Below, piece after piece: positions 1 to 64,000 of a DNA stretch of 64,000 bases. How positions within the stretch are numbered: the first letter of the stretch is position 1; every line of letters starts with the position of its first letter. This DNA comes from Fuerstiella sp. (GTDB lineage: Bacteria > Planctomycetota > Planctomycetia > Planctomycetales > Planctomycetaceae). The position numbers were made by a program, and so were the translations under genes. The notes below the pieces were generated by a model. It was given only the letters and a program-made list of their open reading frames with translations, had not been told where the DNA came from and searched no databases. The stretch is from assembly GCA_022447225.1 (NCBI GenBank), contig JAKVAZ010000001.1, positions 465,824 to 529,823 of the forward strand, in the 5' to 3' direction.

Positions 1-1
1 G

Positions 2-2077
2 ATTGGTCGCGACACAGAAATTCGTCGGGTGATTCAGGTGTTATCGCGCCGGCGAAAAAACAATCCGGTTCTGATCGGAGAACCAGGTGTCGGGAAGACC
101 GCAATTGTAGAGGGACTGGCTCATCGGATCGTGCTGGGGGATGTGCCGCAGAACCTGAAGGATAAACAGGTGTTTGCACTGGATATGGGGTCACTGATTG
201 CCGGTGCAAAATTCCGGGGTGAGTTTGAAGATCGACTGAAAGCCGTTCTGAAGGAGGTTCAGGAATCGAACGGCCAAATCATCATGTTTATTGATGAGCT
301 GCATACAGTGATCGGAGCAGGCGCCAGTGAAGGCGCGATGGATGCATCCAATCTCCTGAAGCCGACACTGGCCCGGGGGGATTTGCACTGCGTGGGCGCA
401 ACCACTCTGGACGAGTATCGAAAGTACATCGAAAAGGATGCTGCTCTGGAACGTCGGTTCCAGCCTGTCATGGTTCAGGAACCCACGGTGGAAGATACGA
501 TTTCCATTTTGCGCGGGCTGAAGGATCGATACGAAAGCCACCACGGTGTCCGAATCACCGACGATGCCATCATCGCGGCAGCCTCCATGTCCGATCGATA
601 CATCGGCGACCGGTTTTTGCCGGACAAAGCCATCGATCTGGTTGATGAGGCTGCGAGCCGTCTGCGAATGGAAATTGACTCAATGCCGGTGGAGATTGAT
701 GAGGCAACCCGTCTGCTGACCCGAATGCAGATTGAGGCCACAGCTCTGGAGCGGGAAAGCAGCGATGACAGCCGAGCCCGGCTGGACGAACTGCGAAAGC
801 AGATCGCCGAGAGCAAAGAAGAAACCGACCAGCTCAAAATGCGGTGGGAAGCCGAAAAAGCGGTGCTGTCCGGACTGAGACCGCTGAAGGAGGAGATCGA
901 ACAGCTTAGATCCGCCTACACCCGCGCCTTTTCACAGGCTCAGCAGACCAACCGCAATGAAGATTTTCAACAGGCGTTCGAGGCCGAGCAGGCGCTCAAG
1001 GTCAAGGAAGCCGAACTGACCGGGCTGGAATCGAGATCGCTTGAACTCGCTGAAAGTCAGGATGAGCGTTTGTTGCGTGAAGACATCACTCAGGAAGATA
1101 TCGCCCGGGTGGTCAGTTTGTGGACCGGGATTCCGGTGGCCCGGATGATGCAGGGAGAACGGGAAAAACTGCTGCGGATGGAGGAAGAAATCCACAAACG
1201 AATGATCAATCAGCACGAAGCCGTGACGGCTGTGGCCAACGCGGTCAGACGAGCGAGATCCGGCATGCAGGATGCCAGTCGGCCGATCGGATCATTCATC
1301 TTTCCCGGACCAACTGGTGTGGGTAAGACCGAATTGTGTCGGTCCCTGGCCGAATACATGTTTGATGACGAACGGAATATGGTGAGGATCGACATGAGCG
1401 AGTTCATGGAACCTCATTCGGTCGCCCGACTGATCGGAGCCCCCCCCGGCTATGTGGGTTATGAAGAAGGAGGTCGACTGACAGAAGCCGTGCGGCGAAA
1501 TCCTTACTGCGTCATCCTGCTGGATGAGATTGAGAAAGCTCACCGGGACGTGTTCAACGTACTGCTGCAGGTGCTGGACGACGGGCGACTGACCGATGGT
1601 CAGGGACGAACCGTGGACTTTACCAACACCATCGTGGTGATGACGTCCAATATCGGCAGTCAAATTATTATGGAGAAGGCCGAATCCGATGATCATGAGT
1701 CCATTCGCAGCAGCATCGACGAAGCCTTGCGCCGTGAGTTTCTTCCGGAATTTCTGAATCGAGTGGACGAAATCATCGTGTTTCATCCGCTGGGGCGTCG
1801 GGAAGTTCGGGAGATTGTTGATTTGCAGATCGAGCGACTCAGAAAGCAGATGGAAGCAGCCGGTTATCATCTGAGCGTCAGCGACAACGCGCGTCAGCTG
1901 GTCGCTAATGAAGGATACGACCCTCGCTACGGGGCACGTCCGGTGAAACGAGTCATTCAGCAGCGTCTGCAGAATGCTTTGGCCGGTGAGATTCTTTCGG
2001 ATCGGTTTGTCGAAGGTGATTCGATTCAGATTGATGCAGCCGCCGACGGCTTCGTGTTCACGAAAGACGCTGAATAA
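2..2077 (+). CDS. clpB: ATP-dependent chaperone ClpB (5' end outside window)
   Basis: This is the C-terminal four-fifths of a ClpB/Hsp104 disaggregase, a cytosolic AAA+ hexamer that threads aggregated proteins through its pore together with DnaK. The frame is open to the left edge, so the gene begins upstream of the window. Two nucleotide-binding domains are visible, with Walker A motifs GEPGVGKT and GPTGVGKT and Walker B motifs ending in DELH and DEIEKAH. Between them lies a long charged coiled coil of about 120 residues, the ClpB M-domain. That length separates it from ClpC, which has a short linker. The C-terminal [12 protein letters not shown] block is also typical. The stop is TAA. Identity is secure; only the missing N-terminal domain cannot be checked. 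Confidence 0.96.
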
Positions 2078-2210
2078 AGGCCCCGTCTTCTGCACTCTGA
2101 CCGTTCTGTCTGTGCAGACCTGTCAGCGAATCCAGAGTGTTGAGTGGCCGGCAGATGTTCCGATCAAAGGCAAAGTTTCGGCGCTGGACACTCCGGTTGC
2201 GACCCGACAC

Positions 2211-3710
2211 TCAGTCTGCCAGAACACAGCGGTTTTTGGCCCAGCTGCGCAACTGATCGATTTTTTCGGCCATCAAAGAAGACAACGGGTGTGTTTCCGC
2301 AATTGCTTTAAGAACGTCTTCTGTGGTGACCTGTCGATCTTCGGAGAAGGCATGAAACAGTCCCGATATGATCGCATGTTCGATTTCCGATCCGGTCAGA
2401 TCTTTGGAGGAATCGGCCAGCTGGTCCAGGTCGAAATCGGCCGGATCACGATTACGTCGCTGCAGATGGATTGAAAAAATCTGACGACGAGCGTCTGTTG
2501 GCGGCAGGTCAATAAAGAAAACTTCATCGAACCGGCCCTTGCGCATCAGTTCCGGAGGAAGAGCAGATATGTCGTTGGCTGTGGCGACCATAAAAATGGG
2601 TTCACGATGGTCCTGCATCCAGGACAGCAGCGTTCCGAACATACGTTGAGATAACCCACCGTCTGACGAGCTGGATGATGCTGACGCAAATGCCTTTTCA
2701 ATTTCGTCAATCCACAATATGACCGGTGCCATGGCTTCGGCCTGCAGAATCGCCTGACGCAACTCGTTTTCGCTTTCGCCAATGAATTTCTGATACAGCA
2801 CGCCGGGATCCAGTCGTAAAAGCGGCATTTGCCAGTCGGCAGCAACCGCTTTGGCGCACAGGCTTTTACCACAGCCTGGAACTCCCAGCATCAGCACGCC
2901 GCGAGGAGGTTCGATGCCAAACGCCCGCGCCTTCTCCGAAAACCCGTCCCGTCGTTTTTTTAGCCACTGTTTCAAACCTCGCAGGCCGCCCACTTCACTG
3001 ATATTGAAATCGATTGTCATCGATTCCAGTGAACCGGTTCCTTCCAGCAGCCGGCGTTTGGCTTCGATCACACGCTGCAGATCCGTTGCTGTGAGTTGCT
3101 GATCATGCAGCAGCACAGATTCCACAATTCGAACAGCCTGAGATCGTGTGAGTCCCCGCAGGTTCAGGACCAGCTGCTGAAACTCACTTCTTCTGATGTT
3201 CGTGTTCAGATCTACGTCGAGCTCACGTTTCAGTCGTTTGTACGTGGTGCGGACGAGTTCGCCAAGTTTATCGGTATTGGGCAGACCAGGATGCCAGGGC
3301 ACCGCCAGTCGGCGTACGCGGGGGGACAGTGTTTCTTCGTCCATCAGGATCAGACTCATCTGACTGCTGTCAGCTTCGATGATGTAGTCCTGCAGCAATC
3401 GCTGGACGCGGGGCTGTTTGGTGTAGGAAGCCAGTCCTCGGAAGCAGGACAGATACGGACGTTTTTGCCGCAGCAGGTATTCGAGGGCAAGCTCGGGTTT
3501 TTCTGTGTCACTGACGGCCGCAGCATCCGGTGTGAGCGGAGAATGGACGCGGATTCCCTGAGTGACGGACCAGTCGATCAGATTGCGATCCAGATCCTGC
3601 GCGAGGCTGGAAATGGTCTGTCTTTCAAACACTTCATCTGTGCTGACCAGACTGATCAGTGCGTTGTGTGTTTTAATCAGTGAGTGAAGTTCGTCAGGCT
3701 GTTTGGACAT
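2211..3710 (-). CDS. Ycf46-like AAA+ ATPase
   Basis: A 499-residue AAA+ protein resembling the Ycf46 family of cyanobacteria and plastids. The N-terminal half (residues 1-230) has the helical layout of that family and no catalytic motif. The ATPase domain follows, with Walker A GVPGCGKS near residues 276-283, Walker B ILWIDEIEKAF, a sensor-1 ATAND and an arginine-finger-like RKGRFDEVF. The family role is poorly defined; work in cyanobacteria links it to inorganic carbon use, which need not apply here. The gene runs convergently toward clpB with a 133-base gap and is divergent from mcsB. The start is an ATG with no strong ribosome-binding site. The family call is confident, the function is not. 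Confidence 0.85.
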   Translation of the reverse strand: MSKQPDELHSLIKTHNALISLVSTDEVFERQTISSLAQDLDRNLIDWSVTQGIRVHSPLTPDAAAVSDTEKPELALEYLLRQKRPYLSCFRGLASYTKQPRVQRLLQDYIIEADSSQMSLILMDEETLSPRVRRLAVPWHPGLPNTDKLGELVRTTYKRLKRELDVDLNTNIRRSEFQQLVLNLRGLTRSQAVRIVESVLLHDQQLTATDLQRVIEAKRRLLEGTGSLESMTIDFNISEVGGLRGLKQWLKKRRDGFSEKARAFGIEPPRGVLMLGVPGCGKSLCAKAVAADWQMPLLRLDPGVLYQKFIGESENELRQAILQAEAMAPVILWIDEIEKAFASASSSSSDGGLSQRMFGTLLSWMQDHREPIFMVATANDISALPPELMRKGRFDEVFFIDLPPTDARRQIFSIHLQRRNRDPADFDLDQLADSSKDLTGSEIEHAIISGLFHAFSEDRQVTTEDVLKAIAETHPLSSLMAEKIDQLRSWAKNRCVLAD

Positions 3711-4110
3711 GACACGTTCGTTGCGATAAGGCAGAGATCGCCGTCGGTTTCGTGAATCGGACCTGTAACATACGAGACTTTCCCGCAGTGTCCGGCTGTG
3801 AGGAACGCACTACACACATTATTCCCCTGTGGTATCCGAGAAACCAGTGTTTGCCCTTTCTGCCTCGGAACTATAGTCACCATGACACTAAGTCCGGCTG
3901 AGTGCCCCAATCTATGGGTCCCGACAACCGGCCGCTTCCCACAGAGCATTGAATGTAGACTGATCCGGCTTTCCCTTATCTTTCTAGACAATATAACCGA
4001 TCGGGCGGGAGACCATTTCCGGGCAGGAACAACGGTTCTTTGTCAATCGCGTACGGACTCCTATAATTACGGACGGTGTCGGCTGTTCTGCCGGCAAAGA
4101 CTCAGATTGC
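3711..4110. other. Intergenic gap between the AAA+ gene and mcsB
   Basis: About 400 bases separate two divergently transcribed genes, so promoters for both should lie here. I see no convincing paired -35/-10 elements, no RNA gene and no conserved reading frame. Confidence 0.4.
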
Positions 4111-5214
4111 GTGCACTCACACCGGGAACACCACGTGTCCGCGGATGACAAAAAAGAGACTGAATTTCTGGACGATCTGGCAAAGTCCAGTGGGGCATGG
4201 CTTCGTGGTGACGGACCTGATGCCGATATCGTGGTCTCCAGTCGGATTCGTCTGGCTCGAAATGTGGCTGGATTTCCGTTCATGGCAAAAGCCGACGATG
4301 ACGTCCGGCTGCGACTTGTCGAGACACTTCGGTCTGCTGTGACAGCTGCGAGTTCCAGTCAGAATTTTCAGTTTTTGAATATTGCCCTGCTTGAGGAACT
4401 CGACGCTCAACTGCTCATGGAACGTCAGCTGATCAGTCGTGAACTGGCCGATATGAACGGTCCGCGTGGAGTGATTGTGGGGCCGGGTGAACACGTGAGC
4501 GTTATGCTTAACGAGGAAGACCATCTGAGGATCCAGGTGCTGCAGAGCGGTTATGCTCTCAAAGAGTGCTGGAAGACTGCCGACGAACTGGATACCGGTA
4601 TTGAAAAGTCGGTGACATATGCCTTTGACGAAGAATTCGGATATCTGACCGCGTGTCCAACCAATGTGGGGACAGGAATCCGCGTCAGTGTCATGATGCA
4701 TCTGCCAGGTCTGCGAATGACCCGTGAGATTCAAAAGGTCAACCAGGCGGCTCAAAAAATTAACCTCGCAGTACGCGGTCTGTATGGGGAAGGCAGTCAG
4801 GCACTGGGTGATTTCTTTCAGATCTCGAATCAGATGACGCTTGGGTGTCCTGAACAGGAATTGATCGACAACATGATGGAGGTTGTTCCTCAGATCGTCG
4901 GGTACGAGCGACGCGTTCGCGATTTGTTGTGCCGCGAAAACCGTCAGGCCCTCGACGACAAGATTTCTCGCGCGCGAGCCATTCTCACAGGTGCCCGGTC
5001 GATCAGTTCCGACGAAACCATGCATTTGCTGTCGAATCTGCGCATGGGGATTAACCTGGGCATCATCGAAGATATCAGCATCGGTGATGTCAATGCGTTG
5101 TTTGTGCATACTCAGCCAAGTCATCTGCAGAAGCTGCACGGTGGACCACTCAAAACAGCTGAACGCAATGCAGCGCGAGCCGGATTTCTGCGCAATCGAC
5201 TTGGCAGCCTTTAA
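4111..5214 (+). CDS. mcsB: Protein arginine kinase McsB
   Basis: A bacterial ATP:guanido phosphotransferase that phosphorylates arginine in proteins. In Firmicutes McsB marks proteins for ClpCP and controls the repressor CtsR. Visible family motifs are SSRIRLARN near the N-terminus (phosphate contacts), NEEDHLRIQ in the centre, the CPTNVGTG...RVSVMMHLP segment and GEGSQALGDFFQISNQ in the C-terminal lobe. The length of about 367 residues is normal. The outermost start is GTG at 4111; GTG at 4135 is an alternative, and neither has a clear ribosome-binding site. No McsA-like zinc protein adjoins it, unlike the Firmicutes operon, but clpB lies 2 kb upstream. The downstream ubiD-like gene begins 17 bases after the stop and may be cotranscribed. 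Confidence 0.93.
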   Translation: MHSHREHHVSADDKKETEFLDDLAKSSGAWLRGDGPDADIVVSSRIRLARNVAGFPFMAKADDDVRLRLVETLRSAVTAASSSQNFQFLNIALLEELDAQLLMERQLISRELADMNGPRGVIVGPGEHVSVMLNEEDHLRIQVLQSGYALKECWKTADELDTGIEKSVTYAFDEEFGYLTACPTNVGTGIRVSVMMHLPGLRMTREIQKVNQAAQKINLAVRGLYGEGSQALGDFFQISNQMTLGCPEQELIDNMMEVVPQIVGYERRVRDLLCRENRQALDDKISRARAILTGARSISSDETMHLLSNLRMGINLGIIEDISIGDVNALFVHTQPSHLQKLHGGPLKTAERNAARAGFLRNRLGSL

Positions 5215-5231
5215 CAGTTCGCACGTTCAGC

Positions 5232-7085
5232 ATGGGATATCGTAACCTTCGGCAGTGTGTGGATGACCTGCAGAAGACCAGGCAGCTGGTTCGTATCGAC
5301 GAAGAAATCGATGCGGATCTGGAAGCGGCAGAGGTCCAGCGTCGTGTTTATGCGGCCGGCGGTCCTGCAATATTTTTTGCAAACGTTCGCCACTGTTCGT
5401 TTCCGATGGTGAGCAACCTGTTCGGGACGATGGACCGGGCAAGGTATATTTTTCGTGATGCCATTCACGGCGTTGAAGCCCTGATTGCTTTAAAGAAATC
5501 ACCGCCGGCTGTCCTGAAAACTCCCTGGAAACTGCCGGAAATTCTGAGAACTCTGGTTTCCATGCGGCCTGCTCTCCGTCGGTCCGGTCCGGTCATGGAA
5601 TGTCGGACCACGATTGATCAGCTGCCGCAGCTAAGGTCGTGGCCGATGGATGCGGGTGCGTTCATCACACTGCCACAGGTCTATTCCGAACACCCCGATC
5701 AGCCAGGCTATTTTCGTTCGAACCTTGGTATGTACCGTATCCAGCTCAGTGGCAACAGGTACCAAATCAATGAGCAGATCGGACTGCATTATCAGATTCA
5801 TCGCAGTATTGCCGGACATCATGCAGCCGCATTGAAACGTGGCGAATCTCTGCCGGTTAATATCTTCGTGGGCGGCCCTCCGGCCATGACTCTTTCGGCC
5901 GTTATGCCGCTGCCCGATGGTATACCGGAGGTCGCATTTGCCGGTGCACTGTCGCGTCGAGCCATTCGCATGGTGCGACAGGCCTCCGGTCCCCTGGTCT
6001 GTGCCGAGGCTGATTTCTGTATCAGCGGAACCATCTCTGACGAACAAATGCCGGAAGGTCCCTTCGGTGATCATCTGGGTTACTACAGTCTGGCCCATGA
6101 TTTTCCGGTTCTTAACGTGAACAAAGTGCGGCATCGCCGGGACGCCGTCTGGCCGTTCACCGTCGTCGGTCGTCCACCACAGGAAGACACCGTCTTCGGA
6201 GAACTGATTCATGAACTGACGGGCCCGGCTATCCCGGCCGTACTGCCCGGCGTGAAAGCGGTTCACGCTGTGGATGCGTCCGGTGTGCATCCCCTGCTTT
6301 TGGCGGTTGGCAGTGAACGCTACGTGCCGTGGGCAAAAACAACCGACCGCTATCCTCAGGAATTGCTCACACTGGCCAACGCCATACTCGGTCAGGGACA
6401 GTTGTCTCTGGCAAAATATCTGTTGATTGCTGCGGAGGGAGATGATCCTCAACCCGATATTCACGACATTCGTTCATTTCTGATGCATGTGCTGAAACGC
6501 GTGGATCTGACGCGTGATCTGCATTTCCAGACACGGACCACGATCGACACACTGGACTACACTGGTTCCGGATTGAATCGCGGCTCCAAACTGGTGATTG
6601 CTGCGGCAGGTCCGGAACGTCGTCAACTGGCAACGCATCTGCCGCCGGATCTGAAACTACCGGACCGATTTCGTGATCCGATCGTCTGTCTTCCGGGGGT
6701 GCTGGCTGTGACTGCACCGCAGTGGTCCGCAGAAGCACACGGAACAGATCCGGCTGTGGCCGAATTTTGCGAGGCAATGGAACCAGCAGACGGGCTGGAT
6801 GAGTTCCCGCTGATTGTTCTGGCAGATGACAGTCAATTTTGTGCGGAGTCACTGAACAACCTGTTGTGGGTAACGTTTACGCGGTCAAATCCTGCATCAG
6901 ATATCAGTGGGATCAGGGCGTTTCACCAGGATAAACACTGGGGCTGCCGCGGCAGCCTGGTCATTGATGCGCGGATTAAAGCTCACATGGCACCACCGCT
7001 GATCCCTGATCCGCAGGTTTCCGCGCGTGTTGACCGACTGTTTCGCAGAAGTGGACCGTTGCACGGAATCGCTAGTCAGCGTTGA
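5232..7085 (+). CDS. UbiD family decarboxylase
   Basis: A 617-residue member of the UbiD family, which uses prenylated FMN to decarboxylate aromatic or unsaturated acids. The signature segment PEGPFGDHLGYYS, also present in E. coli UbiD, lies near residue 275. The N-terminal NLRQCVDDLQKTRQLVRIDEEID and the FVGGPPAMTL segment are typical. It is longer than E. coli UbiD (about 500), with extra sequence at the C-terminus. No UbiX (prenyltransferase) gene is in the window. Its substrate could be a quinone precursor, as in menaquinone routes of planctomycetes, or an unrelated acid; the sequence does not decide. The start is ATG, 17 bases after mcsB. Confidence 0.88.
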   Translation: MGYRNLRQCVDDLQKTRQLVRIDEEIDADLEAAEVQRRVYAAGGPAIFFANVRHCSFPMVSNLFGTMDRARYIFRDAIHGVEALIALKKSPPAVLKTPWKLPEILRTLVSMRPALRRSGPVMECRTTIDQLPQLRSWPMDAGAFITLPQVYSEHPDQPGYFRSNLGMYRIQLSGNRYQINEQIGLHYQIHRSIAGHHAAALKRGESLPVNIFVGGPPAMTLSAVMPLPDGIPEVAFAGALSRRAIRMVRQASGPLVCAEADFCISGTISDEQMPEGPFGDHLGYYSLAHDFPVLNVNKVRHRRDAVWPFTVVGRPPQEDTVFGELIHELTGPAIPAVLPGVKAVHAVDASGVHPLLLAVGSERYVPWAKTTDRYPQELLTLANAILGQGQLSLAKYLLIAAEGDDPQPDIHDIRSFLMHVLKRVDLTRDLHFQTRTTIDTLDYTGSGLNRGSKLVIAAAGPERRQLATHLPPDLKLPDRFRDPIVCLPGVLAVTAPQWSAEAHGTDPAVAEFCEAMEPADGLDEFPLIVLADDSQFCAESLNNLLWVTFTRSNPASDISGIRAFHQDKHWGCRGSLVIDARIKAHMAPPLIPDPQVSARVDRLFRRSGPLHGIASQR

Positions 7086-7313
7086 GCAGTACCATACCGC
7101 TGTTTCGAACACACGGTCCTAGTCAACATACGACTCTTTTCAGCCGGGAGGCCGTTTGCACGAACAGACGGGGACACATAAGCAAACCTGATCCGGTATG
7201 TGTCGGCGGTGTGAACTGTGTTGTCGGCAGGTCATACGGGAGATTCCCGGACCGGGGCGATTGTTGCTGCCTTGTCTGCCGCGGGCTACGATGTGCCCTG
7301 AGGAGTAGCAGAC

Positions 7314-8366
7314 ATGAAGAACACGACCGTTATCGTCATTACGGGACTGATGTCCTGGATCACCACGCACAGCATGGCTCAGGCTGAAAAGGGAACTGCG
7401 TTTCTTGACGCCGAGTCTGCCGGGCCGGACTTTAAAGTGCAGGGTGAGTACACAGGTCTGGTGGGAGGCACCGTGAAAATTGCGGCGCAGATCATCGCCC
7501 TTGGAGACGGACGGTTTGAAGGAATCCTGTATGCCGCTGGTCTGCCTGGTGATGGATGGGACGGGAAACTTCGCTTTCATCTGAAGGGAGAACGCCAGGG
7601 GGACGTTTCGCATTTCGCAGGGGCGCACGGAGAACGACTCAAATTCGTCAACGAAAATTTCTCCGGTCGCATCGTTGACGGAATCTTTACCGGTCGGGCC
7701 ACTATGTTCCGAAATGTTGTGGACGATCACGAATTCCGCATGCACAGAGTGCAGCGGGAATCCCCCACGCTGGGAGCAAAGCCGCCGCAGAATGCGATTG
7801 TTCTGTTTGACGGCAGCGACGTCGATGAATGGATCGACGGTACGCTTGAGGAGGGTGGTTTGCTTGGTATTGGAACCGTGTCCCGGCGGCATTTCGGCAG
7901 CGTGATGTTTCACATTGAGTTTCGCACTCCGTTCATGCCGTTCGATCGAGGCATGAAACGCGGCAACAGCGGAGTTTACGTCAAGAACGAATATGAAATT
8001 CAGGTGGTGGATTCGTTTGGGTGGAATTCGAGCAATCGAAAGTTCGAACGACTCTCAGGATTCGGTCGTTGCGGCGGGCTTCACGAAATGCTGAAACCGC
8101 GGATCAATGTGTGTTTTCCGCCGCTGTCCTGGCAGACTTATGACATTGATTACACCATGGCTCGTTTCAACGACGCCGGTGAGAAACTGGCCCCTGCCCT
8201 GCTCACCGTGCGCCACAATGGTGTGCTGATTCACGATCGGGTGGTGCTGCCTGCGACTCCGGCGGAGAGTCCCACTACGAACGAGCGTGCGACCGGCCCG
8301 CTGTTTTTGCAGAACCACCGTGATCCGGTGCGCTACCGAAATATCTGGGCCGTTCCCAGGTCCTGA
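7314..8366 (+). CDS. Secreted DUF1080 (3-keto-disaccharide hydrolase-like) protein
   Basis: A 350-residue exported protein with an N-terminal signal peptide (about residues 1-22, ending in SMAQA). The C-terminal half, from ILFDGSDVDEWIDG onward, is a DUF1080 beta-sandwich domain: the FDG-x-W opening, the GNSGVYVKNEYEIQVVDSFG core and the LQNHRDPVRYRNIW end are all typical. Some family members hydrolyse 3-keto sugars, and planctomycetes carry many copies. The first 140 residues are a less familiar beta-rich region. A good ribosome-binding site (GAGGAG) precedes the ATG at 7314. Confidence 0.85.
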   Translation: MKNTTVIVITGLMSWITTHSMAQAEKGTAFLDAESAGPDFKVQGEYTGLVGGTVKIAAQIIALGDGRFEGILYAAGLPGDGWDGKLRFHLKGERQGDVSHFAGAHGERLKFVNENFSGRIVDGIFTGRATMFRNVVDDHEFRMHRVQRESPTLGAKPPQNAIVLFDGSDVDEWIDGTLEEGGLLGIGTVSRRHFGSVMFHIEFRTPFMPFDRGMKRGNSGVYVKNEYEIQVVDSFGWNSSNRKFERLSGFGRCGGLHEMLKPRINVCFPPLSWQTYDIDYTMARFNDAGEKLAPALLTVRHNGVLIHDRVVLPATPAESPTTNERATGPLFLQNHRDPVRYRNIWAVPRS

Positions 8367-8468
8367 GACAATCCGACGAGCGTAATGGCCGGTAGATTTC
8401 CGGACAACGTATGACCTGCTCAAAATCCAACCTGGCTGAACACCGAGTCCGGGCTCCGGAGGATAACG

Positions 8469-10355
8469 ATGACCGACAAACTGACTCAACTGTCCGAACA
8501 CCTGTACCGGTTTACCGATACCTGCAACGTATACGTGATTACCGATGGCGACAGCGGGCTGCTGATTGACACCGGGTCCGGTGAGATTGTTGAGCATCTT
8601 GATGAAATTTCAGTCCGACAGGTGGAATGGGTTCTGCATACACATCATCACCGTGACCAGTGTTCCGGAACTCCCCGTCTGCAGGACCACGGAGCCAAAG
8701 TTGCAGTCCCCGAGTACGAACGACATCTATTCGATCAGGTCGAACTGTTTTGGCAGATGCGCCGCACATACGACAACTACAACGACCGCAATACATTCTT
8801 TTCGGTCGGTACGGATATCGCCGTCGACGAAGTGCTGCAGGATTATGAAACGTTCCGGTGGCGCGGATACGAGTTTCACGTTCTGCCTGCCAAGGGGCAT
8901 ACACTGGGATCCAGTGCGCTGCTTGTCCAGGTGGATGGCCGCATGCTCGCGTTTACCGGTGATCTGATGAGTGCCGGGGGGAAACTGTATCAGCTTCATG
9001 CGATGGAATACTGTTACGGGTCGATGGAAGGCATCCTGTTCACTCTGCAGTCGATTCAGGCGCTGCGCAAAAAATCACTCGACATCGCCTATCCGTCTCA
9101 TGGGGAACCGATCTCAGCGGTCACACGAGACATCGATGTCCTCGAACGCCGACTGATGGACTGCACAGAACTGGGACGCGGAATGCGTGTGGCAGGTCGC
9201 GACAGTCTGCCCGAACCGATTTTCCTTCCGGAGCCAAAATTTATCCCGCTGTCACGGCATCTGTTGTGGGGTGGAGTCTGGACCTGTTCGAACTTTTATG
9301 TCGTGTTGAGCGAATCCGGCAAAGCCCTGTTTGTGGATTACGGACATGCGTTCGCACCACACATGCACACCGGTGCCGATCACGATGGCCTGGAAAGCAT
9401 GCGGTTTGTCGAACACCACCTGGACGAATTGCGCGATGATTATGGTGTCACGGACTTCGATCTGGTGGTTCCCACACACATTCACGATGATCACACCTGC
9501 GGTATTCCGTATCTACAAAGGCATCACGGGACCAGGTGCTGGGCACTTGAACAGGTCGGTCAGGTGCTGGCCGATCCCGCAGCATGGGCAAGTACGCCCT
9601 GTACCTTTCCAAAACCGATTCGTATCGATCGCTGGCTGAAGGACGGTGAGACATTTCAGTGGGAAGAATACGAATTCGAAATCCACTTTGCTCCGGGACA
9701 AACGGAATTCCATTCCGTTTACGCCGGTTTGATCGACGGACGCAAGGTGGCGTTTACCGGAGACAATTACTTCACTGCTGAAGTGTATGCAGGTGGCAAA
9801 ACAGAAATGCGTCCCTATCAGACAACTGTTCTGCGAAACAGCTTCCAGTTAGGGATGCATCGTCGCTGCGCCGAAGTGATGCGCCGAGTTAATCCTGAGC
9901 TGATTTGTCCGGGACACCGCGACGTGCATCAGTGCAACAAGCAGGAGCTGGATACTTACTGCGACTTCATTGTCCAAAAGGAACAGGTCTTTCGTGAACT
10001 TGTTGGCGAACCGGCAGACCACTACATCGATTTGTTTTGGTCACGACTGATTCCCTGGCTCAGCGTGGTGGAACCCGGTGAAACCGTTGAATACCGACTG
10101 CTGTTGAGAAACAACTTCGAACGATCGGCGCGGTATGAGGCTCGACTGCGGCCACCATCGGGCTGGGACACGTCTCCGGAGTTTCAAACGCTGACGCTGG
10201 AGGCAGGCGGACGCGGTGAACTGCAACTGAGTGCCACGGCGCCGCCGCAGGCAGACAGCACTCGCCGATTGCTCACTGCGGAGATCCGAGTGGACGGACA
10301 GTCCCACGGTGCTGTCAGTGAGGCGTTGGTTACCGTCAGGCCCCCTCAGTCGTAA
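8469..10355 (+). CDS. Tandem metallo-beta-lactamase-fold hydrolase
   Basis: A 628-residue protein with two metallo-beta-lactamase folds in one chain. The first (residues 1-230) has THHHRDQ in place of the usual HxHxDH, then GHTLGSSALL and FTGD. The second (about 265-500) has the canonical THIHDDH, then a PGQTEFHS segment and FTGDNYF. The last 100 residues form a beta-rich domain, including EPGETVEYRLLLRNNF, that looks like a NEW3/CARDB-type sandwich. No signal peptide is evident. GGAGG stands just before the ATG. The substrate is unknown; the family includes hydrolases and oxidoreductases. The altered first motif suggests one site may bind metal differently or be inactive. Confidence 0.82.
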   Translation: MTDKLTQLSEHLYRFTDTCNVYVITDGDSGLLIDTGSGEIVEHLDEISVRQVEWVLHTHHHRDQCSGTPRLQDHGAKVAVPEYERHLFDQVELFWQMRRTYDNYNDRNTFFSVGTDIAVDEVLQDYETFRWRGYEFHVLPAKGHTLGSSALLVQVDGRMLAFTGDLMSAGGKLYQLHAMEYCYGSMEGILFTLQSIQALRKKSLDIAYPSHGEPISAVTRDIDVLERRLMDCTELGRGMRVAGRDSLPEPIFLPEPKFIPLSRHLLWGGVWTCSNFYVVLSESGKALFVDYGHAFAPHMHTGADHDGLESMRFVEHHLDELRDDYGVTDFDLVVPTHIHDDHTCGIPYLQRHHGTRCWALEQVGQVLADPAAWASTPCTFPKPIRIDRWLKDGETFQWEEYEFEIHFAPGQTEFHSVYAGLIDGRKVAFTGDNYFTAEVYAGGKTEMRPYQTTVLRNSFQLGMHRRCAEVMRRVNPELICPGHRDVHQCNKQELDTYCDFIVQKEQVFRELVGEPADHYIDLFWSRLIPWLSVVEPGETVEYRLLLRNNFERSARYEARLRPPSGWDTSPEFQTLTLEAGGRGELQLSATAPPQADSTRRLLTAEIRVDGQSHGAVSEALVTVRPPQS

Positions 10356-10488
10356 TTCGATGTCGGACATCCGTATCGACGCCGCCAGTCCGGTCCTGAA
10401 TTCCGGCTGATTGTCGATGCCGCATCCCAGCCTCGATCGTTTTCATGTTGATCGCCACTTGCACTGGCTGTGTGTGTGGAACGCCGGG

Positions 10489-10803
10489 CTAAAAAAAAGA
10501 CAGTAATTGCACGGCAAACGGCAGCAGCAGTGAGACGACGACTGCCAAAATCACAAGTTGTATCCAGAAATTTTTTGTTTGTTCTGTCGCGGGACGATCG
10601 CTATTGCCAAATTCACGTTCCACGAATGCTTCGTAATCAAAGGTATCGTCTTCCGTGTATCCGTCCTCAATGAACTCTTCGCAGGACTCCTGCCAGCCAC
10701 ACTCATTTGACGCTCCGCAGCGACGACAACGGTTCGCTTCTGCTGGCAACTCCTTACCGCAGTGTGGACAATTGAAAGAATCTGCAGGACAGAATCGGGA
10801 CAT
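10489..10803 (-). CDS. Small zinc-ribbon, tail-anchored membrane protein
   Basis: A 104-residue protein. The N-terminus has a CPHCGKEL...CRRCG zinc ribbon, then an acidic linker (residues 40-75) and a single C-terminal membrane segment (about 82-102). This is a planctomycete-type architecture without known function. It is convergent with the preceding metallo-hydrolase gene. The zinc ribbon and the hydrophobic tail together make it a likely real gene. Confidence 0.75.
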   Translation of the reverse strand: MSRFCPADSFNCPHCGKELPAEANRCRRCGASNECGWQESCEEFIEDGYTEDDTFDYEAFVEREFGNSDRPATEQTKNFWIQLVILAVVVSLLLPFAVQLLSFF

Positions 10804-11402
10804 TCTCAGGCAATTCCTGGATCAGAAATCTAATACGTTATTCTGATGATCCGCAGCAAATCAATCCACAACACCGGGTAGTTGGGCCGTGCTGACAGGC
10901 AGCGGTTCTCGCGAACTCCAGGATCGTCACTCTAATGGCCAGTGAAATCCGCGGCAACAATCACACCACCGGGGCCGAAAGACTCATATCAGGATCAGGA
11001 AATGCCACGGCAAATGGCAAGATCGCCGACACATCGGCTGTTCGTCTCGCAGGCACAGACAACCGCAGTGTCCCGAATAAGAGTTTAAAAGGTCTGTGGA
11101 ATTCATCTGGTGTGGACAGTCCCAACAATGCCATCATGATTTATTTTCCAACTGTTCCTGTCGGGAACCGCCGCCCACCCCGGCTGTCTTTCCGTCTACA
11201 GAGCTATGGCGTATGTGTGTGACCCTGTAGAAGCAGCGGTCGGTCTGACATGCCATTGGCAGCTTGCTGGTCACGTACTTCGGTCCGGCGGTTACCTGTT
11301 GGTGATGGCGGGTAGCAGGACCGCAAATGTCAAGAACTTTGCTTCGGTCGCGATTATCATGGTCGTGCACATGACTGGTGAGACATAAGAGACGTTGTCA
11401 CT
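10804..11402. other. Gap upstream of the decayed DUF1501 gene
   Basis: About 600 bases with no reading frame I can match to a family on either strand. It may hold more decayed parts of the DUF1501 gene that follows, but I could not align any. Confidence 0.35.
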
Positions 11403-11919
11403 GTGTGGGAAATAAATCAGTATCCGACCCACGACTTCGGTCATATGTGTCTGTTGCTGAGACGGGTTTCCAAGCGGGGAGTTGGATTGTTTCATTCGTC
11501 TCGCAGCTGCAAACGCGATCAGCATGGAGGATTCAAGGTGGAGTATGAACCTAACGTCCTCACGGTTGACATTTTTGTTGCCGGTTTGCTGAAGGATTTG
11601 AAACGCCGCGGTCTACCCGTTGATACACTGGTCTTTTGGGCCAGGGAGCCTGACAGAAATTCGGTCGAGGAAAGCAGGGAAGGACGAGCCATCAATTTTA
11701 TGGCGAGACCCTCTGGATGGCTGGTGGCGACGTCAAAGGCGGTGTGACCAATAGTCCCGCGGACGAAATCGGTGTTTTTGCAGTGAAAACAAAATGATGC
11801 CCTGTGGTCTGCACGTTGTCATTCTGGGTCACTGGGGATTGGATCATGAACCGTTGACCAGCTAATATGACGTAGTGGATTTTGATGGTGAAGTTGTTCA
11901 CGGTGTTCTGGTCTGGTGC
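11403..11919 (+). pseudogene. Decayed DUF1501 gene (C-terminal part)
   Basis: A recognisable but broken remnant of the C-terminal half of a DUF1501 (sulfatase-like, planctomycete) protein. Frame 1 reads THDFGHMCLLLRRVSKRGVG, then VAGLLKDLKRRGLPVDTLVFWA, which matches the LARRLVERGVRF and LLDDTLVFWGGEFGRTP blocks of the family. The homology then shifts frame near 11700 to LWMAGGDVKGGVTNSPADEIG, and shifts again to GLDHEPLTS near 11836. It then meets a TAA stop at 11863 and resumes as DFDGEVVHGVL. Two frameshifts and a stop show that the gene is dead. The N-terminal half was not found. Confidence 0.8.
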
Positions 11920-12171
11920 TCCGGACGTATCGCGATTGGTGCTCTGCACAAATTCTTCGATAGAACCGTTCGGACAGAATTACGGAAGCGCTGAATCCCG
12001 AATTCCAACCAGGGTACGCCGACACGACGGCCGTCTCCTGCATTCATGTTTTCGATTGGGTACTCGGCGATGAAACATAATATTCCGATGTGCCTTTCCC
12101 CGTCCTGTTTGCGACGTGGTTTGGCTTCCCGCCGTCTGTTGTCAGACGAGGTGACGGAAATTCTTTGTGCA

Positions 12172-13272
12172 ATGAACATCAGATCCTGTGTTGTTGGCTG
12201 GTGGGCGTTTCTTGTTGTCGCGATCATTTGTCAGTCCACCCAGGCACAACAAAATCCACATGGTCAGTTACCCGTGGGCAGATCTTCTGAACCGTATTTG
12301 TTTCTGCTTCGGGATCCGCTGGTCCATGTGCAGCTTGCACTGACCACGGACCAAAAATCGCGGTTGCAGACCATCAATGATCAGTTGGATGATTCACTGT
12401 GGCCCATGCGAAACCAGCCGCTGCAGCAGGTCAAAGCAAAGGCGCGAGTTTTAAAAACAAAGACCATGCAGCAGTTACAAAGAGTTTTGCGTCGCGATCA
12501 GATTCGGCGTCTGGATGAAATCGAAATGCGAATACTCGGGATGAGAGCGTTTTTACGTCCCGAGATTGTTCAGATGTTTGAAGTGAATCAGGAACAACAG
12601 GATTCCATCCGTGCAATCTTTTCGGAAACTCGTGAATCGGTGAAACAGTTGAGACTGAAATCACTGCAGGACAGCCTGAATCAGCATATTGAGGATGCTG
12701 TCCTGCAGTTGCGGATCTCGGAACAAATGAAAGTGCTTGCCGTTTTGAACGACCAGCAACGACAGAAATGGGAGACGTCACTGGGGTTACCCGTGGATTT
12801 GCGAAAGATCGGGCGAGTGAAATTTCGGGCGCCTGAATTTTTGGGACAGGGGGAGTGGCTCAACTCTCCTCCTTTGACCCGCCAGAAGCTTTCCGGAAAA
12901 GTCGTCGCCGTGTTTTTTTACGCCTATGGCTGAGTGAACTGCCATCGGAATTACCCTTGGTACAAGGGTTGGCAGAACACGTTTCAGCAGCAGGGTTTTA
13001 CGGCCCTGGGAATTCACACTCCTGAATCAACCGAAGAAAAGGATCTCGAATCTGTTCGGCAGCGGGCTGCCGAACAGCAATTGGACTTTCCGATTCTGGT
13101 TGACAATCAAAAACAGAACTGGGACGCCTGGGGGAACTCGATGTGGCCCAGCACCTATTTGATTGATAAACAGGGGTACGTGCGCTACTGGTGGTACGGG
13201 GAACTGAACTACCGGCAACAGGGTGTCCAAAAAATTTTGCGTCAGCGAATTGAGGAACTGCTGAGCGAATAA
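12172..13272 (+). CDS. Candidate selenoprotein: secreted thioredoxin-like (TlpA/redoxin) protein with UVNC motif
   Basis: The frame runs from ATG 12172 to TAA at 13270-13272 (366 residues) if the UGA at 12931-12933 is read as selenocysteine 254. Residues 1-25 are a signal peptide. About 30-215 is a helical region with LTTDQKSRLQ and LNDQQRQKWE repeats resembling Spy/LTXXQ periplasmic proteins. From about 235 a thioredoxin fold begins (GKVVAVFFYAYG), then U254-V-N-C257, NYPWYKGWQ, the FPILVDN strand and the WPSTYLIDKQGYVRYWWYG block around the cis-proline. UGA thus replaces the first cysteine of the redox motif. A hairpin of SECIS type lies 6-42 bases downstream. It would act as an exported thiol-disulfide oxidoreductase. 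The alternative is a nonsense mutation; the intact, conserved downstream frame and the hairpin argue against it. Confidence 0.8.
12939..12975 (+). promoter_or_regulatory. Bacterial SECIS-like hairpin
   Basis: Immediately after the in-frame UGA (12931-12933) the mRNA can fold as follows. The outer stem CTGCCA (12939-12944) pairs with TGGCAG (12970-12975). An internal loop follows, then the inner stem CCCTT (12954-12958) pairs with AAGGG (12964-12968). The apical loop is GGTAC (12959-12963). The loop starts 25 bases after the UGA and begins with G, as expected for the SelB-binding bSECIS, which has a conserved G in the first loop positions and a short set distance from the UGA. All pairs are Watson-Crick. 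Confidence 0.72.
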
Positions 13273-13801
13273 GCACGCAATGGCTGCGACGACCTGAAGC
13301 TTCGGTTATGTTCGTTTTTGTATCGGTAACCGTTGTGATTCCGGATCATACGACACTTGGCCCTCGGAAAAGTTCAGAGGTGTTTGCGGTGCCGTTTCAG
13401 CACGTGATGTATCCCGCAGGTTTGTTATACAGGTTGGGGTGGTCGCTTCTTTGGCAGCCACGTCGTTGCGCTGGTCACCCTTCAGATGGCCTTTCCGCCC
13501 GTACCTGTTGAACTGTTCGCAGCGGTCATTGCGGAAATAAATCTGACTTCGATGCTGTCGCAGGTCATATGACAGCGGTGGAATCTATAACGTGTGCCTG
13601 GTGAAAATGTCGGCAATGCGTCCACTGAGCCGGCACAACTGGCGAAGTTCGACTCCTGGAAGTCGCGCAGGATTGTTCTGTTCCCGCTGGAATCAGAGGT
13701 ACCTGCAACGATACGATCGTTGATCAGAAAACACCTCTATTGCCATCTGTCGAATCATGCCTCTGGATAATCGGCGTGACAAAGAAACTGGAGCTGTGGT
13801 C
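13273..13801. other. Intergenic gap
   Basis: About 530 bases after the selenoprotein gene. No reading frame here matches a family, and I see no RNA gene or strong hairpin. It should contain the promoter of the cyclase gene. Confidence 0.35.
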
Positions 13802-14869
13802 ATGATTAAACAATATCGTTCCGTTGTTTTGCTGATGTTGGGCGTTGTGTTGGGTGTTCTGCTGACACAAATCGGACCGCAGTTGCTAAAGACGTCTTTG
13901 GCGAACACCGCCACCGGGCAGGACGACACTTTACTCGCGGCTGCGACCCTCGAATCGACGCGGGAATACACCGGCAGTGAGACTCCCATCGGAAAAAAAT
14001 GGTGGCCGTCGAAATGGGGTGCGAACGATCAGCGGGGTGCTGCCAATCTGATGACGGCAGAAAAAGTTCTCGAAGCTCAACAACTGATTAACACCGGAAA
14101 GGTTTACCAGCTGGGACGTGTGTATGAGCGTGACATGCCCACGTTTCCGATGCGTACTTTTCGACTCACGATCCCCGCGTTCCGGGCGGCACCACGCGGC
14201 CCCAATATGCAGGTGGGACGTGATGAATTTTTTGTTGGCGAAATCGGACAAATGGGTACGCAACTGGACGGCATGGGGCACGTCGGTGTGCGTTTGCCGG
14301 ACGGTGACACGTGGTACAACGGCCACAAATCGACCGATATCGAAAGCGCCTACGGTTTGAAAAAACTGGGCATCGAAAACGTGGGAGTTTTCTTCACCCG
14401 TGCGGTGCTTGCGGATGTTGTGTCCTATCGAAATGTGGATCGGCTGCCGGTTGGTTATGAGATTTCCCTGGACGAGCTGCAGGGAACGCTTGAGCAGCAA
14501 CAGACGACGATTGGTGCCGGTGATGTGGTCCTGATCCGCACCGGACATTCCAAGGCATGGATCACAGAGAACGAAGTGTATAACTCAGGACAGCCCGGGA
14601 TCGGGATGGAGGCGGCTCAGTGGCTTGTGGAGCAAAACATTACCATGGTGGGGGCTGACAACTGGGGTATTGAGGTCGATCCGCCACCCAGCGGCAGAGC
14701 CATTGAAGTCCATCAGCACATGATCACAAGAAACGGCATCTACTTTCTTGAGAACCTTGATCTGGAGGAGCTTGCCGCTGACAAAGTTTACGAATCCGCC
14801 TTTGTGTTCGCTCCGCTGCGGTTGAAAGGAGCCACCGGATCGCCCGGAAATCCGATCGCCGTGCGTTAA
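13802..14869 (+). CDS. Membrane-anchored or secreted cyclase family protein (PF04199)
   Basis: About 355 residues. It opens with an N-terminal hydrophobic segment (about 7-25) that is a signal peptide or anchor. The rest is a cyclase/kynurenine formamidase-like domain. The metal-site region reads QMGTQLDGMGHVG, the variant in which the usual HxGTHxDxxxH histidines are partly replaced; it is common in one branch of the family. Downstream are VVLIRTGHSKAW, GIGMEAAQWL and EVHQHMITRNGIYFLENLDL, all usual blocks. The family hydrolyses N-formylkynurenine or cyclic amides and esters; the substrate here is unknown. ATG 13802 is preferred over 13757 because GGAG precedes it and the signal peptide then starts near residue 1. 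Confidence 0.82.
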   Translation: MIKQYRSVVLLMLGVVLGVLLTQIGPQLLKTSLANTATGQDDTLLAAATLESTREYTGSETPIGKKWWPSKWGANDQRGAANLMTAEKVLEAQQLINTGKVYQLGRVYERDMPTFPMRTFRLTIPAFRAAPRGPNMQVGRDEFFVGEIGQMGTQLDGMGHVGVRLPDGDTWYNGHKSTDIESAYGLKKLGIENVGVFFTRAVLADVVSYRNVDRLPVGYEISLDELQGTLEQQQTTIGAGDVVLIRTGHSKAWITENEVYNSGQPGIGMEAAQWLVEQNITMVGADNWGIEVDPPPSGRAIEVHQHMITRNGIYFLENLDLEELAADKVYESAFVFAPLRLKGATGSPGNPIAVR

Positions 14870-15130
14870 AACCCGGGGGACTTCCCGGTGTCCGCCTCCG
14901 TGTCATATTCGGATTCCATCATTCGTGTCAACTCGTGTGTCGGTGTGAGGAAAACACAGCTAAAAGTGCCGGAAAGGGATTCCTCGGAGCGTTACATTGA
15001 TCTCGGAAGGATTCGTCACCGGCATTCCTGCGCGTCGATTCCTGTTTCAACTGGATCCGTCACGGTTTACATAAAAAACACGACCATGACAAAAGTTATC
15101 AGTGCAGGAAGGAGGGACGGGATCCGGTGA

Positions 15131-16042
15131 TCATCCGGAGTATCGTTGTTCAGGAAAATCCCCACGATAACGCTTTAGCAGTGCCGATTCGTCGGCCGGA
15201 ACAACATACAGCCTGCCACGAATCGTTTTTGTTTGGTCAGGTTTCAGGCCTCCGATGCGAAAATCATTATGCAGGCAGGTGATCACTCCCTGGAAGATTT
15301 CCTGATAAGGTTCCCAGGCGACCGCAAGAATCATGTTTTCATCGGCTGAATAACACCCTGTCAGGCCACTTGTCGGCACATGATGGCTGAGAGGCCGGGG
15401 ATTTACGTCGTTTCGATCAACGTGAGCCGGAACATAGACCTGGCCGGGAACGTAACGAGCCTGCACAGCCCACGGTTCGGTCGGCATCCGCATCAGCTTT
15501 CCGTCCAGAATCAGAAAACACTTTCGCAGATAAGGCGGAGACACTTCTCGTGCAGCCGCCGGATCTGATCCGGTGAATCCATCCACCCGCATGCACGGCT
15601 GAGCCCAGTGCGCCTGTGATTCCGTCTGCGTGGGGTTGGTGGCCGTCACCACAAATGTGACCTCGTCGATCCCGGCCTGTATCAGGTGATGCACAATCAC
15701 ACCGTCACTGAGCCGGTCTTCGATTTCAAGGCGTTTTTCGTCTGCTGACGCCGATACCAGTCGGCTTTGGTGTGGTATGACGGTTTTGTTCCAGTCGCGG
15801 TCCGTTGAACCCGGCCGACAGTAAGCTTCCAGATAAAGCGTGCGCACAGGTCCGCCGGGAATCGCGGCTCCTTTGACTTCCAGATAACTGTCTGCCCAGG
15901 AAATCGTCAGTCCGGACGGATTCGCCCTGTTGTGGGATGATCCGGACACCGGTGCCTGGCCGGTCATGAAAGTTGTCACGGGACGTTGTACGGACACTGT
16001 GTTCTCCTGCGAAATCGGGCTACCGAGTCCGGATGCTGCCAC
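15131..16042 (-). CDS. Conserved hypothetical protein
   Basis: A 303-residue protein that I do not assign to a named family. It is beta-rich, with no membrane segments and no obvious signal peptide. A C-terminal motif, RIGGLKPDQTKTIRGRLYVVPAD, resembles the end of beta-sandwich domains found in planctomycete secreted proteins, and the middle (VTFVVTATNP, WAQPCMRVDG) also suggests a sandwich. The GTG start at 16042 is the longest option; an ATG about 25 codons in (before TGQAPVSG) is possible. It stands alone between two large gaps. Real gene likely, function unknown. Confidence 0.62.
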   Translation of the reverse strand: MAASGLGSPISQENTVSVQRPVTTFMTGQAPVSGSSHNRANPSGLTISWADSYLEVKGAAIPGGPVRTLYLEAYCRPGSTDRDWNKTVIPHQSRLVSASADEKRLEIEDRLSDGVIVHHLIQAGIDEVTFVVTATNPTQTESQAHWAQPCMRVDGFTGSDPAAAREVSPPYLRKCFLILDGKLMRMPTEPWAVQARYVPGQVYVPAHVDRNDVNPRPLSHHVPTSGLTGCYSADENMILAVAWEPYQEIFQGVITCLHNDFRIGGLKPDQTKTIRGRLYVVPADESALLKRYRGDFPEQRYSG

Positions 16043-16576
16043 AGAGAGGAATCACGGTGAAGAAATATGTCGAAGATTCACGACCTGTGATCAGGACCGG
16101 TGAGCACGGGACATGCTGTCCAAACCATGCTGTTGGTGTACTGCTGAACACATTTGTGACAGATTGTGAGACACTTTGCATAGTCATTTCGTTTCATCAG
16201 ACGCACGGGCATCTACTGATGCTGTTGCATGACTGGATTCAAGATGACGTGGATCGGCACTGCGGATTTGCCGCAGCCTGGAGTGCTGAAGTGTGTGTAT
16301 GGTATCATCACTCTGTGTGACATTCATGGTGACACAACACTGGCCGAAGTGTTGTGAGACTGGTGAACCTGTGGTCAGGGACGACTCCTGGTCCGGCTGC
16401 GGTGATGGATGTGAACAATGTCGTTCGACTTCGTTGCCGGCTGAGTATTTTCGATTTGGCACCGTTGACAGAAGCTGAGGTAACGGAGTGATGTCCGGTG
16501 CCGGTGGTGCGGGATTTCGATACGGTGTTGTGTTGACGTTATATTTCTTCAAACGATGTCCTTAATGGTGCATTCA
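16043..16576. other. Intergenic gap
   Basis: About 530 bases between a leftward and a rightward gene, so it should hold two promoters. I found no convincing reading frame, RNA or decayed gene. Confidence 0.35.
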
Positions 16577-17527
16577 ATGCCGGATATTCGAACAGTAGGT
16601 GTTTGTGGTCTGGGACAAATGGGAGCTGCCGTTGCGGTTTCTTTTAAGCGTGCCGGATACCGGGTTCTTGCCTGGAACCATCATCCCGGTCGGCTGGAAT
16701 CGCTGCAGGAGACAACCACAAAGCTGGACACCTGGATGGATCAGCACGGTGCACCTGCATCCGGGACCGACGGTGTGATCGAAGCCCACGCCGATACCGC
16801 CGCTTTGGATAAAGAAGCGGACGTGATTCTGGACTGCATTGCTGAAGACATGGAACTGAAAATTTCGCTGTTTCGGCGTTTTCCGGCGGCCCGGGACCGC
16901 GATGCTGTGTTCATTACCACCACCAGTGGTTTGAGTATCACTGATATGGGCAGAAGCAGTGGTTGCGGCCACGTACTGGCCGGAACGCACTTCTGGAACC
17001 CGCCGCATTTGATGCCACTGGTGGAAGTGATTCGGGGAGGCGATACTCCGGACTGGGTGATGGACAGCGTTTGTGAACTGGTGACTTCCATCGGCAAGAG
17101 ACCCGTGCGTGTCAACCGGGATGTGCCGGGGTTTATTGGCAATCGTCTGTTGCATGCTCTGTGGCGCGAAGCCATCAGTCTGGTCGATCGCGAAATTGCC
17201 ACGCCGGAAGACATTGATCTGGTGGCTCGACTCACCTTCGGTTTAAGACTGCCGGTGATGGGTCCTCTGGAAAACATGGACCTGGTGGGACTGGATCTGA
17301 TTGAACGCATTCACCAGTACCTGCTGGACGACATCGCAGACAACCATGGACCGTCTGAACTTTTGACTAAAAACGTGCAGGAACAACGTTTGGGAATGAA
17401 GACCGGACAGGGATTTTACGACTGGAACGCCCGCAGCGGCGACGAACTGATTGAACGTCGGGATCAACAGATTGTTCGGCAGCTTGAGTATCTCCAGGAA
17501 ATTGAACAGCAGGAGAAGAAATCATGA
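16577..17527 (+). CDS. 3-hydroxyacyl-CoA dehydrogenase family protein
   Basis: About 316 residues. An N-terminal Rossmann fold (VGVCGLGQMGAAVAVSFKRAG, residues 6-26) binds NAD. It is followed by the HAD catalytic region, with GTHFWNPPHLMPLVEVIRG holding the active-site histidine and the E of the His-Glu pair. The C-terminal helical domain has NRDVPGFIGNRLLHALWREA and LGMKTGQGFYDW. It therefore oxidises a 3-hydroxyacyl-CoA or a related hydroxy acid such as L-gulonate or carnitine. ATG 16577 gives the usual short N-terminus; 16556 is an alternative. It overlaps the next gene by four bases (ATGA), so the two are translationally coupled. Confidence 0.88.
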   Translation: MPDIRTVGVCGLGQMGAAVAVSFKRAGYRVLAWNHHPGRLESLQETTTKLDTWMDQHGAPASGTDGVIEAHADTAALDKEADVILDCIAEDMELKISLFRRFPAARDRDAVFITTTSGLSITDMGRSSGCGHVLAGTHFWNPPHLMPLVEVIRGGDTPDWVMDSVCELVTSIGKRPVRVNRDVPGFIGNRLLHALWREAISLVDREIATPEDIDLVARLTFGLRLPVMGPLENMDLVGLDLIERIHQYLLDDIADNHGPSELLTKNVQEQRLGMKTGQGFYDWNARSGDELIERRDQQIVRQLEYLQEIEQQEKKS

Positions 17528-18471
17528 AGCCGATTGTGTTTATTCCTGAACCGATTGCTGAGTGCGGTCTGGATCTGCTGAAGTCGGATTATGACTGTGT
17601 GGCTCCGTGGCAGAACGGTACGGAAGCCGATCGGAAAGTTCTGTATGACGCCGACGCGGTGATCGTGCGACTGTTTAGTGTCGGTCAGCAGGACTTCGAA
17701 CAATGTCGGCGGTTGAAGGTGGTGGCCAAGCACGGTGTGGGTGTGGACAACATCGACGTCCAGGCGGCTGCGGAGGCCGGGATTTCGGTTGTCAGTACGC
17801 CCAGAGCCAATGCCAATGCGGTGGCGGAACACACCTTGACGTTGATGCTGGCTCTGGCACGAAATATTGCTCCGGCCGGGTCGGCCATTGCGCAGGATCG
17901 CTTCAGTGACCGAGGTCAGTATCAGGGAGTGGAACTGGAGGGCAGGACTCTGGGAGTCATCGGTCTGGGGAACGTGGGGCGTCGAGTGGCTCGGATGGCG
18001 GCCAATGGACTGGGTATGTCGGTGCTGGCTTACGACCCGTTTTTACCGGAAGGTGCTGAAACCGACCCGGCCGTGCTGGAACCGTCTTTGGAAGCCCTGT
18101 TGTCCGCGGCAGATTTCCTGACGCTGCACGTGTCGCTCACTCCGGAAACCAGGCACCTGATCAATGCAGAGTCGCTGCGGCTGATGAAACCTGACTGCCG
18201 CATTGTCAACACGTCGCGAGGCGCAGTGATCGACGAGATCGCTTTGGCCAGTGCTTTGTCGCAGGGGCATCCGGGCGGGGCCGCCCTGGATGTGTTTGAG
18301 GAAGAGCCCATACCGGCCGACCATCCACTGGTCAGCGCTCCGAACACTCTGCTGACTCCCCATATCGCCTCCTCGACCAAAGAATCCCTCGACCGTATGT
18401 CTCTGCAGGCGGCTCAGGGAGTGATCGACGTGCTGAATGGCAAAACACCGCAGTATCCGGTGAATTCATGA
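17524..18471 (+). CDS. D-2-hydroxyacid dehydrogenase (phosphoglycerate dehydrogenase-like)
   Basis: A 315-residue NAD-dependent 2-hydroxyacid dehydrogenase. The nucleotide-binding motif GVIGLGNVGRRVARMA (near 142-157), the substrate arginine in NTSRGAVIDE, the catalytic glutamate in DVFEEEPIP and the histidine in TPHIASST are all present. It lacks the ACT regulatory domain of many serine-pathway SerA enzymes, so a catabolic hydroxyacid role is equally possible. It starts inside the stop of the upstream HAD gene, so both likely act on one pathway. It ends within an inverted repeat. Confidence 0.88.
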   Translation: MKPIVFIPEPIAECGLDLLKSDYDCVAPWQNGTEADRKVLYDADAVIVRLFSVGQQDFEQCRRLKVVAKHGVGVDNIDVQAAAEAGISVVSTPRANANAVAEHTLTLMLALARNIAPAGSAIAQDRFSDRGQYQGVELEGRTLGVIGLGNVGRRVARMAANGLGMSVLAYDPFLPEGAETDPAVLEPSLEALLSAADFLTLHVSLTPETRHLINAESLRLMKPDCRIVNTSRGAVIDEIALASALSQGHPGGAALDVFEEEPIPADHPLVSAPNTLLTPHIASSTKESLDRMSLQAAQGVIDVLNGKTPQYPVNS

Positions 18472-18483
18472 TTCCATGAATTC
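18462..18483. repeat. Perfect inverted repeat overlapping a stop codon
   Basis: GAATTCATG (18462-18470) and its exact complement CATGAATTC (18475-18483) flank a four-base loop. The repeat contains the stop codon of the upstream dehydrogenase and two GAATTC sites. It could form a short 3'-end hairpin, but there is no T-run after it. Confidence 0.55.
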
Positions 18484-18634
18484 CCGGCCGGGATCGTTCA
18501 TTCTGCAGAGCACACCACAGCAACACTGAAACCGACTGACCTAAATTTGTGTAGTGTCGGCATGTGATGCGGGGCGCGGTCGAGAGTGATTTTGCCGATC
18601 AGGTTCAGCACGCTCCGGTACAGCGTCAGGCGTC

Positions 18635-19828
18635 TTATCCCTGAGCCGGCAGGGTCAGTCGTTGCCACAGCATGACTTTGACGATTTGACGTGCCACTGC
18701 TTCGGCAACCGGAGGGACGACCGCGTTTCCATACTGTTTGTAGGCCCGGGTGTCTGACACAACCTGATTGTCGGCGTATTGCGGCGGGAATCCCATCAGC
18801 CGTGCGCTTTCCACCGGCATCAGTCGGCGTGGGTTTTTGCGTTTTTGCGGAATCAGGATCTCCGCGCCATCTTTGTAGTACCGGGCACTGAGTGTGCGGC
18901 TGATCCCGTTGCGATCTGCCAGGCCAAAGCCGAAACCATTGCCGCGGGCCGCATGCCGCTTTTTGTATTCCTGCAGGTAGTTCCACAGTTGGTCCGACAG
19001 TGTGTATTTGTCGGGCACTTTTGTCGAAGGTTCCAGAATGTCGCCAAACCGAGGCCTGGGAATATCGGGCGGGTCCGGAAATTCGAATGGTGGATCCTCA
19101 CCGTAGATGTCCTTTCGGAATCCCACGATAAAGATTCGTTCCCGATGTTGCGGCACGTAGCTGGCCGCATCGATGGTTTCATCAAAGACACGATACCCCA
19201 GTTGATCCAGGCGGTTGCAGATCGTCTGCCAGGTGTCACCCTTGTTATGGGACCGCAGATTTTTCACGTTTTCCAGCAGCAGAATTTCCGGTCGTTTCAT
19301 CTCGATGATGGTTGCCAGCTGAAAGAACAGGGTTCCCTGTGCTTTGTCTTTGAATCCGTGGTCGCGTCCGAGGCTCTTCTTTTTAGAGACACCGGCGATT
19401 GAAAACGGCTGACAGGGAAAACCGGCTGCGAGGACGTGATGTTTCGGGATCTGTGCGCCGGACGCAAAATCCCGAATGTCTTCATCAGGTTCGTCACCAA
19501 ACCAGGCCTTGTAAGTTTTTCGGGCATACGGATCGATTTCGCAGGAAAACACGCACCTGCCACCCGCCTGTTCCAGACCAATTCTTAACCCGCCGATTCC
19601 GGCGAAGAGATCAATGAATCGAAACGGAATCTGTCCATCCTGTGTTGATGTGCTGTCCGGAACAGCAGGTTCGTCAAACAGCGATGGTCCGTTTGACCGC
19701 TCCATCGCGTCCTCGATCAACGAAACCACGAACGCTTTCTGTGAAAGTCCGGTTCGTTCCGATGTGTGCCGAACCCATTTGTGAATCGGTTGAGGAACAC
19801 GGATATTAAGTTGAATCGTTTCTGTCAC
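18635..19828 (-). CDS. DNA (cytosine-5) methyltransferase with N-terminal ribbon-helix-helix-like segment
   Basis: A 397-residue C5-cytosine methyltransferase that transfers methyl from SAM to cytosine in a specific DNA site. Motif I is FIDLFAGIGGLRIGLEQAGG (about 71), motif IV is GFPCQPFSIAG with catalytic Cys139, motif VI is ENV (186-188), motif VIII is QHRERIF (about 227) and motif X is YKQYGNAVVPP near the end. Residues 1-45 (TIQLNIRVPQPIHKWVRHTS and on) look like an Arc/MetJ-type ribbon-helix-helix DNA-binding element. The GTG at 19828 is preferred because GGAGG lies a few bases upstream. No restriction enzyme gene adjoins it, so it is orphan in this window. The target sequence cannot be told. 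Confidence 0.93.
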   Translation of the reverse strand: MTETIQLNIRVPQPIHKWVRHTSERTGLSQKAFVVSLIEDAMERSNGPSLFDEPAVPDSTSTQDGQIPFRFIDLFAGIGGLRIGLEQAGGRCVFSCEIDPYARKTYKAWFGDEPDEDIRDFASGAQIPKHHVLAAGFPCQPFSIAGVSKKKSLGRDHGFKDKAQGTLFFQLATIIEMKRPEILLLENVKNLRSHNKGDTWQTICNRLDQLGYRVFDETIDAASYVPQHRERIFIVGFRKDIYGEDPPFEFPDPPDIPRPRFGDILEPSTKVPDKYTLSDQLWNYLQEYKKRHAARGNGFGFGLADRNGISRTLSARYYKDGAEILIPQKRKNPRRLMPVESARLMGFPPQYADNQVVSDTRAYKQYGNAVVPPVAEAVARQIVKVMLWQRLTLPAQG

Positions 19829-20042
19829 GGCATCCTCCGTCGAGTGAACCTGCCGGCATGCTAGCAAGTTGACCCGCCGGAGGAAGGCCTGGATGTTGTC
19901 TCTGCCGGACGGATGAAAAATCAGCTGAATTCGTAACGTCGGAGTGACTGATGCCATGTTGATCGGTGGCGTTGTTTCGCGGAGTGGCCTGCGGTGGACA
20001 GTCGATCTTTGCCGACCTGGATGCAAACAATCGTGTGCGTGT

Positions 20043-20062
20043 TTCGCCTGCAAAGAGGCGAA
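20043..20062. promoter_or_regulatory. Small inverted repeat in a divergent promoter region
   Basis: TTCGCCT (20043-20049) and AGGCGAA (20056-20062) form a perfect 7-bp repeat with a six-base spacer. It lies between the divergent methyltransferase and PLP-enzyme genes. It could be an operator or chance; nothing else supports it. Confidence 0.25.
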
Positions 20063-20172
20063 TCTATACTGTTTGGAATTCCATTGAACAGCACGGGTGC
20101 CAATTGCCTGGATGCTGGTCAGAGACTTCGTTCAGTTAACTTCTGTGTTCGTTTGTCCGAATCCGGAAATGC

Positions 20173-21537
20173 ATGATGTCCAAAACGTCGCTGCCTGATG
20201 CTGACTCTGACCCGTCGAAGGCTGCTGCACTGCGTGCCCTGGCGGATGAGCACCTGATCCGATACGGCGGTGAGTTTGTTGCTCCGCTGATCGAACGTGC
20301 TTTCGGTTGCAGTCTGTATGATTCCGACGGCCGTGAAATTCTTGATTTCACGTCGGGGCAGATGTGTGCGACCCTCGGTCACAATCATCCGGATGTTGTC
20401 TCCGCCATCGAACGGAGCTGTCGGCAGTCGATTCATCTGTTCAGCTGGATGCTCTCACCGCCGGTGATTGAACTGTGTCACGCCCTGGCTGAAATGCTGC
20501 CACCGACATTGCAGAAAGTGCTGCTGCTGAGTACCGGCGGAGAATCGAATGAAGCCGCGCTGCGGATGGCCAAGTTGTATACAGGTGGTTTCGAAATCGT
20601 TGCGCTGACGAATTCGTATCACGGAATGACCAGTGGAGCCGGTTCCAGTACGTATTCGATCGGCCGCAGTGGCTATGGACCGGCGATGCCCGGTGCGATG
20701 GCGATTCCTGCTCCGAACTGCTACCGCTGTCCGATTCGGCACTGTGTTGACCAGTGTGATTTGGCCTGTCTGGATGCGGGGTTTGAACTGGTTGATAATC
20801 AGTCGGTGGGTGCCCTGGCGGCTGTGATTGCTGAACCGATCATCAGTGCCGGCGGGGTGATTGTGCCTCCTCCAGGCTACTTTCCACGACTGAAAGAACT
20901 GTGTGAAGCCCGGGGAATGCTGCTGATCCTTGATGAGGCTCAGACCGGACTGGGACGGGTGGGTGCTCGTTTCGCCTTTGAACAGGATGGAGCTGTTCCC
21001 GACATTCTGACACTTTCCAAAACACTTGGCGGCGGTCTTCCGCTGGCGGCGACGGTGACGGGAGCGGAAATTGAAGAATCGTGCTATCAGAAGGGATTCA
21101 TTCACGTGACGTCTCATGAGTCGGATCCCATGCCGGCCGCTGTCGGACTTGCCGTTCTTGAAGTCATCCTTCGTGATCGACTGATTGAGCAGGCGGCGCA
21201 GATGGGTAACTATCTGAAGCGAGGACTTGATGAGTTAATGCAGCGGTACGAATGCATTGGAGACATTCGTGGGCGGGGACTGTTGTGGGGTGTGGAAATT
21301 GTCAGGGATCGGTCGACGCGTGAGCCGGATGCAGACTTTGGAGCTATCGTGACGCGGCGCTGTCTGGAACTCGGGCTGAGCATGAACATTGTGACGTTTC
21401 CGGGGCTGGCCAGTGTCTGGCGAATGGCTCCTCCCCTAAACGTGGGTACCGCAGAAATTGACAGGGCGCTGACAATCCTGGATCAGGCACTCCACGAGAC
21501 TCTGCACAACACGGCGGCTGGTTGCAGTCCCGACTAG
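20173..21537 (+). CDS. Class III PLP enzyme, 2,2-dialkylglycine decarboxylase-like
   Basis: A 454-residue fold-type I PLP enzyme of aminotransferase class III, closest in appearance to dialkylglycine decarboxylase. Family blocks are FTSGQMCATLGHNHPDVV near residue 55, STGGESNEAALRMAK for PLP phosphate, ILDEAQTGLGRVG (the conserved D for the PLP nitrogen) and LSKTLGGGLPLAA with the lysine that forms the Schiff base. An insertion with CYRCPIRHCVDQCDLAC carries four cysteines spaced like a small metal site or disulfide pair; this occurs in some class III members. Two ATGs (20173, 20176) are possible starts. It stands alone. Confidence 0.86.
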   Translation: MMSKTSLPDADSDPSKAAALRALADEHLIRYGGEFVAPLIERAFGCSLYDSDGREILDFTSGQMCATLGHNHPDVVSAIERSCRQSIHLFSWMLSPPVIELCHALAEMLPPTLQKVLLLSTGGESNEAALRMAKLYTGGFEIVALTNSYHGMTSGAGSSTYSIGRSGYGPAMPGAMAIPAPNCYRCPIRHCVDQCDLACLDAGFELVDNQSVGALAAVIAEPIISAGGVIVPPPGYFPRLKELCEARGMLLILDEAQTGLGRVGARFAFEQDGAVPDILTLSKTLGGGLPLAATVTGAEIEESCYQKGFIHVTSHESDPMPAAVGLAVLEVILRDRLIEQAAQMGNYLKRGLDELMQRYECIGDIRGRGLLWGVEIVRDRSTREPDADFGAIVTRRCLELGLSMNIVTFPGLASVWRMAPPLNVGTAEIDRALTILDQALHETLHNTAAGCSPD

Positions 21538-21919
21538 CTCTCACGCTTTGGGCATGACTCCGTGTTGAGGCGTCTGCTGCGAACACGGCCCGGCCCCGAT
21601 GGGTTTACTGCAACCTGCTCGTGCCGCGTTATCAGTCATCAGTTATCGGAGCCGGTTTGTATTTGCCCGACCGGAGAGAAGTGTGGACGAACGCGCCTGC
21701 TGATTGGCGGTGGCTTTGGAAACTCGATACAACCTAAAATGTCGATGATTGTGCGAGGCATGGAACGGGAACGGAACTGTCTACCAAAAAATTCATGTTT
21801 CCGGACTGCCACATGTGTCGGTCTGTTGACGAATGACGAACAAAAGACGTGTTAAACCATAGTGGACGCGGTGCACCGGCGGCGACTGTCGGGATGCACG
21901 GCGAGTATGAGGAACCACA
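21538..21919. other. Intergenic gap
   Basis: About 380 bases. No supported gene, RNA or clear terminator. It should contain the promoter of the Nramp operon. Confidence 0.35.
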
Positions 21920-23362
21920 GTGACGTCAAAATATCCTGAACTCCCACCCGAAGTTCGTGACCTGTCATTTCGGGGTATGCTCTTGATCTTTGGTCCTGGT
22001 GCCATCATTGCTTCGGTTACTATTGGCAGCGGCGAGACTGTATTTCCGTCACGGAGCGGTGCGATCTTTGGCTATTCGCTGCTGTGGTGCTTCGTGTTGG
22101 GTACGATTATCAAAGGATTCCAGATCTACAGCGGGGCCCGCTTCATGACGCTGTCGGGACGGCATCCGCTGGAAAGCTGGAGCGAACTGCCGGGGCCCAA
22201 AAACTGGTTCGTGTGGTGCATGACTGTGCTTTCTCTGTTTTGTATGCCGCTGTTCCTGGGAGGCGTTCTTCCGAGAATGCTGGCTGACTTTGTTGTTTCG
22301 GATCTGGTGGGCGTTTCTGCCGACGATCAGAACTTCAATCTGTATGCGTGTCTATGGGGGACGTTGTTCATTGTGGTTGCCATGGCATTGACGTTTGTTC
22401 AAAGCTATGACTTCCTGGAAAAAGCTCAGACCGCCGTTATCGGTCTCTTGCTGCTTTGCATCATCATGGCGGTTGCTTCATCCTCGCCGGATTTGGTCGC
22501 CATTTTGAAGGGGATGTTTATTCCCACCGTTCCCCGATTTGAATCGTGGGTCACCGCGCTTCCCGATTTCAAAGATCGTGACCCGTGGATCGAAGCGATT
22601 GTGGCGATGGGTGTACTGGGAGGCGGGACACAGGACTACTTCGGATACCTTGGACTGCTGCGTGAAAAGGGTTGGGGACTGATGTCCCGAATCGGCAGTT
22701 CCCGTGAGTTAACAGACTGGAACGTTGATTCGTCTGACGACAATGTGACTGTCGGAAAAAAATGGCTTCGCGCTCCACTCATTGATATTTCGATGTCGTT
22801 CACTGCGATTCTGTTTTTCACAATTTGTTTTGTGGTTCTTGGAGCCGTGATCCTCAACCCGCAACAGAGAATTCCCAGCGGTACCAATCTTCTGACGGAG
22901 CAGGCAGCCTTCCTGGTGCGGGACGGCCAAAGCTCGATCGTTCAGTCCGCACTGGGCCTTCTTTACAAGACGGGTATCTTTTTTGCGTTCTTCGGCACGA
23001 TTCACGGTGCGTTCGAACTTTACACACGCACGACCCAGGAATGTCTGATCGTGGCCGCTCCCAAATTGCGGCAGGTGCCCCTGAAAAAATTTCGTCTTGT
23101 GACGGTGTTCACCATCGGCATTGTGGGACTGATTCTGCTTTGGTGTTCACTGGATCCGGTGAAAATTCTTACGCCTGCTGCTGTTATTTCTGCAACTCTC
23201 ACGTGCGGCCTGTGGTGTTTTGCCATCATCTGGTCTGACCGGTCTCACCTGCCGCAGCCGCTGCGAATGGGGCGTCCGCTGGTGATCTGTGTGTTCCTGT
23301 CCGGAATTGCGTTGACCGTGTTTGGAATCAACGGAATCTCCAAATGGTTGCAGAGCCTGTAA
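21920..23362 (+). CDS. Nramp-type divalent metal transporter
   Basis: A 480-residue inner-membrane protein with about 11 hydrophobic segments. It opens with GMLLIFGPGAIIASVTIGSGETV, the position of the Nramp first helix (family DPGN motif). The usual D/N of that motif is not obvious, so this is a divergent planctomycete-type member and its substrate (Mn, Fe, or another ion) is uncertain. The start is GTG at 21920. Its stop lies just before, or overlaps, the transaldolase gene, so the two are likely cotranscribed. Confidence 0.75.
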   Translation: MTSKYPELPPEVRDLSFRGMLLIFGPGAIIASVTIGSGETVFPSRSGAIFGYSLLWCFVLGTIIKGFQIYSGARFMTLSGRHPLESWSELPGPKNWFVWCMTVLSLFCMPLFLGGVLPRMLADFVVSDLVGVSADDQNFNLYACLWGTLFIVVAMALTFVQSYDFLEKAQTAVIGLLLLCIIMAVASSSPDLVAILKGMFIPTVPRFESWVTALPDFKDRDPWIEAIVAMGVLGGGTQDYFGYLGLLREKGWGLMSRIGSSRELTDWNVDSSDDNVTVGKKWLRAPLIDISMSFTAILFFTICFVVLGAVILNPQQRIPSGTNLLTEQAAFLVRDGQSSIVQSALGLLYKTGIFFAFFGTIHGAFELYTRTTQECLIVAAPKLRQVPLKKFRLVTVFTIGIVGLILLWCSLDPVKILTPAAVISATLTCGLWCFAIIWSDRSHLPQPLRMGRPLVICVFLSGIALTVFGINGISKWLQSL

Positions 23363-23376
23363 GATCTGGCAGAGTG

Positions 23377-24408
23377 ATGAGTTATTTTCATGACGTGTCG
23401 ACGCAGTGCGGCACTGAGCTTTGGATCAACAATCCCTCGCTGGCCGACATCAACCTGGGGCTTTCGGCCGGAGCGGTCGGGATTGCGTCCAATCCGCTTT
23501 ACATTGCTGCTCTGCTGGAGTCGGAGCCCGAATTTGTCGGTGAGACAATTGACGAGGTCATACGGGACACCGGCGGACAGGACGACGAACAGCTGACGAT
23601 GGCCGTCATACGGAAAGCGGTGTCCCGGCCACTGAAAATGTTCCACCGACTTTTTGAAGAAACCCGCGGTCGACACGGACACGTGGCGATCCAGGGAAAC
23701 CCTTTTCAAAATGACGACCTGACTGCATTGCTCAACGAGGCGGAAGAGTTTCGAAATCTTGGCGAGAACGTGATTATCAAACTGCCGGCCACTGTGGAGG
23801 GTGCTCAGGCACTGGAGGAACTGACGGCTCGCGGCTGGTCCACGATCGGCACGATGAGTTTTTCGGTGGATCAGTACATCCATATGGCCGAAGCGCATCG
23901 TCGCGGATTGCAGCGAACAACTCAGCGACCCAGGTGTCTGATCACCATGCTGCCCGGGATGTTTGACGACTACCTTGCGGAGGATGCCGATCGACGCGGT
24001 GTCGAAATTTCGAACGAGGTGAGGTGTCAGGCGGGGATTTGTACGGCCCGAGCCGCCTGGAGGATCTGGCGAGAACGAAATTATGAAGCCGGAATTCTTT
24101 CCGGAGGTGCCAGTTCAACCACACACTGGACGCAGCTGGTGGGACACGGGATGGCGATGACTCTTTCGGGAAAACTGACCGCCGCGCTGATCGAGCAGTC
24201 GCCATCGGTGCAAAAGCGGGTTGATGCCGCCACGTCGCATCCGGTGATTGAAGAACTGCGAGTCAAGTTCCCCGATTTCGTCAACGCGTGTGAACAGGGA
24301 TCCCTGAAGCCGGAAGAGTTTCGAGATTATGGACCGGTCGTTCGGTTTCAGAACAGTCTGGCCGGTGGCATTCAGGTCATCCTGAACCAGATGCGGACAC
24401 GGCAATGA
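23377..24408 (+). CDS. Transaldolase family protein
   Basis: About 343 residues with a TIM-barrel transaldolase fold. The NVIIKLPATVEGAQALEEL strand carries the Schiff-base lysine, and TMSFSVDQYIHMAEA follows on the next strands. Transaldolases move dihydroxyacetone units between sugar phosphates. The protein is longer than the short MipB/TalC type. ATG 23377 is preferred; an in-frame ATG at 23344 would overlap the transporter gene. It overlaps the following dehydrogenase gene by four bases (ATGA), so the three genes appear to be an operon. Confidence 0.83.
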   Translation: MSYFHDVSTQCGTELWINNPSLADINLGLSAGAVGIASNPLYIAALLESEPEFVGETIDEVIRDTGGQDDEQLTMAVIRKAVSRPLKMFHRLFEETRGRHGHVAIQGNPFQNDDLTALLNEAEEFRNLGENVIIKLPATVEGAQALEELTARGWSTIGTMSFSVDQYIHMAEAHRRGLQRTTQRPRCLITMLPGMFDDYLAEDADRRGVEISNEVRCQAGICTARAAWRIWRERNYEAGILSGGASSTTHWTQLVGHGMAMTLSGKLTAALIEQSPSVQKRVDAATSHPVIEELRVKFPDFVNACEQGSLKPEEFRDYGPVVRFQNSLAGGIQVILNQMRTRQ

Positions 24409-25433
24409 AGGCCCTGGTGAAGACTGCGGCCGGTATCGGTCACCTCGAATTGCTGGATCTGCCGGAGCCGATTCCCGCACCCGATCAGTTGAAAGTGCAG
24501 GTCAAATTTGGGGCGATCTGCGGGACCGATCTTCATATCTGTGATGACGAATATGTGAATTGTCCGCCGATGGTGCTGGGCCACGAAATGTCGGGCGTGG
24601 TCGTTGAAGCGGGTGAGCAGGTGACAAAGTTCCAGGTTGGCGATCGAGTGACCTCGGAAACATTCAGGTACACCTGTGGCCGATGTCGCTTTTGTCGGGA
24701 CGGACTGATTGGGCTGTGTCCTGATCGACGCAGTATGGGGGTGCATGTCGATGGTGCGTTTGCTGAATACGTCTGTCAAAGAGAAGAAAGTCTGCACCGT
24801 CTGCCCGACAATGTCAGCTTTGAAGCCGGTGCAATGTCGGAACCGACTGCGGTTGCCGTCAGGGCCGTGTATGAGCGGGCGACGATCTCGGCCGGTGACG
24901 TGGTTCTCATCTCAGGGCCGGGGGTGATTGGCCTGCTGTGTCTGCAGGCCGTCAAAGCACACGAGGCCCGAGTGATTCTGGTTGGGACCGCTGGAGATGA
25001 GCAGCGTCTGGCCCTGGGGCGGGAACTGGGAGCAGACCTCATCATCAACACTCAGACCGACTCTCTGGATGCGGTCCTTGAATTCACCGACGGGCTGGGA
25101 GCCGATGTTGCTGTGGAGTGCGCTGGTTCAGCGGCATCTTTGGATCAATGTATTACGTTGGTGCGCAAGGCGGCTCAGGTTGTCACCGTGGGTTTACCCG
25201 GTCGGCCGGTTTCGGTCGATCTGGACCAGGCGATCATCAAGGAACTGACCATACTTCCGAGTTTTACTTACTCTCATGAGACTTGGCGACGGGCCCTGGA
25301 ACTGCTGGAAGCGGGTAAGATCAGCACCACTCCGCTGGTCAGCCGGCGGTTTCCGCTGACAGAATGGAAAACGGCGTTTGAAACGGTGCGGTCCAGGCAG
25401 GGCCTCAAATGCCTGCTGGAGCCGGTTGGCTGA
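24405..25433 (+). CDS. Zinc-dependent alcohol/polyol dehydrogenase
   Basis: A 342-residue medium-chain dehydrogenase. Catalytic zinc ligands lie in AICGTD (about residue 40) and LGHEMSG. The structural-zinc cysteines are in CGRCRFCRDGLIGLC. The NAD site is ISGPGVIGLLCLQAVK. The layout matches sorbitol, threonine and related dehydrogenases. With the transaldolase and transporter upstream it suggests a sugar or sugar-alcohol pathway, but this is inference. The ATG overlaps the transaldolase stop. Confidence 0.88.
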   Translation: MKALVKTAAGIGHLELLDLPEPIPAPDQLKVQVKFGAICGTDLHICDDEYVNCPPMVLGHEMSGVVVEAGEQVTKFQVGDRVTSETFRYTCGRCRFCRDGLIGLCPDRRSMGVHVDGAFAEYVCQREESLHRLPDNVSFEAGAMSEPTAVAVRAVYERATISAGDVVLISGPGVIGLLCLQAVKAHEARVILVGTAGDEQRLALGRELGADLIINTQTDSLDAVLEFTDGLGADVAVECAGSAASLDQCITLVRKAAQVVTVGLPGRPVSVDLDQAIIKELTILPSFTYSHETWRRALELLEAGKISTTPLVSRRFPLTEWKTAFETVRSRQGLKCLLEPVG

Positions 25434-25510
25434 AACGGCACCGGTTCCAGGATTGACATCAATCACCCCGCACCGATGACCAACCTGCATTTTAGTCGGA
25501 TGGGCGAACG

Positions 25511-26776
25511 TCAGGCGGACCGCATGGTCCTCGACTGAGGATCGAATGTCATTTTCCGACCTGTCCAGTAGGATTGAGCACTCAGAATGCAGGCCACCGA
25601 ATGACCGTAGCCGGCTTCGACGGGGCAGTAAGTTCCTTTGATGTCCTGACGTCGCACGCAGTCCAGCCAGTTTGCCATGTGATGCAGGGTTCCCGGCGCG
25701 TCGGAGATTTCGGTTACCTCGGTAATTCGATTCTTCGACTTGACGCCGTCACCGGTGATGCGGAAGTCGTGTTCCACCTGCATCGTCCCGCGTGTGCCCA
25801 TGACCCGCCATGCGGAACCCGCACCGTTCGACAGACTCACGCTGTACTGTGCGAGGAATTTGCGATCATCCTGTCCGTAGCTGAGGGCTACCTGGATTGT
25901 ATCCGGGTTTTCGCGGTAATCGTGGAACTGATAGATGCCGCCATGAGCGACAGCACTTTCGGGATACGATTCACCGGTCAGCATGTGAACGGCGTCAATC
26001 GAATGGGTCATCCACTGATCGATAATGCCGCTGGAAAAGTCCCGGAACAGCCGAAACGAACGATAAATTCTTGGATCAAAGGGACGGTCGGACTTGCCCA
26101 TCAGGAAGGCGGACCAGTCCACGTTGTGCTTCTTCAGTGACGCGAGATCCTGTTTGCTTTTTGCCCAGCGATAGGGGCTGTAGGCGTTGGCGATGATGTC
26201 GACTTTGACAATGTCGCCGAGCACCCCGGACTGCATCAGTTTCTGTGCCTGGCGGTACTTTGGATAGCTGCGGCGCTGAGTCCCAATCTGGACGACTCGA
26301 CCGGATTTGTTTACCGCATCCAGCGCGGCATTGGTTTCTTCAAGAACGTTGCCCATCGGTTTTTCGCAATACACATCCTTGCCGGCTTCCACGGCCATCC
26401 TGAGCATTTTTGCGTGCTGATGATCTGCTGTACCGATGATCACGGCGTCGATGTTGGGATCATCCAGGATGGTCGCGATGTTTTTGCAGACGCGAGGGTC
26501 CGAACCGGAGACCTCTTTTACTTTTTGTTGAGCGACGTCACGGCGTTGATCCCAGATATCGCACACCGCGGTCACCTGAGCTCCGTAGTTCGACCCGTGG
26601 TCCATGCATTCGAGCATCAGCTGCGTGCCGCGTCCTCCGGGTCCGATCATTCCGACGCGGATTGTATCGTTGGCACTGAACCGGGATTGTGCGACGGAAA
26701 TTCCGGCGTGCAGTCCGGCTGCGGTTGCTGCTGTGGTACCGACAAACGCACGACGTGAAATGTCTGAGGTGTTCAT
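25511..26776 (-). CDS. Gfo/Idh/MocA oxidoreductase with Tat signal
   Basis: A 421-residue NAD(P)-dependent oxidoreductase. The N-terminus SRRAFVGTTAATAAGLHAG is a Tat-type export signal. GMIGPGGRGTQLMLECM is the Rossmann motif, and EKPMG carries the family lysine. These enzymes act on sugars, inositols and related polyols. It starts three bases after the stop of the upstream gene, so it is in an operon with the SIS-like protein. Confidence 0.9.
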   Translation of the reverse strand: MNTSDISRRAFVGTTAATAAGLHAGISVAQSRFSANDTIRVGMIGPGGRGTQLMLECMDHGSNYGAQVTAVCDIWDQRRDVAQQKVKEVSGSDPRVCKNIATILDDPNIDAVIIGTADHQHAKMLRMAVEAGKDVYCEKPMGNVLEETNAALDAVNKSGRVVQIGTQRRSYPKYRQAQKLMQSGVLGDIVKVDIIANAYSPYRWAKSKQDLASLKKHNVDWSAFLMGKSDRPFDPRIYRSFRLFRDFSSGIIDQWMTHSIDAVHMLTGESYPESAVAHGGIYQFHDYRENPDTIQVALSYGQDDRKFLAQYSVSLSNGAGSAWRVMGTRGTMQVEHDFRITGDGVKSKNRITEVTEISDAPGTLHHMANWLDCVRRQDIKGTYCPVEAGYGHSVACILSAQSYWTGRKMTFDPQSRTMRSA

Positions 26777-26779
26777 GAT

Positions 26780-28141
26780 CTAAAACCCCTGCTGTTCGAA
26801 AAACGGAGCCATTAACGAATTGTATGCCCGGCCGCCGTTTTGAAAGTAACCCATCAGAAAATAGGGTACGGAGCCTCTTCGAACCATTTCGTCGGCCCAT
26901 TGAGCAATAATCATTTGTTGAATGACATTGCCCACGATGCCGGAAGTTGGACAAATGCTTTCCTCACGGCCTGAAATCTGAATCACGCCGCCGGATTCCG
27001 GTGAGAAATTATCAAAACCGACGTCGGCAACGTCGATCAGACGTCCTGTCGGTTCCACACCGTCCATGGACCGCGGACCGACCCCAATCACAAAAGCGCC
27101 TTCCACCTGTTTTTCCAGGGCCAGTTTCACCTCTTCGCGATAGGCCGGGGAAATCGCGTTGATGAGCATGACATTTTTTTCCAGAGTGGCTTCCCAGGTG
27201 TGAGTTTCGTTCGTCCAGTTAACGACCCGGACACCCGAAGCCACGTTGAATTCTGATTGGAATCCGGCGAACTCAATGCTCCGTCCAAACCACCGACCTC
27301 CGTCACGAATCCGTCGCGCCATCGTCACGGCTGTCTGACGGATTTGGTCCATGTGGGTTCTGACCCGTTCGATTCGCTCGGTCACGATGCCCAGATATTC
27401 GGCACTTTTGTCGACGGCTTTCGCTTCGGGGTTTGCCAGCTTGTTGGCAATTTCCGCACTGAGCATCCAGTGTATGCAGCCGCTGCCGGTGCCACTGGAC
27501 GGGCAGATAGCGAATTGCGGGATTTCCGGTGCGTGAACAAGTCCCTGGTAATAAGGTACGTGACTGTGAAGTATCTCATTCGACACGTCTTTCAGCAGCA
27601 GACCGTCAGGGTTGTTGTGAAGATTGTCGTTGGCCGTGAATCCGGCCGGCCGGAACTCATTGTGGTGGTAGTTGATCGTGACGCAGACCACATACACACC
27701 GCGTTCGCGGGCAGCCAGGACATCCTTGTTGCAGTGGTTGGTAAAAACCATGTCGCCTTTTTTCAGCTGAGAAAAATCTCGACCGTGTTCTCTGAGAATT
27801 CCAGGGTTGCCTCTGCGATCTTCTTTAAGCTCGTAGTGCGGCAGATGGCCGGAATTCATGGACGTCCATACGCTGCCGCCGTTTTTGATAATGCCTGCGG
27901 CGCGTGATGTCAGTTCGCCGATCTGTTCCAGCTCTCCGGACTGACAGCGAACAATCTCCATTGTTCCCTGGTGATACTCTTCCATGAACAGCATCGTGTG
28001 GCCAAAAGTGTATTCGTGATCCCACTGGCCTCCCGCACTGTATGGTGTGTGAGCGTTAACGGTTTGTGGTCCGACAGCCGCACATCCTGCAATTCCGGCG
28101 GCAGCGGTACGCAATACATCACGTCGAGTCGATTCAGTCAT
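26780..28141 (-). CDS. Tat-exported SIS-like (sugar isomerase fold) protein
   Basis: A 453-residue protein with a Tat-type signal (STRRDVLRTAAAGIAGCAAVG). The middle has SIS-like features: LTSRAAGIIKNGGSVWTSMNSGH and KKGDMVFTNHCNKDVLAARERGVYVVCVT, in the layout of phosphosugar-binding domains. Later parts include an unknown region and CPTSGIVGNVIQQMIIAQW. Sugar isomerase domains are usually cytosolic, so export is unusual. With the oxidoreductase downstream it suggests handling of a modified sugar outside the cytoplasm (inference). Confidence 0.72.
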   Translation of the reverse strand: MTESTRRDVLRTAAAGIAGCAAVGPQTVNAHTPYSAGGQWDHEYTFGHTMLFMEEYHQGTMEIVRCQSGELEQIGELTSRAAGIIKNGGSVWTSMNSGHLPHYELKEDRRGNPGILREHGRDFSQLKKGDMVFTNHCNKDVLAARERGVYVVCVTINYHHNEFRPAGFTANDNLHNNPDGLLLKDVSNEILHSHVPYYQGLVHAPEIPQFAICPSSGTGSGCIHWMLSAEIANKLANPEAKAVDKSAEYLGIVTERIERVRTHMDQIRQTAVTMARRIRDGGRWFGRSIEFAGFQSEFNVASGVRVVNWTNETHTWEATLEKNVMLINAISPAYREEVKLALEKQVEGAFVIGVGPRSMDGVEPTGRLIDVADVGFDNFSPESGGVIQISGREESICPTSGIVGNVIQQMIIAQWADEMVRRGSVPYFLMGYFQNGGRAYNSLMAPFFEQQGF

Positions 28142-28399
28142 TCCAGTTCTCCGGTTCAGATTCTGTGAATTGATATTTTGCAGGACATGTCTTCCGGATA
28201 CCCGGTTGAGATGTTTTATTGAGCGTCAGACAACACGCAGCGTTGACGGACACGGATCGGCCTGACTGTCCAGGTTTTCTTCATGCGGTTCGCTGTCACA
28301 TCAGACGATGAGTGCATTGTAGTCGTTCGGTGGAAGGATCTGCCGATAACAAACAGAGGTCCGATTACCGCCGGGTGACCATATTCGTTTTTTTGTTGA
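28142..28399. other. Intergenic region upstream of the SIS-like gene
   Basis: About 260 bases between the SIS-like gene and the decayed DUF1501 fragment. It should hold the promoter of the leftward operon. No other feature is supported. Confidence 0.35.
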
Positions 28400-28748
28400 T
28401 AGTTCATGTCTGAATCGTCAAAAGTAAACAGACTGTTTCCTCGCCCGTTCGGTTGCGGCTGGTCATCGGAATATTGCCGGGCGTTGACCCTTTCGGATAC
28501 AAGCAAAGTGTTGCCCGCCAGCGGGACCGCCGGAGCTGAAACCGTCGTAAATAGTCCATCCTTTTCAGGGGCGTCGGTAGCAGGATGTTGATCACTGACT
28601 TTGCAGACCCATCACTTTCAGAGGCCGCTTGCCCACCCAGGAGCATCGGAAGAGCCAGGCTACTCTTTCCCGGTGATCCTATCTGCAGAATGTTCCGCCG
28701 GGTTTGCCCGTCGCAGCATCGATGGCGATGGCCATCAATCGTGAGCAT
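28400..28748 (-). pseudogene. Decayed DUF1501 gene (N-terminal part)
   Basis: The frame beginning at 28748 reads MLTIDGHRHRCCDGQTRRNI, then LALPMLLGGQAASE and SAKSVINILLP. This matches the start of DUF1501 proteins, which usually run MLTI...CDG-x-TRR, then a Tat-like segment, then AKSVIFLFL-GGP. The GGPSH-type block expected next and the whole catalytic half are absent; the frame continues as unrelated basic sequence. No complementary C-terminal fragment was found downstream on this strand. Confidence 0.65.
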
Positions 28749-29246
28749 AAAGAACCCTTCCTGTCGAGTCGCGCCACGCAGGACATCGAGCGGGTGACGC
28801 AGAAGACCGTACACCGGATTGCACTCGATGTCCAGAAACGCTGTCTGCGACACCACAAATCAACAGACCATCGGAATTGGTCAACAACAATCCCGGTCTT
28901 TTCGAAAAACCGGACGTTTTGTGCTGCAGTTGCATCTGTCGCAGAAAACGTCAGGTGTCGCTGGTGCAATGTCCTAAAATCCGATCTGTTTCGTGATTTG
29001 ACAATTTCCGTTATGACATTGATCTGGCACTGGACCGATGGCACGACACCCAACGTGAAAATTTGATGCGGTTGAATCGTCGGTCTTGGATCCTGAGATT
29101 GGACAGCGCACGGTCGCGTTCGATGTTCACATCTGCTTTTCTGTCCACAGCCATTCACAGACAATTTTCAGCAGGGAAGTCGCGATTTCAGGTAGAGGAC
29201 GGTGAACGGGTCTGAATTCGATAACAGAGTTTTGGGGGGGCAGCAC
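28749..29246. other. Low-coding region, probably decayed
   Basis: About 500 bases with several short open stretches on the minus strand, none of which I could match. It lies upstream of a decayed DUF1501 start and may be further pseudogene material. Confidence 0.35.
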
Positions 29247-29735
29247 GTGCTTACTTCGAAGACATTGCTGTTGGTTCGTCATGCGAAATCCAGCTGGAAG
29301 AATGAGGAGCTGGGCGACATTGATCGTCCGCTCAGCAAACGTGGTTTCAGAGACGGTCCCGATATGGGAAAACGGCTGTCCGTACGGCTGTTGATTCCGG
29401 AACTGATTGTTTCCAGCCCGGCGGTGCGAGCCCTGTCGACTGCGGGGGCCATTGGAAAAGAAACCGGCTATACGGATGAGATCATTGTGGAGGACAATCT
29501 GTACGGTGCGGCTCCGCAGGAGGTGCTGGATCTCATTTCTGAATTTGATGACTTTCTTCGGGTGGTCATGATTGTTCTGCACAACCCGACCATCACTGAG
29601 CTTGCAAACATGTTTTCCGTTAAGTCCATTGAAAATGTGCCCACCTGTGGTGTGCTGGTGATTGAAGTGTCAGCGTGGTCGCGCGTAGCAAAGGCCCGGC
29701 TGACAGATTTCGATTATCCAAAGAACCTCGCCTGA
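29247..29735 (+). CDS. SixA-like histidine phosphatase
   Basis: A protein of about 162 residues in the histidine phosphatase (phosphoglycerate mutase-like) superfamily, SixA branch. LLVRHAKSSW carries the RHG-like catalytic RHA, the arginine in SSPAVRALSTA contacts phosphate, and VLHNPTITELANM holds the second histidine in a GHNPT-like position. SixA removes phosphate from phosphohistidine proteins. The GTG at 29247 is preferred since a G-rich ribosome-binding site (GGGGGGG) lies just upstream and the RHA motif then falls near residue 10, as usual. An upstream GTG at 29202 is an alternative. Confidence 0.85.
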   Translation: MLTSKTLLLVRHAKSSWKNEELGDIDRPLSKRGFRDGPDMGKRLSVRLLIPELIVSSPAVRALSTAGAIGKETGYTDEIIVEDNLYGAAPQEVLDLISEFDDFLRVVMIVLHNPTITELANMFSVKSIENVPTCGVLVIEVSAWSRVAKARLTDFDYPKNLA

Positions 29736-29864
29736 TTCGGTTCAGAATGCGGTCGTCAGCGAGACGGTTGACAATTATGCCGCCGGAGATTTCCTGAAGT
29801 GTCCGCGGCTGGTTCGACCCGGTTGACAGTGCACCTCAGGCCACCTGCGAAATCCCACTTTGCG

Positions 29865-30281
29865 CTACGGCTGCTTGCGCAGAATGATGTGGTAACCGAA
29901 CGGTGTCCGCACCGGATCACTGATGGCGCCGATTTCAAGAGCCTGAGTGGCTTCACTGAATGGTCTTGCCATTGTTATAGGAGAAAAAATACCCAGATCG
30001 CCGCCGGCCGGTCCGGTTGGACTTTCAGAATACTCTTTTGCCAGCGCAGCAAAGTCTGCGCCGGTCGCCCGGGCTTTTTCAACGACTTCCTTCGCCAGTT
30101 CCAGGGCTTCGATTTGTGTTCGGGTTATGTTCGGGGGGCGTCCTGAGCTGTACTTATGCGTGATCAGGATGTGAGCGGCGGCCAGTTCATTTCCTTTGCC
30201 CGGATTATCCTCAGCGCATCCGCAGGTGAATGACATGGTAGTCGCACAGACAATCAACAGGAACGAGCGATAGACTCGCAT
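29865..30281 (-). CDS. Exported parvulin-type peptidyl-prolyl isomerase
   Basis: A 138-residue protein with a signal peptide ending in a cysteine-rich lipobox-like segment (SFTCGCAED), so probably a lipoprotein. The remaining 100 residues are a rotamase domain: AAHILITHKY, FAALAKEYSESPTGPAGGDLGIF and PVRTPFGYHIILR are the standard parvulin blocks. It would catalyse proline isomerisation of envelope proteins. It is convergent with the SixA-like gene. Confidence 0.88.
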   Translation of the reverse strand: MRVYRSFLLIVCATTMSFTCGCAEDNPGKGNELAAAHILITHKYSSGRPPNITRTQIEALELAKEVVEKARATGADFAALAKEYSESPTGPAGGDLGIFSPITMARPFSEATQALEIGAISDPVRTPFGYHIILRKQP

Positions 30282-30524
30282 GGAATTGCCTTTTGAACGG
30301 ATGGATTATGAAAGCAGACCGGGATGTCGCATTGCGATGACAGATCTGCATCAGAGCATAATTACCGCATGGACAAATGTCTTGAGCTGAAGTGAGAGGT
30401 TCCAGGCGATTTCATTTTTTTGCGGGAGAAACTCAGGATTAACCAAGTTGAAGGAGCGGTATCTGTCTCCGTCTCGCTCGTATAGAAATCCAGTCGTTAT
30501 GTCCTGTCGTGTGGCGATATCAGA
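30282..30524. other. Intergenic region
   Basis: About 240 bases upstream of the parvulin gene, probably holding its promoter. Nothing else is supported. Confidence 0.3.
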
Positions 30525-30722
30525 TCAGGCCGGTTCTTGTTCACGAATCAATGTTTCAACTTCCCGTGATGGGCCCTCATCGCAGTTCACCCATTCGATC
30601 AGGTTCCGACCTCCGGATTTCGAAATGCGTGGTCGTTGTTCTTTCCGGCAGTGAACATATTCACACGGGTGACCGTTGTTGACCGGGTTGAGGCAGCTGC
30701 AGGACCGGCAAACGGCAGACAT
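30525..30722 (-). CDS. Possible small cysteine-rich protein
   Basis: A 65-residue frame with six cysteines (CRSCSC near the start, then C-x4-C and a later VNC). The layout suggests a small zinc-binding protein. No strong ribosome-binding site precedes the ATG, and I do not recognise a family. It may be real or chance. Confidence 0.4.
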   Translation of the reverse strand: MSAVCRSCSCLNPVNNGHPCEYVHCRKEQRPRISKSGGRNLIEWVNCDEGPSREVETLIREQEPA

Positions 30723-30835
30723 GACGCAAGTTGATAAAGACTCACAATTCGTGTGTCACAACGCCTGATCCGGAATGGTGCGACCGGACCGATATTTCTG
30801 GTATTCTGGCAGGACGTCGAATGGATGTCGGTCGG

Positions 30836-31630
30836 TCATTTGCCCTGCGTCTTCAGACAATTGTCGTCGAGCGGCAGCAGTGCTGAAAAATCACGATTGT
30901 TGTGATACCAGGCACGGTCGGTGCCGGTGCACGCATTATCCACTGCATTGTAAATCAGATACATAATTGCGCGTTGCCACGGGGAGACATTGTTTGCTGA
31001 ACCGTGCACGACATTGCAATGGATAAAAGCCACAGATCCGGCGGGGCCGACCAAGGCCTCAATCCCGTGGTCTGCGGCCAGCGATTTCAATGTGACCTGA
31101 TCGATGTGATGCAGCGCGTACTCTTTTCCCGCTGTGTCGGGGTGCGGTTCCGAATCAAGCAGACCGTGGCGCTGAGAGCCAGGTACGATCAGCAGAGGTG
31201 ATCTGGCCACACTGCAGTCGTCGATGAAAATCGCCGTCATGATACACATTGGCTGAGGCATGCCGTCGATTTTATTCCACGGCGGATAGTCCTGGTGCCA
31301 GTCCCATGAAGCGCCTCCTGCAAAACCATGCTTGGGGTTCAGCCGACTCTGATGCAGATAGACATCTTCACCCAGGAGTTGACGCACCGGGTTTAACAGG
31401 CACGGCAGTCGCATTAGACGTCGGAAAGCGTCGCTGTACGTGTGAGCCCCAAAGGCCAGCCTGACGGCCGTCGGATCGTCCGTCTCACAGACGATTTCCG
31501 GTCCCCGGCGATCCAGAATGGCGGGCATGGCTTTCTGCAGCGCAGTGACCTCGTCAGTATCCAGCAACTCGGGGAAAAACAAATAACCCTGCTGGTCGAA
31601 TTGTGAAATCTGACTTTCGTTCAGCTGCAT
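30836..31630 (-). CDS. Phytanoyl-CoA dioxygenase family protein
   Basis: A 264-residue Fe(II)/2-oxoglutarate-dependent oxygenase. WDWHQDYPPWNKID carries the HxD metal pair, FIHCNVVHGS supplies the distal histidine, and the arginine in WQRAIMYLIYN should bind 2-oxoglutarate. The N-terminal QISQFDQQGYLFFPELLD is the usual opening. Substrate unknown. It overlaps the upstream oxidoreductase gene by 10 bases, so the pair is an operon; in planctomycetes such pairs are thought to degrade small organic molecules (inference). Confidence 0.9.
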   Translation of the reverse strand: MQLNESQISQFDQQGYLFFPELLDTDEVTALQKAMPAILDRRGPEIVCETDDPTAVRLAFGAHTYSDAFRRLMRLPCLLNPVRQLLGEDVYLHQSRLNPKHGFAGGASWDWHQDYPPWNKIDGMPQPMCIMTAIFIDDCSVARSPLLIVPGSQRHGLLDSEPHPDTAGKEYALHHIDQVTLKSLAADHGIEALVGPAGSVAFIHCNVVHGSANNVSPWQRAIMYLIYNAVDNACTGTDRAWYHNNRDFSALLPLDDNCLKTQGK

Positions 31631-32685
31631 GGTGAGATTGCCTCAACGTCCACGGGAATCCGGTCCCGGATTGACTTCTGCACGGCCAGCGTGACCGCCA
31701 GCGATCGAGTGCCCTCACGCGCGTCAACCATCGATCGTTCGTCCTGTCTGACGACTCGACAAAAATGCTGAAGCTGAAGCTGAAGCGGGTCGGCGCAAAC
31801 CACCTGCCGCTGCGACATTTTCATCGGATGCTGCCAGTCGGTTTGAGTATTGTCGGCATACTGCCACAACTCCATTTTGGGAAATGCCAGCGACGCCGAT
31901 GTTCCGAGAAAACGGTAACAATTCCGGTCCGCGTGAAAGTAGTGCGGGTTCTCTCCCGTTGTGGTTTCCCAGGACCAGGGTGAGGAAACCGTGTCAGATG
32001 CAAAAATGGAACCCAGTGCGCCGCTTTCAAATGAAATTGCGATGCTGAGCGAGTCTTCGACGTCTAGTTTCCGCACGGCTGATCCCGCAAAAGCACACAC
32101 CTGACGGATTTCTCCGCAGACAAAACGCAGAGTGTCAAATTCATGAATGAGGTTTATGAAATTTGGTCCGCCACCTGGACTTCTGCACCGCCAGTCAACG
32201 TCGAAGTATTCAGTCGGCTTCATGAGTGCCCACAACATTGATACGCCAACCAGCCCTCCCAGAGTTCCACTGCGGATGATGTCTCGCGTTTCCCGAATAA
32301 GAGGATTATGGCGTCGATGATGGCCGACAAGCACTCTGATTCCGGTGTCATCTGAGGCATGCTGGATACGGCGCGCTGCGGAAAGTGTATCGGCGATCGG
32401 TTTTTCGATCAGAACATGGACTCCATGCTGCGCGCATGTCTCCGCAATCTCAGCATGCCATTGATTTGGCGTGGCAATGACGGCGCCGTTCGGTCTTTCA
32501 CGATCAATCAACTCTTCAATGTGCCGGTAAAACGGAACGTCAAGCTGTTTTGCAATTTTGCTGCGACTCGAATCGGTATCACAGAGTCCGAGGAGCTCAC
32601 AGCCGTCATGGGCTTTGATGAGTTCTGCGTGTCGTTTGCCAATCCAGCCGAGACCAGAGACGACTAATCCGACGGACTTCAGCAT
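31621..32685 (-). CDS. Gfo/Idh/MocA family oxidoreductase
   Basis: A 354-residue cytoplasmic NAD(P)-dependent oxidoreductase without a signal peptide. VVSGLGWIGKRHAELIKAH is the Rossmann motif (an SGLGWIG variant). VLIEKPIADT carries the conserved lysine, and a histidine-containing NLIHEFDTL block follows in the C-terminal domain. It is the first gene of a two-gene operon with the phytanoyl-CoA dioxygenase-like gene. The substrate is probably a polyol or sugar derivative. Confidence 0.88.
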   Translation of the reverse strand: MLKSVGLVVSGLGWIGKRHAELIKAHDGCELLGLCDTDSSRSKIAKQLDVPFYRHIEELIDRERPNGAVIATPNQWHAEIAETCAQHGVHVLIEKPIADTLSAARRIQHASDDTGIRVLVGHHRRHNPLIRETRDIIRSGTLGGLVGVSMLWALMKPTEYFDVDWRCRSPGGGPNFINLIHEFDTLRFVCGEIRQVCAFAGSAVRKLDVEDSLSIAISFESGALGSIFASDTVSSPWSWETTTGENPHYFHADRNCYRFLGTSASLAFPKMELWQYADNTQTDWQHPMKMSQRQVVCADPLQLQLQHFCRVVRQDERSMVDAREGTRSLAVTLAVQKSIRDRIPVDVEAISPCS

Positions 32686-32892
32686 CGTGGTTCTTATTGA
32701 GAAAAAGGTGGGTTGTCAGTTCCGTGAACCGTAAGGCTCACCCCGGGCTGACGGGCAATCCAATCCTTTCATCCGTACCGGGCAGGCGTGGTTGCCAATG
32801 CAGCCGCTCTGACCCACGTCGACGCGACCCTGACAGAGATCGTTTTGGCCACCAGCGAATTTTTTTTTCGGTGGTTCCCTGGTCGGACACCT

Positions 32893-32924
32893 GCCTCTGA
32901 GTCACAAGTGTGTGACTCAGAGGC
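32893..32924 (-). terminator. Strong hairpin downstream of tRNA-Ser
   Basis: A perfect 14-bp stem, GCCTCTGAGTCACA (32893-32906) against TGTGACTCAGAGGC (32911-32924), with an AGTG loop. It lies 11 bases past the 3' end of the leftward tRNA, where a terminator or processing hairpin is expected. No T-run follows it in the direction of transcription. Confidence 0.6.
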
Positions 32925-32935
32925 ATTCCGTTAAG

Positions 32936-33022
<87 letters not shown>

Positions 33023-33425
33023 GTATGCAAAAATTTTCAGCTGTTCCTTGCGTGTCCTGTCGTTAACGACCTGCAAAATCCACAACAGATGTGTATCCCC
33101 GGACAGACCGCTGAAGTCGTTCCGGCAAGTCCAGGAAACAATACTCTGAATTTTGTCTGACGTCCCGCCGGAATCGCCGTTCATACTGCAAAAATTTGTT
33201 GATTGTTACTGAGGAGTACTGAATCAGCATTCAGTTGTGTTAACCGGGTGATTCTGAGGTGCTACATCCCTTGTCCTTCATCGAGTGGTGTACTGCCAAC
33301 CCGGTTGATCCGTAGGTCGAGTGTTGTGTTCACCGATGTGCGGGAACGATTTCGTTGCTGTCGTTCACGTCAAAGAACGGAGACTGCCTGGTTTCAGAAT
33401 TCCGGTTTACTGTCTTAAAGAAGCC
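33023..33425. other. Intergenic gap
   Basis: About 400 bases between the tRNA and the EIIA gene. No supported feature apart from the probable tRNA promoter. Confidence 0.3.
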
Positions 33426-34130
33426 TTATCCGTCGATGATTGTGTCGGCTTCGCATATGAGCGTGTGTGCGGCGATACTGGTATCCGCTGCGCGCAGGTT
33501 GGGCACAAATTCGGGTAACTGCATCAGTCTGCCTATCCGGGCCAGGATCTGCAGATGAGTTTGAGAATCCCTGGCAAGGACCAGAAAGAACATGTCGGAC
33601 AGCGCTCGTCCGGGAGCTCCAAATGGAATTCCGGACGACGTTCGTCCGAAGGCAACCACTGAATCACTCAGAGCATCGGGAAGCGGATTGCGTGGATGTG
33701 GAATCGCGACACCGTTTTCGAATCCGGTCGACATGACTGCTTCTCGCTGTTTGACGGCTTCCAGCACGGCTGTCGGTTCCAGTATCTGCCAGGTACGGCC
33801 GGCAACCTCTACAAGTGACTGCAGTGTGGATGGTTTTGTGCCGGCGTCGAGCGGTACCTGGACCGTTTCGGGGTGGATCAGTTGGGAAATCGGTGAACGT
33901 GGATCAAGTTCGGCAGACTGCTGCGTTTGTTCCATTCGAGCCAGGGCCTGGTCATCCAGACTCGGAATTTCGGTTTCCAGCCACTGGGTGATCTCCATAC
34001 GATTGAAACGCCATTCTCCTGCCACACGACGGCCAGGGATATGCCCCCGACTGGCCATACGTTCAACGACTCGTCGCTCCCGCCCGAGTTGAGTCATCAA
34101 TTCTTCGATGTTCATAGAATCGTAGGACAT
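33426..34130 (-). CDS. PTS EIIA (fructose/nitrogen type) domain fused to an excisionase-like DNA-binding domain
   Basis: About 234 residues. The N-terminal 55 residues form an excisionase/MerR-type helix-turn-helix (MNIEELMTQLGRERRVVERM, then GEWRFNRMEITQWLE). From about 80 onward is a PTS EIIA type-2 domain. ENGVAIPHPRN contains the phospho-histidine (near residue 155), followed by the typical VFFLVLARDSQTHL-like segment. Such fusions are regulators rather than sugar transporters and may read the phosphorylation state of the PTS. ATG 34130 is preferred over an upstream start at 34166 because the HTH then begins near residue 6. Confidence 0.85.
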   Translation of the reverse strand: MSYDSMNIEELMTQLGRERRVVERMASRGHIPGRRVAGEWRFNRMEITQWLETEIPSLDDQALARMEQTQQSAELDPRSPISQLIHPETVQVPLDAGTKPSTLQSLVEVAGRTWQILEPTAVLEAVKQREAVMSTGFENGVAIPHPRNPLPDALSDSVVAFGRTSSGIPFGAPGRALSDMFFLVLARDSQTHLQILARIGRLMQLPEFVPNLRAADTSIAAHTLICEADTIIDG

Positions 34131-34964
34131 GCACGCCGTTTCGATCGACTCAGGGAGACAATGCAAGTGGACAGGTTCTGGCTGAAAATCGTCCGTAATC
34201 TGATGGACTCACTGTCCATCCTTAAGAATTTACCGTCCCAACGTGTCGCAACGTAACGGTTTGTTGTGGAATTACGGATCCACCTCGCGAATCCCGTCGT
34301 ATGATTCGATAATCAATTGGTGGAAACTCAGAACAGGAAATGACGACGATCATTTGAGCCATTCAGGTCCTGGTTACCCTCTGGAATGTTTCCGTGGACT
34401 GAGCCACTGCCTTTGCGGGAGTGGAGTGGTCAGCCTTCCTGTCGTAGACCTACTGATTGTCGGTGTGAAAACTGAGCCGTTCAGCGTTAGACAAGTTCTG
34501 TGAAGCAAAGGCGTCGACGATTGTTGTCGGCGGTCTCTATGGAAATACGGTAAGTCATGTGATATTTTGAGGTTGTAGCCAACTCTGCCGTGGCATTATG
34601 GTTTAAAATTGTCGAAGTTTGCGGGCAGTGATGTTGCTCTATGATTGCTCGATCACTCTTGAATATGGTTGAAAATGTAAAATTGGCCAATTTGGGAAGC
34701 ATGGGGATTGTGTGATTTTTTTGTAATTAAAATGGTGGTTCAGTGTTCAATTTTGGGGTTAAGGGTCACTTTAGAACCTATTCTTGAATGTCGAACTTCG
34801 AGATCTGCCGTTGTTCCAGGATACGAATCGCTTATGGTTCGCAATATCCACCCTGCTCTTTCTTCCCTCCGACTTTCTTTCCTTTGAGTGCTGTCCGTTA
34901 CTCACATCCAATCCCACGGAGTGACGGGCTCATTACTGCTTTTGTGCGTATCTACTGTATCGCG
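34131..34964. other. Long AT-rich gap upstream of the coiled-coil gene
   Basis: About 830 bases with no supported gene. The part from 34,500 to 34,790 is clearly richer in A and T than the rest of the window. It holds runs of T and A near 34,715, and a palindrome at 34,680. It probably carries regulatory sequence for the rightward gene at 34,965. Confidence 0.4.
34680..34693. promoter_or_regulatory. 14-bp perfect palindrome
   Basis: AAATTGGCCAATTT is an exact 14-base palindrome in the AT-rich gap, about 270 bases before the start of the coiled-coil gene. It has the form of a dimeric repressor site. No partner copy was seen. Confidence 0.3.
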
Positions 34965-36440
34965 ATGAATCTTTTTCATAACTCGCAGCTTCTGTATCGC
35001 AATCCCGTCCTCTTGTTAATTGGTTTGGTGGTTTGGCTCGGTTTGCCGGACTGGCGATCGATTCAGGATTGTTCATTTCCTCTGCCGGTTGGGTTGCGTC
35101 CGTGTGGAATGGCTGGATTGTCATCGGAGGTGCATGCGGAGGATTCTTTGGAACCGTTGCCGTTACTTCCGGCAACCCGGTCTGCGTCCGTCCCGACAGA
35201 TGATCATGTTGATGAATCACCCACGTCTGATGCCTCAAAGACACCATCGACAGATTATTTGATGAGAGAACGATTTATCGCCAGGCTGTCCGTGGTGAAT
35301 TCACGAATCACGTTGGTTCAGGCGGAAACATCGAAAATACGTCATAAAGTTGAGTCACAGCGGCAAATTGAGTTGGCCGAATTGAAACTCCAAATGGCTG
35401 AACGCAATCGCGATCGGTATTCGGAAGGTGAATCTCAGCGCAAGCGGGAGTCACTGCAGAATCAGGTTCAGTTGGCTGAGGAACAGCACAGGCAACTCTC
35501 AGAGCGTTTGGCGTGGTCCGAAAAACTGGCCAATGGAGGTTTAATCAGTCAGGCAACGGTGGAAATCGATGCTTCAGCGGTTAAGGGCAGTCAGTCAGAA
35601 CGGAAGGCTGCGAAAGACCGACTCAAGGTATTCGAAACCATTGACCTCGAACGAAATCGAACTCAGCTGGAAACCAATGTGTTAACAGCTCAGGCTGAAC
35701 TTGAGCTGTTGCAACAGAACGCCTCCAGCAGACGTCAGGAGCTTCACAGCAATTATCTTGCAGCCCGGCAGGATCTGGAGATCGTTAAAAGTCGGCAAGA
35801 GGAGTTGAATGATGCTCTGGCAGCTGAACCAAAACCTGCGGTTGCTGATGCCGTTGAGTTGTCCGGGCAGGCCAGGGAGGTTGAATTGGCCCGAGCGTCG
35901 ATGCTTCGTGCGGAACAGGAATTAACGACCATGAAAAAGCACGTGAACGCTGTTTCCCGAAACGGTGAACGCCTGCACAAAGTCAAATCGCTTCAGCTGA
36001 AAGCATTTCGTCAGGGACAACATTCAGGAACCCTTCATGAACTTTCCAGCAAGATCCGGGTCATTTCCGAAGGACTTGCTGCCGATGAGCAACAGCTTGC
36101 CTGGTCGCGTCGTGTCATTCGCAAAGGATATATTACTCCCGCAGAACTGCGTAGCGCAGAATTGGCGGTTAACAAACGCAAAGCTGAGCTCAAGAACGTC
36201 CGTCAGCAAAAGCAGATCCTTTCGGAACACACCCTGGAACGAGATGAGTTTGAATTGAGCACGAAGCTGCAGCATGCAGCGAACGAACTGGACCGACAGG
36301 AACAAATGTCGACTGCCCAAATTCAGGAACTCAAAGTCGTGGCCAGTGCCAAGCGAAGGGCCTGGGAAATTCGACGAGCAAGATTCGTGAGCCTTGGTGG
36401 TCAAACCGGTGATGTTGTTGCCGAAGCGGGAGGTCGTTAG
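34965..36440 (+). CDS. Secreted long coiled-coil protein (HlyD-like hairpin)
   Basis: About 491 residues. The N-terminal hydrophobic segment (about 10-30) is a signal or anchor. A Pro/Ser-rich stretch follows, then about 370 residues of charged heptad-rich helix (LAELKLQMAERNRDR..., LQNQVQLAEEQHRQL and more). The YSEGESQRK and WSEKLANGGLISQATVE pattern resembles the helical hairpin of periplasmic adaptor (HlyD-type) proteins. A second RKGYITPAELRSAEL unit gives the same pattern later. No beta-barrel or lipoyl domain is evident, so it is not a complete adaptor. The neighbouring convergent gene encodes a TolC-like protein. ATG 34965 is preferred because it opens the hydrophobic segment. Confidence 0.65.
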   Translation: MNLFHNSQLLYRNPVLLLIGLVVWLGLPDWRSIQDCSFPLPVGLRPCGMAGLSSEVHAEDSLEPLPLLPATRSASVPTDDHVDESPTSDASKTPSTDYLMRERFIARLSVVNSRITLVQAETSKIRHKVESQRQIELAELKLQMAERNRDRYSEGESQRKRESLQNQVQLAEEQHRQLSERLAWSEKLANGGLISQATVEIDASAVKGSQSERKAAKDRLKVFETIDLERNRTQLETNVLTAQAELELLQQNASSRRQELHSNYLAARQDLEIVKSRQEELNDALAAEPKPAVADAVELSGQAREVELARASMLRAEQELTTMKKHVNAVSRNGERLHKVKSLQLKAFRQGQHSGTLHELSSKIRVISEGLAADEQQLAWSRRVIRKGYITPAELRSAELAVNKRKAELKNVRQQKQILSEHTLERDEFELSTKLQHAANELDRQEQMSTAQIQELKVVASAKRRAWEIRRARFVSLGGQTGDVVAEAGGR

Positions 36441-38911
36441 TTCGACTGCGGCAGCGTCGCCTCGATCTCGCTGGATTCTTCATTGTTGGGGTTAATGATT
36501 GAGCCCGGGCTGACTATAGCCGGACTCTCATCGTCCTGTGAACTGGATGAATTGACGTCTTCAGTCCAGTATCCATCTTCTCTGATGACCATTGTTCCGG
36601 TGTCTCTGAAGAACCTGAGTCGAGCGCTTTCATATTTGACCCAGGATTCAATCAACTCGTTTTGAGCGAGGATGATGTTGTCCAGTGCACGGGAAATATT
36701 GATGCCTTGGCTGCCAGGACTGCCTTGCGTGCCTGGGCGTTCGCCAAATTCTACTGCCTGATCCAGTTCGCGAGCGGCCGTTCTCAACGCACGTTGGTTG
36801 ATTTTAAATGTCCGTTCCTCTGCTTTCGCTCTGCGAAGGAAACTGCGTACATCCAGCTTGACCTGATCTTCACTGGCCATGTAATTGCGACGTGCACGCT
36901 GATAGGAGATCTGGGCGGCTCTGAAATTGTTTCTGGCTGCAACACGGTCCAGCGGCGTGACCACTTCGATACCTGCCCGAAAACTACTGTCGTCTGCTTG
37001 AAAATTCGCTGGATTGTTGTTGAGGAGCAATTCAGGTGTATTGATTTCACCTTCCGCGACCACGTTCAGTGTGGCCTCTAATCGATCAGCTGCGATTTCC
37101 AGCGCTCTCCGTGAGTCCATGACGAATCCGCGACGATTCATCAAATCGTTACGTTCCTGTAAAGCCAGTTGAATTGCTTCTTCCGGTGTGTAATTGATTG
37201 ATTCCAGCGTGATGAGGTCGGTCCGGACTCCAATCTGAATTCCAATCAGTTCCCGCGTTGTTCGGAGCAGATCTCGTCGAATTCGACGCATCTCTGCGAG
37301 AAACGCTGACTGCTCTTCTGTGGTCAATCCGAAGACGTCCTGAGTTTTCTGTTCTCCCAGTTCAATTGCTGCCGCAAGCGTCAGCAGTCGCGACTCAATT
37401 TCTTCCAGTTGGCTGGACGTAAGTTTGTTTTCCTCAGCGCGATCGCGTACTTGACTGTTTGAGAGATCGATCTCCGGAGGCTGATTAGTTTTTCTCGCCT
37501 GGAAAAATTCTGTTCTGGCCCCGGCCAGACGCTCTGTAAGTTCGTCGTAGAATTCAGTGAACTGATGTAGCGACTGTTGCCACTGCTCAGGATCGGGTGT
37601 CAATTGAACATCGGTAATCTGTTTTTCCAGATTCAATAGATCCTGATTGAGAAACTGGAACGGTTCCAGCAGCGTGTCATCTATCTGGACTTCAACATCA
37701 GGTGGAAGGCCCAGCTGAACCTTGAAATTATCGAGTTGTGTCAGGTAGGCACGCTCAAACTTAATTTTTCGACGTTTTGCCGTCACCAGGCTACTCTTGA
37801 GTTGTGTTACGTCGAGGGCTGTTGCCCGACCGGCTTCCGCCAGTTTCTCCAGGTCACTAATCAGGCTTTCGAGACTTTGAACATTGGTACCCTGATTGCG
37901 AAGACTCTGGAGATAGTAAAGTATCCAGTAAAATCCAACAGTCGGGCTTCGGGCTCCACGGATCAGAAATGCGAGTTCTCCTCCGCCAGCAGTACCTGGC
38001 AACGGGATGGCCTGTTCTCCGGTCAGAACTGTGACGTAAAAGTCCTTGCGGAATCGGGCAAAGGTGCGGATGCCGTACACAACGTTCCGCTCCGCCTGGG
38101 TCAGTTGCTCAAGGGCGATGTTACGCCCGGCACCGATCATCAGCGGTTGCACAATCGAATAAGCCAGTGTTGTCGCTGTACGAGCCTGATTCGGGCCGCC
38201 GGAAAACAGCCACAACGTACTGTTGGCGAGTTCGGCGACAATTTGTCCGCCAGCCGGCAGTAGTTTGCTGAGACCGGCCGTGGTCGGGCCAAGACGCAGA
38301 TTACCGGCATCGTCGGGTTGATGTTCATAGGTCAATGCCGTACCGGGCTCCACACCGTCCAGATTGAGTGGCCGCACGTCAAAACGGTAGCGGTTCAGTG
38401 TCAGGGACAGAGCCCGAAGATACATGTCTTCCAGTTGCTCCTGGTATTCCCGGCTATGAATCAGCCCAAGTTCGATCGCCTCCTGAAAGCCCAGTTTTTC
38501 AATCTTTGGAAGAGAAAACGTAGGAGCCTGGAATGGATCACCGTCGAGGTAGGTCGGCCACATTGGGTTTTCGACGTGGACCAGATCGCCCGTTTCGTGC
38601 CAGCCTTTCCAGCCACGCATTCCGTAAACGGAATGCATATAAGGATGGACTGCCGGATCGTCCGGCGGCAGAGGGGGTGAGTCTGGATCGTATGGATCGT
38701 AGAAGCGACTGCGTTCGTCGGGCGTAATATTGACGCGCGGAGGTGTCCAGCGCGGATCGTCCATTTTTTCCGCAAGAATCTCGTATGAAAGTCGATCTGC
38801 GGCGAGACGGTATTTCTTACGTGTACAACCGGATCCGCACAGTGTCAGCAGCAGGAGAAGCGTGAACTGAAGCCTGATGTAATGTGATAACCGACTGCTG
38901 ACGGATCCCAT
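36437..38911 (-). CDS. TolC-like outer membrane efflux lipoprotein
   Basis: About 824 residues. The signal sequence ends in a lipobox (LCGSGC), so an outer-membrane lipoprotein is likely. The first 120 residues after it are proline-rich. Then long helical repeats follow: FQEAIELGLIHSREYQE near residue 145, and NYTPEEAIQLALQERNDL later, both matching the A-x-L-x-N/R start of TolC repeats. It is longer than E. coli TolC by about 300 residues, through inserts in the helical barrel. Its stop overlaps that of the convergent coiled-coil gene by four bases. ATG 38911 is preferred over GTG 38926. Confidence 0.82.
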   Translation of the reverse strand: MGSVSSRLSHYIRLQFTLLLLLTLCGSGCTRKKYRLAADRLSYEILAEKMDDPRWTPPRVNITPDERSRFYDPYDPDSPPLPPDDPAVHPYMHSVYGMRGWKGWHETGDLVHVENPMWPTYLDGDPFQAPTFSLPKIEKLGFQEAIELGLIHSREYQEQLEDMYLRALSLTLNRYRFDVRPLNLDGVEPGTALTYEHQPDDAGNLRLGPTTAGLSKLLPAGGQIVAELANSTLWLFSGGPNQARTATTLAYSIVQPLMIGAGRNIALEQLTQAERNVVYGIRTFARFRKDFYVTVLTGEQAIPLPGTAGGGELAFLIRGARSPTVGFYWILYYLQSLRNQGTNVQSLESLISDLEKLAEAGRATALDVTQLKSSLVTAKRRKIKFERAYLTQLDNFKVQLGLPPDVEVQIDDTLLEPFQFLNQDLLNLEKQITDVQLTPDPEQWQQSLHQFTEFYDELTERLAGARTEFFQARKTNQPPEIDLSNSQVRDRAEENKLTSSQLEEIESRLLTLAAAIELGEQKTQDVFGLTTEEQSAFLAEMRRIRRDLLRTTRELIGIQIGVRTDLITLESINYTPEEAIQLALQERNDLMNRRGFVMDSRRALEIAADRLEATLNVVAEGEINTPELLLNNNPANFQADDSSFRAGIEVVTPLDRVAARNNFRAAQISYQRARRNYMASEDQVKLDVRSFLRRAKAEERTFKINQRALRTAARELDQAVEFGERPGTQGSPGSQGINISRALDNIILAQNELIESWVKYESARLRFFRDTGTMVIREDGYWTEDVNSSSSQDDESPAIVSPGSIINPNNEESSEIEATLPQSN

Positions 38912-39385
38912 GAGATGCTGCACCACAGGCGCAAAGGTTATAAACGACGCCCTCCGATGAATATTCGGATTTTTCCGATCCGATCGTTAAGGCAATTTTG
39001 ACGGGCTGGCGCCAATTGTCACAGGTAGAGTCTTTCGGTGTTCCAGTGGCCAGATGGCAAACGTATGCAGGAGAGCGACCCGAGGAGTCGTGGCCCGCGG
39101 CAAAGTGGCTGTGTCCGGCCCGTGAGAAGACACTATCCTAACCGCGGCCGACAGCAGGTAACGGGTTCAAAAGAACACGACGAAGTGCCGATAAAAAGAC
39201 AGGACCGGCTGACGACAGGAAAGCCTCGGCATGACTACCGAATGAGGCCGGTCATCGGCAGAAATTGCCGCAAAAAACACAGGTTTTTCTTTGCTGCTGC
39301 TGCTCAGACCGGTCTTGATCCGGTTTGATCACGATCGATAGGATTCGGCTGTTTCCGAGTCGGTCCCGGATACTTGATTGGTGTG
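38912..39385. other. Divergent intergenic gap
   Basis: About 470 bases between the TolC-like gene and the PpiC-type gene, which point away from each other. Promoters for both should be here. No other feature is supported. Confidence 0.35.
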
Positions 39386-40687
39386 ATGCGAATGTCCGCC
39401 GCGAAAATTTTTTCCAACTTTTTACGCTGTATGGACACATCAGTCGTGTCAACACAAACCGACAGGTTTCTCACTCAAGGTCACAGTGGTGCTGCAGATG
39501 CGGAGCATCAGCAGCATGTTGCGTCTGGTACGACCGGACGACTGGTGATCGTTTGCCTGCTGGTGATCGTGACAGGCTGTCAGGGTAAGGGACTGGTTAC
39601 AGAGAATCCTGTCTTTTCAGATTTGCCGCCGCGGCGTTCGCTGGTCAACAATGCGACCACCGAACTCTCATCTGACAAAGGTGACACACTGAGTGTGACG
39701 CAGGTTGCGGTCCGCGATGCGGAACCGCTTCAGGGCAATACTGTCGTTGCTGATATCAATGGACGTCCGTTGTTCGTTGACGATCTGATTGGCAGTATTC
39801 GGCTAACGCTCGAAGCCGACGACCGTTACACCGATCGACAGCGCCGTCAGTTCATGCTGCAGGAGTTGCAGCGAGGACTGGACCAGAGAATTGATGAAGA
39901 GATTGCTGTGCAGGCTTTAGAAGCCAAGGTCCCCGAGGAACAGCGAGAGGCAATGAAGGAGCACCTTGGCACAGCCTTTGAACAGTTTCTGGAAGCTCGC
40001 AGGACCGAGCTGATCCGTGAAGGAAAGATTTCATCCGGTGACGAACTTGATCAGTTTCTTGCTCAGGGTGGTATGTCGGTGGGGCAGCTGAGAGAAACGT
40101 TTTTCCGTATCCAAATGGTGAATGGGTACATTAAATCACTGACAGAGGCGACGGAGGGGCATTCACCCGACCGTCTCGAACTACTCGAATACTACCGCAC
40201 GAACATCGATCAGTTTACACCGAATGAACGAGTGCGATGGCAGGAAATTCGTGTGAGTGTCAGCGCCCACGGCGGTCGGGAGCAGGCACGGCAGCGCATG
40301 ATGCAAGTCCTCAATGCGATCAAGTCCGGAGAAAGTGAGTTCGCTGAACTGGCTCACATGTATTCGGATGCCTTTAGTGCCGAACAAAACGGCAATCGCG
40401 GTTGGTTGAATCGCGATTCCCTGCGGGACAAGAAGCTGGAAGAAATGCTGTTTAATCTCAAGAGTGGTGAGATGACTCGCGTTATGGAAGACGACAGATT
40501 CTTTTCGATCTACAGAGTTGCTCGACACGAATACGCCACGCCACGGCCGTTTTCCGTTGTCCAGTCCGAAATTGACGAGGCGATCAGGCGGGAACGGGCG
40601 ACTGCTGCTAAGCAGACAATCATCGCAGACATGCGAGCTGAGGCCAGCGTTCGCACAATTTTCGATGACCATACAGAACTCCGGTAG
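39386..40687 (+). CDS. PpiC/SurA-type exported peptidyl-prolyl isomerase
   Basis: About 433 residues. A hydrophobic segment (VIVCLLVIVTGCQG, about residues 55-70) ends in a lipobox-like cysteine. The start is uncertain: 39374, 39386, 39392 and 39431 are all in frame, and a start at 39431 would put the signal nearer the N-terminus. A chaperone-like helical region follows. The C-terminal rotamase domain reads VRWQEIRVSVSAHGGREQARQ, then FAELAHMYSDAFSAEQNGNRGWL. The core histidine of parvulins is not at its usual place, so isomerase activity is uncertain. It resembles SurA in function (outer-membrane protein folding). Confidence 0.75.
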   Translation: MRMSAAKIFSNFLRCMDTSVVSTQTDRFLTQGHSGAADAEHQQHVASGTTGRLVIVCLLVIVTGCQGKGLVTENPVFSDLPPRRSLVNNATTELSSDKGDTLSVTQVAVRDAEPLQGNTVVADINGRPLFVDDLIGSIRLTLEADDRYTDRQRRQFMLQELQRGLDQRIDEEIAVQALEAKVPEEQREAMKEHLGTAFEQFLEARRTELIREGKISSGDELDQFLAQGGMSVGQLRETFFRIQMVNGYIKSLTEATEGHSPDRLELLEYYRTNIDQFTPNERVRWQEIRVSVSAHGGREQARQRMMQVLNAIKSGESEFAELAHMYSDAFSAEQNGNRGWLNRDSLRDKKLEEMLFNLKSGEMTRVMEDDRFFSIYRVARHEYATPRPFSVVQSEIDEAIRRERATAAKQTIIADMRAEASVRTIFDDHTELR

Positions 40688-40809
40688 GTTCAACCTGGAT
40701 TGGTGTTTGGCTTTCTGGACCTGTCTGTTTCGGCGATGTTTGCGTTACTGGCCACGGTCGAACCGCCCGGTGAGACCCGCCGCGGACACGGGCCGGTGTC
40801 ATTTGATTC

Positions 40810-40841
40810 GTCAGGGCAGATTACAGTGATCTCTGCCTGAC
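40810..40841 (+). terminator. Hairpin downstream of the PpiC-type gene
   Basis: GTCAGGGCAGA (40810-40820) pairs with TCTGCCTGAC (40832-40841) with one bulged G, giving a stem of about 10 bp. It lies 120 bases after the stop. No T-run follows, so termination is uncertain. Confidence 0.35.
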
Positions 40842-41078
40842 CGGTGCAGTTGCTGATGGATCGCACGACGGCACCGGAAAGCCGGTCGGTCAGCATTTTC
40901 GTGTTCTGTCAATCGCGGGGTGTTCGGTGGCTCTGAGGGAATCTTTCAGCCATGTCGGACTGCTGACAGCCCGGGTTGTGACGACTTGACTGCCTGCTTA
41001 GAATTTCGAATCGAATTTTCGTGGAACTCGTTTCAAAGAACGCTGTTTCGGCCGTTGCCGCAGCAGTGGCCGGGAACC

Positions 41079-42227
41079 TTGGTTGCTGCACAGTCCATCG
41101 TGGTGCTTGGGTCGACCGGATCCATCGGCACCAGCTGTCTTGACGTGATTCGAAGTCACAGTGACTGCATGCGCGTTCACGGAATCACGGCATTTCGCAG
41201 CCGATCGCTGTTACTTGAGCAGTGTCGTGAGTTTCGGCCGCGCTGGGCAGTTCTGGGTGATCCTGAAGCAGGGCATACGGCGGAAGGGATTGGTGATACT
41301 CGTTTCTTGCAGGGAATGGAGCACGCCGACCGGCTGGTCCGGGAATCTGATGTTGATACGGTGATGTCTGCAATTGTCGGTGCTGCAGGGTTGTCTCCGA
41401 CGTGGGCGGCCGTTGATGCCGGCAAGCGTGTTGCGGTGGCAAACAAGGAGGCATTGGTCGTCGCCGGTCCTATAATCACTGAGCGTGCCCGGGAGACGGG
41501 TGCCCGACTGCTTCCCGTCGACAGCGAGCACAGTGCCGTTTTTCAGGCACTTCAGGCTGGAAGAAAAGAGGATCTGCGGCGAATTATTCTTACAGCCAGC
41601 GGAGGTCCGTTTCGTGGATGGACACGGCGTCGAATGCAGGATGTCACTCCGGAGATGGCCCTGAACCATCCCACATGGGAAATGGGGCCAAAAATTACGG
41701 TTGATTCCGCCACTATGATGAATAAGGCACTGGAGATCATCGAAGCCCGTTGGTTGTTTGACGTGCCCGTCCACCAGATTTCGGTCGTCGTGCACCCGCA
41801 GTCAATCGTGCATTCGTTTGTGGAATACCAGGATGGCTCTGTCATTTCACAGATGTCACCACCAGACATGCGACTGCCGATTCAGTATGCTTTGACGTTT
41901 CCCGAACGAATTGAATGTCCAGGAACGGATACGAACTGGACTCAATCGATGAATCTGGAATTTGAGCCGCCGGATCTCGATGCGTTTCCTGCACTGCAGT
42001 TGGGATTCGATGCAGCTACGCGTGGAGGAACCTGTGGAGCTGTCCTGAATGCAGCCAATGAAATTGCAGTGAATCGTTTTCTGAATGCCGAAATTCGATT
42101 CGATCAGATCCCTCAACTGTGCAAAGAGGTTCTTTGCCACCATGATTTTGACTCGCGACCATCGCTGAAAGGCCTGGCGGCTGTGGATGCCTGGTCGCGA
42201 AAGGAAGCACAACGTTGGACAACATGA
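41079..42227 (+). CDS. dxr: 1-deoxy-D-xylulose 5-phosphate reductoisomerase
   Basis: DXR converts 1-deoxy-D-xylulose 5-phosphate to 2-C-methyl-D-erythritol 4-phosphate with NADPH, the committed step of the MEP isoprenoid pathway. Visible motifs are GSTGSIGTSCLDVIRSH (NADPH site), NKEALVVAG, VDSEHSAVFQ with metal-binding acidic residues, GGPFRGW, and NHPTWEMGPKITVDSATMMN, all standard. Length from 41079 is 382 residues, normal for the family. The TTG start at 41079 is chosen because the protein begins just before the Rossmann motif and no in-frame ATG exists upstream; the frame stays open back to 40920. It overlaps the RseP gene by four bases (ATGA). Confidence 0.93.
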   Translation: MVAAQSIVVLGSTGSIGTSCLDVIRSHSDCMRVHGITAFRSRSLLLEQCREFRPRWAVLGDPEAGHTAEGIGDTRFLQGMEHADRLVRESDVDTVMSAIVGAAGLSPTWAAVDAGKRVAVANKEALVVAGPIITERARETGARLLPVDSEHSAVFQALQAGRKEDLRRIILTASGGPFRGWTRRRMQDVTPEMALNHPTWEMGPKITVDSATMMNKALEIIEARWLFDVPVHQISVVVHPQSIVHSFVEYQDGSVISQMSPPDMRLPIQYALTFPERIECPGTDTNWTQSMNLEFEPPDLDAFPALQLGFDAATRGGTCGAVLNAANEIAVNRFLNAEIRFDQIPQLCKEVLCHHDFDSRPSLKGLAAVDAWSRKEAQRWTT

Positions 42228-44281
42228 TCGTTTCATCATTGATCACTCTGGCAGCCGGGGGCGTTTTCGGCAGTATCGGCAAAGCGCTGATGGTAGTGCT
42301 GGGACTGGGGCTGGTCATCTTCTTTCATGAACTTGGACATTTCGCCGTGGCGAAATGGTGCAATGTGCATGTCGAGCGATTCAGTATCGGCATCGGTCCG
42401 ATTTTGTGGAGCCGTCAGAAGGGTGAAACGGAATACGCCCTGTCGGCGCTTCCTCTGGGCGGCTATGTCAAGATGTTGGGGCAGGATGATATGGACCCCA
42501 ATCAAATGACCAGTGACGAAATCGCAGAGAATCCACGGGCGTACTCTGCGAAAAAAGTGTGGCAGCGAATGTTGATCATTTCTGCCGGTGTCATCATGAA
42601 CATCATCACAGGCTTTGGCTTTTTTGCGATCGCCTACAATATGGGTGTTCATGAAGTACTGCCGGTAGTGGGACTGGCGGTTCCCGGCAGTCCCGCCTGG
42701 GAGGCCGGAATCAAACGTGGGGATCGGATTCGCGCGATCAATGGCGAAGAAGTCCACAGTTTCATCGACATCAAACAGTCGATCGTTCTTTCCAGTGGCC
42801 CGATAGAAATCGAGGGAACCACTGAAAACGGAGTGGACTACAAAAAAACGGTGACTCCCCGACAGGGAAAACAGTTTCGGCAGATCGGAGTCAATCCGGG
42901 CAAGTCACTGAGAATCTCACCGCAGGCCGGAAAAGACTATTCGATTGACATTACAGGTCTGCCTTCTGCGAGGGCTTCGGCACCGTTCAAACCCGGGGAT
43001 CGGGTGGTTTCGCTCAACGGTGCCGAATTGAAGTCATGGCATCAGCTTTCGACATTGACTGCTCGTGATGCGGCTGATGATCTGGTTTATTCAGTCGAAC
43101 GTACTGTCGGAGAAGAGAAGTCACTCAAAACACGAAGCGTCGACATCACCGTTCCTCCAGGTCAGCTGAGATCCATAGGCATTTGGATGCACATCGGTCC
43201 GGTCGAGTCGGTTCAGGCTGATTCTATTGCGGCGAATGCCCGGTTGCAGAAGGGGGACGTCATCCGAAAAGTTGATGACCTCGAAGTCGGAGTCGACATC
43301 GACCCGCTGCGCCTGCCAAATTATTTTGCAGAACGCGCCGGTACTATGGTGCGAATTTCAGTTGTTCGAAAGAAAGACGGTTCGGTTGGAGAGGTGGACG
43401 AGGAACTGACACTGGTGCCGGCCGATATTCCTGGCTGGTCTGAATTGCCGGTGACATTAACCGCGCCGTTGCCCATTCCTGCCATTGGTGCAGCGTTCGG
43501 GGTCAGTACAACCATTGCCAAAGTAATCGAAGGCAGCGAAGCAGCGGGGATCACGGATCCCGGCCAACTGAAGCCGGATCAGAAAATCACAAAAATTGTC
43601 CTTCCGTATAAAGAGGACGATGGACTGGGAACTGCCGGCGACGAAGCAGCCATTTTTGAACTGCCCGATGACTCGCAGGTCAACTGGGCACATATCTTCT
43701 ACATGATTCAGCAGGCGCCCCTTCGGGACATTCGCATTCACATTGACGAATCCAGTGACTCTGCCAGTTTTTCTGTGTTGCTGCAGAAACAGGAATTTGA
43801 GGAGAACTGGTATCTGCCAATTCGCGGTATCCGGGGATTCGAAGATCTGTCTGAAAAACGGGTTGCCGACTCTACAGGACAAGCTGTTCAGCTGGGTGTT
43901 CGCCAGACTCGCAATTCCATTGTGAACATCTATATGACGCTTCGATCACTGGTTCGAGGTGACCTGTCTGCAAAGGCACTGAGCGGTCCGTTAGGCATTC
44001 TTAGTATCGGATATCAGGTGGCCGACAGCGGGCTGGCTCAACTGCTGACCTTTCTGGGTCTGCTGAGCATCAATCTGGCAGTGCTGAATTTTCTGCCAAT
44101 TCCGATCCTCGACGGCGGACATATGGTGTTTTTGATCTGGGAAGGCGTCACACGACGGAAGCCAAGCCCGCGGGTGATTGGCCTGGCTCATGTTATCGGA
44201 TTGTTCTTTATTATTTTTCTGTTTTGTTTTGTTATGTATCTGGACGTGGTTGTGCGGTTTCTGGGCTTCGGTGCCGATTAG
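42224..44281 (+). CDS. rseP: RseP-type site-2 protease
   Basis: About 685 residues, an inner-membrane M50 metalloprotease that cleaves single-pass membrane regulators, such as anti-sigma factors. HELGH at residues 35-39 is the zinc motif, and NFLPIPILDGGHMVF near the C-terminus carries the third ligand and LDG. About four membrane segments sit at the two ends. Two or three PDZ-like regions lie between (GSPAWEAGIKRGDRI, FKPGDRVVSLNGAEL, NARLQKGDVIRKVDDLEVG). It is longer than the E. coli form (about 450), mostly by extra PDZ-like sequence. The coupling with dxr, as found in many bacteria, supports the name. Confidence 0.93.
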   Translation: MIVSSLITLAAGGVFGSIGKALMVVLGLGLVIFFHELGHFAVAKWCNVHVERFSIGIGPILWSRQKGETEYALSALPLGGYVKMLGQDDMDPNQMTSDEIAENPRAYSAKKVWQRMLIISAGVIMNIITGFGFFAIAYNMGVHEVLPVVGLAVPGSPAWEAGIKRGDRIRAINGEEVHSFIDIKQSIVLSSGPIEIEGTTENGVDYKKTVTPRQGKQFRQIGVNPGKSLRISPQAGKDYSIDITGLPSARASAPFKPGDRVVSLNGAELKSWHQLSTLTARDAADDLVYSVERTVGEEKSLKTRSVDITVPPGQLRSIGIWMHIGPVESVQADSIAANARLQKGDVIRKVDDLEVGVDIDPLRLPNYFAERAGTMVRISVVRKKDGSVGEVDEELTLVPADIPGWSELPVTLTAPLPIPAIGAAFGVSTTIAKVIEGSEAAGITDPGQLKPDQKITKIVLPYKEDDGLGTAGDEAAIFELPDDSQVNWAHIFYMIQQAPLRDIRIHIDESSDSASFSVLLQKQEFEENWYLPIRGIRGFEDLSEKRVADSTGQAVQLGVRQTRNSIVNIYMTLRSLVRGDLSAKALSGPLGILSIGYQVADSGLAQLLTFLGLLSINLAVLNFLPIPILDGGHMVFLIWEGVTRRKPSPRVIGLAHVIGLFFIIFLFCFVMYLDVVVRFLGFGAD

Positions 44282-44311
44282 AAGATCACACATACGTTTT
44301 CAGACCCGGGC

Positions 44312-44336
44312 GTTTTGTTCGAGGACCGAACAGAAC
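44312..44336 (+). terminator. Hairpin after rseP
   Basis: GTTTTGTTCG (44312-44321) pairs with CGAACAGAAC (44327-44336) with one G-T wobble, loop AGGAC, followed by TTTAA. It lies 30 bases after the rseP stop and is a plausible intrinsic terminator for the dxr-rseP operon. It may also serve the convergent small frame. Confidence 0.55.
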
Positions 44337-44337
44337 T

Positions 44338-44598
44338 TTAAGCAGCCCGACGCGACCTGATTGTGATATCCGGCTGGCGAACAGGAATCATTTTTCCGAC
44401 CAGGTTCTGCGACGGTTCCTGTTTCGACAATTGTTTCTTACGCCGTTCAATCACCAGCTTCAGTCGTTGTGTCTCGATACTTTGCAACGCATCCACCAGG
44501 TCGAGCGACTGTGAACAGAGCTCGATCACTCTGCTGCATTTTCCAGAGGCGTTCTGTTCAGTATTGTGCATCCCTGCGTCTGTACTGACGGAAGTCAT
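44338..44598 (-). CDS. Possible small protein after larC
   Basis: An 86-residue frame beginning 10 bases after the larC stop on the same strand. It is helical with a basic stretch (LVIERRKKQLSKQ), with no motif I recognise. The close spacing supports cotranscription with larC, but it may not be translated. Confidence 0.45.
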   Translation of the reverse strand: MTSVSTDAGMHNTEQNASGKCSRVIELCSQSLDLVDALQSIETQRLKLVIERRKKQLSKQEPSQNLVGKMIPVRQPDITIRSRRAA

Positions 44599-44607
44599 GT
44601 GATTCGA

Positions 44608-45885
44608 TCAATGGTCATGATCACCATCGTGACGGTGATCGTGGTCGTGGTCGTGTTGACGAGCATCTGCCGGTGACGTCGTTCCGGTGTCCTGTTGTTC
44701 CGGTAGTGTGCCGGATTCCTCGTCTTTCAGAAAGGCCGACTCTGCAGACCGCCAGACATCCCGCAACGGAACTCCGTTTCCTGCAGCGACCTTTGCACAA
44801 TCCTCGAATTCGGGGGAAAATCGAGCTGCATGCCCGGTTTGCCAGGCTCGCTTGCCGCGCACGTTGCCCCACGGCGTGGCCACGGTGACAATATCCCGAT
44901 ACTGAGTACTCCGCTCCAGCAATTGTCGACGGATTCCAAGTGTCCCTGTTTCACGGAACAGAATGGATTCCATTGAATCTTCACTGCCGTGAGCTGCCAG
45001 AACGCTGAGGATGACACCAGGTCGATCTTTCTTCATCTGGACGGCTGTTACGTAGACATCCAGGGCCCCGGCCTGCATCAGGCGTTCGCGAGTGTATCCG
45101 ATGGTTTCCGGTGTCACGTCGTCCAGATTGGTTTCCAGCAGCGATACCATTTCCATATTTGAGGTGCCAATCGCCTCACCTACGAATAACCTGAGAACAT
45201 TGGCCCGCTGTTCAAACGTCATTGTTCCCGAACCGTATCCGATGTTTTCAATTGTCATGGCGGGCATCGGTCCAAATCGGTCGACCAGACAACTGACGAT
45301 GGCAGCGCCGGTAGGAGTTGTGAGTTCTGCTTCAATGGGAACATTTTTCAGCGGAATTCCCTTAAGAATTTCTGCGGTACCGGGTGCGGGTACCGGACAG
45401 ATGCCGTGATCGATATGTACAAAGCCGTGTCCCACCGGAACCGGGTCACAAATCACCAGGTCAGCGCCTAACAGATCGAAACCCACAGCTGCACCGACGA
45501 TATCGACGATCGAATCCACCGCTCCCACTTCGTGGAAATGGACCTTCTCAACAGTGGAACCGTGTACGCGAGCTTCAGATTCGGCAATTTTCAGGAAAAG
45601 ACGATCGGCGATTTGCCTCTGGCGTGTTGTGAGCTTTGCCTGATTCAGAATGTCGCGAATATCCGACATGTGTCGGTGAGCGTGTTGTTCGGGATGATCG
45701 ACAAGCACCTGTGTTGCTCGAAATCCTCCCTTGATGACGGTTTCAATCCGCAGGCGAACATCCGGCAGATTCAGTGATTGGACTGCCGATTCGACTGCAG
45801 TACGATCGACACCGGCATCGATCAGAGCTGCCAGGGTCATATCCCCACTGATACCGGTCGCACATTCCAGCCAGGCCACTCGCAT
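44608..45885 (-). CDS. larC: Nickel-pincer cofactor biosynthesis protein LarC
   Basis: LarC inserts nickel into pyridinium-bis-thiocarboxylic mononucleotide, the last step in making the nickel-pincer cofactor of lactate racemase-type enzymes. The frame is about 425 residues. Family segments are AWLECATGISGDMTLAALID, EKVHFHEVGAVDSIVDIVGA with nickel-site histidines, ELTTPTGAAIV, LETNLDDVTPE and QMKKDRPGVILSVLA. In several species larC is split or needs a programmed frameshift; here both halves are in one uninterrupted frame. The C-terminus ends in a histidine- and aspartate-rich tail, HDHDHDHRHDGDHDH, likely for nickel storage or delivery. ATG 45885 is preferred over the upstream start at 45912. 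It is divergent from an Nramp-type transporter. Confidence 0.94.
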   Translation of the reverse strand: MRVAWLECATGISGDMTLAALIDAGVDRTAVESAVQSLNLPDVRLRIETVIKGGFRATQVLVDHPEQHAHRHMSDIRDILNQAKLTTRQRQIADRLFLKIAESEARVHGSTVEKVHFHEVGAVDSIVDIVGAAVGFDLLGADLVICDPVPVGHGFVHIDHGICPVPAPGTAEILKGIPLKNVPIEAELTTPTGAAIVSCLVDRFGPMPAMTIENIGYGSGTMTFEQRANVLRLFVGEAIGTSNMEMVSLLETNLDDVTPETIGYTRERLMQAGALDVYVTAVQMKKDRPGVILSVLAAHGSEDSMESILFRETGTLGIRRQLLERSTQYRDIVTVATPWGNVRGKRAWQTGHAARFSPEFEDCAKVAAGNGVPLRDVWRSAESAFLKDEESGTLPEQQDTGTTSPADARQHDHDHDHRHDGDHDH

Positions 45886-46108
45886 TGTTTCAGGTTCTTT
45901 CCACTTAGGCACTTTCAGACGATTCGAAGCGATTCAGTCTCTGACTGATTGAATCAACTCGTGTCCGCAGGTTAAGTCATTTTCCTGCCAGTTCCTTTGT
46001 ACAGTGATTGACAGGTGTGGAACAGTCTGCAGGCTGGCGATTGAAAACTCCGAACTTGGCATGTAGCCTTGACGAAACATTGGTGACCGATTTTCCTGGA
46101 GTTGTTGC

Positions 46109-47947
46109 ATGTCGTCGGAAACAAATCGAACAGAGCAGGAACGCAGTGTTCTGGCAGAAGCTCAGTCCCGAGGATCTCTGGCGACCCTGAGAGCCTTTGT
46201 TCGGCTGTCGGGTCCTGGATGGCTGCAGAGCGCAATCACACTGGGAGGCGGTTCGCTTGCCGGGGGGCTCTTCCTCGGAATTCTCGGCGGCACGAGCCTG
46301 TTGTGGCTGCAACTGGTAGCAATCGCCATGGGCGTGGTGATGTTGTCTGCCATCAGCTATGTGACTCTTTCCACAGGTGAACGACCGTTTCGAGCCATCC
46401 GGAACCATATCAATCCGGTACTTGCCTGGGGGTGGGTCCTGGCCACAATCGCGGCCAATATTATCTGGTGTATGCCACAGTTCAGTCTGTGTTTTGCCGC
46501 TCTGGAAAACAACCTGCTGCCTGATCAGACAGACGCTTTGGTTGTCAGTTTTTACGCCGATCAGGTTGAGGATCTCAAACGCGAAATGACTCCTGATCAA
46601 CTTGAAACACTCACAAACAGTGCGCTGAGTGATCAGATTCAGGACAAAAATCGGTTTAAGTTTGCGGTCTCCGGCATGTTTCTGGTGATGGCCGGCATCG
46701 CTGTTTATCTCAACGGCCAGCGTGGCAAAGCAGCAAAGCTGTTCGACATTTTCCTGAAATGTCTGATCGGACTGATCGTGCTGTGCTTTGTGGGTGTGGT
46801 TTTCAAACTGACGCGCGGCGGCAGCCTCAACTGGTCAGAAATCGTCAGGGGATTTGTTCCAAATTTTTCTCAGTGGAATCAGCCGGCCGGAACCATTGCC
46901 GATCTGATAGGTGAATTGTCTGCTGATGCGCAGAAATTCTGGACAGCCAAAGTCGTCAGTGCTCAAAGCGGAGTGATGATCGCTGCTGCTGCGACGGCCG
47001 TTGGAATTAATATGACGTTCCTGATGCCTTACTCCCTGCTCAAACGTGGCTGGGATCGAAATTTTCGCGGACTGTCGAGATTCGATCTGGCCACTGGCAT
47101 GGCAGTTCCCTATGTGCTCGTGACGAGTTGCATTGTGATTGCTGCGGCGACTCAGTTTCACGGCAAAGCCGATGAGAAATTTCTTAGCAGCGATCCGGCG
47201 ATCATGCAGCAAAGTGTCCTGTTCGGTAAGACAACTGCAATGCTGAAGGAACGCGTGGTCGGTCCGGAAGCCTGGAGCAAACTGGCGAAGGCAGACCGGG
47301 GGACGCTGACCGACGAAGAACTTTTGCAGGTGGCTGCCTTGCCGGCAGCCGAAAAAAGAATCGCGTCCTCACTGACAAAACGTGGAGCTTTTGATCTTTC
47401 GAAAGCACTGGAACCGCTGTTGGGAAAGAGAACATCGGGTTACGTGTTCGGACTTGGGATTTTGGGAATGGGGTTTTCAACTATTATCATTCTGATGCTG
47501 ATCAATGGATTTGCCTTCTGTGAAATCCTCGGCCGACCTCTGGGAGGCTGGCCGTACATCACGGGGTGTTTAATTGCCGGTGCCGTTGGAGCGTCATGGC
47601 CGTGGTTCTGGGACGGGCAGAGTAAGGTCTATCTTAGCATTGTGGCGTCCAGCTTTGGATCCATGCTGTTGCCCATCGCGTATGTGACATTTTTCCTGTT
47701 GATGAACAGCCCTCGTGTTCTGGGCGACGCGATGCCCCGAGGGTTCCGTCGCCTGATCTGGAATCTACTGATGGGGATATCTGTTCTGGGCGCGGTCGCG
47801 GCTGCCGGTAAAGCAATCTTTGATAAAGCATCCAATCCACAGACCGGGCCGGTGGTTATTACAGTGGCGGCGGGATTTGCGGTTGCTGTGATTGTGAGTC
47901 TGCTTGATGGGCGCCGATTCTCGAAACAAAAACAGAAGCAGCCGTGA
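46109..47947 (+). CDS. Nramp-like divalent metal transporter
   Basis: A 612-residue inner-membrane protein with about 11-12 hydrophobic segments. The first (GPGWLQSAITLGGGSLAGGLFLGIL) corresponds to the Nramp first helix, with a divergent metal-site sequence. Polar loops of about 50-70 residues are inserted between later helices, including a stretch from 345 to 415. It is divergent from larC across a gap of about 220 bases, so a role in nickel uptake for the pincer cofactor is possible, but this is inference from position. It overlaps the convergent prepilin-peptidase gene by 89 bases. Confidence 0.75.
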   Translation: MSSETNRTEQERSVLAEAQSRGSLATLRAFVRLSGPGWLQSAITLGGGSLAGGLFLGILGGTSLLWLQLVAIAMGVVMLSAISYVTLSTGERPFRAIRNHINPVLAWGWVLATIAANIIWCMPQFSLCFAALENNLLPDQTDALVVSFYADQVEDLKREMTPDQLETLTNSALSDQIQDKNRFKFAVSGMFLVMAGIAVYLNGQRGKAAKLFDIFLKCLIGLIVLCFVGVVFKLTRGGSLNWSEIVRGFVPNFSQWNQPAGTIADLIGELSADAQKFWTAKVVSAQSGVMIAAAATAVGINMTFLMPYSLLKRGWDRNFRGLSRFDLATGMAVPYVLVTSCIVIAAATQFHGKADEKFLSSDPAIMQQSVLFGKTTAMLKERVVGPEAWSKLAKADRGTLTDEELLQVAALPAAEKRIASSLTKRGAFDLSKALEPLLGKRTSGYVFGLGILGMGFSTIIILMLINGFAFCEILGRPLGGWPYITGCLIAGAVGASWPWFWDGQSKVYLSIVASSFGSMLLPIAYVTFFLLMNSPRVLGDAMPRGFRRLIWNLLMGISVLGAVAAAGKAIFDKASNPQTGPVVITVAAGFAVAVIVSLLDGRRFSKQKQKQP

Positions 47948-49154
47948 GCAGGGCGACAGTGGCGACCCAGTCGATCCAGGGAGGTGTCACGGTCCACCGC
48001 CAGCCATTGTAACTGGGCAGGGTTGTTCCGTTTAGCAACTGATCCCAGCAGAGGATCAATGTACAACAGGTGACGAACAGAAACAGTGGCAGCAGTTTTT
48101 GCAGGTTCGACACGGCGAACCGCTTCAGCAGTCCGATTGCAGCGACGGCGATTGCCAGCAGAGCCCAGGTCATCTGCCAGCCACAAAAGACTCCGGTGAG
48201 CAGAAACAAACTTCTGACCGTCAGCGCCAGTGAACGGTTTTGTGACACCGTTCGAGCGGCGAGCCAGCCTGTCATCAGACCGGAGACTGCGCCAGCCAGG
48301 CCATCAATTGATCCAGGCAGACTGATTCCTGTGACCAGTACAGATCCACCCAGCCACGGTGGCAGCGTCCAGTCAATGCCCCAGAATCGATCGATCGTTT
48401 CCGGCAACGGGACAATAACATGAACCGGACGCAACTCCGGCCACAGTATACCGAGGATCAATCCCGCAGCGGCACCCAGAGCAACCAGACGATTGGGAGG
48501 TGCGTGACCGTCCAGACCAATCATGCACAATGCCAGCACCACGGTCAGATAGAACGTGTGCGCAATAAACCAGCCCAGTAACTCCCCGCGGCCCTGCTGA
48601 ACGATCAGTTCAAATGTACTATATCCGTTTCCGATTCTGTCACTCAGGGGCAGATTTGCTGCATTGCTGCCCGTTTCCACAAAAAGAACGATGAGAAACA
48701 GAATGCCGACCGTGAATTCGATGAGCGGATATCGGGACGAAATGGGAACCTGGCAATAGCGGCACCGGCCTCGAAGTGTCAGCCAGCCCAAAATGGGGAT
48801 GTTGTCGCGGGCGGTCAGTTCTGTTTCACAGAACGGACAGCGGGAACCTGGATGAGACAAGGCCTTTCCGGCCGGCATACGATAGATCACGACGTTCAGA
48901 AAACTGCCGATGCAGGAACCCAGTACAAAAATCCATAGTCCGGCCATCAATTCGTACAACTGATGTCTCAGGGAGTGCCACAGTTCCTCCGGACCGGAAT
49001 GGTGGGTGATTTCAGCTGCCTGGGCGGCTTCCGTCAGCAGTATCCATGTCAGGAAACACAGTACAGAACCGGACACGAGTGCTTTGGACCTGCGAGAATA
49101 TGTTCTCTGGGCAGAGTTCAGAAAGATATTCTGATCCTTTTTTCGTGTTACCAT
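47859..49154 (-). CDS. Prepilin peptidase (A24) homologue lacking catalytic aspartates
   Basis: A 431-residue membrane protein of the type IV prepilin peptidase family. The N-terminal zinc-binding methyltransferase part is present: SCIGSFLNVVIYRMP (near 79-93) and cysteine pairs C106/C109 and C131/C134. The C-terminal protease part looks degenerate. The usual D-x6-PD motif is GLDGHAPPN (213-221), with glycine in place of the first aspartate. The segment that should hold GxGD (about 308-318, just before GVFCGWQ) reads LALTVRSLFLL. It may be a methyltransferase-only or structural protein. It ends inside the Nramp gene on the other strand. Confidence 0.82.
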   Translation of the reverse strand: MVTRKKDQNIFLNSAQRTYSRRSKALVSGSVLCFLTWILLTEAAQAAEITHHSGPEELWHSLRHQLYELMAGLWIFVLGSCIGSFLNVVIYRMPAGKALSHPGSRCPFCETELTARDNIPILGWLTLRGRCRYCQVPISSRYPLIEFTVGILFLIVLFVETGSNAANLPLSDRIGNGYSTFELIVQQGRGELLGWFIAHTFYLTVVLALCMIGLDGHAPPNRLVALGAAAGLILGILWPELRPVHVIVPLPETIDRFWGIDWTLPPWLGGSVLVTGISLPGSIDGLAGAVSGLMTGWLAARTVSQNRSLALTVRSLFLLTGVFCGWQMTWALLAIAVAAIGLLKRFAVSNLQKLLPLFLFVTCCTLILCWDQLLNGTTLPSYNGWRWTVTPPWIDWVATVALLTAASVFVSRIGAHQADSQSQQPQIPPPL

Positions 49155-49626
49155 CTGCTAATTTTGTACCGGGACACTGAATGATTCAATGCAAACACCC
49201 TGGTAAAGCAGAACAGATGACATCGTGAATCAATGTGCAGAGTGTCGGGAATACAAGGCAACCTTGCCCGATATTGCACGCCAAAAACGGAATCTCCGCT
49301 ACGAGCCGCACGTTGCAGCCGGTGGCGACGGAGCAGCCGGATCAACCCGTACGTCTGGTTTAACGTGTGCTGCTGAACGTGGCAGGCAGGATACGAACAG
49401 CACTTCATCCAACTACTGCTGCTCCAATGCTTTGTGTAATCTCAAGTGAATTTGATCCCGATAGAACAGGCATCACCAGGGGCATGCAGGCAATTTTGAG
49501 ACTGCGTGCGGAGCACGGGCCGTTTGCCGTGTTCTCCGTGCCCTCTGACAAGGAAGACATGACAGTTCGAAGCCCTGGATGGCAGTGTTAACGTTCCATT
49601 TTTATTGCTTTGCTTCGTTGAAAACC
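49155..49626. other. Intergenic gap
   Basis: About 470 bases between divergent genes. No frame matches a family. Promoters for both neighbours should be here. Confidence 0.35.
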
Positions 49627-50106
49627 ATGTCGCCTGAAGAACTGCTGCAACAACTGGAAGAATACGAGTCGCGCAGAAAACGTAAAGATCGACGGCCAAA
49701 ATGGCTGAAACACTTCATTCAGCGGGTAGCGGAGTTGTTTGAACCTTTGCGTGATGTTGCTCGGGTTGGATACGACTGCCGAATGGACGAACACGGCTGG
49801 CTCATCCGCATGTATCTTGGCACGACCGAGATTATCGGAGGTCCCAAAGACGGACAAATTGAACATGCCGGGTTCCGAATGGATATCCGGCAGCTGATTG
49901 AATCATTCGGCCGCATTGATCGACTGGAATGGTATTCGGTATCCAATGATGAACCCCATGAATTCGGCGGACAGCTTCGCTCACTGCTGAGTCTCGTGGG
50001 GACTGTGGATGACGGTCACAGAATTCAACTTGAACTGCTGGCCAGTCCGCCAAAGTACATACCATCCGGCGTGCACCGCACTGCAGATGACAGGATTCAA
50101 AATTAG
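49627..50106 (+). CDS. Conserved hypothetical protein
   Basis: About 159 residues, soluble, with a basic N-terminal helix (LLQQLEEYESRRKRKDRRPKW) and a mixed alpha/beta core that includes GGPKDGQIEHAGFRMDI and DRLEWYSVSNDEPHEFG. I do not recognise a family. ATG 49627 is the best start; an upstream one at 49579 adds a hydrophobic stretch without a signal-like end. Confidence 0.6.
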   Translation: MSPEELLQQLEEYESRRKRKDRRPKWLKHFIQRVAELFEPLRDVARVGYDCRMDEHGWLIRMYLGTTEIIGGPKDGQIEHAGFRMDIRQLIESFGRIDRLEWYSVSNDEPHEFGGQLRSLLSLVGTVDDGHRIQLELLASPPKYIPSGVHRTADDRIQN

Positions 50107-50206
50107 TCACATGATCCACGATCATCGAAGGAAACAGGACTGCCTTCGATCGCTGACTCGCCGACAGGTGAAACGACAGCCAAAATTAGGGTGAACTGGG
50201 TCGGGC

Positions 50207-50252
50207 AACGGCACTTCGGAGAGAGTTTTCGGGATCTCAACGAAGTGCCGTT
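50207..50252. terminator. 12-bp-stem hairpin, probable terminator
   Basis: AACGGCACTTCG (50207-50218) pairs exactly with CGAAGTGCCGTT (50241-50252), and an inner GAGA/TCTC can extend the fold. A pyrimidine-rich CTCTTCTTT follows. It lies 100 bases after the hypothetical gene ending at 50106 and is likely its terminator. Confidence 0.6.
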
Positions 50253-50314
50253 CTCTTCTTTGTGTCGTGCGGGACACCCAGGACTGGTTCTGCAGAGTGG
50301 CCGGACGGCCACGG

Positions 50315-50340
50315 AAACACGGCGGGACGACCCCGTGTTT
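50315..50340. terminator. Second hairpin between convergent genes
   Basis: AAACACGG (50315-50322) and CCGTGTTT (50333-50340) form a perfect 8-bp stem with a 10-base loop. It lies 44 bases beyond the stop of the leftward EF-hand gene and could end its transcript. Confidence 0.45.
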
Positions 50341-50383
50341 GGTTATGTGTAGTCGTCTGCTTATGAACCGGACCTGTCCGGCA

Positions 50384-51121
50384 TCACTTTGATTTTGATT
50401 TCTGCCTGCGGCGGTCAAATCGAATTGTCAGTTCCTTTTCAGTGAGTTCCCCGTCTCCGTCTGCATCAATGCGGTCGAATCGGGTCTTAAGCCGGTCGGG
50501 TGCCTCGTTGCGACTGATGCGACCGTCCTGGTTTTTGTCAAAACGCCGGAACCGCTCCAAAGGAACTGATCGACGCCCGTCTTTTCGCTGTTTTTTCGTC
50601 AACCGGTCTTTCTGTTTGCGAGTGCCTTTCATTTCGGAATCTCTGATGCGGCTGTCCTTTGGATCTTTCCGCATGGTCTTCGATTTTCCGCCGCGTTCCG
50701 TCATCTGAAAAAAGTCTTTGACTGAGATGGCGTTCTTTCCGGTCCGTTTCAGAAGTTTTTTAAAACGCTTTTTTCCAGGGGCAGGGACTTCATTCAGCGT
50801 GATCAGGCCGTCCCTGTTACGGTCGAGTCTTTCAGGGTTCAGTCGTTGTCGCTGACTTCGCTGGCGTCCGGCAGGCGTCTTTCGAGGCTGAGGATCGGTC
50901 AGTGCCTGGTTGAGTTCCTGCGACGTCAGACGTGCGTCTCCGTTGTTGTCTGCAACACGCAGTGCTCGCGCGAACCAGACTCGCTGAGGCTCGGCCACCT
51001 CACCTGAGACAATCACACCGTCGTGATTTCTGTCAAGAACTTCAAACAGTTCATTATTCACCGCAGGATTGCTCGCGACAGCCAGTAGTGTGGCAATCGC
51101 TCCAGATATAAAAGTCATCAC
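50384..51121 (-). CDS. Exported EF-hand protein
   Basis: A 245-residue protein with a signal peptide (about 1-18) and five EF-hand-like loops: DRNHDGVIVSGE, DNNGDARLTSQE, DRNRDGLITLNE, DKNQDGRISRNE and DADGDGELTEKE. The middle (about 125-185) is very basic (KQKDRLTKKQRKDGRR). Calcium binding is likely; a structural or sensor role outside the cytoplasm is inferred. It has no clear operon partner. Confidence 0.85.
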   Translation of the reverse strand: MMTFISGAIATLLAVASNPAVNNELFEVLDRNHDGVIVSGEVAEPQRVWFARALRVADNNGDARLTSQELNQALTDPQPRKTPAGRQRSQRQRLNPERLDRNRDGLITLNEVPAPGKKRFKKLLKRTGKNAISVKDFFQMTERGGKSKTMRKDPKDSRIRDSEMKGTRKQKDRLTKKQRKDGRRSVPLERFRRFDKNQDGRISRNEAPDRLKTRFDRIDADGDGELTEKELTIRFDRRRQKSKSK

Positions 51122-51618
51122 CGGTTCCTCAATGGGTCAGCAGGCCTTGGAAATGAGTATCTGAAATTTTGAGTCGACACCGAGCGGTCCTGACAAAGCC
51201 ACTTCAGGAGTGGTTGCCGGCGACCGCCGTTTCATGGTGGATGCGGTCAGGGTGGCGGGGTAGCCAGCAAACGAAAACACAGTACCGCAGTATCCCGACA
51301 GGCATCATTCTATTGATCTTAAACCATCGTCTGTCGGAAAAGTGTCGTTCTGATTGTCCGAACCGGGAAATTGTCTGCGAATCGGACGGATGCACATGTT
51401 TCCCGTGTCCGACGATTTGCGTCCGAACAGGCAACCTGCTGCAATCCGAACAGTAGATTGTGTTTCACAGCAAAGGCCTTTGTCCTGCCTGTCGCCGGGG
51501 TTTGTTCCCTGTACGCGGACATCTGTGCAACCTGACCCGGACCGAAAGAAGTCCCGGCACGCCGAAAAGTGTCTGCCGGGTTTGGTTGTGACCCCATCAC
51601 TCTTTGAGCCCCGTTCCC
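51122..51618. other. Intergenic gap
   Basis: About 500 bases between divergent genes. No recognisable frame on either strand; should hold both promoters. Confidence 0.35.
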
Positions 51619-52413
51619 ATGAAATCAAATCCTGTCAAGGCGGCTCTCGCCGATGGTAAACCGCAAATCGGTACCTGGTTGTCTTTGCCGTCGGTGTTTT
51701 CTGCCCGGCTGATGGCCCGAGTCGGGTTTCCGTGGCTCACAGTGGATCTTGAACACAGCCCCACCAACTGGGAAACGGCATCTCTGATGTTTGCAGCGAT
51801 TGCGGATGCGGGATGCGTTCCCCTCGCTCGTGTTCCACGAGGTGACCATGATCTGATCAAGCGGGTACTCGACGGAGGGGCTATGGGGATTGTCGTTCCT
51901 ATGGTGGATACCGTCGAACAGGCAAAAACAGCCATCGCGGCGGCCAAATATCCGCCGACCGGGAACCGGTCAATTGGAGGAACAATCCCCGCGCTGAACT
52001 ATCAGGCCACAGCCGGTGAGTATTATGACCGAGCCAACGATGAAACGATTGTGGTGCTGCAGACTGAATCTCCTGAGGGGATTGCCAACGCTGACGAGAT
52101 TTATTCTCTGCCAGGCGTCGATGCAATTTTCGTCGGGCCAAACGACCTGTCCTGGCAGATGAAGGCTGCTGACGGAACCCCGCCGACGCCTGACGAATTT
52201 GAAGCCGCTCTGCAGAAAGTACTGTCGGCCGGAAAAAAATCAGGGACACCTGTGGGAATGCATACGAGGTCCGTTGAGGAAGTCGAGCAGCGAGTCAGCG
52301 AAGGCTGGCAGTTTTTGGCGATTAAAAGTGAATTGCGAATGATGGTGGAACAGGCTGACAGAGACGTGAGGGCACTGGGTCTGCAGGCGGCTGATGACTT
52401 GGCACGATACTGA
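51619..52413 (+). CDS. HpcH/HpaI family aldolase
   Basis: About 264 residues. The TIM-barrel HpcH/HpaI class II aldolases cleave 2-keto-3-deoxy acids, such as 2-dehydro-3-deoxyglucarate, into pyruvate and an aldehyde. Family motifs are [58 protein letters not shown] with a metal-binding glutamate, and [17 protein letters not shown] 51619 is used. Confidence 0.9.
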
Positions 52414-52421
52414 TCACATCG

Positions 52422-52448
52422 AGCCCTGATGAAATGTTCAACAGGGCT
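52422..52448 (+). terminator. Hairpin after the aldolase gene
   Basis: AGCCCTG (52422-52428) and CAGGGCT (52442-52448) make a perfect 7-bp stem with a 13-base loop, nine bases after the stop. No T-run follows. Confidence 0.4.
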
Positions 52449-52648
52449 ACAGAACGTACAGAGTGATGAACTGTCCCGTTTCATGAGAAACTGTGTGAAG
52501 CAGAACTGAGTTTTCTTTTTTCTCTGAGACGTCAGGATCTGACGAAGGCCCTGAAGTTCTGGCGTCTGTTCAGGATGAAGGAAGTGTCTGCGGGAATGGC
52601 GCTCAACCGGTCTTCGACGGTTCCTGGTGAAATCCGGCGATCAAAGAT

Positions 52649-53233
52649 ATGTCCGCAAACACGGATCTCTATGACAAAGAAATCTCCGGTCGGATTGTTG
52701 GAGCTGCCAAATCCTCTCTTCCTGTTGAGATCACGGAACGCTACCACGACCTGCTTTGCTGGATCGACAGTGTGCTCGATTCCAGCCTGCGTTTTGCTCG
52801 ACCGGTCAGCGAATTCACCATGCAACGGCTCCCCGGGTATTACTCTGAGGGGTTTCTGAGTGCTTCCCGGGCCATCATCTGCAAACAGTGCCCTGCCGTC
52901 CCGCTGACAGAATTTGGTCTCCGAGACGATGCCCTGCCCTCGCCTTCGGACGCCGCCGGTTTTACGCTGAGAGATGTTTATTTTGTGACACATGAGTCGG
53001 TTGACGACGAGTCCACTCATTTCCATGAATTGATCCACGTTGTCCAGTGGCACATACTGGGAGACGAGTGTTTCTTTCACCTGTACGCCAGTGGACTGCT
53101 TTCTGCCGGCTATCGGTTAAGTCCACTCGAAGAAATTGCATATGATCTGCAGTCACGTTTTGATTCCGATGACGCAGAATTTGACGTGATCATGGAAGTG
53201 CGCAGACGCCTGGCGAATCTGTGTATGCCGTGA
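52649..53233 (+). CDS. Uncharacterised HExxH protein (zincin-like)
   Basis: A 194-residue protein with FHELIHVVQW near residue 130, an HExxH zinc motif placed in a helix. After it, GYRLSPLEEIAYDLQ gives a glutamate (E-E-I-A) about 30 residues downstream that could be the third ligand, as in gluzincins. No signal peptide is present and no family is recognised. It may be a small metalloprotease or a structural zinc protein. ATG 52649 is chosen. It precedes the beta-propeller gene by about 95 bases. Confidence 0.65.
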   Translation: MSANTDLYDKEISGRIVGAAKSSLPVEITERYHDLLCWIDSVLDSSLRFARPVSEFTMQRLPGYYSEGFLSASRAIICKQCPAVPLTEFGLRDDALPSPSDAAGFTLRDVYFVTHESVDDESTHFHELIHVVQWHILGDECFFHLYASGLLSAGYRLSPLEEIAYDLQSRFDSDDAEFDVIMEVRRRLANLCMP

Positions 53234-53327
53234 AAGCTGAATGGGTCCCGTTGCTCACTGTGAACGGCAGCCCTGCTGCGGAATGACCCGGCTTGTTTCC
53301 CTTCAGGCAGAATCTAACGAGATCAAT

Positions 53328-54875
53328 ATGAACCGATGTGGAACGGCGAGTCGGATGTTCATTCCTCAGGTTTGTGTCATCTGCATTCTGTTCGTGCTGA
53401 CAGTCGCCACTGCGGACTGTCAGTTGGTAACGGGTGCAAACCATGATGATTCTGAAATTGATATCGGACTGGAAAACCAGCTGCTCTTTGACGACAGCCT
53501 GATTGAATCAAAGCAGGGTTTTCGGACAACGATGAATCCTGCAACCCGAACAGATCATCCGGTGCTGGAACCACAGAGAGAATGGGAGACGTACGGCTGC
53601 TTTGCTCCCACAGTGCTGGTCCGTGAGGGTGTGTACCATATGTGGTACGGTGCCACGGGAGAGGACAGCAAATCGCGACTTTGCTATGCGACTTCCGAAA
53701 ACGGGATTCAGTGGCAACGAGCCGGTCTTCGGATGTACGCGTACAAGGGACGCAGAGAAACGAACATTGTCTTCCCTCATTACGGAAGTGTCTTTTTCGA
53801 TCCTGCTGCCAAACCGGGGCAGAACTTCAAGATGATCGGCGGCTGGCGGGAAAAGTATCAGTACAGGAACGTATATGACGGCGGGGCCCGGTTTCGCTAT
53901 GAGGATCCGCCGCCCGCCACATGGCATTACACGGCGGTTTCCGGTGCCTGCTCTCCCGACGGTATCCACTGGGCCGAATGCAGCCGCAACCCGATCATGC
54001 CCTGGTATACAGACACGAGAAACGTGGCTTTCCGGGACGACCGTACCGGAAAGTATGTGGCATACGTTCGCTGGAATGAACACTTTCGGATTGAGGACGG
54101 TGTCGTCAAGGGTTCGTTTGATTATCGAGCCATCGCGCGAGCCGAGAGTGACGATTTCGAAAATTTCCCCCCACCCGAGAAGATCATGGAACCGGACTTC
54201 AGTGATCCCGAGGATAAGGACCTTTGGGGCGGTGGTCTGTATGATTCGGCGGCGATGAAGTACCCGTTCGCTGCAAATGTCTATTTCATGTTTACCGCAG
54301 CGTACCACCATACGAGCGACACCCTGGACATCCAGCTTGCCGTGAGTCGCGACGGAAAGAGTTTTCACCGCTGGCACGAACCTTTTCTTCGACTGGGACG
54401 TGAAGGAACGTTTGATTCCTCCATGATTTATATGGGCGTGGGGATGCTGCCTGTCGGTGATGAAATCTGGATGTACTACGCCGGCTACGATAAGCTCCAC
54501 GATCAGGCTCCGGTCGACAGTTATCGATCGGCGATCGGCCGTGTGAAGGTGCGGCGCGACGGCTTTGTTTCGCAGGATGCTCCGGCGGAAGGGGGCGTAC
54601 TGACCACACGAGCCTTCAATCTGCAGGGGAACCGCCTGCTGGTGAATATGGATGCGAGTTCACGGGGCGGGCTTCGTGTCGAGATTCTGGATGAAGCAGG
54701 ACGCGTGATTCCAGGCTTCAGTCGGGTAGACGCCGATCGTCTGGATCGAAACGATTTGCGTAAGGTTGTCACCTGGAAGGGCAATTCGGCACTGTCAACG
54801 CTGGATGGTCAAAAGGTCCGGCTTCGATTCATCGGCGAACGGGTCAAACTCTATGCATTCCGGTTCGTTGAGTAA
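53328..54875 (+). CDS. Secreted glycoside hydrolase-like five-bladed beta-propeller protein
   Basis: About 515 residues. A signal peptide (about 10-30) ends near TADCQ. The remainder has the repeat pattern of five-bladed propellers related to GH32/GH43 families: HMWYGATGEDSKSRLCYATSENG, GKYVAYVRWNEHFR, QLAVSRDGKSFHRW and MYYAGYDKLHD. The last 110 residues are a beta-sandwich (LLVNMDASSRGGLRVEILDEAG). The substrate cannot be told; many planctomycete members are uncharacterised. ATG 53328 is the best start. Confidence 0.78.
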   Translation: MNRCGTASRMFIPQVCVICILFVLTVATADCQLVTGANHDDSEIDIGLENQLLFDDSLIESKQGFRTTMNPATRTDHPVLEPQREWETYGCFAPTVLVREGVYHMWYGATGEDSKSRLCYATSENGIQWQRAGLRMYAYKGRRETNIVFPHYGSVFFDPAAKPGQNFKMIGGWREKYQYRNVYDGGARFRYEDPPPATWHYTAVSGACSPDGIHWAECSRNPIMPWYTDTRNVAFRDDRTGKYVAYVRWNEHFRIEDGVVKGSFDYRAIARAESDDFENFPPPEKIMEPDFSDPEDKDLWGGGLYDSAAMKYPFAANVYFMFTAAYHHTSDTLDIQLAVSRDGKSFHRWHEPFLRLGREGTFDSSMIYMGVGMLPVGDEIWMYYAGYDKLHDQAPVDSYRSAIGRVKVRRDGFVSQDAPAEGGVLTTRAFNLQGNRLLVNMDASSRGGLRVEILDEAGRVIPGFSRVDADRLDRNDLRKVVTWKGNSALSTLDGQKVRLRFIGERVKLYAFRFVE

Positions 54876-55189
54876 CGTGCTGAACGCCGATGAACGATCA
54901 CGGAGTCTGTCGTTGGGTCGTGTCGACATTTGTTTGTCTCTGTCTCCTGTGATTTTGAGGCTGATAACAGGATGCGATCTGTCATTCGATAAAATATCTG
55001 AGATAGTTCTGAACAAAGCGGCGAGCCAGGACCCGATGGCCCGGTTATGGTGAGGATCCAGTCGCCGGCAGGTGACAGAATCGCTCAGTCAGGGTGGTTA
55101 GTTCTGAAAATTTGGTTTGTCATCATTCGCGGCAGGAAGATCGCAAAACAGGTCGCGGGTAATGCGCAAGGTTAAGTTTTTATTCTCTA
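54876..55189. other. Intergenic gap
   Basis: About 310 bases. No supported gene; the promoter of the SMP-30 gene should lie here. Confidence 0.3.
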
Positions 55190-56119
55190 ATGAGTGGAAC
55201 AGCTATGATTCGAGTATCTTTTCTTTCTGTGACATCGATCATCATGTTCAGCGTTCCGTGTTTGCTTGCGGCGGAACCTGAGATGCCCGAAACCGTTGCC
55301 GCAGGAGCAACTTTGACAGAGGTTTATGCTGCCGACCGGTTTTTCGAAGGGCCAACCTGGGACCAAAACGGACAGCGCCTGTATTTCACCTCGTTTGCTG
55401 ATGCCAGTGCACAGGTCCTGCGTCTGGATGCGCCGGGACAGGTGACGGTCTGGATGGATCAGTCTGAAGGGGTCAACGGAACGTATCTCTCTGTAGACGG
55501 TCACTTCCTTGGAGCACAGGCACATGGTCACCGGGTTGTCAAATACGCTTTTGGATCGGAAGGCCCGGAGAACCCCAAGACGTTAGTCGCCAGCGACCTG
55601 TGGCACCAGCCGAACGACATCTGTCAGACCCCCAACGGTGATCTTTACTTTACCGACCCCGACTTTAATGAGCGGGAAACCAGCATTGTGTATAGATTCT
55701 CTCGCAAAGGTGAACTCAGCAAAGTTGTCACAGACATGCTGGTCCCCAACGGGGTGATTGCATCGAATGACGGAAAAACACTTTATGTGGGTGACAGCCA
55801 TTTGAAACTGTGGCGATCGTATGCGATTCACACAGACGGGACTGTCGGTCCCGGAAAGGTCTTCTTCGACCCCGATACGGAAAATCGATCGTCACCCGAC
55901 GGAATGTCGATCGACATTGACGGTAACCTGTATTTCACGGGACGGGGTGGCGTGTGGGTTGCCGGGCCGCAGGGCGGGTCACTGGGACTGATTCCGACTC
56001 CGGAATTCTGTTCCAATGTAACTTTCGGCGGGAGCGACGGAAAAATTTTGTACCTGACCTGCAACAAGAAGGTTTACAGTCTCCGGATGAGCGTGCGCGG
56101 CGGCCAGTTTGCAGAATAG
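55190..56119 (+). CDS. Secreted SMP-30/gluconolactonase-type protein
   Basis: A 309-residue protein with a signal peptide (about 10-28). The six-bladed SMP-30 fold is indicated by FFEGPTWDQNGQRLYFTS (first metal glutamate), WHQPNDICQTPNGDLYFTDPDF (asparagine ligand), MLVPNGVIASNDGKTLYVGDS and SSPDGMSIDIDGNLYF (aspartate ligand). It probably hydrolyses a sugar lactone outside the cytoplasm. ATG 55190 or 55205 may be used. Confidence 0.88.
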   Translation: MSGTAMIRVSFLSVTSIIMFSVPCLLAAEPEMPETVAAGATLTEVYAADRFFEGPTWDQNGQRLYFTSFADASAQVLRLDAPGQVTVWMDQSEGVNGTYLSVDGHFLGAQAHGHRVVKYAFGSEGPENPKTLVASDLWHQPNDICQTPNGDLYFTDPDFNERETSIVYRFSRKGELSKVVTDMLVPNGVIASNDGKTLYVGDSHLKLWRSYAIHTDGTVGPGKVFFDPDTENRSSPDGMSIDIDGNLYFTGRGGVWVAGPQGGSLGLIPTPEFCSNVTFGGSDGKILYLTCNKKVYSLRMSVRGGQFAE

Positions 56120-56154
56120 AAGTTTCGGCTCCAGAAAGTGCGGGGCATCGTGGG

Positions 56155-57513
56155 TCAGGCCAGGATTTCCTGGATCACATGACCTTTCGGGACGACTTCA
56201 TGAGGCCGGTCCAGTGAGTCGAAAATCTGTGTCGTGGGATCAACACCCAGCAGTCGATAAATCGTTGTGATCACGTCACCGGGAGTCACGGGATTCTCGG
56301 TTGGCGTGGCTCCGTAACGATCACTGGCTCCCAGTACGAATCCTTTTCGAATGCCGGCTCCGGCCAGCATGACGGTGTAGCACGAATTCCAGTGGTCTCT
56401 GCCGACACGGTCGTTGACCTTTGGAGATCGACCAAAGTCACCGAGGACTGCCACCAGGGTACGGTCCAGCAGGCCACGATCATCAAGATCCTGCAGCAGA
56501 CTGCTGCACGCCGCATCGAACTCAGGCAGGAGTCTGTTTTTCAGGTTTTTGAAGTTGTTGCTGTGAGTGTCCCAGGTAGCATTGGCATGTTCGGCCCATG
56601 ACAGGGTCACAAACCGCGTCCCGGCTTCAATCAAACGTCTGGCTAACAGAGTACTTTGTCCGTAAATGTTGCGGCCGTAACGAGCTCTCGTATCTGCGGA
56701 TTCACGTTCAAGGTTGAAGGCCTGTTGAGCAGCATTCGAAGTCACCAGTTCAAAGACCTGATTTCGAAAGTCGTCAATGGCCGATACAGAAGGTTCATGT
56801 TTAATAGAGACGCCTCCGCCAAGACCCTGCAGCAATTGCGATCGATTTTTCATTCGTTCACTGGACACACCTGCTGGGAGTTGCAGATTGTCGACATGGA
56901 AATCGTTGCTGTTGGGGTTATTCAAAACCCAGAACGGGTCGTAAGTCTTTCCCATCAGGCCTGCCAAAAACCCTGGCTGCAGCGGACCATTTGCTCCTTC
57001 TTTTGTTTTGTAGGGTAACGCCACATAGGGAAGCGTGTGGTTTTCCGGCGGCCGTAGCCACGCCAGCACCGAACCTGGCGACGGCCGATCTGTGGGTTTG
57101 GCACCACCACCCAGCTCACCACGATCATGTCCGGTCAGGGCAGCGTAGACAGCGGCAGCATGCGAATTATTCACACTGTGATTCATCGATCGAATCAGGG
57201 TCGTGTGATGCATCTGCTGCGCCAAACGAGGCAGATGTTCGCTGAGCAGGACCCCTGGCAGTGATGATTCGACGGGCTGAAACTCCCCTCGGACCTCGCG
57301 TGGTCCGTCGGGTTTCATATCCCACATATCCAGGTGACTCGGACCGCCATTCAGGAACAGCAGGATACAGTTATCGGCGCGTGGCGGGACGGTCTGTTGT
57401 TTGATGCCGGCTGTGGCGAAACAGGGATTGAGCGCTGAAAGTCCGAAGGCACCCAGTTGCAGGGCATTACGGCGATTCAGGTGTTGAACAACACCGGATT
57501 GTTCAGGTCTCAT
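56155..57513 (-). CDS. DUF1501 protein
   Basis: About 452 residues. The N-terminus has a Tat-like signal (LNRRNALQLGAFGLSALNP). Then come NCILLFLNGGPSHLDMWDMKPDGP, the THHTTLIRSMNH-like block, ARRLIEAGTRFVTLSW, and VLGDFGRSPKVN, all family hallmarks. DUF1501 proteins have an alkaline-phosphatase/sulfatase-like fold and are exported by planctomycetes; substrates are unknown. It faces leftward in a series with the next DUF1501 gene and the DUF1549/DUF1553 gene. ATG 57513 is preferred. Confidence 0.9.
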   Translation of the reverse strand: MRPEQSGVVQHLNRRNALQLGAFGLSALNPCFATAGIKQQTVPPRADNCILLFLNGGPSHLDMWDMKPDGPREVRGEFQPVESSLPGVLLSEHLPRLAQQMHHTTLIRSMNHSVNNSHAAAVYAALTGHDRGELGGGAKPTDRPSPGSVLAWLRPPENHTLPYVALPYKTKEGANGPLQPGFLAGLMGKTYDPFWVLNNPNSNDFHVDNLQLPAGVSSERMKNRSQLLQGLGGGVSIKHEPSVSAIDDFRNQVFELVTSNAAQQAFNLERESADTRARYGRNIYGQSTLLARRLIEAGTRFVTLSWAEHANATWDTHSNNFKNLKNRLLPEFDAACSSLLQDLDDRGLLDRTLVAVLGDFGRSPKVNDRVGRDHWNSCYTVMLAGAGIRKGFVLGASDRYGATPTENPVTPGDVITTIYRLLGVDPTTQIFDSLDRPHEVVPKGHVIQEILA

Positions 57514-57781
57514 GGTACGTCCCTTTCTCACGGGAACCACGGACAAAAGTCGCTCTTGCGTATTTGTGTTTGACTTATTTGGACTGCTGCAGGTCTGTTG
57601 TTTAAGACCTTCTGCGTCTGGGCACGATTCGAAACTGCGGCAGCCGTCCGGAGTTATTTAATGCTCGACCAATGTCTGTTGCTATTTCTAACCGACAATG
57701 CAGCATTTGTCACGATTCAATCTGAACCGTGACGGCAATCCACTCAGCCATCAGTCCGCTTCGCATTAAAAGCCACTCATC

Positions 57782-59188
57782 TTACGTGATGAGTTCTTCA
57801 ATGAGCCGGGCGTCATACACATCGGTGAGTCGTTCGTCGCGACCATTATGGTGCCAGGTCAGCATTTCGTGGTCCAGACCCAGCAGATGCAGCATCGTGG
57901 CATGCAGATCGGCCGTCTGTGTTCTGTTTTCCACCGCACGATGACCGAAGTCGTCCGTAGCTCCGTAATGCTGACCGCCTTTGATTCCTCCACCGGCCAG
58001 CCACACACTGAATCCGTAGGGATGATGATCGCGTCCGAAGACTGCTCCTGGCTTTTGCTGCTCGGCTGTCGGAGTTCTGCCAAATTCTCCGCCCCAAAAT
58101 ACCAGTGTGGAGTCCAGCAGACCCCGCTGCCGGAGGTCTGTGAGTAAAGCGCCGACCGGCTGGTCGGTTTTCCGGCAACACTGTCGGGTACGTTTATTAT
58201 TATCGGAATGAGTGTCCCACGGTTGCTGGTACATAAACAGGGACACAAAACGTACGCCGCGTTCCACCAGTCTGCGGGCCATCAGACACCGCGTGCCGTA
58301 CGACTTGGTTGTTTCATGATCCAGGCCGTACAGACGCTGCGTGTGAGCGGTTTCCTGTGACAGGTCCAGGGCGTCTGTCGCGGCCAGTTGCATGCGGGCG
58401 GCGAGTTCAAAAGTTTCAATACGGGCGTCCAGTTCCTGTTCTCCAGGACGGTCTGCGAGGTGTCGTTGATTCAGTCGGCGCAGCAGTCGCATTCGGGTAT
58501 CTTCGATCGCCGGGGAGCGTGACTGCTTCGGGTGCAGATTCGCGACCGGACTTCCCTGCTCGCGGAACGCGGTTCCCTGATAGTGAGGCGGCAGCCAGCC
58601 GTTTGACCAGTTGCGAATTCCGTCCACTGAATTACCATCGGGATCGGGCAGAGCAATGAAAGCCGGCAGGTTGCGATTCTCCGTTCCCAGTCCGTATGCG
58701 GACCAGGCTCCCAGTGTGGGCCGCCCTGGCACTGTCATGCCGGTTTGTGCCATCCAGATCGCCTGTTCATGATTTCGGTGTTCGGTAAACATCGAACGAA
58801 TCACAGCAATCTCATCGGCGTGTTTGGCGACAGATGGCTGGATCTCTGAGAACTCCAGGCCGCTCTGCCCGTACCGTCGAAAACGAAACGGTGATCCCAT
58901 CAGGTTTTTGGTGCGCTCTTCATCGTCGGCGACTTCATCCGGAGGAATCGTTCCGTCAAATCGATTAAGCACCGGTTTTGGATCCAGCAGATCCACATGG
59001 CTGGGTCCGCCGTGCATATACAGCTGAATCACGGCTTTGGCCGGCGCATTAAACTCAGGCACCACAGGGGACGCTGCGCGGGCTGCAGCAGTCGCTTCGT
59101 TGAGCAGTGTTCCCAGGGCCAGTCCACCGAACCCGGAGCCGAATCGATTCAGAGCATCTCGTCGTGATGTCCGGTTTAACCGTGTCAT
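57782..59188 (-). CDS. DUF1501 protein
   Basis: A 468-residue DUF1501 protein. A Tat-like signal (SRRDALNRFGSGFGGLALG) is followed by AVIQLYMHGGPSHVDLLDPKP, IAVIRSMFTEHRNHEQAIWM, ARRLVERGVRFVSLFMYQQPWDTHSDN, FWGGEFGRTPTAEQ, and GRDHHPYGFSVWLAGGGIKGG, the complete set of family blocks. This copy also shows what the decayed copy at 11.4 kb should contain. It lies just downstream of the DUF1549/DUF1553 gene, the usual planctomycete pair. Confidence 0.94.
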   Translation of the reverse strand: MTRLNRTSRRDALNRFGSGFGGLALGTLLNEATAAARAASPVVPEFNAPAKAVIQLYMHGGPSHVDLLDPKPVLNRFDGTIPPDEVADDEERTKNLMGSPFRFRRYGQSGLEFSEIQPSVAKHADEIAVIRSMFTEHRNHEQAIWMAQTGMTVPGRPTLGAWSAYGLGTENRNLPAFIALPDPDGNSVDGIRNWSNGWLPPHYQGTAFREQGSPVANLHPKQSRSPAIEDTRMRLLRRLNQRHLADRPGEQELDARIETFELAARMQLAATDALDLSQETAHTQRLYGLDHETTKSYGTRCLMARRLVERGVRFVSLFMYQQPWDTHSDNNKRTRQCCRKTDQPVGALLTDLRQRGLLDSTLVFWGGEFGRTPTAEQQKPGAVFGRDHHPYGFSVWLAGGGIKGGQHYGATDDFGHRAVENRTQTADLHATMLHLLGLDHEMLTWHHNGRDERLTDVYDARLIEELIT

Positions 59189-59291
59189 AACTACCGGCCT
59201 TTCGGCGGTTCTGTCTGTTGATTGGCTCCGGTGTTATTATGCCGATACGGGTACCACGGGGATACCCGGCAACCGTCAATTCAACCGATCT

Positions 59292-61916
59292 TTAATCCAC
59301 ATAGATGAATTCGCTGCAACTCATCAGCATATGGCAAAGATCGCCCAGTGCCTGCCTCCTCGCGGTATCTGCCAAATGCGATTTTGTTTGATCCTGTTCG
59401 CTGCGATACTGCAAAGTCAATTCGTTCAGGAATTGTGAGAGAAAAATTTGTTCATCGCTGCCAGGCTGACGCGAGTAGGCGATCAGACAGGCACCTCCGA
59501 CGGGATCTTCGGGAAATTCCGCCAGAACCCGGTCGGCAAATGCGGCCGCCGCTCGCGAGAGGGTTTCACCGTTGAGCAGGGTCAGGGCCTGTGTTGATAC
59601 TGTTGAAGTGCTTCGCTGCACGCAGTTGACGGACATCGTCGGCTGATCAAAGACCTGCAGCATTGAATCCGGATACAGGCGTCGGTTTTGCACGTAGATC
59701 GAGCGTCGATTTCTGTCCTGTCCGGCCGGAACAATCAATTTACCGTATTGCTCTCGGGGGATCTCCTGTGAGACCCCGTACAATTCTGTGTTCAGCATTC
59801 CGGATACTGCCAGAACGGAGTCACGCAGAGTTTCTGCGTCAAGTCGTTTTAATGTCTGCTGCCAGTACAATCGATTTTCAGGATCGGTCCGCTCGCCGGC
59901 TTTTCGATGTTCGGCGCTGACTCGCGAGTGCTGTCGCCAGGTTGCAGACGTCAGGATTAGTCGATGCAGATTCCTGATGCTCCAGCCGCTGCGTACAAAT
60001 TCGGTTGCCAGCCAGTCAAGCAGTTCCGGATGAGACGGCGGGGACCCGGAAACTCCGAAATCATCCGGCGTGGCAACCAGTCCGGTTCCGAAATGGTGCA
60101 TCCAGATGCGGTTGACGATGACTCGTGCCGTGAGCGGATGACGAGGCTGGGTGAGCCATCGGGCAAATGCCAGTCTTCTGCCGCTGGTTTTTGCATCTGG
60201 ATTCGGGGCCGTCCATTCAAAAGCCTGGGGAGTTTCAAGTGAAGCAATCACGCCCGGTTCCACCAATGGTCCGGGAGTCAGTGCGTCACCTCGCAGAAGA
60301 ACGGGAGTTTTCGATTCGCCCGGCACGTCGTACAGTGCACGCACTTCATCAAACCGCCAACGTCCACGTTCCTCGGCGTCTATCAGGGAATTGAGTCTGT
60401 CCAGCTGTTGTTTGTATTCATCATATTTGACGAGTGCGGTGTCCAGTTCACTGCCCTGCGGCCGGAGCCGCTCTTCATACTCTGCTGCAAGGTCCCCTTG
60501 AATGTCCGTCCGTTTATCTGCTGTTACGGCCAATGCAGCCCTGACCTCATCACGGACGTCAGTCGGCAGTTCAGCAAGTCGGTCTTCGAACAGCCGTTCA
60601 GCAAACGTTTTTTTCAGTTCCTGCAGATCTGAATGAAGTTTACTGACGTTTTGGTCGACTTCAGCATTCCTTGTTTCGGCTGCCTGTTTCTCTTTTTTGG
60701 ACGCGACGGGCAGTCGCCGTTCCATTTGAGGAACCCAGTTGTCGGGTCGGTAGGCCGACATAAATACGGCCTGCATACGGTAGTAGTCGAGCTGTGGAAT
60801 GGGATCAAACTTGTGGCTGTGGCAGCGGGCGCACTGTATAGTCAGTCCCATTGTTGATGAACAGACGATCTGCAGAGTGTCGAACAGCGTTGGATAAAAG
60901 TACTGTGAGGCGGCGTTCTTAATTTCTGAAAAATCAGGTCGGCTGGGGTCGGCGGCTGTTCGCAGGAATCCGGTAGCAGTGATGCCTTCGATCACCTCAT
61001 CATTCAGCCGGTCCATCGATTCGAAAGCTGTCCAGTAGTCAGTGAGTTCGTCGCCGGCAATCTGTTCCTGCAGGAATCGGTCGTAAGGCTTGTCGCTGTT
61101 GAACGCACGGACAACGTAGTCTCGGTATTTCCAGGCAAGCGGGAGCTCGCGGTCTTCGTTGAGGATTCCGGCGGTCTCCGCAAAACCGGCGATGTCCAGC
61201 CAGTGTCTTGCCCAGCGTTCTCCGTAGTGAACACTGCAGAGCAACCTGTCGATCAATCGTTCATAAGCGTCAGGACTTTCATCGCTCATGAACTGTTCAA
61301 CCTCGTCAGGAGACGGGGGAAGTCCGATGAGATCGAAAAAGACGCGACGCAGCAGGGTCAGACGGTCTGCTTCGGGTGCCGGCGTGAGTCGACTCAGCTG
61401 TAACTGCCTGAGCGTGAATGCATCGACAGGATTTCGAATGCGATGGTTCTCTGATACGGCGGGAATAGCAAAACGGTCGGGTGGACGAAACGACCAGTGT
61501 TCCACATGTGTCACCGCATCAGACTGATCGACGCTTGCCGCATTGCTCACGCCCTGTGCTCCATCATTAATCCATCTGCGGATGATTCCTTTTTCCTGAG
61601 CGGTCAGTTTTTGACCAACCGGTGGCATCTGTCCCGAGCTGATTTTTTCGTACAGCAGGCTGGATTCTGCCGCACGAATTCGCAGAGCAGCACCCGATAT
61701 TCCGCCCGTCAGCAGTGAAGACGGACTGGTGAGATTCAGTCCTGCTTTGGGTTCTACACCGGCATGGCATCGAATACATCTGGATCGGAAGATCGGCAGG
61801 ACGTCCTGATCGAACGTCAGTGGCTGTTTCCCGTCCTCCGCGACGAGATTCGGTGACAGCAGTACCAGTGTCAGTACGCCTGCTGTTCGCATGAATTTGA
61901 GAAGTATGACTCTCAT
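59292..61916 (-). CDS. Planctomycete cytochrome c / DUF1549 / DUF1553 protein
   Basis: About 874 residues. After a signal peptide comes a cytochrome c-like domain with CIRCHAG (about 47-53) as heme-binding site. DUF1549 follows (FDLIGLPPSPDEVEQFMSDE, RWARHWLDIAGFAETAGI), then an internal coiled coil (about 395-500), then DUF1553 (RLAFARWLTQPRHPLTARVIVNRIWMHHFG, TLLNGETLSR, ALGDLCHMLMSCSEFIYVD). Proteins of this set occur in large numbers in planctomycetes beside DUF1501 genes and are thought to work in polysaccharide breakdown. ATG 61916 is chosen, with an alternative at 61949. The long frame extends further upstream but looks non-coding there. Confidence 0.93.
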   Translation of the reverse strand: MRVILLKFMRTAGVLTLVLLSPNLVAEDGKQPLTFDQDVLPIFRSRCIRCHAGVEPKAGLNLTSPSSLLTGGISGAALRIRAAESSLLYEKISSGQMPPVGQKLTAQEKGIIRRWINDGAQGVSNAASVDQSDAVTHVEHWSFRPPDRFAIPAVSENHRIRNPVDAFTLRQLQLSRLTPAPEADRLTLLRRVFFDLIGLPPSPDEVEQFMSDESPDAYERLIDRLLCSVHYGERWARHWLDIAGFAETAGILNEDRELPLAWKYRDYVVRAFNSDKPYDRFLQEQIAGDELTDYWTAFESMDRLNDEVIEGITATGFLRTAADPSRPDFSEIKNAASQYFYPTLFDTLQIVCSSTMGLTIQCARCHSHKFDPIPQLDYYRMQAVFMSAYRPDNWVPQMERRLPVASKKEKQAAETRNAEVDQNVSKLHSDLQELKKTFAERLFEDRLAELPTDVRDEVRAALAVTADKRTDIQGDLAAEYEERLRPQGSELDTALVKYDEYKQQLDRLNSLIDAEERGRWRFDEVRALYDVPGESKTPVLLRGDALTPGPLVEPGVIASLETPQAFEWTAPNPDAKTSGRRLAFARWLTQPRHPLTARVIVNRIWMHHFGTGLVATPDDFGVSGSPPSHPELLDWLATEFVRSGWSIRNLHRLILTSATWRQHSRVSAEHRKAGERTDPENRLYWQQTLKRLDAETLRDSVLAVSGMLNTELYGVSQEIPREQYGKLIVPAGQDRNRRSIYVQNRRLYPDSMLQVFDQPTMSVNCVQRSTSTVSTQALTLLNGETLSRAAAAFADRVLAEFPEDPVGGACLIAYSRQPGSDEQIFLSQFLNELTLQYRSEQDQTKSHLADTARRQALGDLCHMLMSCSEFIYVD

Positions 61917-62056
61917 CGAACGATTACGAGCTGAGTAAACAGGCTGCATCCGGATACGGCATACTTCACTTAGTGTACCGCAAGCCGAACAGGGGTCGCC
62001 ATCGTATTCGGACGCCAACGATTTTGTTTCTGCTGAATTCGTATGACGATTGTGTA

Positions 62057-63175
62057 TCAGGAAATTTGATGTTGCCGGACGAGATCCCAGTCCACGTCGA
62101 CCCCCAGTCCCGGTCTGTCTGACAGAGTGGTGAATGGTCCGTCGATAATCAGAGGATCCCGGACAACTGAAAATTCGTGATACGAAGGTCCCAGACAATC
62201 GCCGGGGATCGATTCAATCTGCACATTTGGAGTCGACACAACAAAGTGCATCATGGCGGCTGCGCCAACATCCCACTCCAGATTGGAACCGATTGTGCAG
62301 GGGATGTTGTGTTCTTCTGCCAGGCAGGCCATTGCATGTGCCCGCTGAATACCTCCCTGTTTACCGGGGTACAGCGTTACGGCATCACAGCAGTTGTGCA
62401 GGATCAGTTCCTGCAGCTGCACCTCGTCAAAACAGCTTTCATCGGCCAGGATCCTGATGCCCAGATCAGAACGTAAATTGCTCAGTTGTGTGTAGTTGCC
62501 GCGACACAGCGGCTGTTCGACCAGGGCAATGTTGCAATCTGTCATCTGTTTCAGGCATGCACGCGCTGACGGATCAGCCCATCCTCCATTAGCGTCAATT
62601 GTGAGTTCTATGTCCGGACCAATTGCCTGGCGGACTGCCTGGACTCGAGCCACGTCCTGCTCATCGCCTGTACCAACTTTAACTTTGATTGTCTGAAATC
62701 CTGCCTTGACCCGCTGTGTCGCTCGTTCGGCTGCGATCTCCGGTGAATAAGCTCCCAAAGAAAACCGGTTACGTATGCTTAGCGGTCGAACTGCACCCCC
62801 GAACAACTCATAGACCGGCTTGTTTTCCTCCTGACCGACCGCATCCCAGCAGGCCATTTCGATGGCAGATTTTGCGAACCAATTTCCCACAGCAACCGCA
62901 TCCATGCGACCCATGATTGCGGAGATGTCACGCGGATTACATTCTTCCACAATACCAGCAAAGGTGTTTTTGATGATCGCAGCTGCTCCCCAGACGGTTT
63001 CACCACTCCAGCCGGCTGTCACGGTCGCTTCACCGGCGGCCGTGATGCCGTTGTCCGTTTGTAGTCTGACCAGAACAAATTCTGAGACATCATGACGCCC
63101 CAGAGCCGAAATCATGCGATAATCCGGCTTGAGCGGAATTCGAACGGGGATGGCTTCAATACGCGAAATTTTCAT
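62057..63175 (-). CDS. Enolase-superfamily (mandelate racemase/muconate lactonizing) enzyme
   Basis: A 372-residue cytosolic enzyme. The KxK motif is in TIKVKVG (near 165), the metal ligands are D in TIDANGG, E in LVEQPL and D in ILADES, and a further lysine is in LYPGKQGG. This set fits the MLE subgroup (cycloisomerases, OSB synthase, dipeptide epimerases). The substrate is unknown. It is the upstream neighbour of the DUF1549/DUF1553 gene, about 140 bases away, on the same strand. Confidence 0.88.
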   Translation of the reverse strand: MKISRIEAIPVRIPLKPDYRMISALGRHDVSEFVLVRLQTDNGITAAGEATVTAGWSGETVWGAAAIIKNTFAGIVEECNPRDISAIMGRMDAVAVGNWFAKSAIEMACWDAVGQEENKPVYELFGGAVRPLSIRNRFSLGAYSPEIAAERATQRVKAGFQTIKVKVGTGDEQDVARVQAVRQAIGPDIELTIDANGGWADPSARACLKQMTDCNIALVEQPLCRGNYTQLSNLRSDLGIRILADESCFDEVQLQELILHNCCDAVTLYPGKQGGIQRAHAMACLAEEHNIPCTIGSNLEWDVGAAAMMHFVVSTPNVQIESIPGDCLGPSYHEFSVVRDPLIIDGPFTTLSDRPGLGVDVDWDLVRQHQIS

Positions 63176-63512
63176 TTGTTACATATCCCCACTAAGTCTT
63201 ATTCGGCTGCTGCGCCAAGAGTACCGAAAATCCATCGCAGCGACACGGCACCGGTTCGCCAAAGTTTGTCACTTTACATTGGACCGCTGCAGCCGGCCGT
63301 GGTCCGGATGGACCCGCTGACGCGTGTTGTATCTCTGCTATTTTGATTGTCTTGCGTCAACGATTGGAGTGCACTATCGTCAGAGTCGGAATTTGTCAGC
63401 ACCTCTCAGGTGCATCATTCACATTGGCTGTCGATCGACGGTCTTCCCTGAAAAATCCGACTTCGTTCCGCGAACGTTTTGTTGTTATTTGAATCCACCA
63501 GGATTTCAATCA
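63176..63512. other. Intergenic gap
   Basis: About 340 bases between divergent genes, expected to hold two promoters. Nothing else is supported. Confidence 0.3.
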
Positions 63513-64000
63513 ATGGATTCCGCGACCGTCTTCCGTCCTCTGATACGTCCACCCACGGCGCTTCTGGACGATGGTATGAGTATGAGTACAGGTGAGACGT
63601 TTCGACTGCGTGCTGACATTACAACGGTCGGTCGAGCCGGGGCGGATATTAACAGTGCCGCACGACATGCAGATATCCAGTCAGCATTATTCGTCGTCAG
63701 TTAGAAGGCGAGTGGCAATGGTATCTCCGAGATCTCGACAGCAAAAACGGAACGTTTCTCAGAGTCTTCAAATGTTCTGTTGGGGCGCAAACAACCGTTC
63801 TGATAGGAGCGTATCGATAACAATACATTACTTCCTTCTTCGCAACAGCAGCCTCGGACCAACCCGGGTTCATTACTCGACATTATAATTCGTCATCCTA
63901 ATGTGGTTTCCCGGGTACCGGTTTTTCTGTAACACTCTTAGGTGATCGGTTTCTTCGGATCGTATGAAGTCTTCAATGAAAAATCGGCCAGTGTGAAGTT
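63513..64000 (+). pseudogene. Frameshifted FHA-domain gene (continues past the window edge)
   Basis: From ATG 63513 the frame reads MDSATVFRPLIRPPTALL, then ETFRLRADITTVGRAGADI, the start of a forkhead-associated domain. The match then moves frame: VPHDMQISSQH is in the second frame and RDLDSKNGTFLRVFKCSVGA in the third, about 63,690-63,780. Stops interrupt each frame. FHA domains bind phosphothreonine, and the SxxH and NG positions (SSQH, KNGT) are still readable. Two frameshifts within 60 bases mean the gene is broken in this sequence. A second FHA domain may have followed, past 63,900. Confidence 0.78.

Follow-up and report, generated by a model that had tools for sequence, protein, structure and literature searches.

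Selenoproteins with a U-x-x-C motif in a thioredoxin fold have been described before. Table 1 of PMC13188914, in the part of that paper available, lists a Prx-like thiol:disulfide oxidoreductase (PF00578) and a redoxin family protein (PF08534), and UxxC proteins of both these kinds also appear in the available part of PMC9312934. For planctomycetes, the accessible excerpts of PMC4807772 report sel genes and several putative selenoproteins in strains P1 and P2 (candidates in its S9 Table). Among solved structures, the C-terminal domain of DipZ from Mycobacterium tuberculosis (2hyx, 5cyy) shares the redox fold of the protein described here and carries the motif C-I-N-C, but it has Cys at the place of the predicted selenocysteine (Sec) and is joined to other partner domains. 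The periplasmic Spy/LTXXQ proteins have LTxxQ-like repeat helices that our protein seems to share, a weak similarity; it is unlike them in that a single chain holds the repeat twice and continues into a thioredoxin domain.

The gene lies in a window of 64,000 nucleotides from a Fuerstiella genome, by which we mean the whole stretch of DNA analysed. On the sequence evidence assembled here, we consider it about 95% probable that positions 12172-13272 encode a selenoprotein in which the UGA at 12931-12933 specifies selenocysteine. The machinery, the codon exchange, the conservation of a hairpin, the domain layout and the predicted fold were computed. The window protein has the same Pfam domains and U-x-x-C motif as the PF00578/PF08534 families of PMC13188914, whose published representatives are WP_010940744.1 (Prx-like) and HEU0032618.1 (redoxin), and it agrees with the Prx-like UxxC family in domain and motif; the available part of that paper mentions no tandem Spy-like N-terminal domain for its UxxC families. 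An earlier sequence-only reading of the window, made without database searches, had taken Sec to be usual at this position in bacterial thioredoxin-like selenoproteins. Like P1 and P2 in the excerpts of PMC4807772, the organism is a planctomycete that has sel genes and more than one putative selenoprotein.

The redox part is thus of a known type, that of the thioredoxin-fold UxxC selenoproteins. Since PF00578 and redoxin members of this type have been published, any novelty would lie in the domain layout. The combination of a Spy-like with a Sec-thioredoxin domain may be new, as the sequence-only reading had suspected, and no description of the fusion was found in searchable text. No literature on selenoproteins with LTXXQ, or on LTXXQ with planctomycetes, turned up in a search that most subscription journals lie outside of, and nothing retrieved for selenocysteine with DipZ was judged related. 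The gene extends the selenoproteins of Planctomycetes by one well-supported subfamily.

Reading frame and gene

If the TGA is read as a residue, the frame codes for 366 amino acids with a single TGA (U254) and a final TAA. This TGA, the sole break, occupies the first position of the motif U-V-N-C within a thioredoxin domain of DipZ/ResA type. The following features were assigned:

12172..13272, plus strand: predicted selenoprotein CDS, 366 aa, Sec at residue 254, TAA stop
12172..12246, plus strand: likely signal peptide, residues 1-25, inferred from sequence; cleavage site by eye, helix 7-22 in the structure model
12931..12933, plus strand: UGA, predicted Sec codon, residue 254; TGA in 9 and TGC/TGT in 26 of the 35 homologues read
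12940..12942, plus strand: codon of the resolving Cys257, invariant across the 26 rows of alignment A1

Three ATG starts (12046, 12070 and 12172) were weighed, and 12172 is preferred because a signal-peptide-like stretch, recognised by eye, comes directly after it. The 112 codons 3′ of the TGA (12934-13269) match AhpC-TSA (PF00578) on their own with an E-value of 1.9e-9, which improves to 2.5e-14 for the whole read-through protein. The gene structure proposed in the sequence-only reading therefore stands: our translation agrees that the frame is broken only by this UGA, the 112 intact codons behind it do belong to a thioredoxin fold, and the UGA replaces the first redox cysteine while the second is kept, with Cys or TGA at the place of the UGA in the 35 homologues read.

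Ordinary gene callers stop selenoprotein genes at the UGA, and the mechanical ORF list of the window likewise ends the frame there. TGA is a normal stop codon in the window, terminating 19 of 36 long frames (11 end with TAA and 6 with TAG; these are mechanical stop-to-stop frames of at least 300 codons on both strands, not verified genes). Examples are a 3-keto-disaccharide hydrolase gene, checked by profile, and UbiD-like and dehydrogenase-like genes, named by eye. As 19 of the 36 end in TGA, a genome-wide reassignment of UGA is excluded. That the UGA is read as tryptophan, or passed by general suppression, is highly improbable given these stops, the tRNA-Sec of the genome and the 26 homologues without TGA, all of which have Cys and none Trp. 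Elsewhere in the window, a frame on the minus strand (18635-20053) resembles, by eye, a C5-type DNA cytosine methyltransferase.

Thioredoxin-like domain

12820..13269, plus strand: thioredoxin-like domain, residues 217-366, DipZ/ResA type, from profile and fold matches

Two Pfam families exceed their curated cut-offs, PF00578 with 53.7 bits (cut-off 26) and PF08534 with 32.9 bits (cut-off 26.6). The structure model of the whole protein has a mean pLDDT of 90.0. By sequence, DipZ is the nearest solved relative, and after it come SOQ1, YkuV, NHLRC2 and ResA. The match to DipZ is to its C-terminal part, with a profile E-value of 2.1e-41 and first rank in Foldseek (E 4.1e-13, 36% identity, rmsd 1.1); VIA-align puts DipZ and SOQ1 level (Z 22.8 and 23.4). 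The named NCBIfam subfamilies stay below their cut-offs (ResA 45.2 of 170 bits, DsbE 16.2 of 123.15, rhizobial TlpA 14 of 230). Among the eight NCBIfam families at an E-value of 1 or better none is named as a selenoprotein, and a deiodinase-family model reaches 0.023.

Homologues and the codon at residue 254

A search of 149 genomes, our own included, yielded 30 loci, and a collection of named genomes seven more. After removal of the duplicates L050 and L054, the 37 loci fetched left 35 distinct homologues, which represent the best matches; codons were left unread in strong matches without a locus (G035:C155 and G122) and in the weaker matches below them. At the place of residue 254, nine homologues have TGA, 26 have TGC or TGT, and none has another codon. 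TGA is carried by the window gene itself (L020) and by L021, L051, L052, L053, L056, L024, L026 and L049. Of these, L056 comes from the complete chromosome of Planctomycetes bacterium K23_9. L021 is from the same genus and 81% identical; its named copy, L050, is from Fuerstiella sp. ALOHA_ZT_14 and represents the same contig.

These data bear on the possibility that there are two genes, a helical protein that stops at the UGA and another product that restarts at GTG 12934. Both the window gene and L021 do have GTG, a possible start, as the codon after the UGA, but the other seven TGA genes have ATC or ATT there. According to the structure model, a restart product would be without the strands that precede residue 254 and without one of the two redox residues. 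Furthermore, the 26 Cys homologues pass the site in a single frame (contig ends truncate L041 and L055). We consider the two-gene arrangement very unlikely, and the selenoprotein remains the preferred reading.

An alignment of planctomycete homologues had been proposed as a check, and Cys or TGA was found in all 35 homologues read; the contrary signs named in the sequence-only reading, a sense codon of another kind or an end of the protein at this place, did not occur among them. This uniformity does not extend to more distant proteins. In a sample of the phylum, 45 of 392 genomes had matches with an E-value no higher than 1e-30. The listed match spans the helical domain as well in nine of the 45 and only the thioredoxin domain in the remainder. 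Three of those nine (L063-L065, 29-33% identity) possess the helical domain and lack Cys at the place corresponding to residue 254; L063 retains the second Cys, and in L064 a Cys is shifted by one place in the alignment. The C-x-x-C motif thus is broken in one distant branch. In G002, a 98% complete genome of the same genus, there is no close homologue (best E 1.7e-4, none at 1e-30).

Gene neighbourhood was compared for nine neighbours from the window across 14 loci with short stretches. Only the adjacent cyclase gene recurs, and only in L021/L050, so that context is kept just in the same-genus contig; none of the neighbours in the loci looked at suggests a partner.

Selection and switching between Sec and Cys

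Downstream of the UGA, dN/dS is 0.19 for the pair L020/L021 and 0.10 for L051/L052; dS is saturated in the third pair, for which the ratio is uncomputable. Purifying selection acts on this part of the gene. Chance or decay is unlikely because dN/dS is low and the TGA recurs in eight other genomes. A pseudogene or an assembly error, i.e. a nonsense mutation of the Cys codon, could be imagined since TGA is one base away from TGC and TGT and draft assemblies have errors. However, the same TGA is present in nine distinct genomes, dN/dS after it is low in both computable pairs, and selA and selD exceed their cut-offs in all nine genomes; this explanation has hardly any probability left.

The tree of the 35 proteins, computed with the active-site stretch excluded, requires five changes between Sec and Cys, four of which are forced by well supported branches. 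L022, a Cys form, is nested with good support in a group of five that is otherwise Sec, and selA in its genome scores 194 bits at best, short of the cut-off. This case likely is a change from Sec to Cys. With both forms and five switches, the family is a good test set for the gain and loss of Sec.

Selenocysteine machinery of the genome

The genes that the sequence-only reading had named as ones to look for (selA, selB, selD and the tRNA-Sec gene) were all found in the genome of the window (G000), each above its cut-off. The tRNA-Sec gene, at C8:279294-279385, scores 70.8 bits (cut-off 47), and ARAGORN calls it SeC(tca), with the anticodon tca. On contig C1, selB (356682-358535; 314.5 bits, cut-off 242.25) adjoins selA (358597-359937; 508.3 bits, cut-off 267.9), which is followed by a selD match (361202-361996; 227.2 bits, cut-off 125). 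The cluster (C1:356682-361996) ends about 104 kb before the start of the window at C1:465824. The selD match is within an open frame of 753 codons and may represent a fusion.

While tRNA-Sec and selB were searched in this genome only, selA and selD were compared between genomes. All nine TGA genomes have selA above the cut-off, compared to 11 of the 26 in the comparison set (p 0.004 by Fisher's test, relatedness ignored). This set includes G122, in which the codon is unread, and does not include the genome of L055; minus G122 the figure is 10 of 25. None of the nine TGA genomes is devoid of selA. For selD the numbers are nine of nine and 12 of 26. In four genomes (G143, G148, G149 and G150) an in-frame TGA lies within the selD match, and one of these, G148, has L043, a Cys form of our gene.

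Hairpin downstream of the UGA

12953..12969, plus strand: SECIS-like apical hairpin with a stem of 7 bp and a G-C pair closing the GUA loop, 26 nt past the UGA
12939..12975, plus strand: lower stem under the apical hairpin, 12939-12944 paired with 12970-12975; this form in the window gene and L021 only

According to Fig 2A of PMC13188914, in the part available, a bacterial SECIS element has a loop of 3-9 nt with a G in the first two positions and a stem of 4-16 bp, is 16-37 nt away from the UGA, and has an energy of at most -7.5 kcal/mol. These published rules, taken from that part and applied with a script of our own, are satisfied by the window gene with -8.0 kcal/mol, a 7 bp stem, a 3-nt loop and a distance of 26 nt. 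Eight of the nine TGA genes satisfy them, as do 99 of the 2675 TGA triplets on both strands of the window; none of the 26 Cys genes does. The exception, L049, fails narrowly on energy (-7.3 against -7.5). A model hairpin of equal or greater stability follows 79 of the 2675 window TGAs, the studied one included. The sequence-only reading had expected a SelB-binding hairpin close downstream of the UGA; a conserved SECIS-like hairpin lies there.

Comparison with synonymous recodings of the 57 nt from the codon onwards gave a mean folding z of -1.74 for the TGA genes and -0.12 for the Cys genes (Mann-Whitney p 1e-4, relatedness ignored). Taken singly, five of nine TGA genes and one of 26 Cys genes reach p <0.05, so four TGA genes miss this level. 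Against dinucleotide shuffles, the 40 nt that hold just the apical hairpin fold unexceptionally (z -0.27), and only longer stretches stand out, with z-values from -2.6 to -3.1. A search of 12000-13400 against Rfam returned three matches, all under the gathering score and none plausible.

Compensatory double changes occur at two of the seven stem pairs, in L024 and L049. As the changes are identical in both, they may reflect one event or two. Overall, 98.4% of the cells are paired, compared to 14-68% and no double changes in a control in which the partners were slid. The covariation score and the four double-changed cells were reached by none of 500 shuffles; two double-changed pairs likewise arose in 84 of the 500, and the count of pair types was matched or exceeded in all 500.

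The sequence P-W-Y, of which W-Y is coded by the loop, is present in all nine TGA proteins and in four of 26 Cys proteins (p 1e-5, relatedness ignored). This bias may indicate that the RNA hairpin constrains the protein sequence around the loop.

Helical N-terminal domain

12310..12558, plus strand: first copy of the Spy/LTXXQ-like helical repeat, residues 47-129; border by eye, from the model and hhalign of the halves
12559..12807, plus strand: second copy of the Spy/LTXXQ-like helical repeat, residues 130-212; border by eye, from Spy profile and fold matches

Residues 38-212, modelled separately, gave a pLDDT of 92.8. When the domain is split by eye into two halves, hhalign aligns one with the other at a probability of 96.1 and an E-value of 3.2e-9 for one comparison, and hence the domain looks like a tandem duplication. 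In a comparison of the N-terminal profile with the PDB, Spy (3oeo) ranks first with an E-value of 0.0072, and a Salmonella VirG-like protein is also listed. The Pfam family LTXXQ (PF07813) matches eight of 25 members at 0.01, the window protein not being one of them. Foldseek with the N-terminal model returned nothing at an E-value of 0.001 or better. VIA-align has Spy (Z 7.5, 75 aligned residues, rmsd 4.4), the VirG-like protein and CnrX (Z 7.2) on top, with ZraP at 5.3, although Z-values below 13 mean little for helical folds, where a common arrangement may suffice for a match. With moderate confidence, we consider the domain to be Spy-like in the sense of a distant relationship. The Spy-like domain of the sequence-only reading is upheld in this form, by profile and weakly by fold; the tandem duplication had gone unnoticed.

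In an alternative reading, which concerns the role of the domain only, the protein is a selenoprotein all the same, but its helical part is a structural spacer, an oligomerisation unit or a metal-binding module like those of CnrX and ZraP instead of a client binder; we regard the chances of this as about even. Both metal-binding proteins rank with Spy at Z-values that are weak for helical folds, and L049 has Sec in a frame of 168 codons, which is too short for the helical domain. A chaperone role is favoured by the profile search, which puts Spy first, and by the LTXXQ matches of the other family members.

Proposed mechanism

Thioredoxin-fold proteins with a C-x-x-C motif use the first Cys for the attack and the second to resolve, and Sec in the first place of the motif is the better nucleophile. 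We infer the insertion of Sec in the cell, the export of the protein, its redox direction (reductase or isomerase) and the binding of clients. SelB with Sec-tRNA-Sec, acting on the hairpin just past the codon, would decode the UGA as selenocysteine, and the signal peptide would export the product. Once in the periplasm, Sec254 as attacking selenol and Cys257 as resolving thiol would perform thiol-disulfide exchange, while the tandem Spy-like domain would probably bind clients or a partner. The function would then be the reduction or isomerisation of periplasmic disulfides, perhaps on held clients.

A more specific proposal, which we put forward tentatively and think rather unlikely to hold in full, is a periplasmic repair factor in a single chain. 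The two Spy-like copies would form a cradle, akin to a Spy dimer but built from one chain, that holds unfolded or misoxidised proteins while the Sec-thioredoxin domain reduces or reshuffles their disulfides. If true, this would be a selenium-dependent chaperone-isomerase. Client binding by the helical domain would link selenium to the folding of envelope proteins.

Other TGA-bearing redox genes

There are 18 AhpC-TSA matches in the genome, three of which have an in-frame TGA: the gene studied here and two others, both on the minus strand. L087 (G000:C6:285966-286337) has its TGA at TGG-U-TKEC and is presumably a peroxiredoxin; L101 (G000:C10:239561-239953) has it at LT-U-PPF and is what we take to be a deiodinase-like gene, both being named by their motifs. 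Neither has a folding-energy signal after the UGA. Deiodinase-like and peroxiredoxin selenoproteins are already listed in the available part of PMC13188914. L087 and L101 probably are the second and third selenoprotein of this genome.
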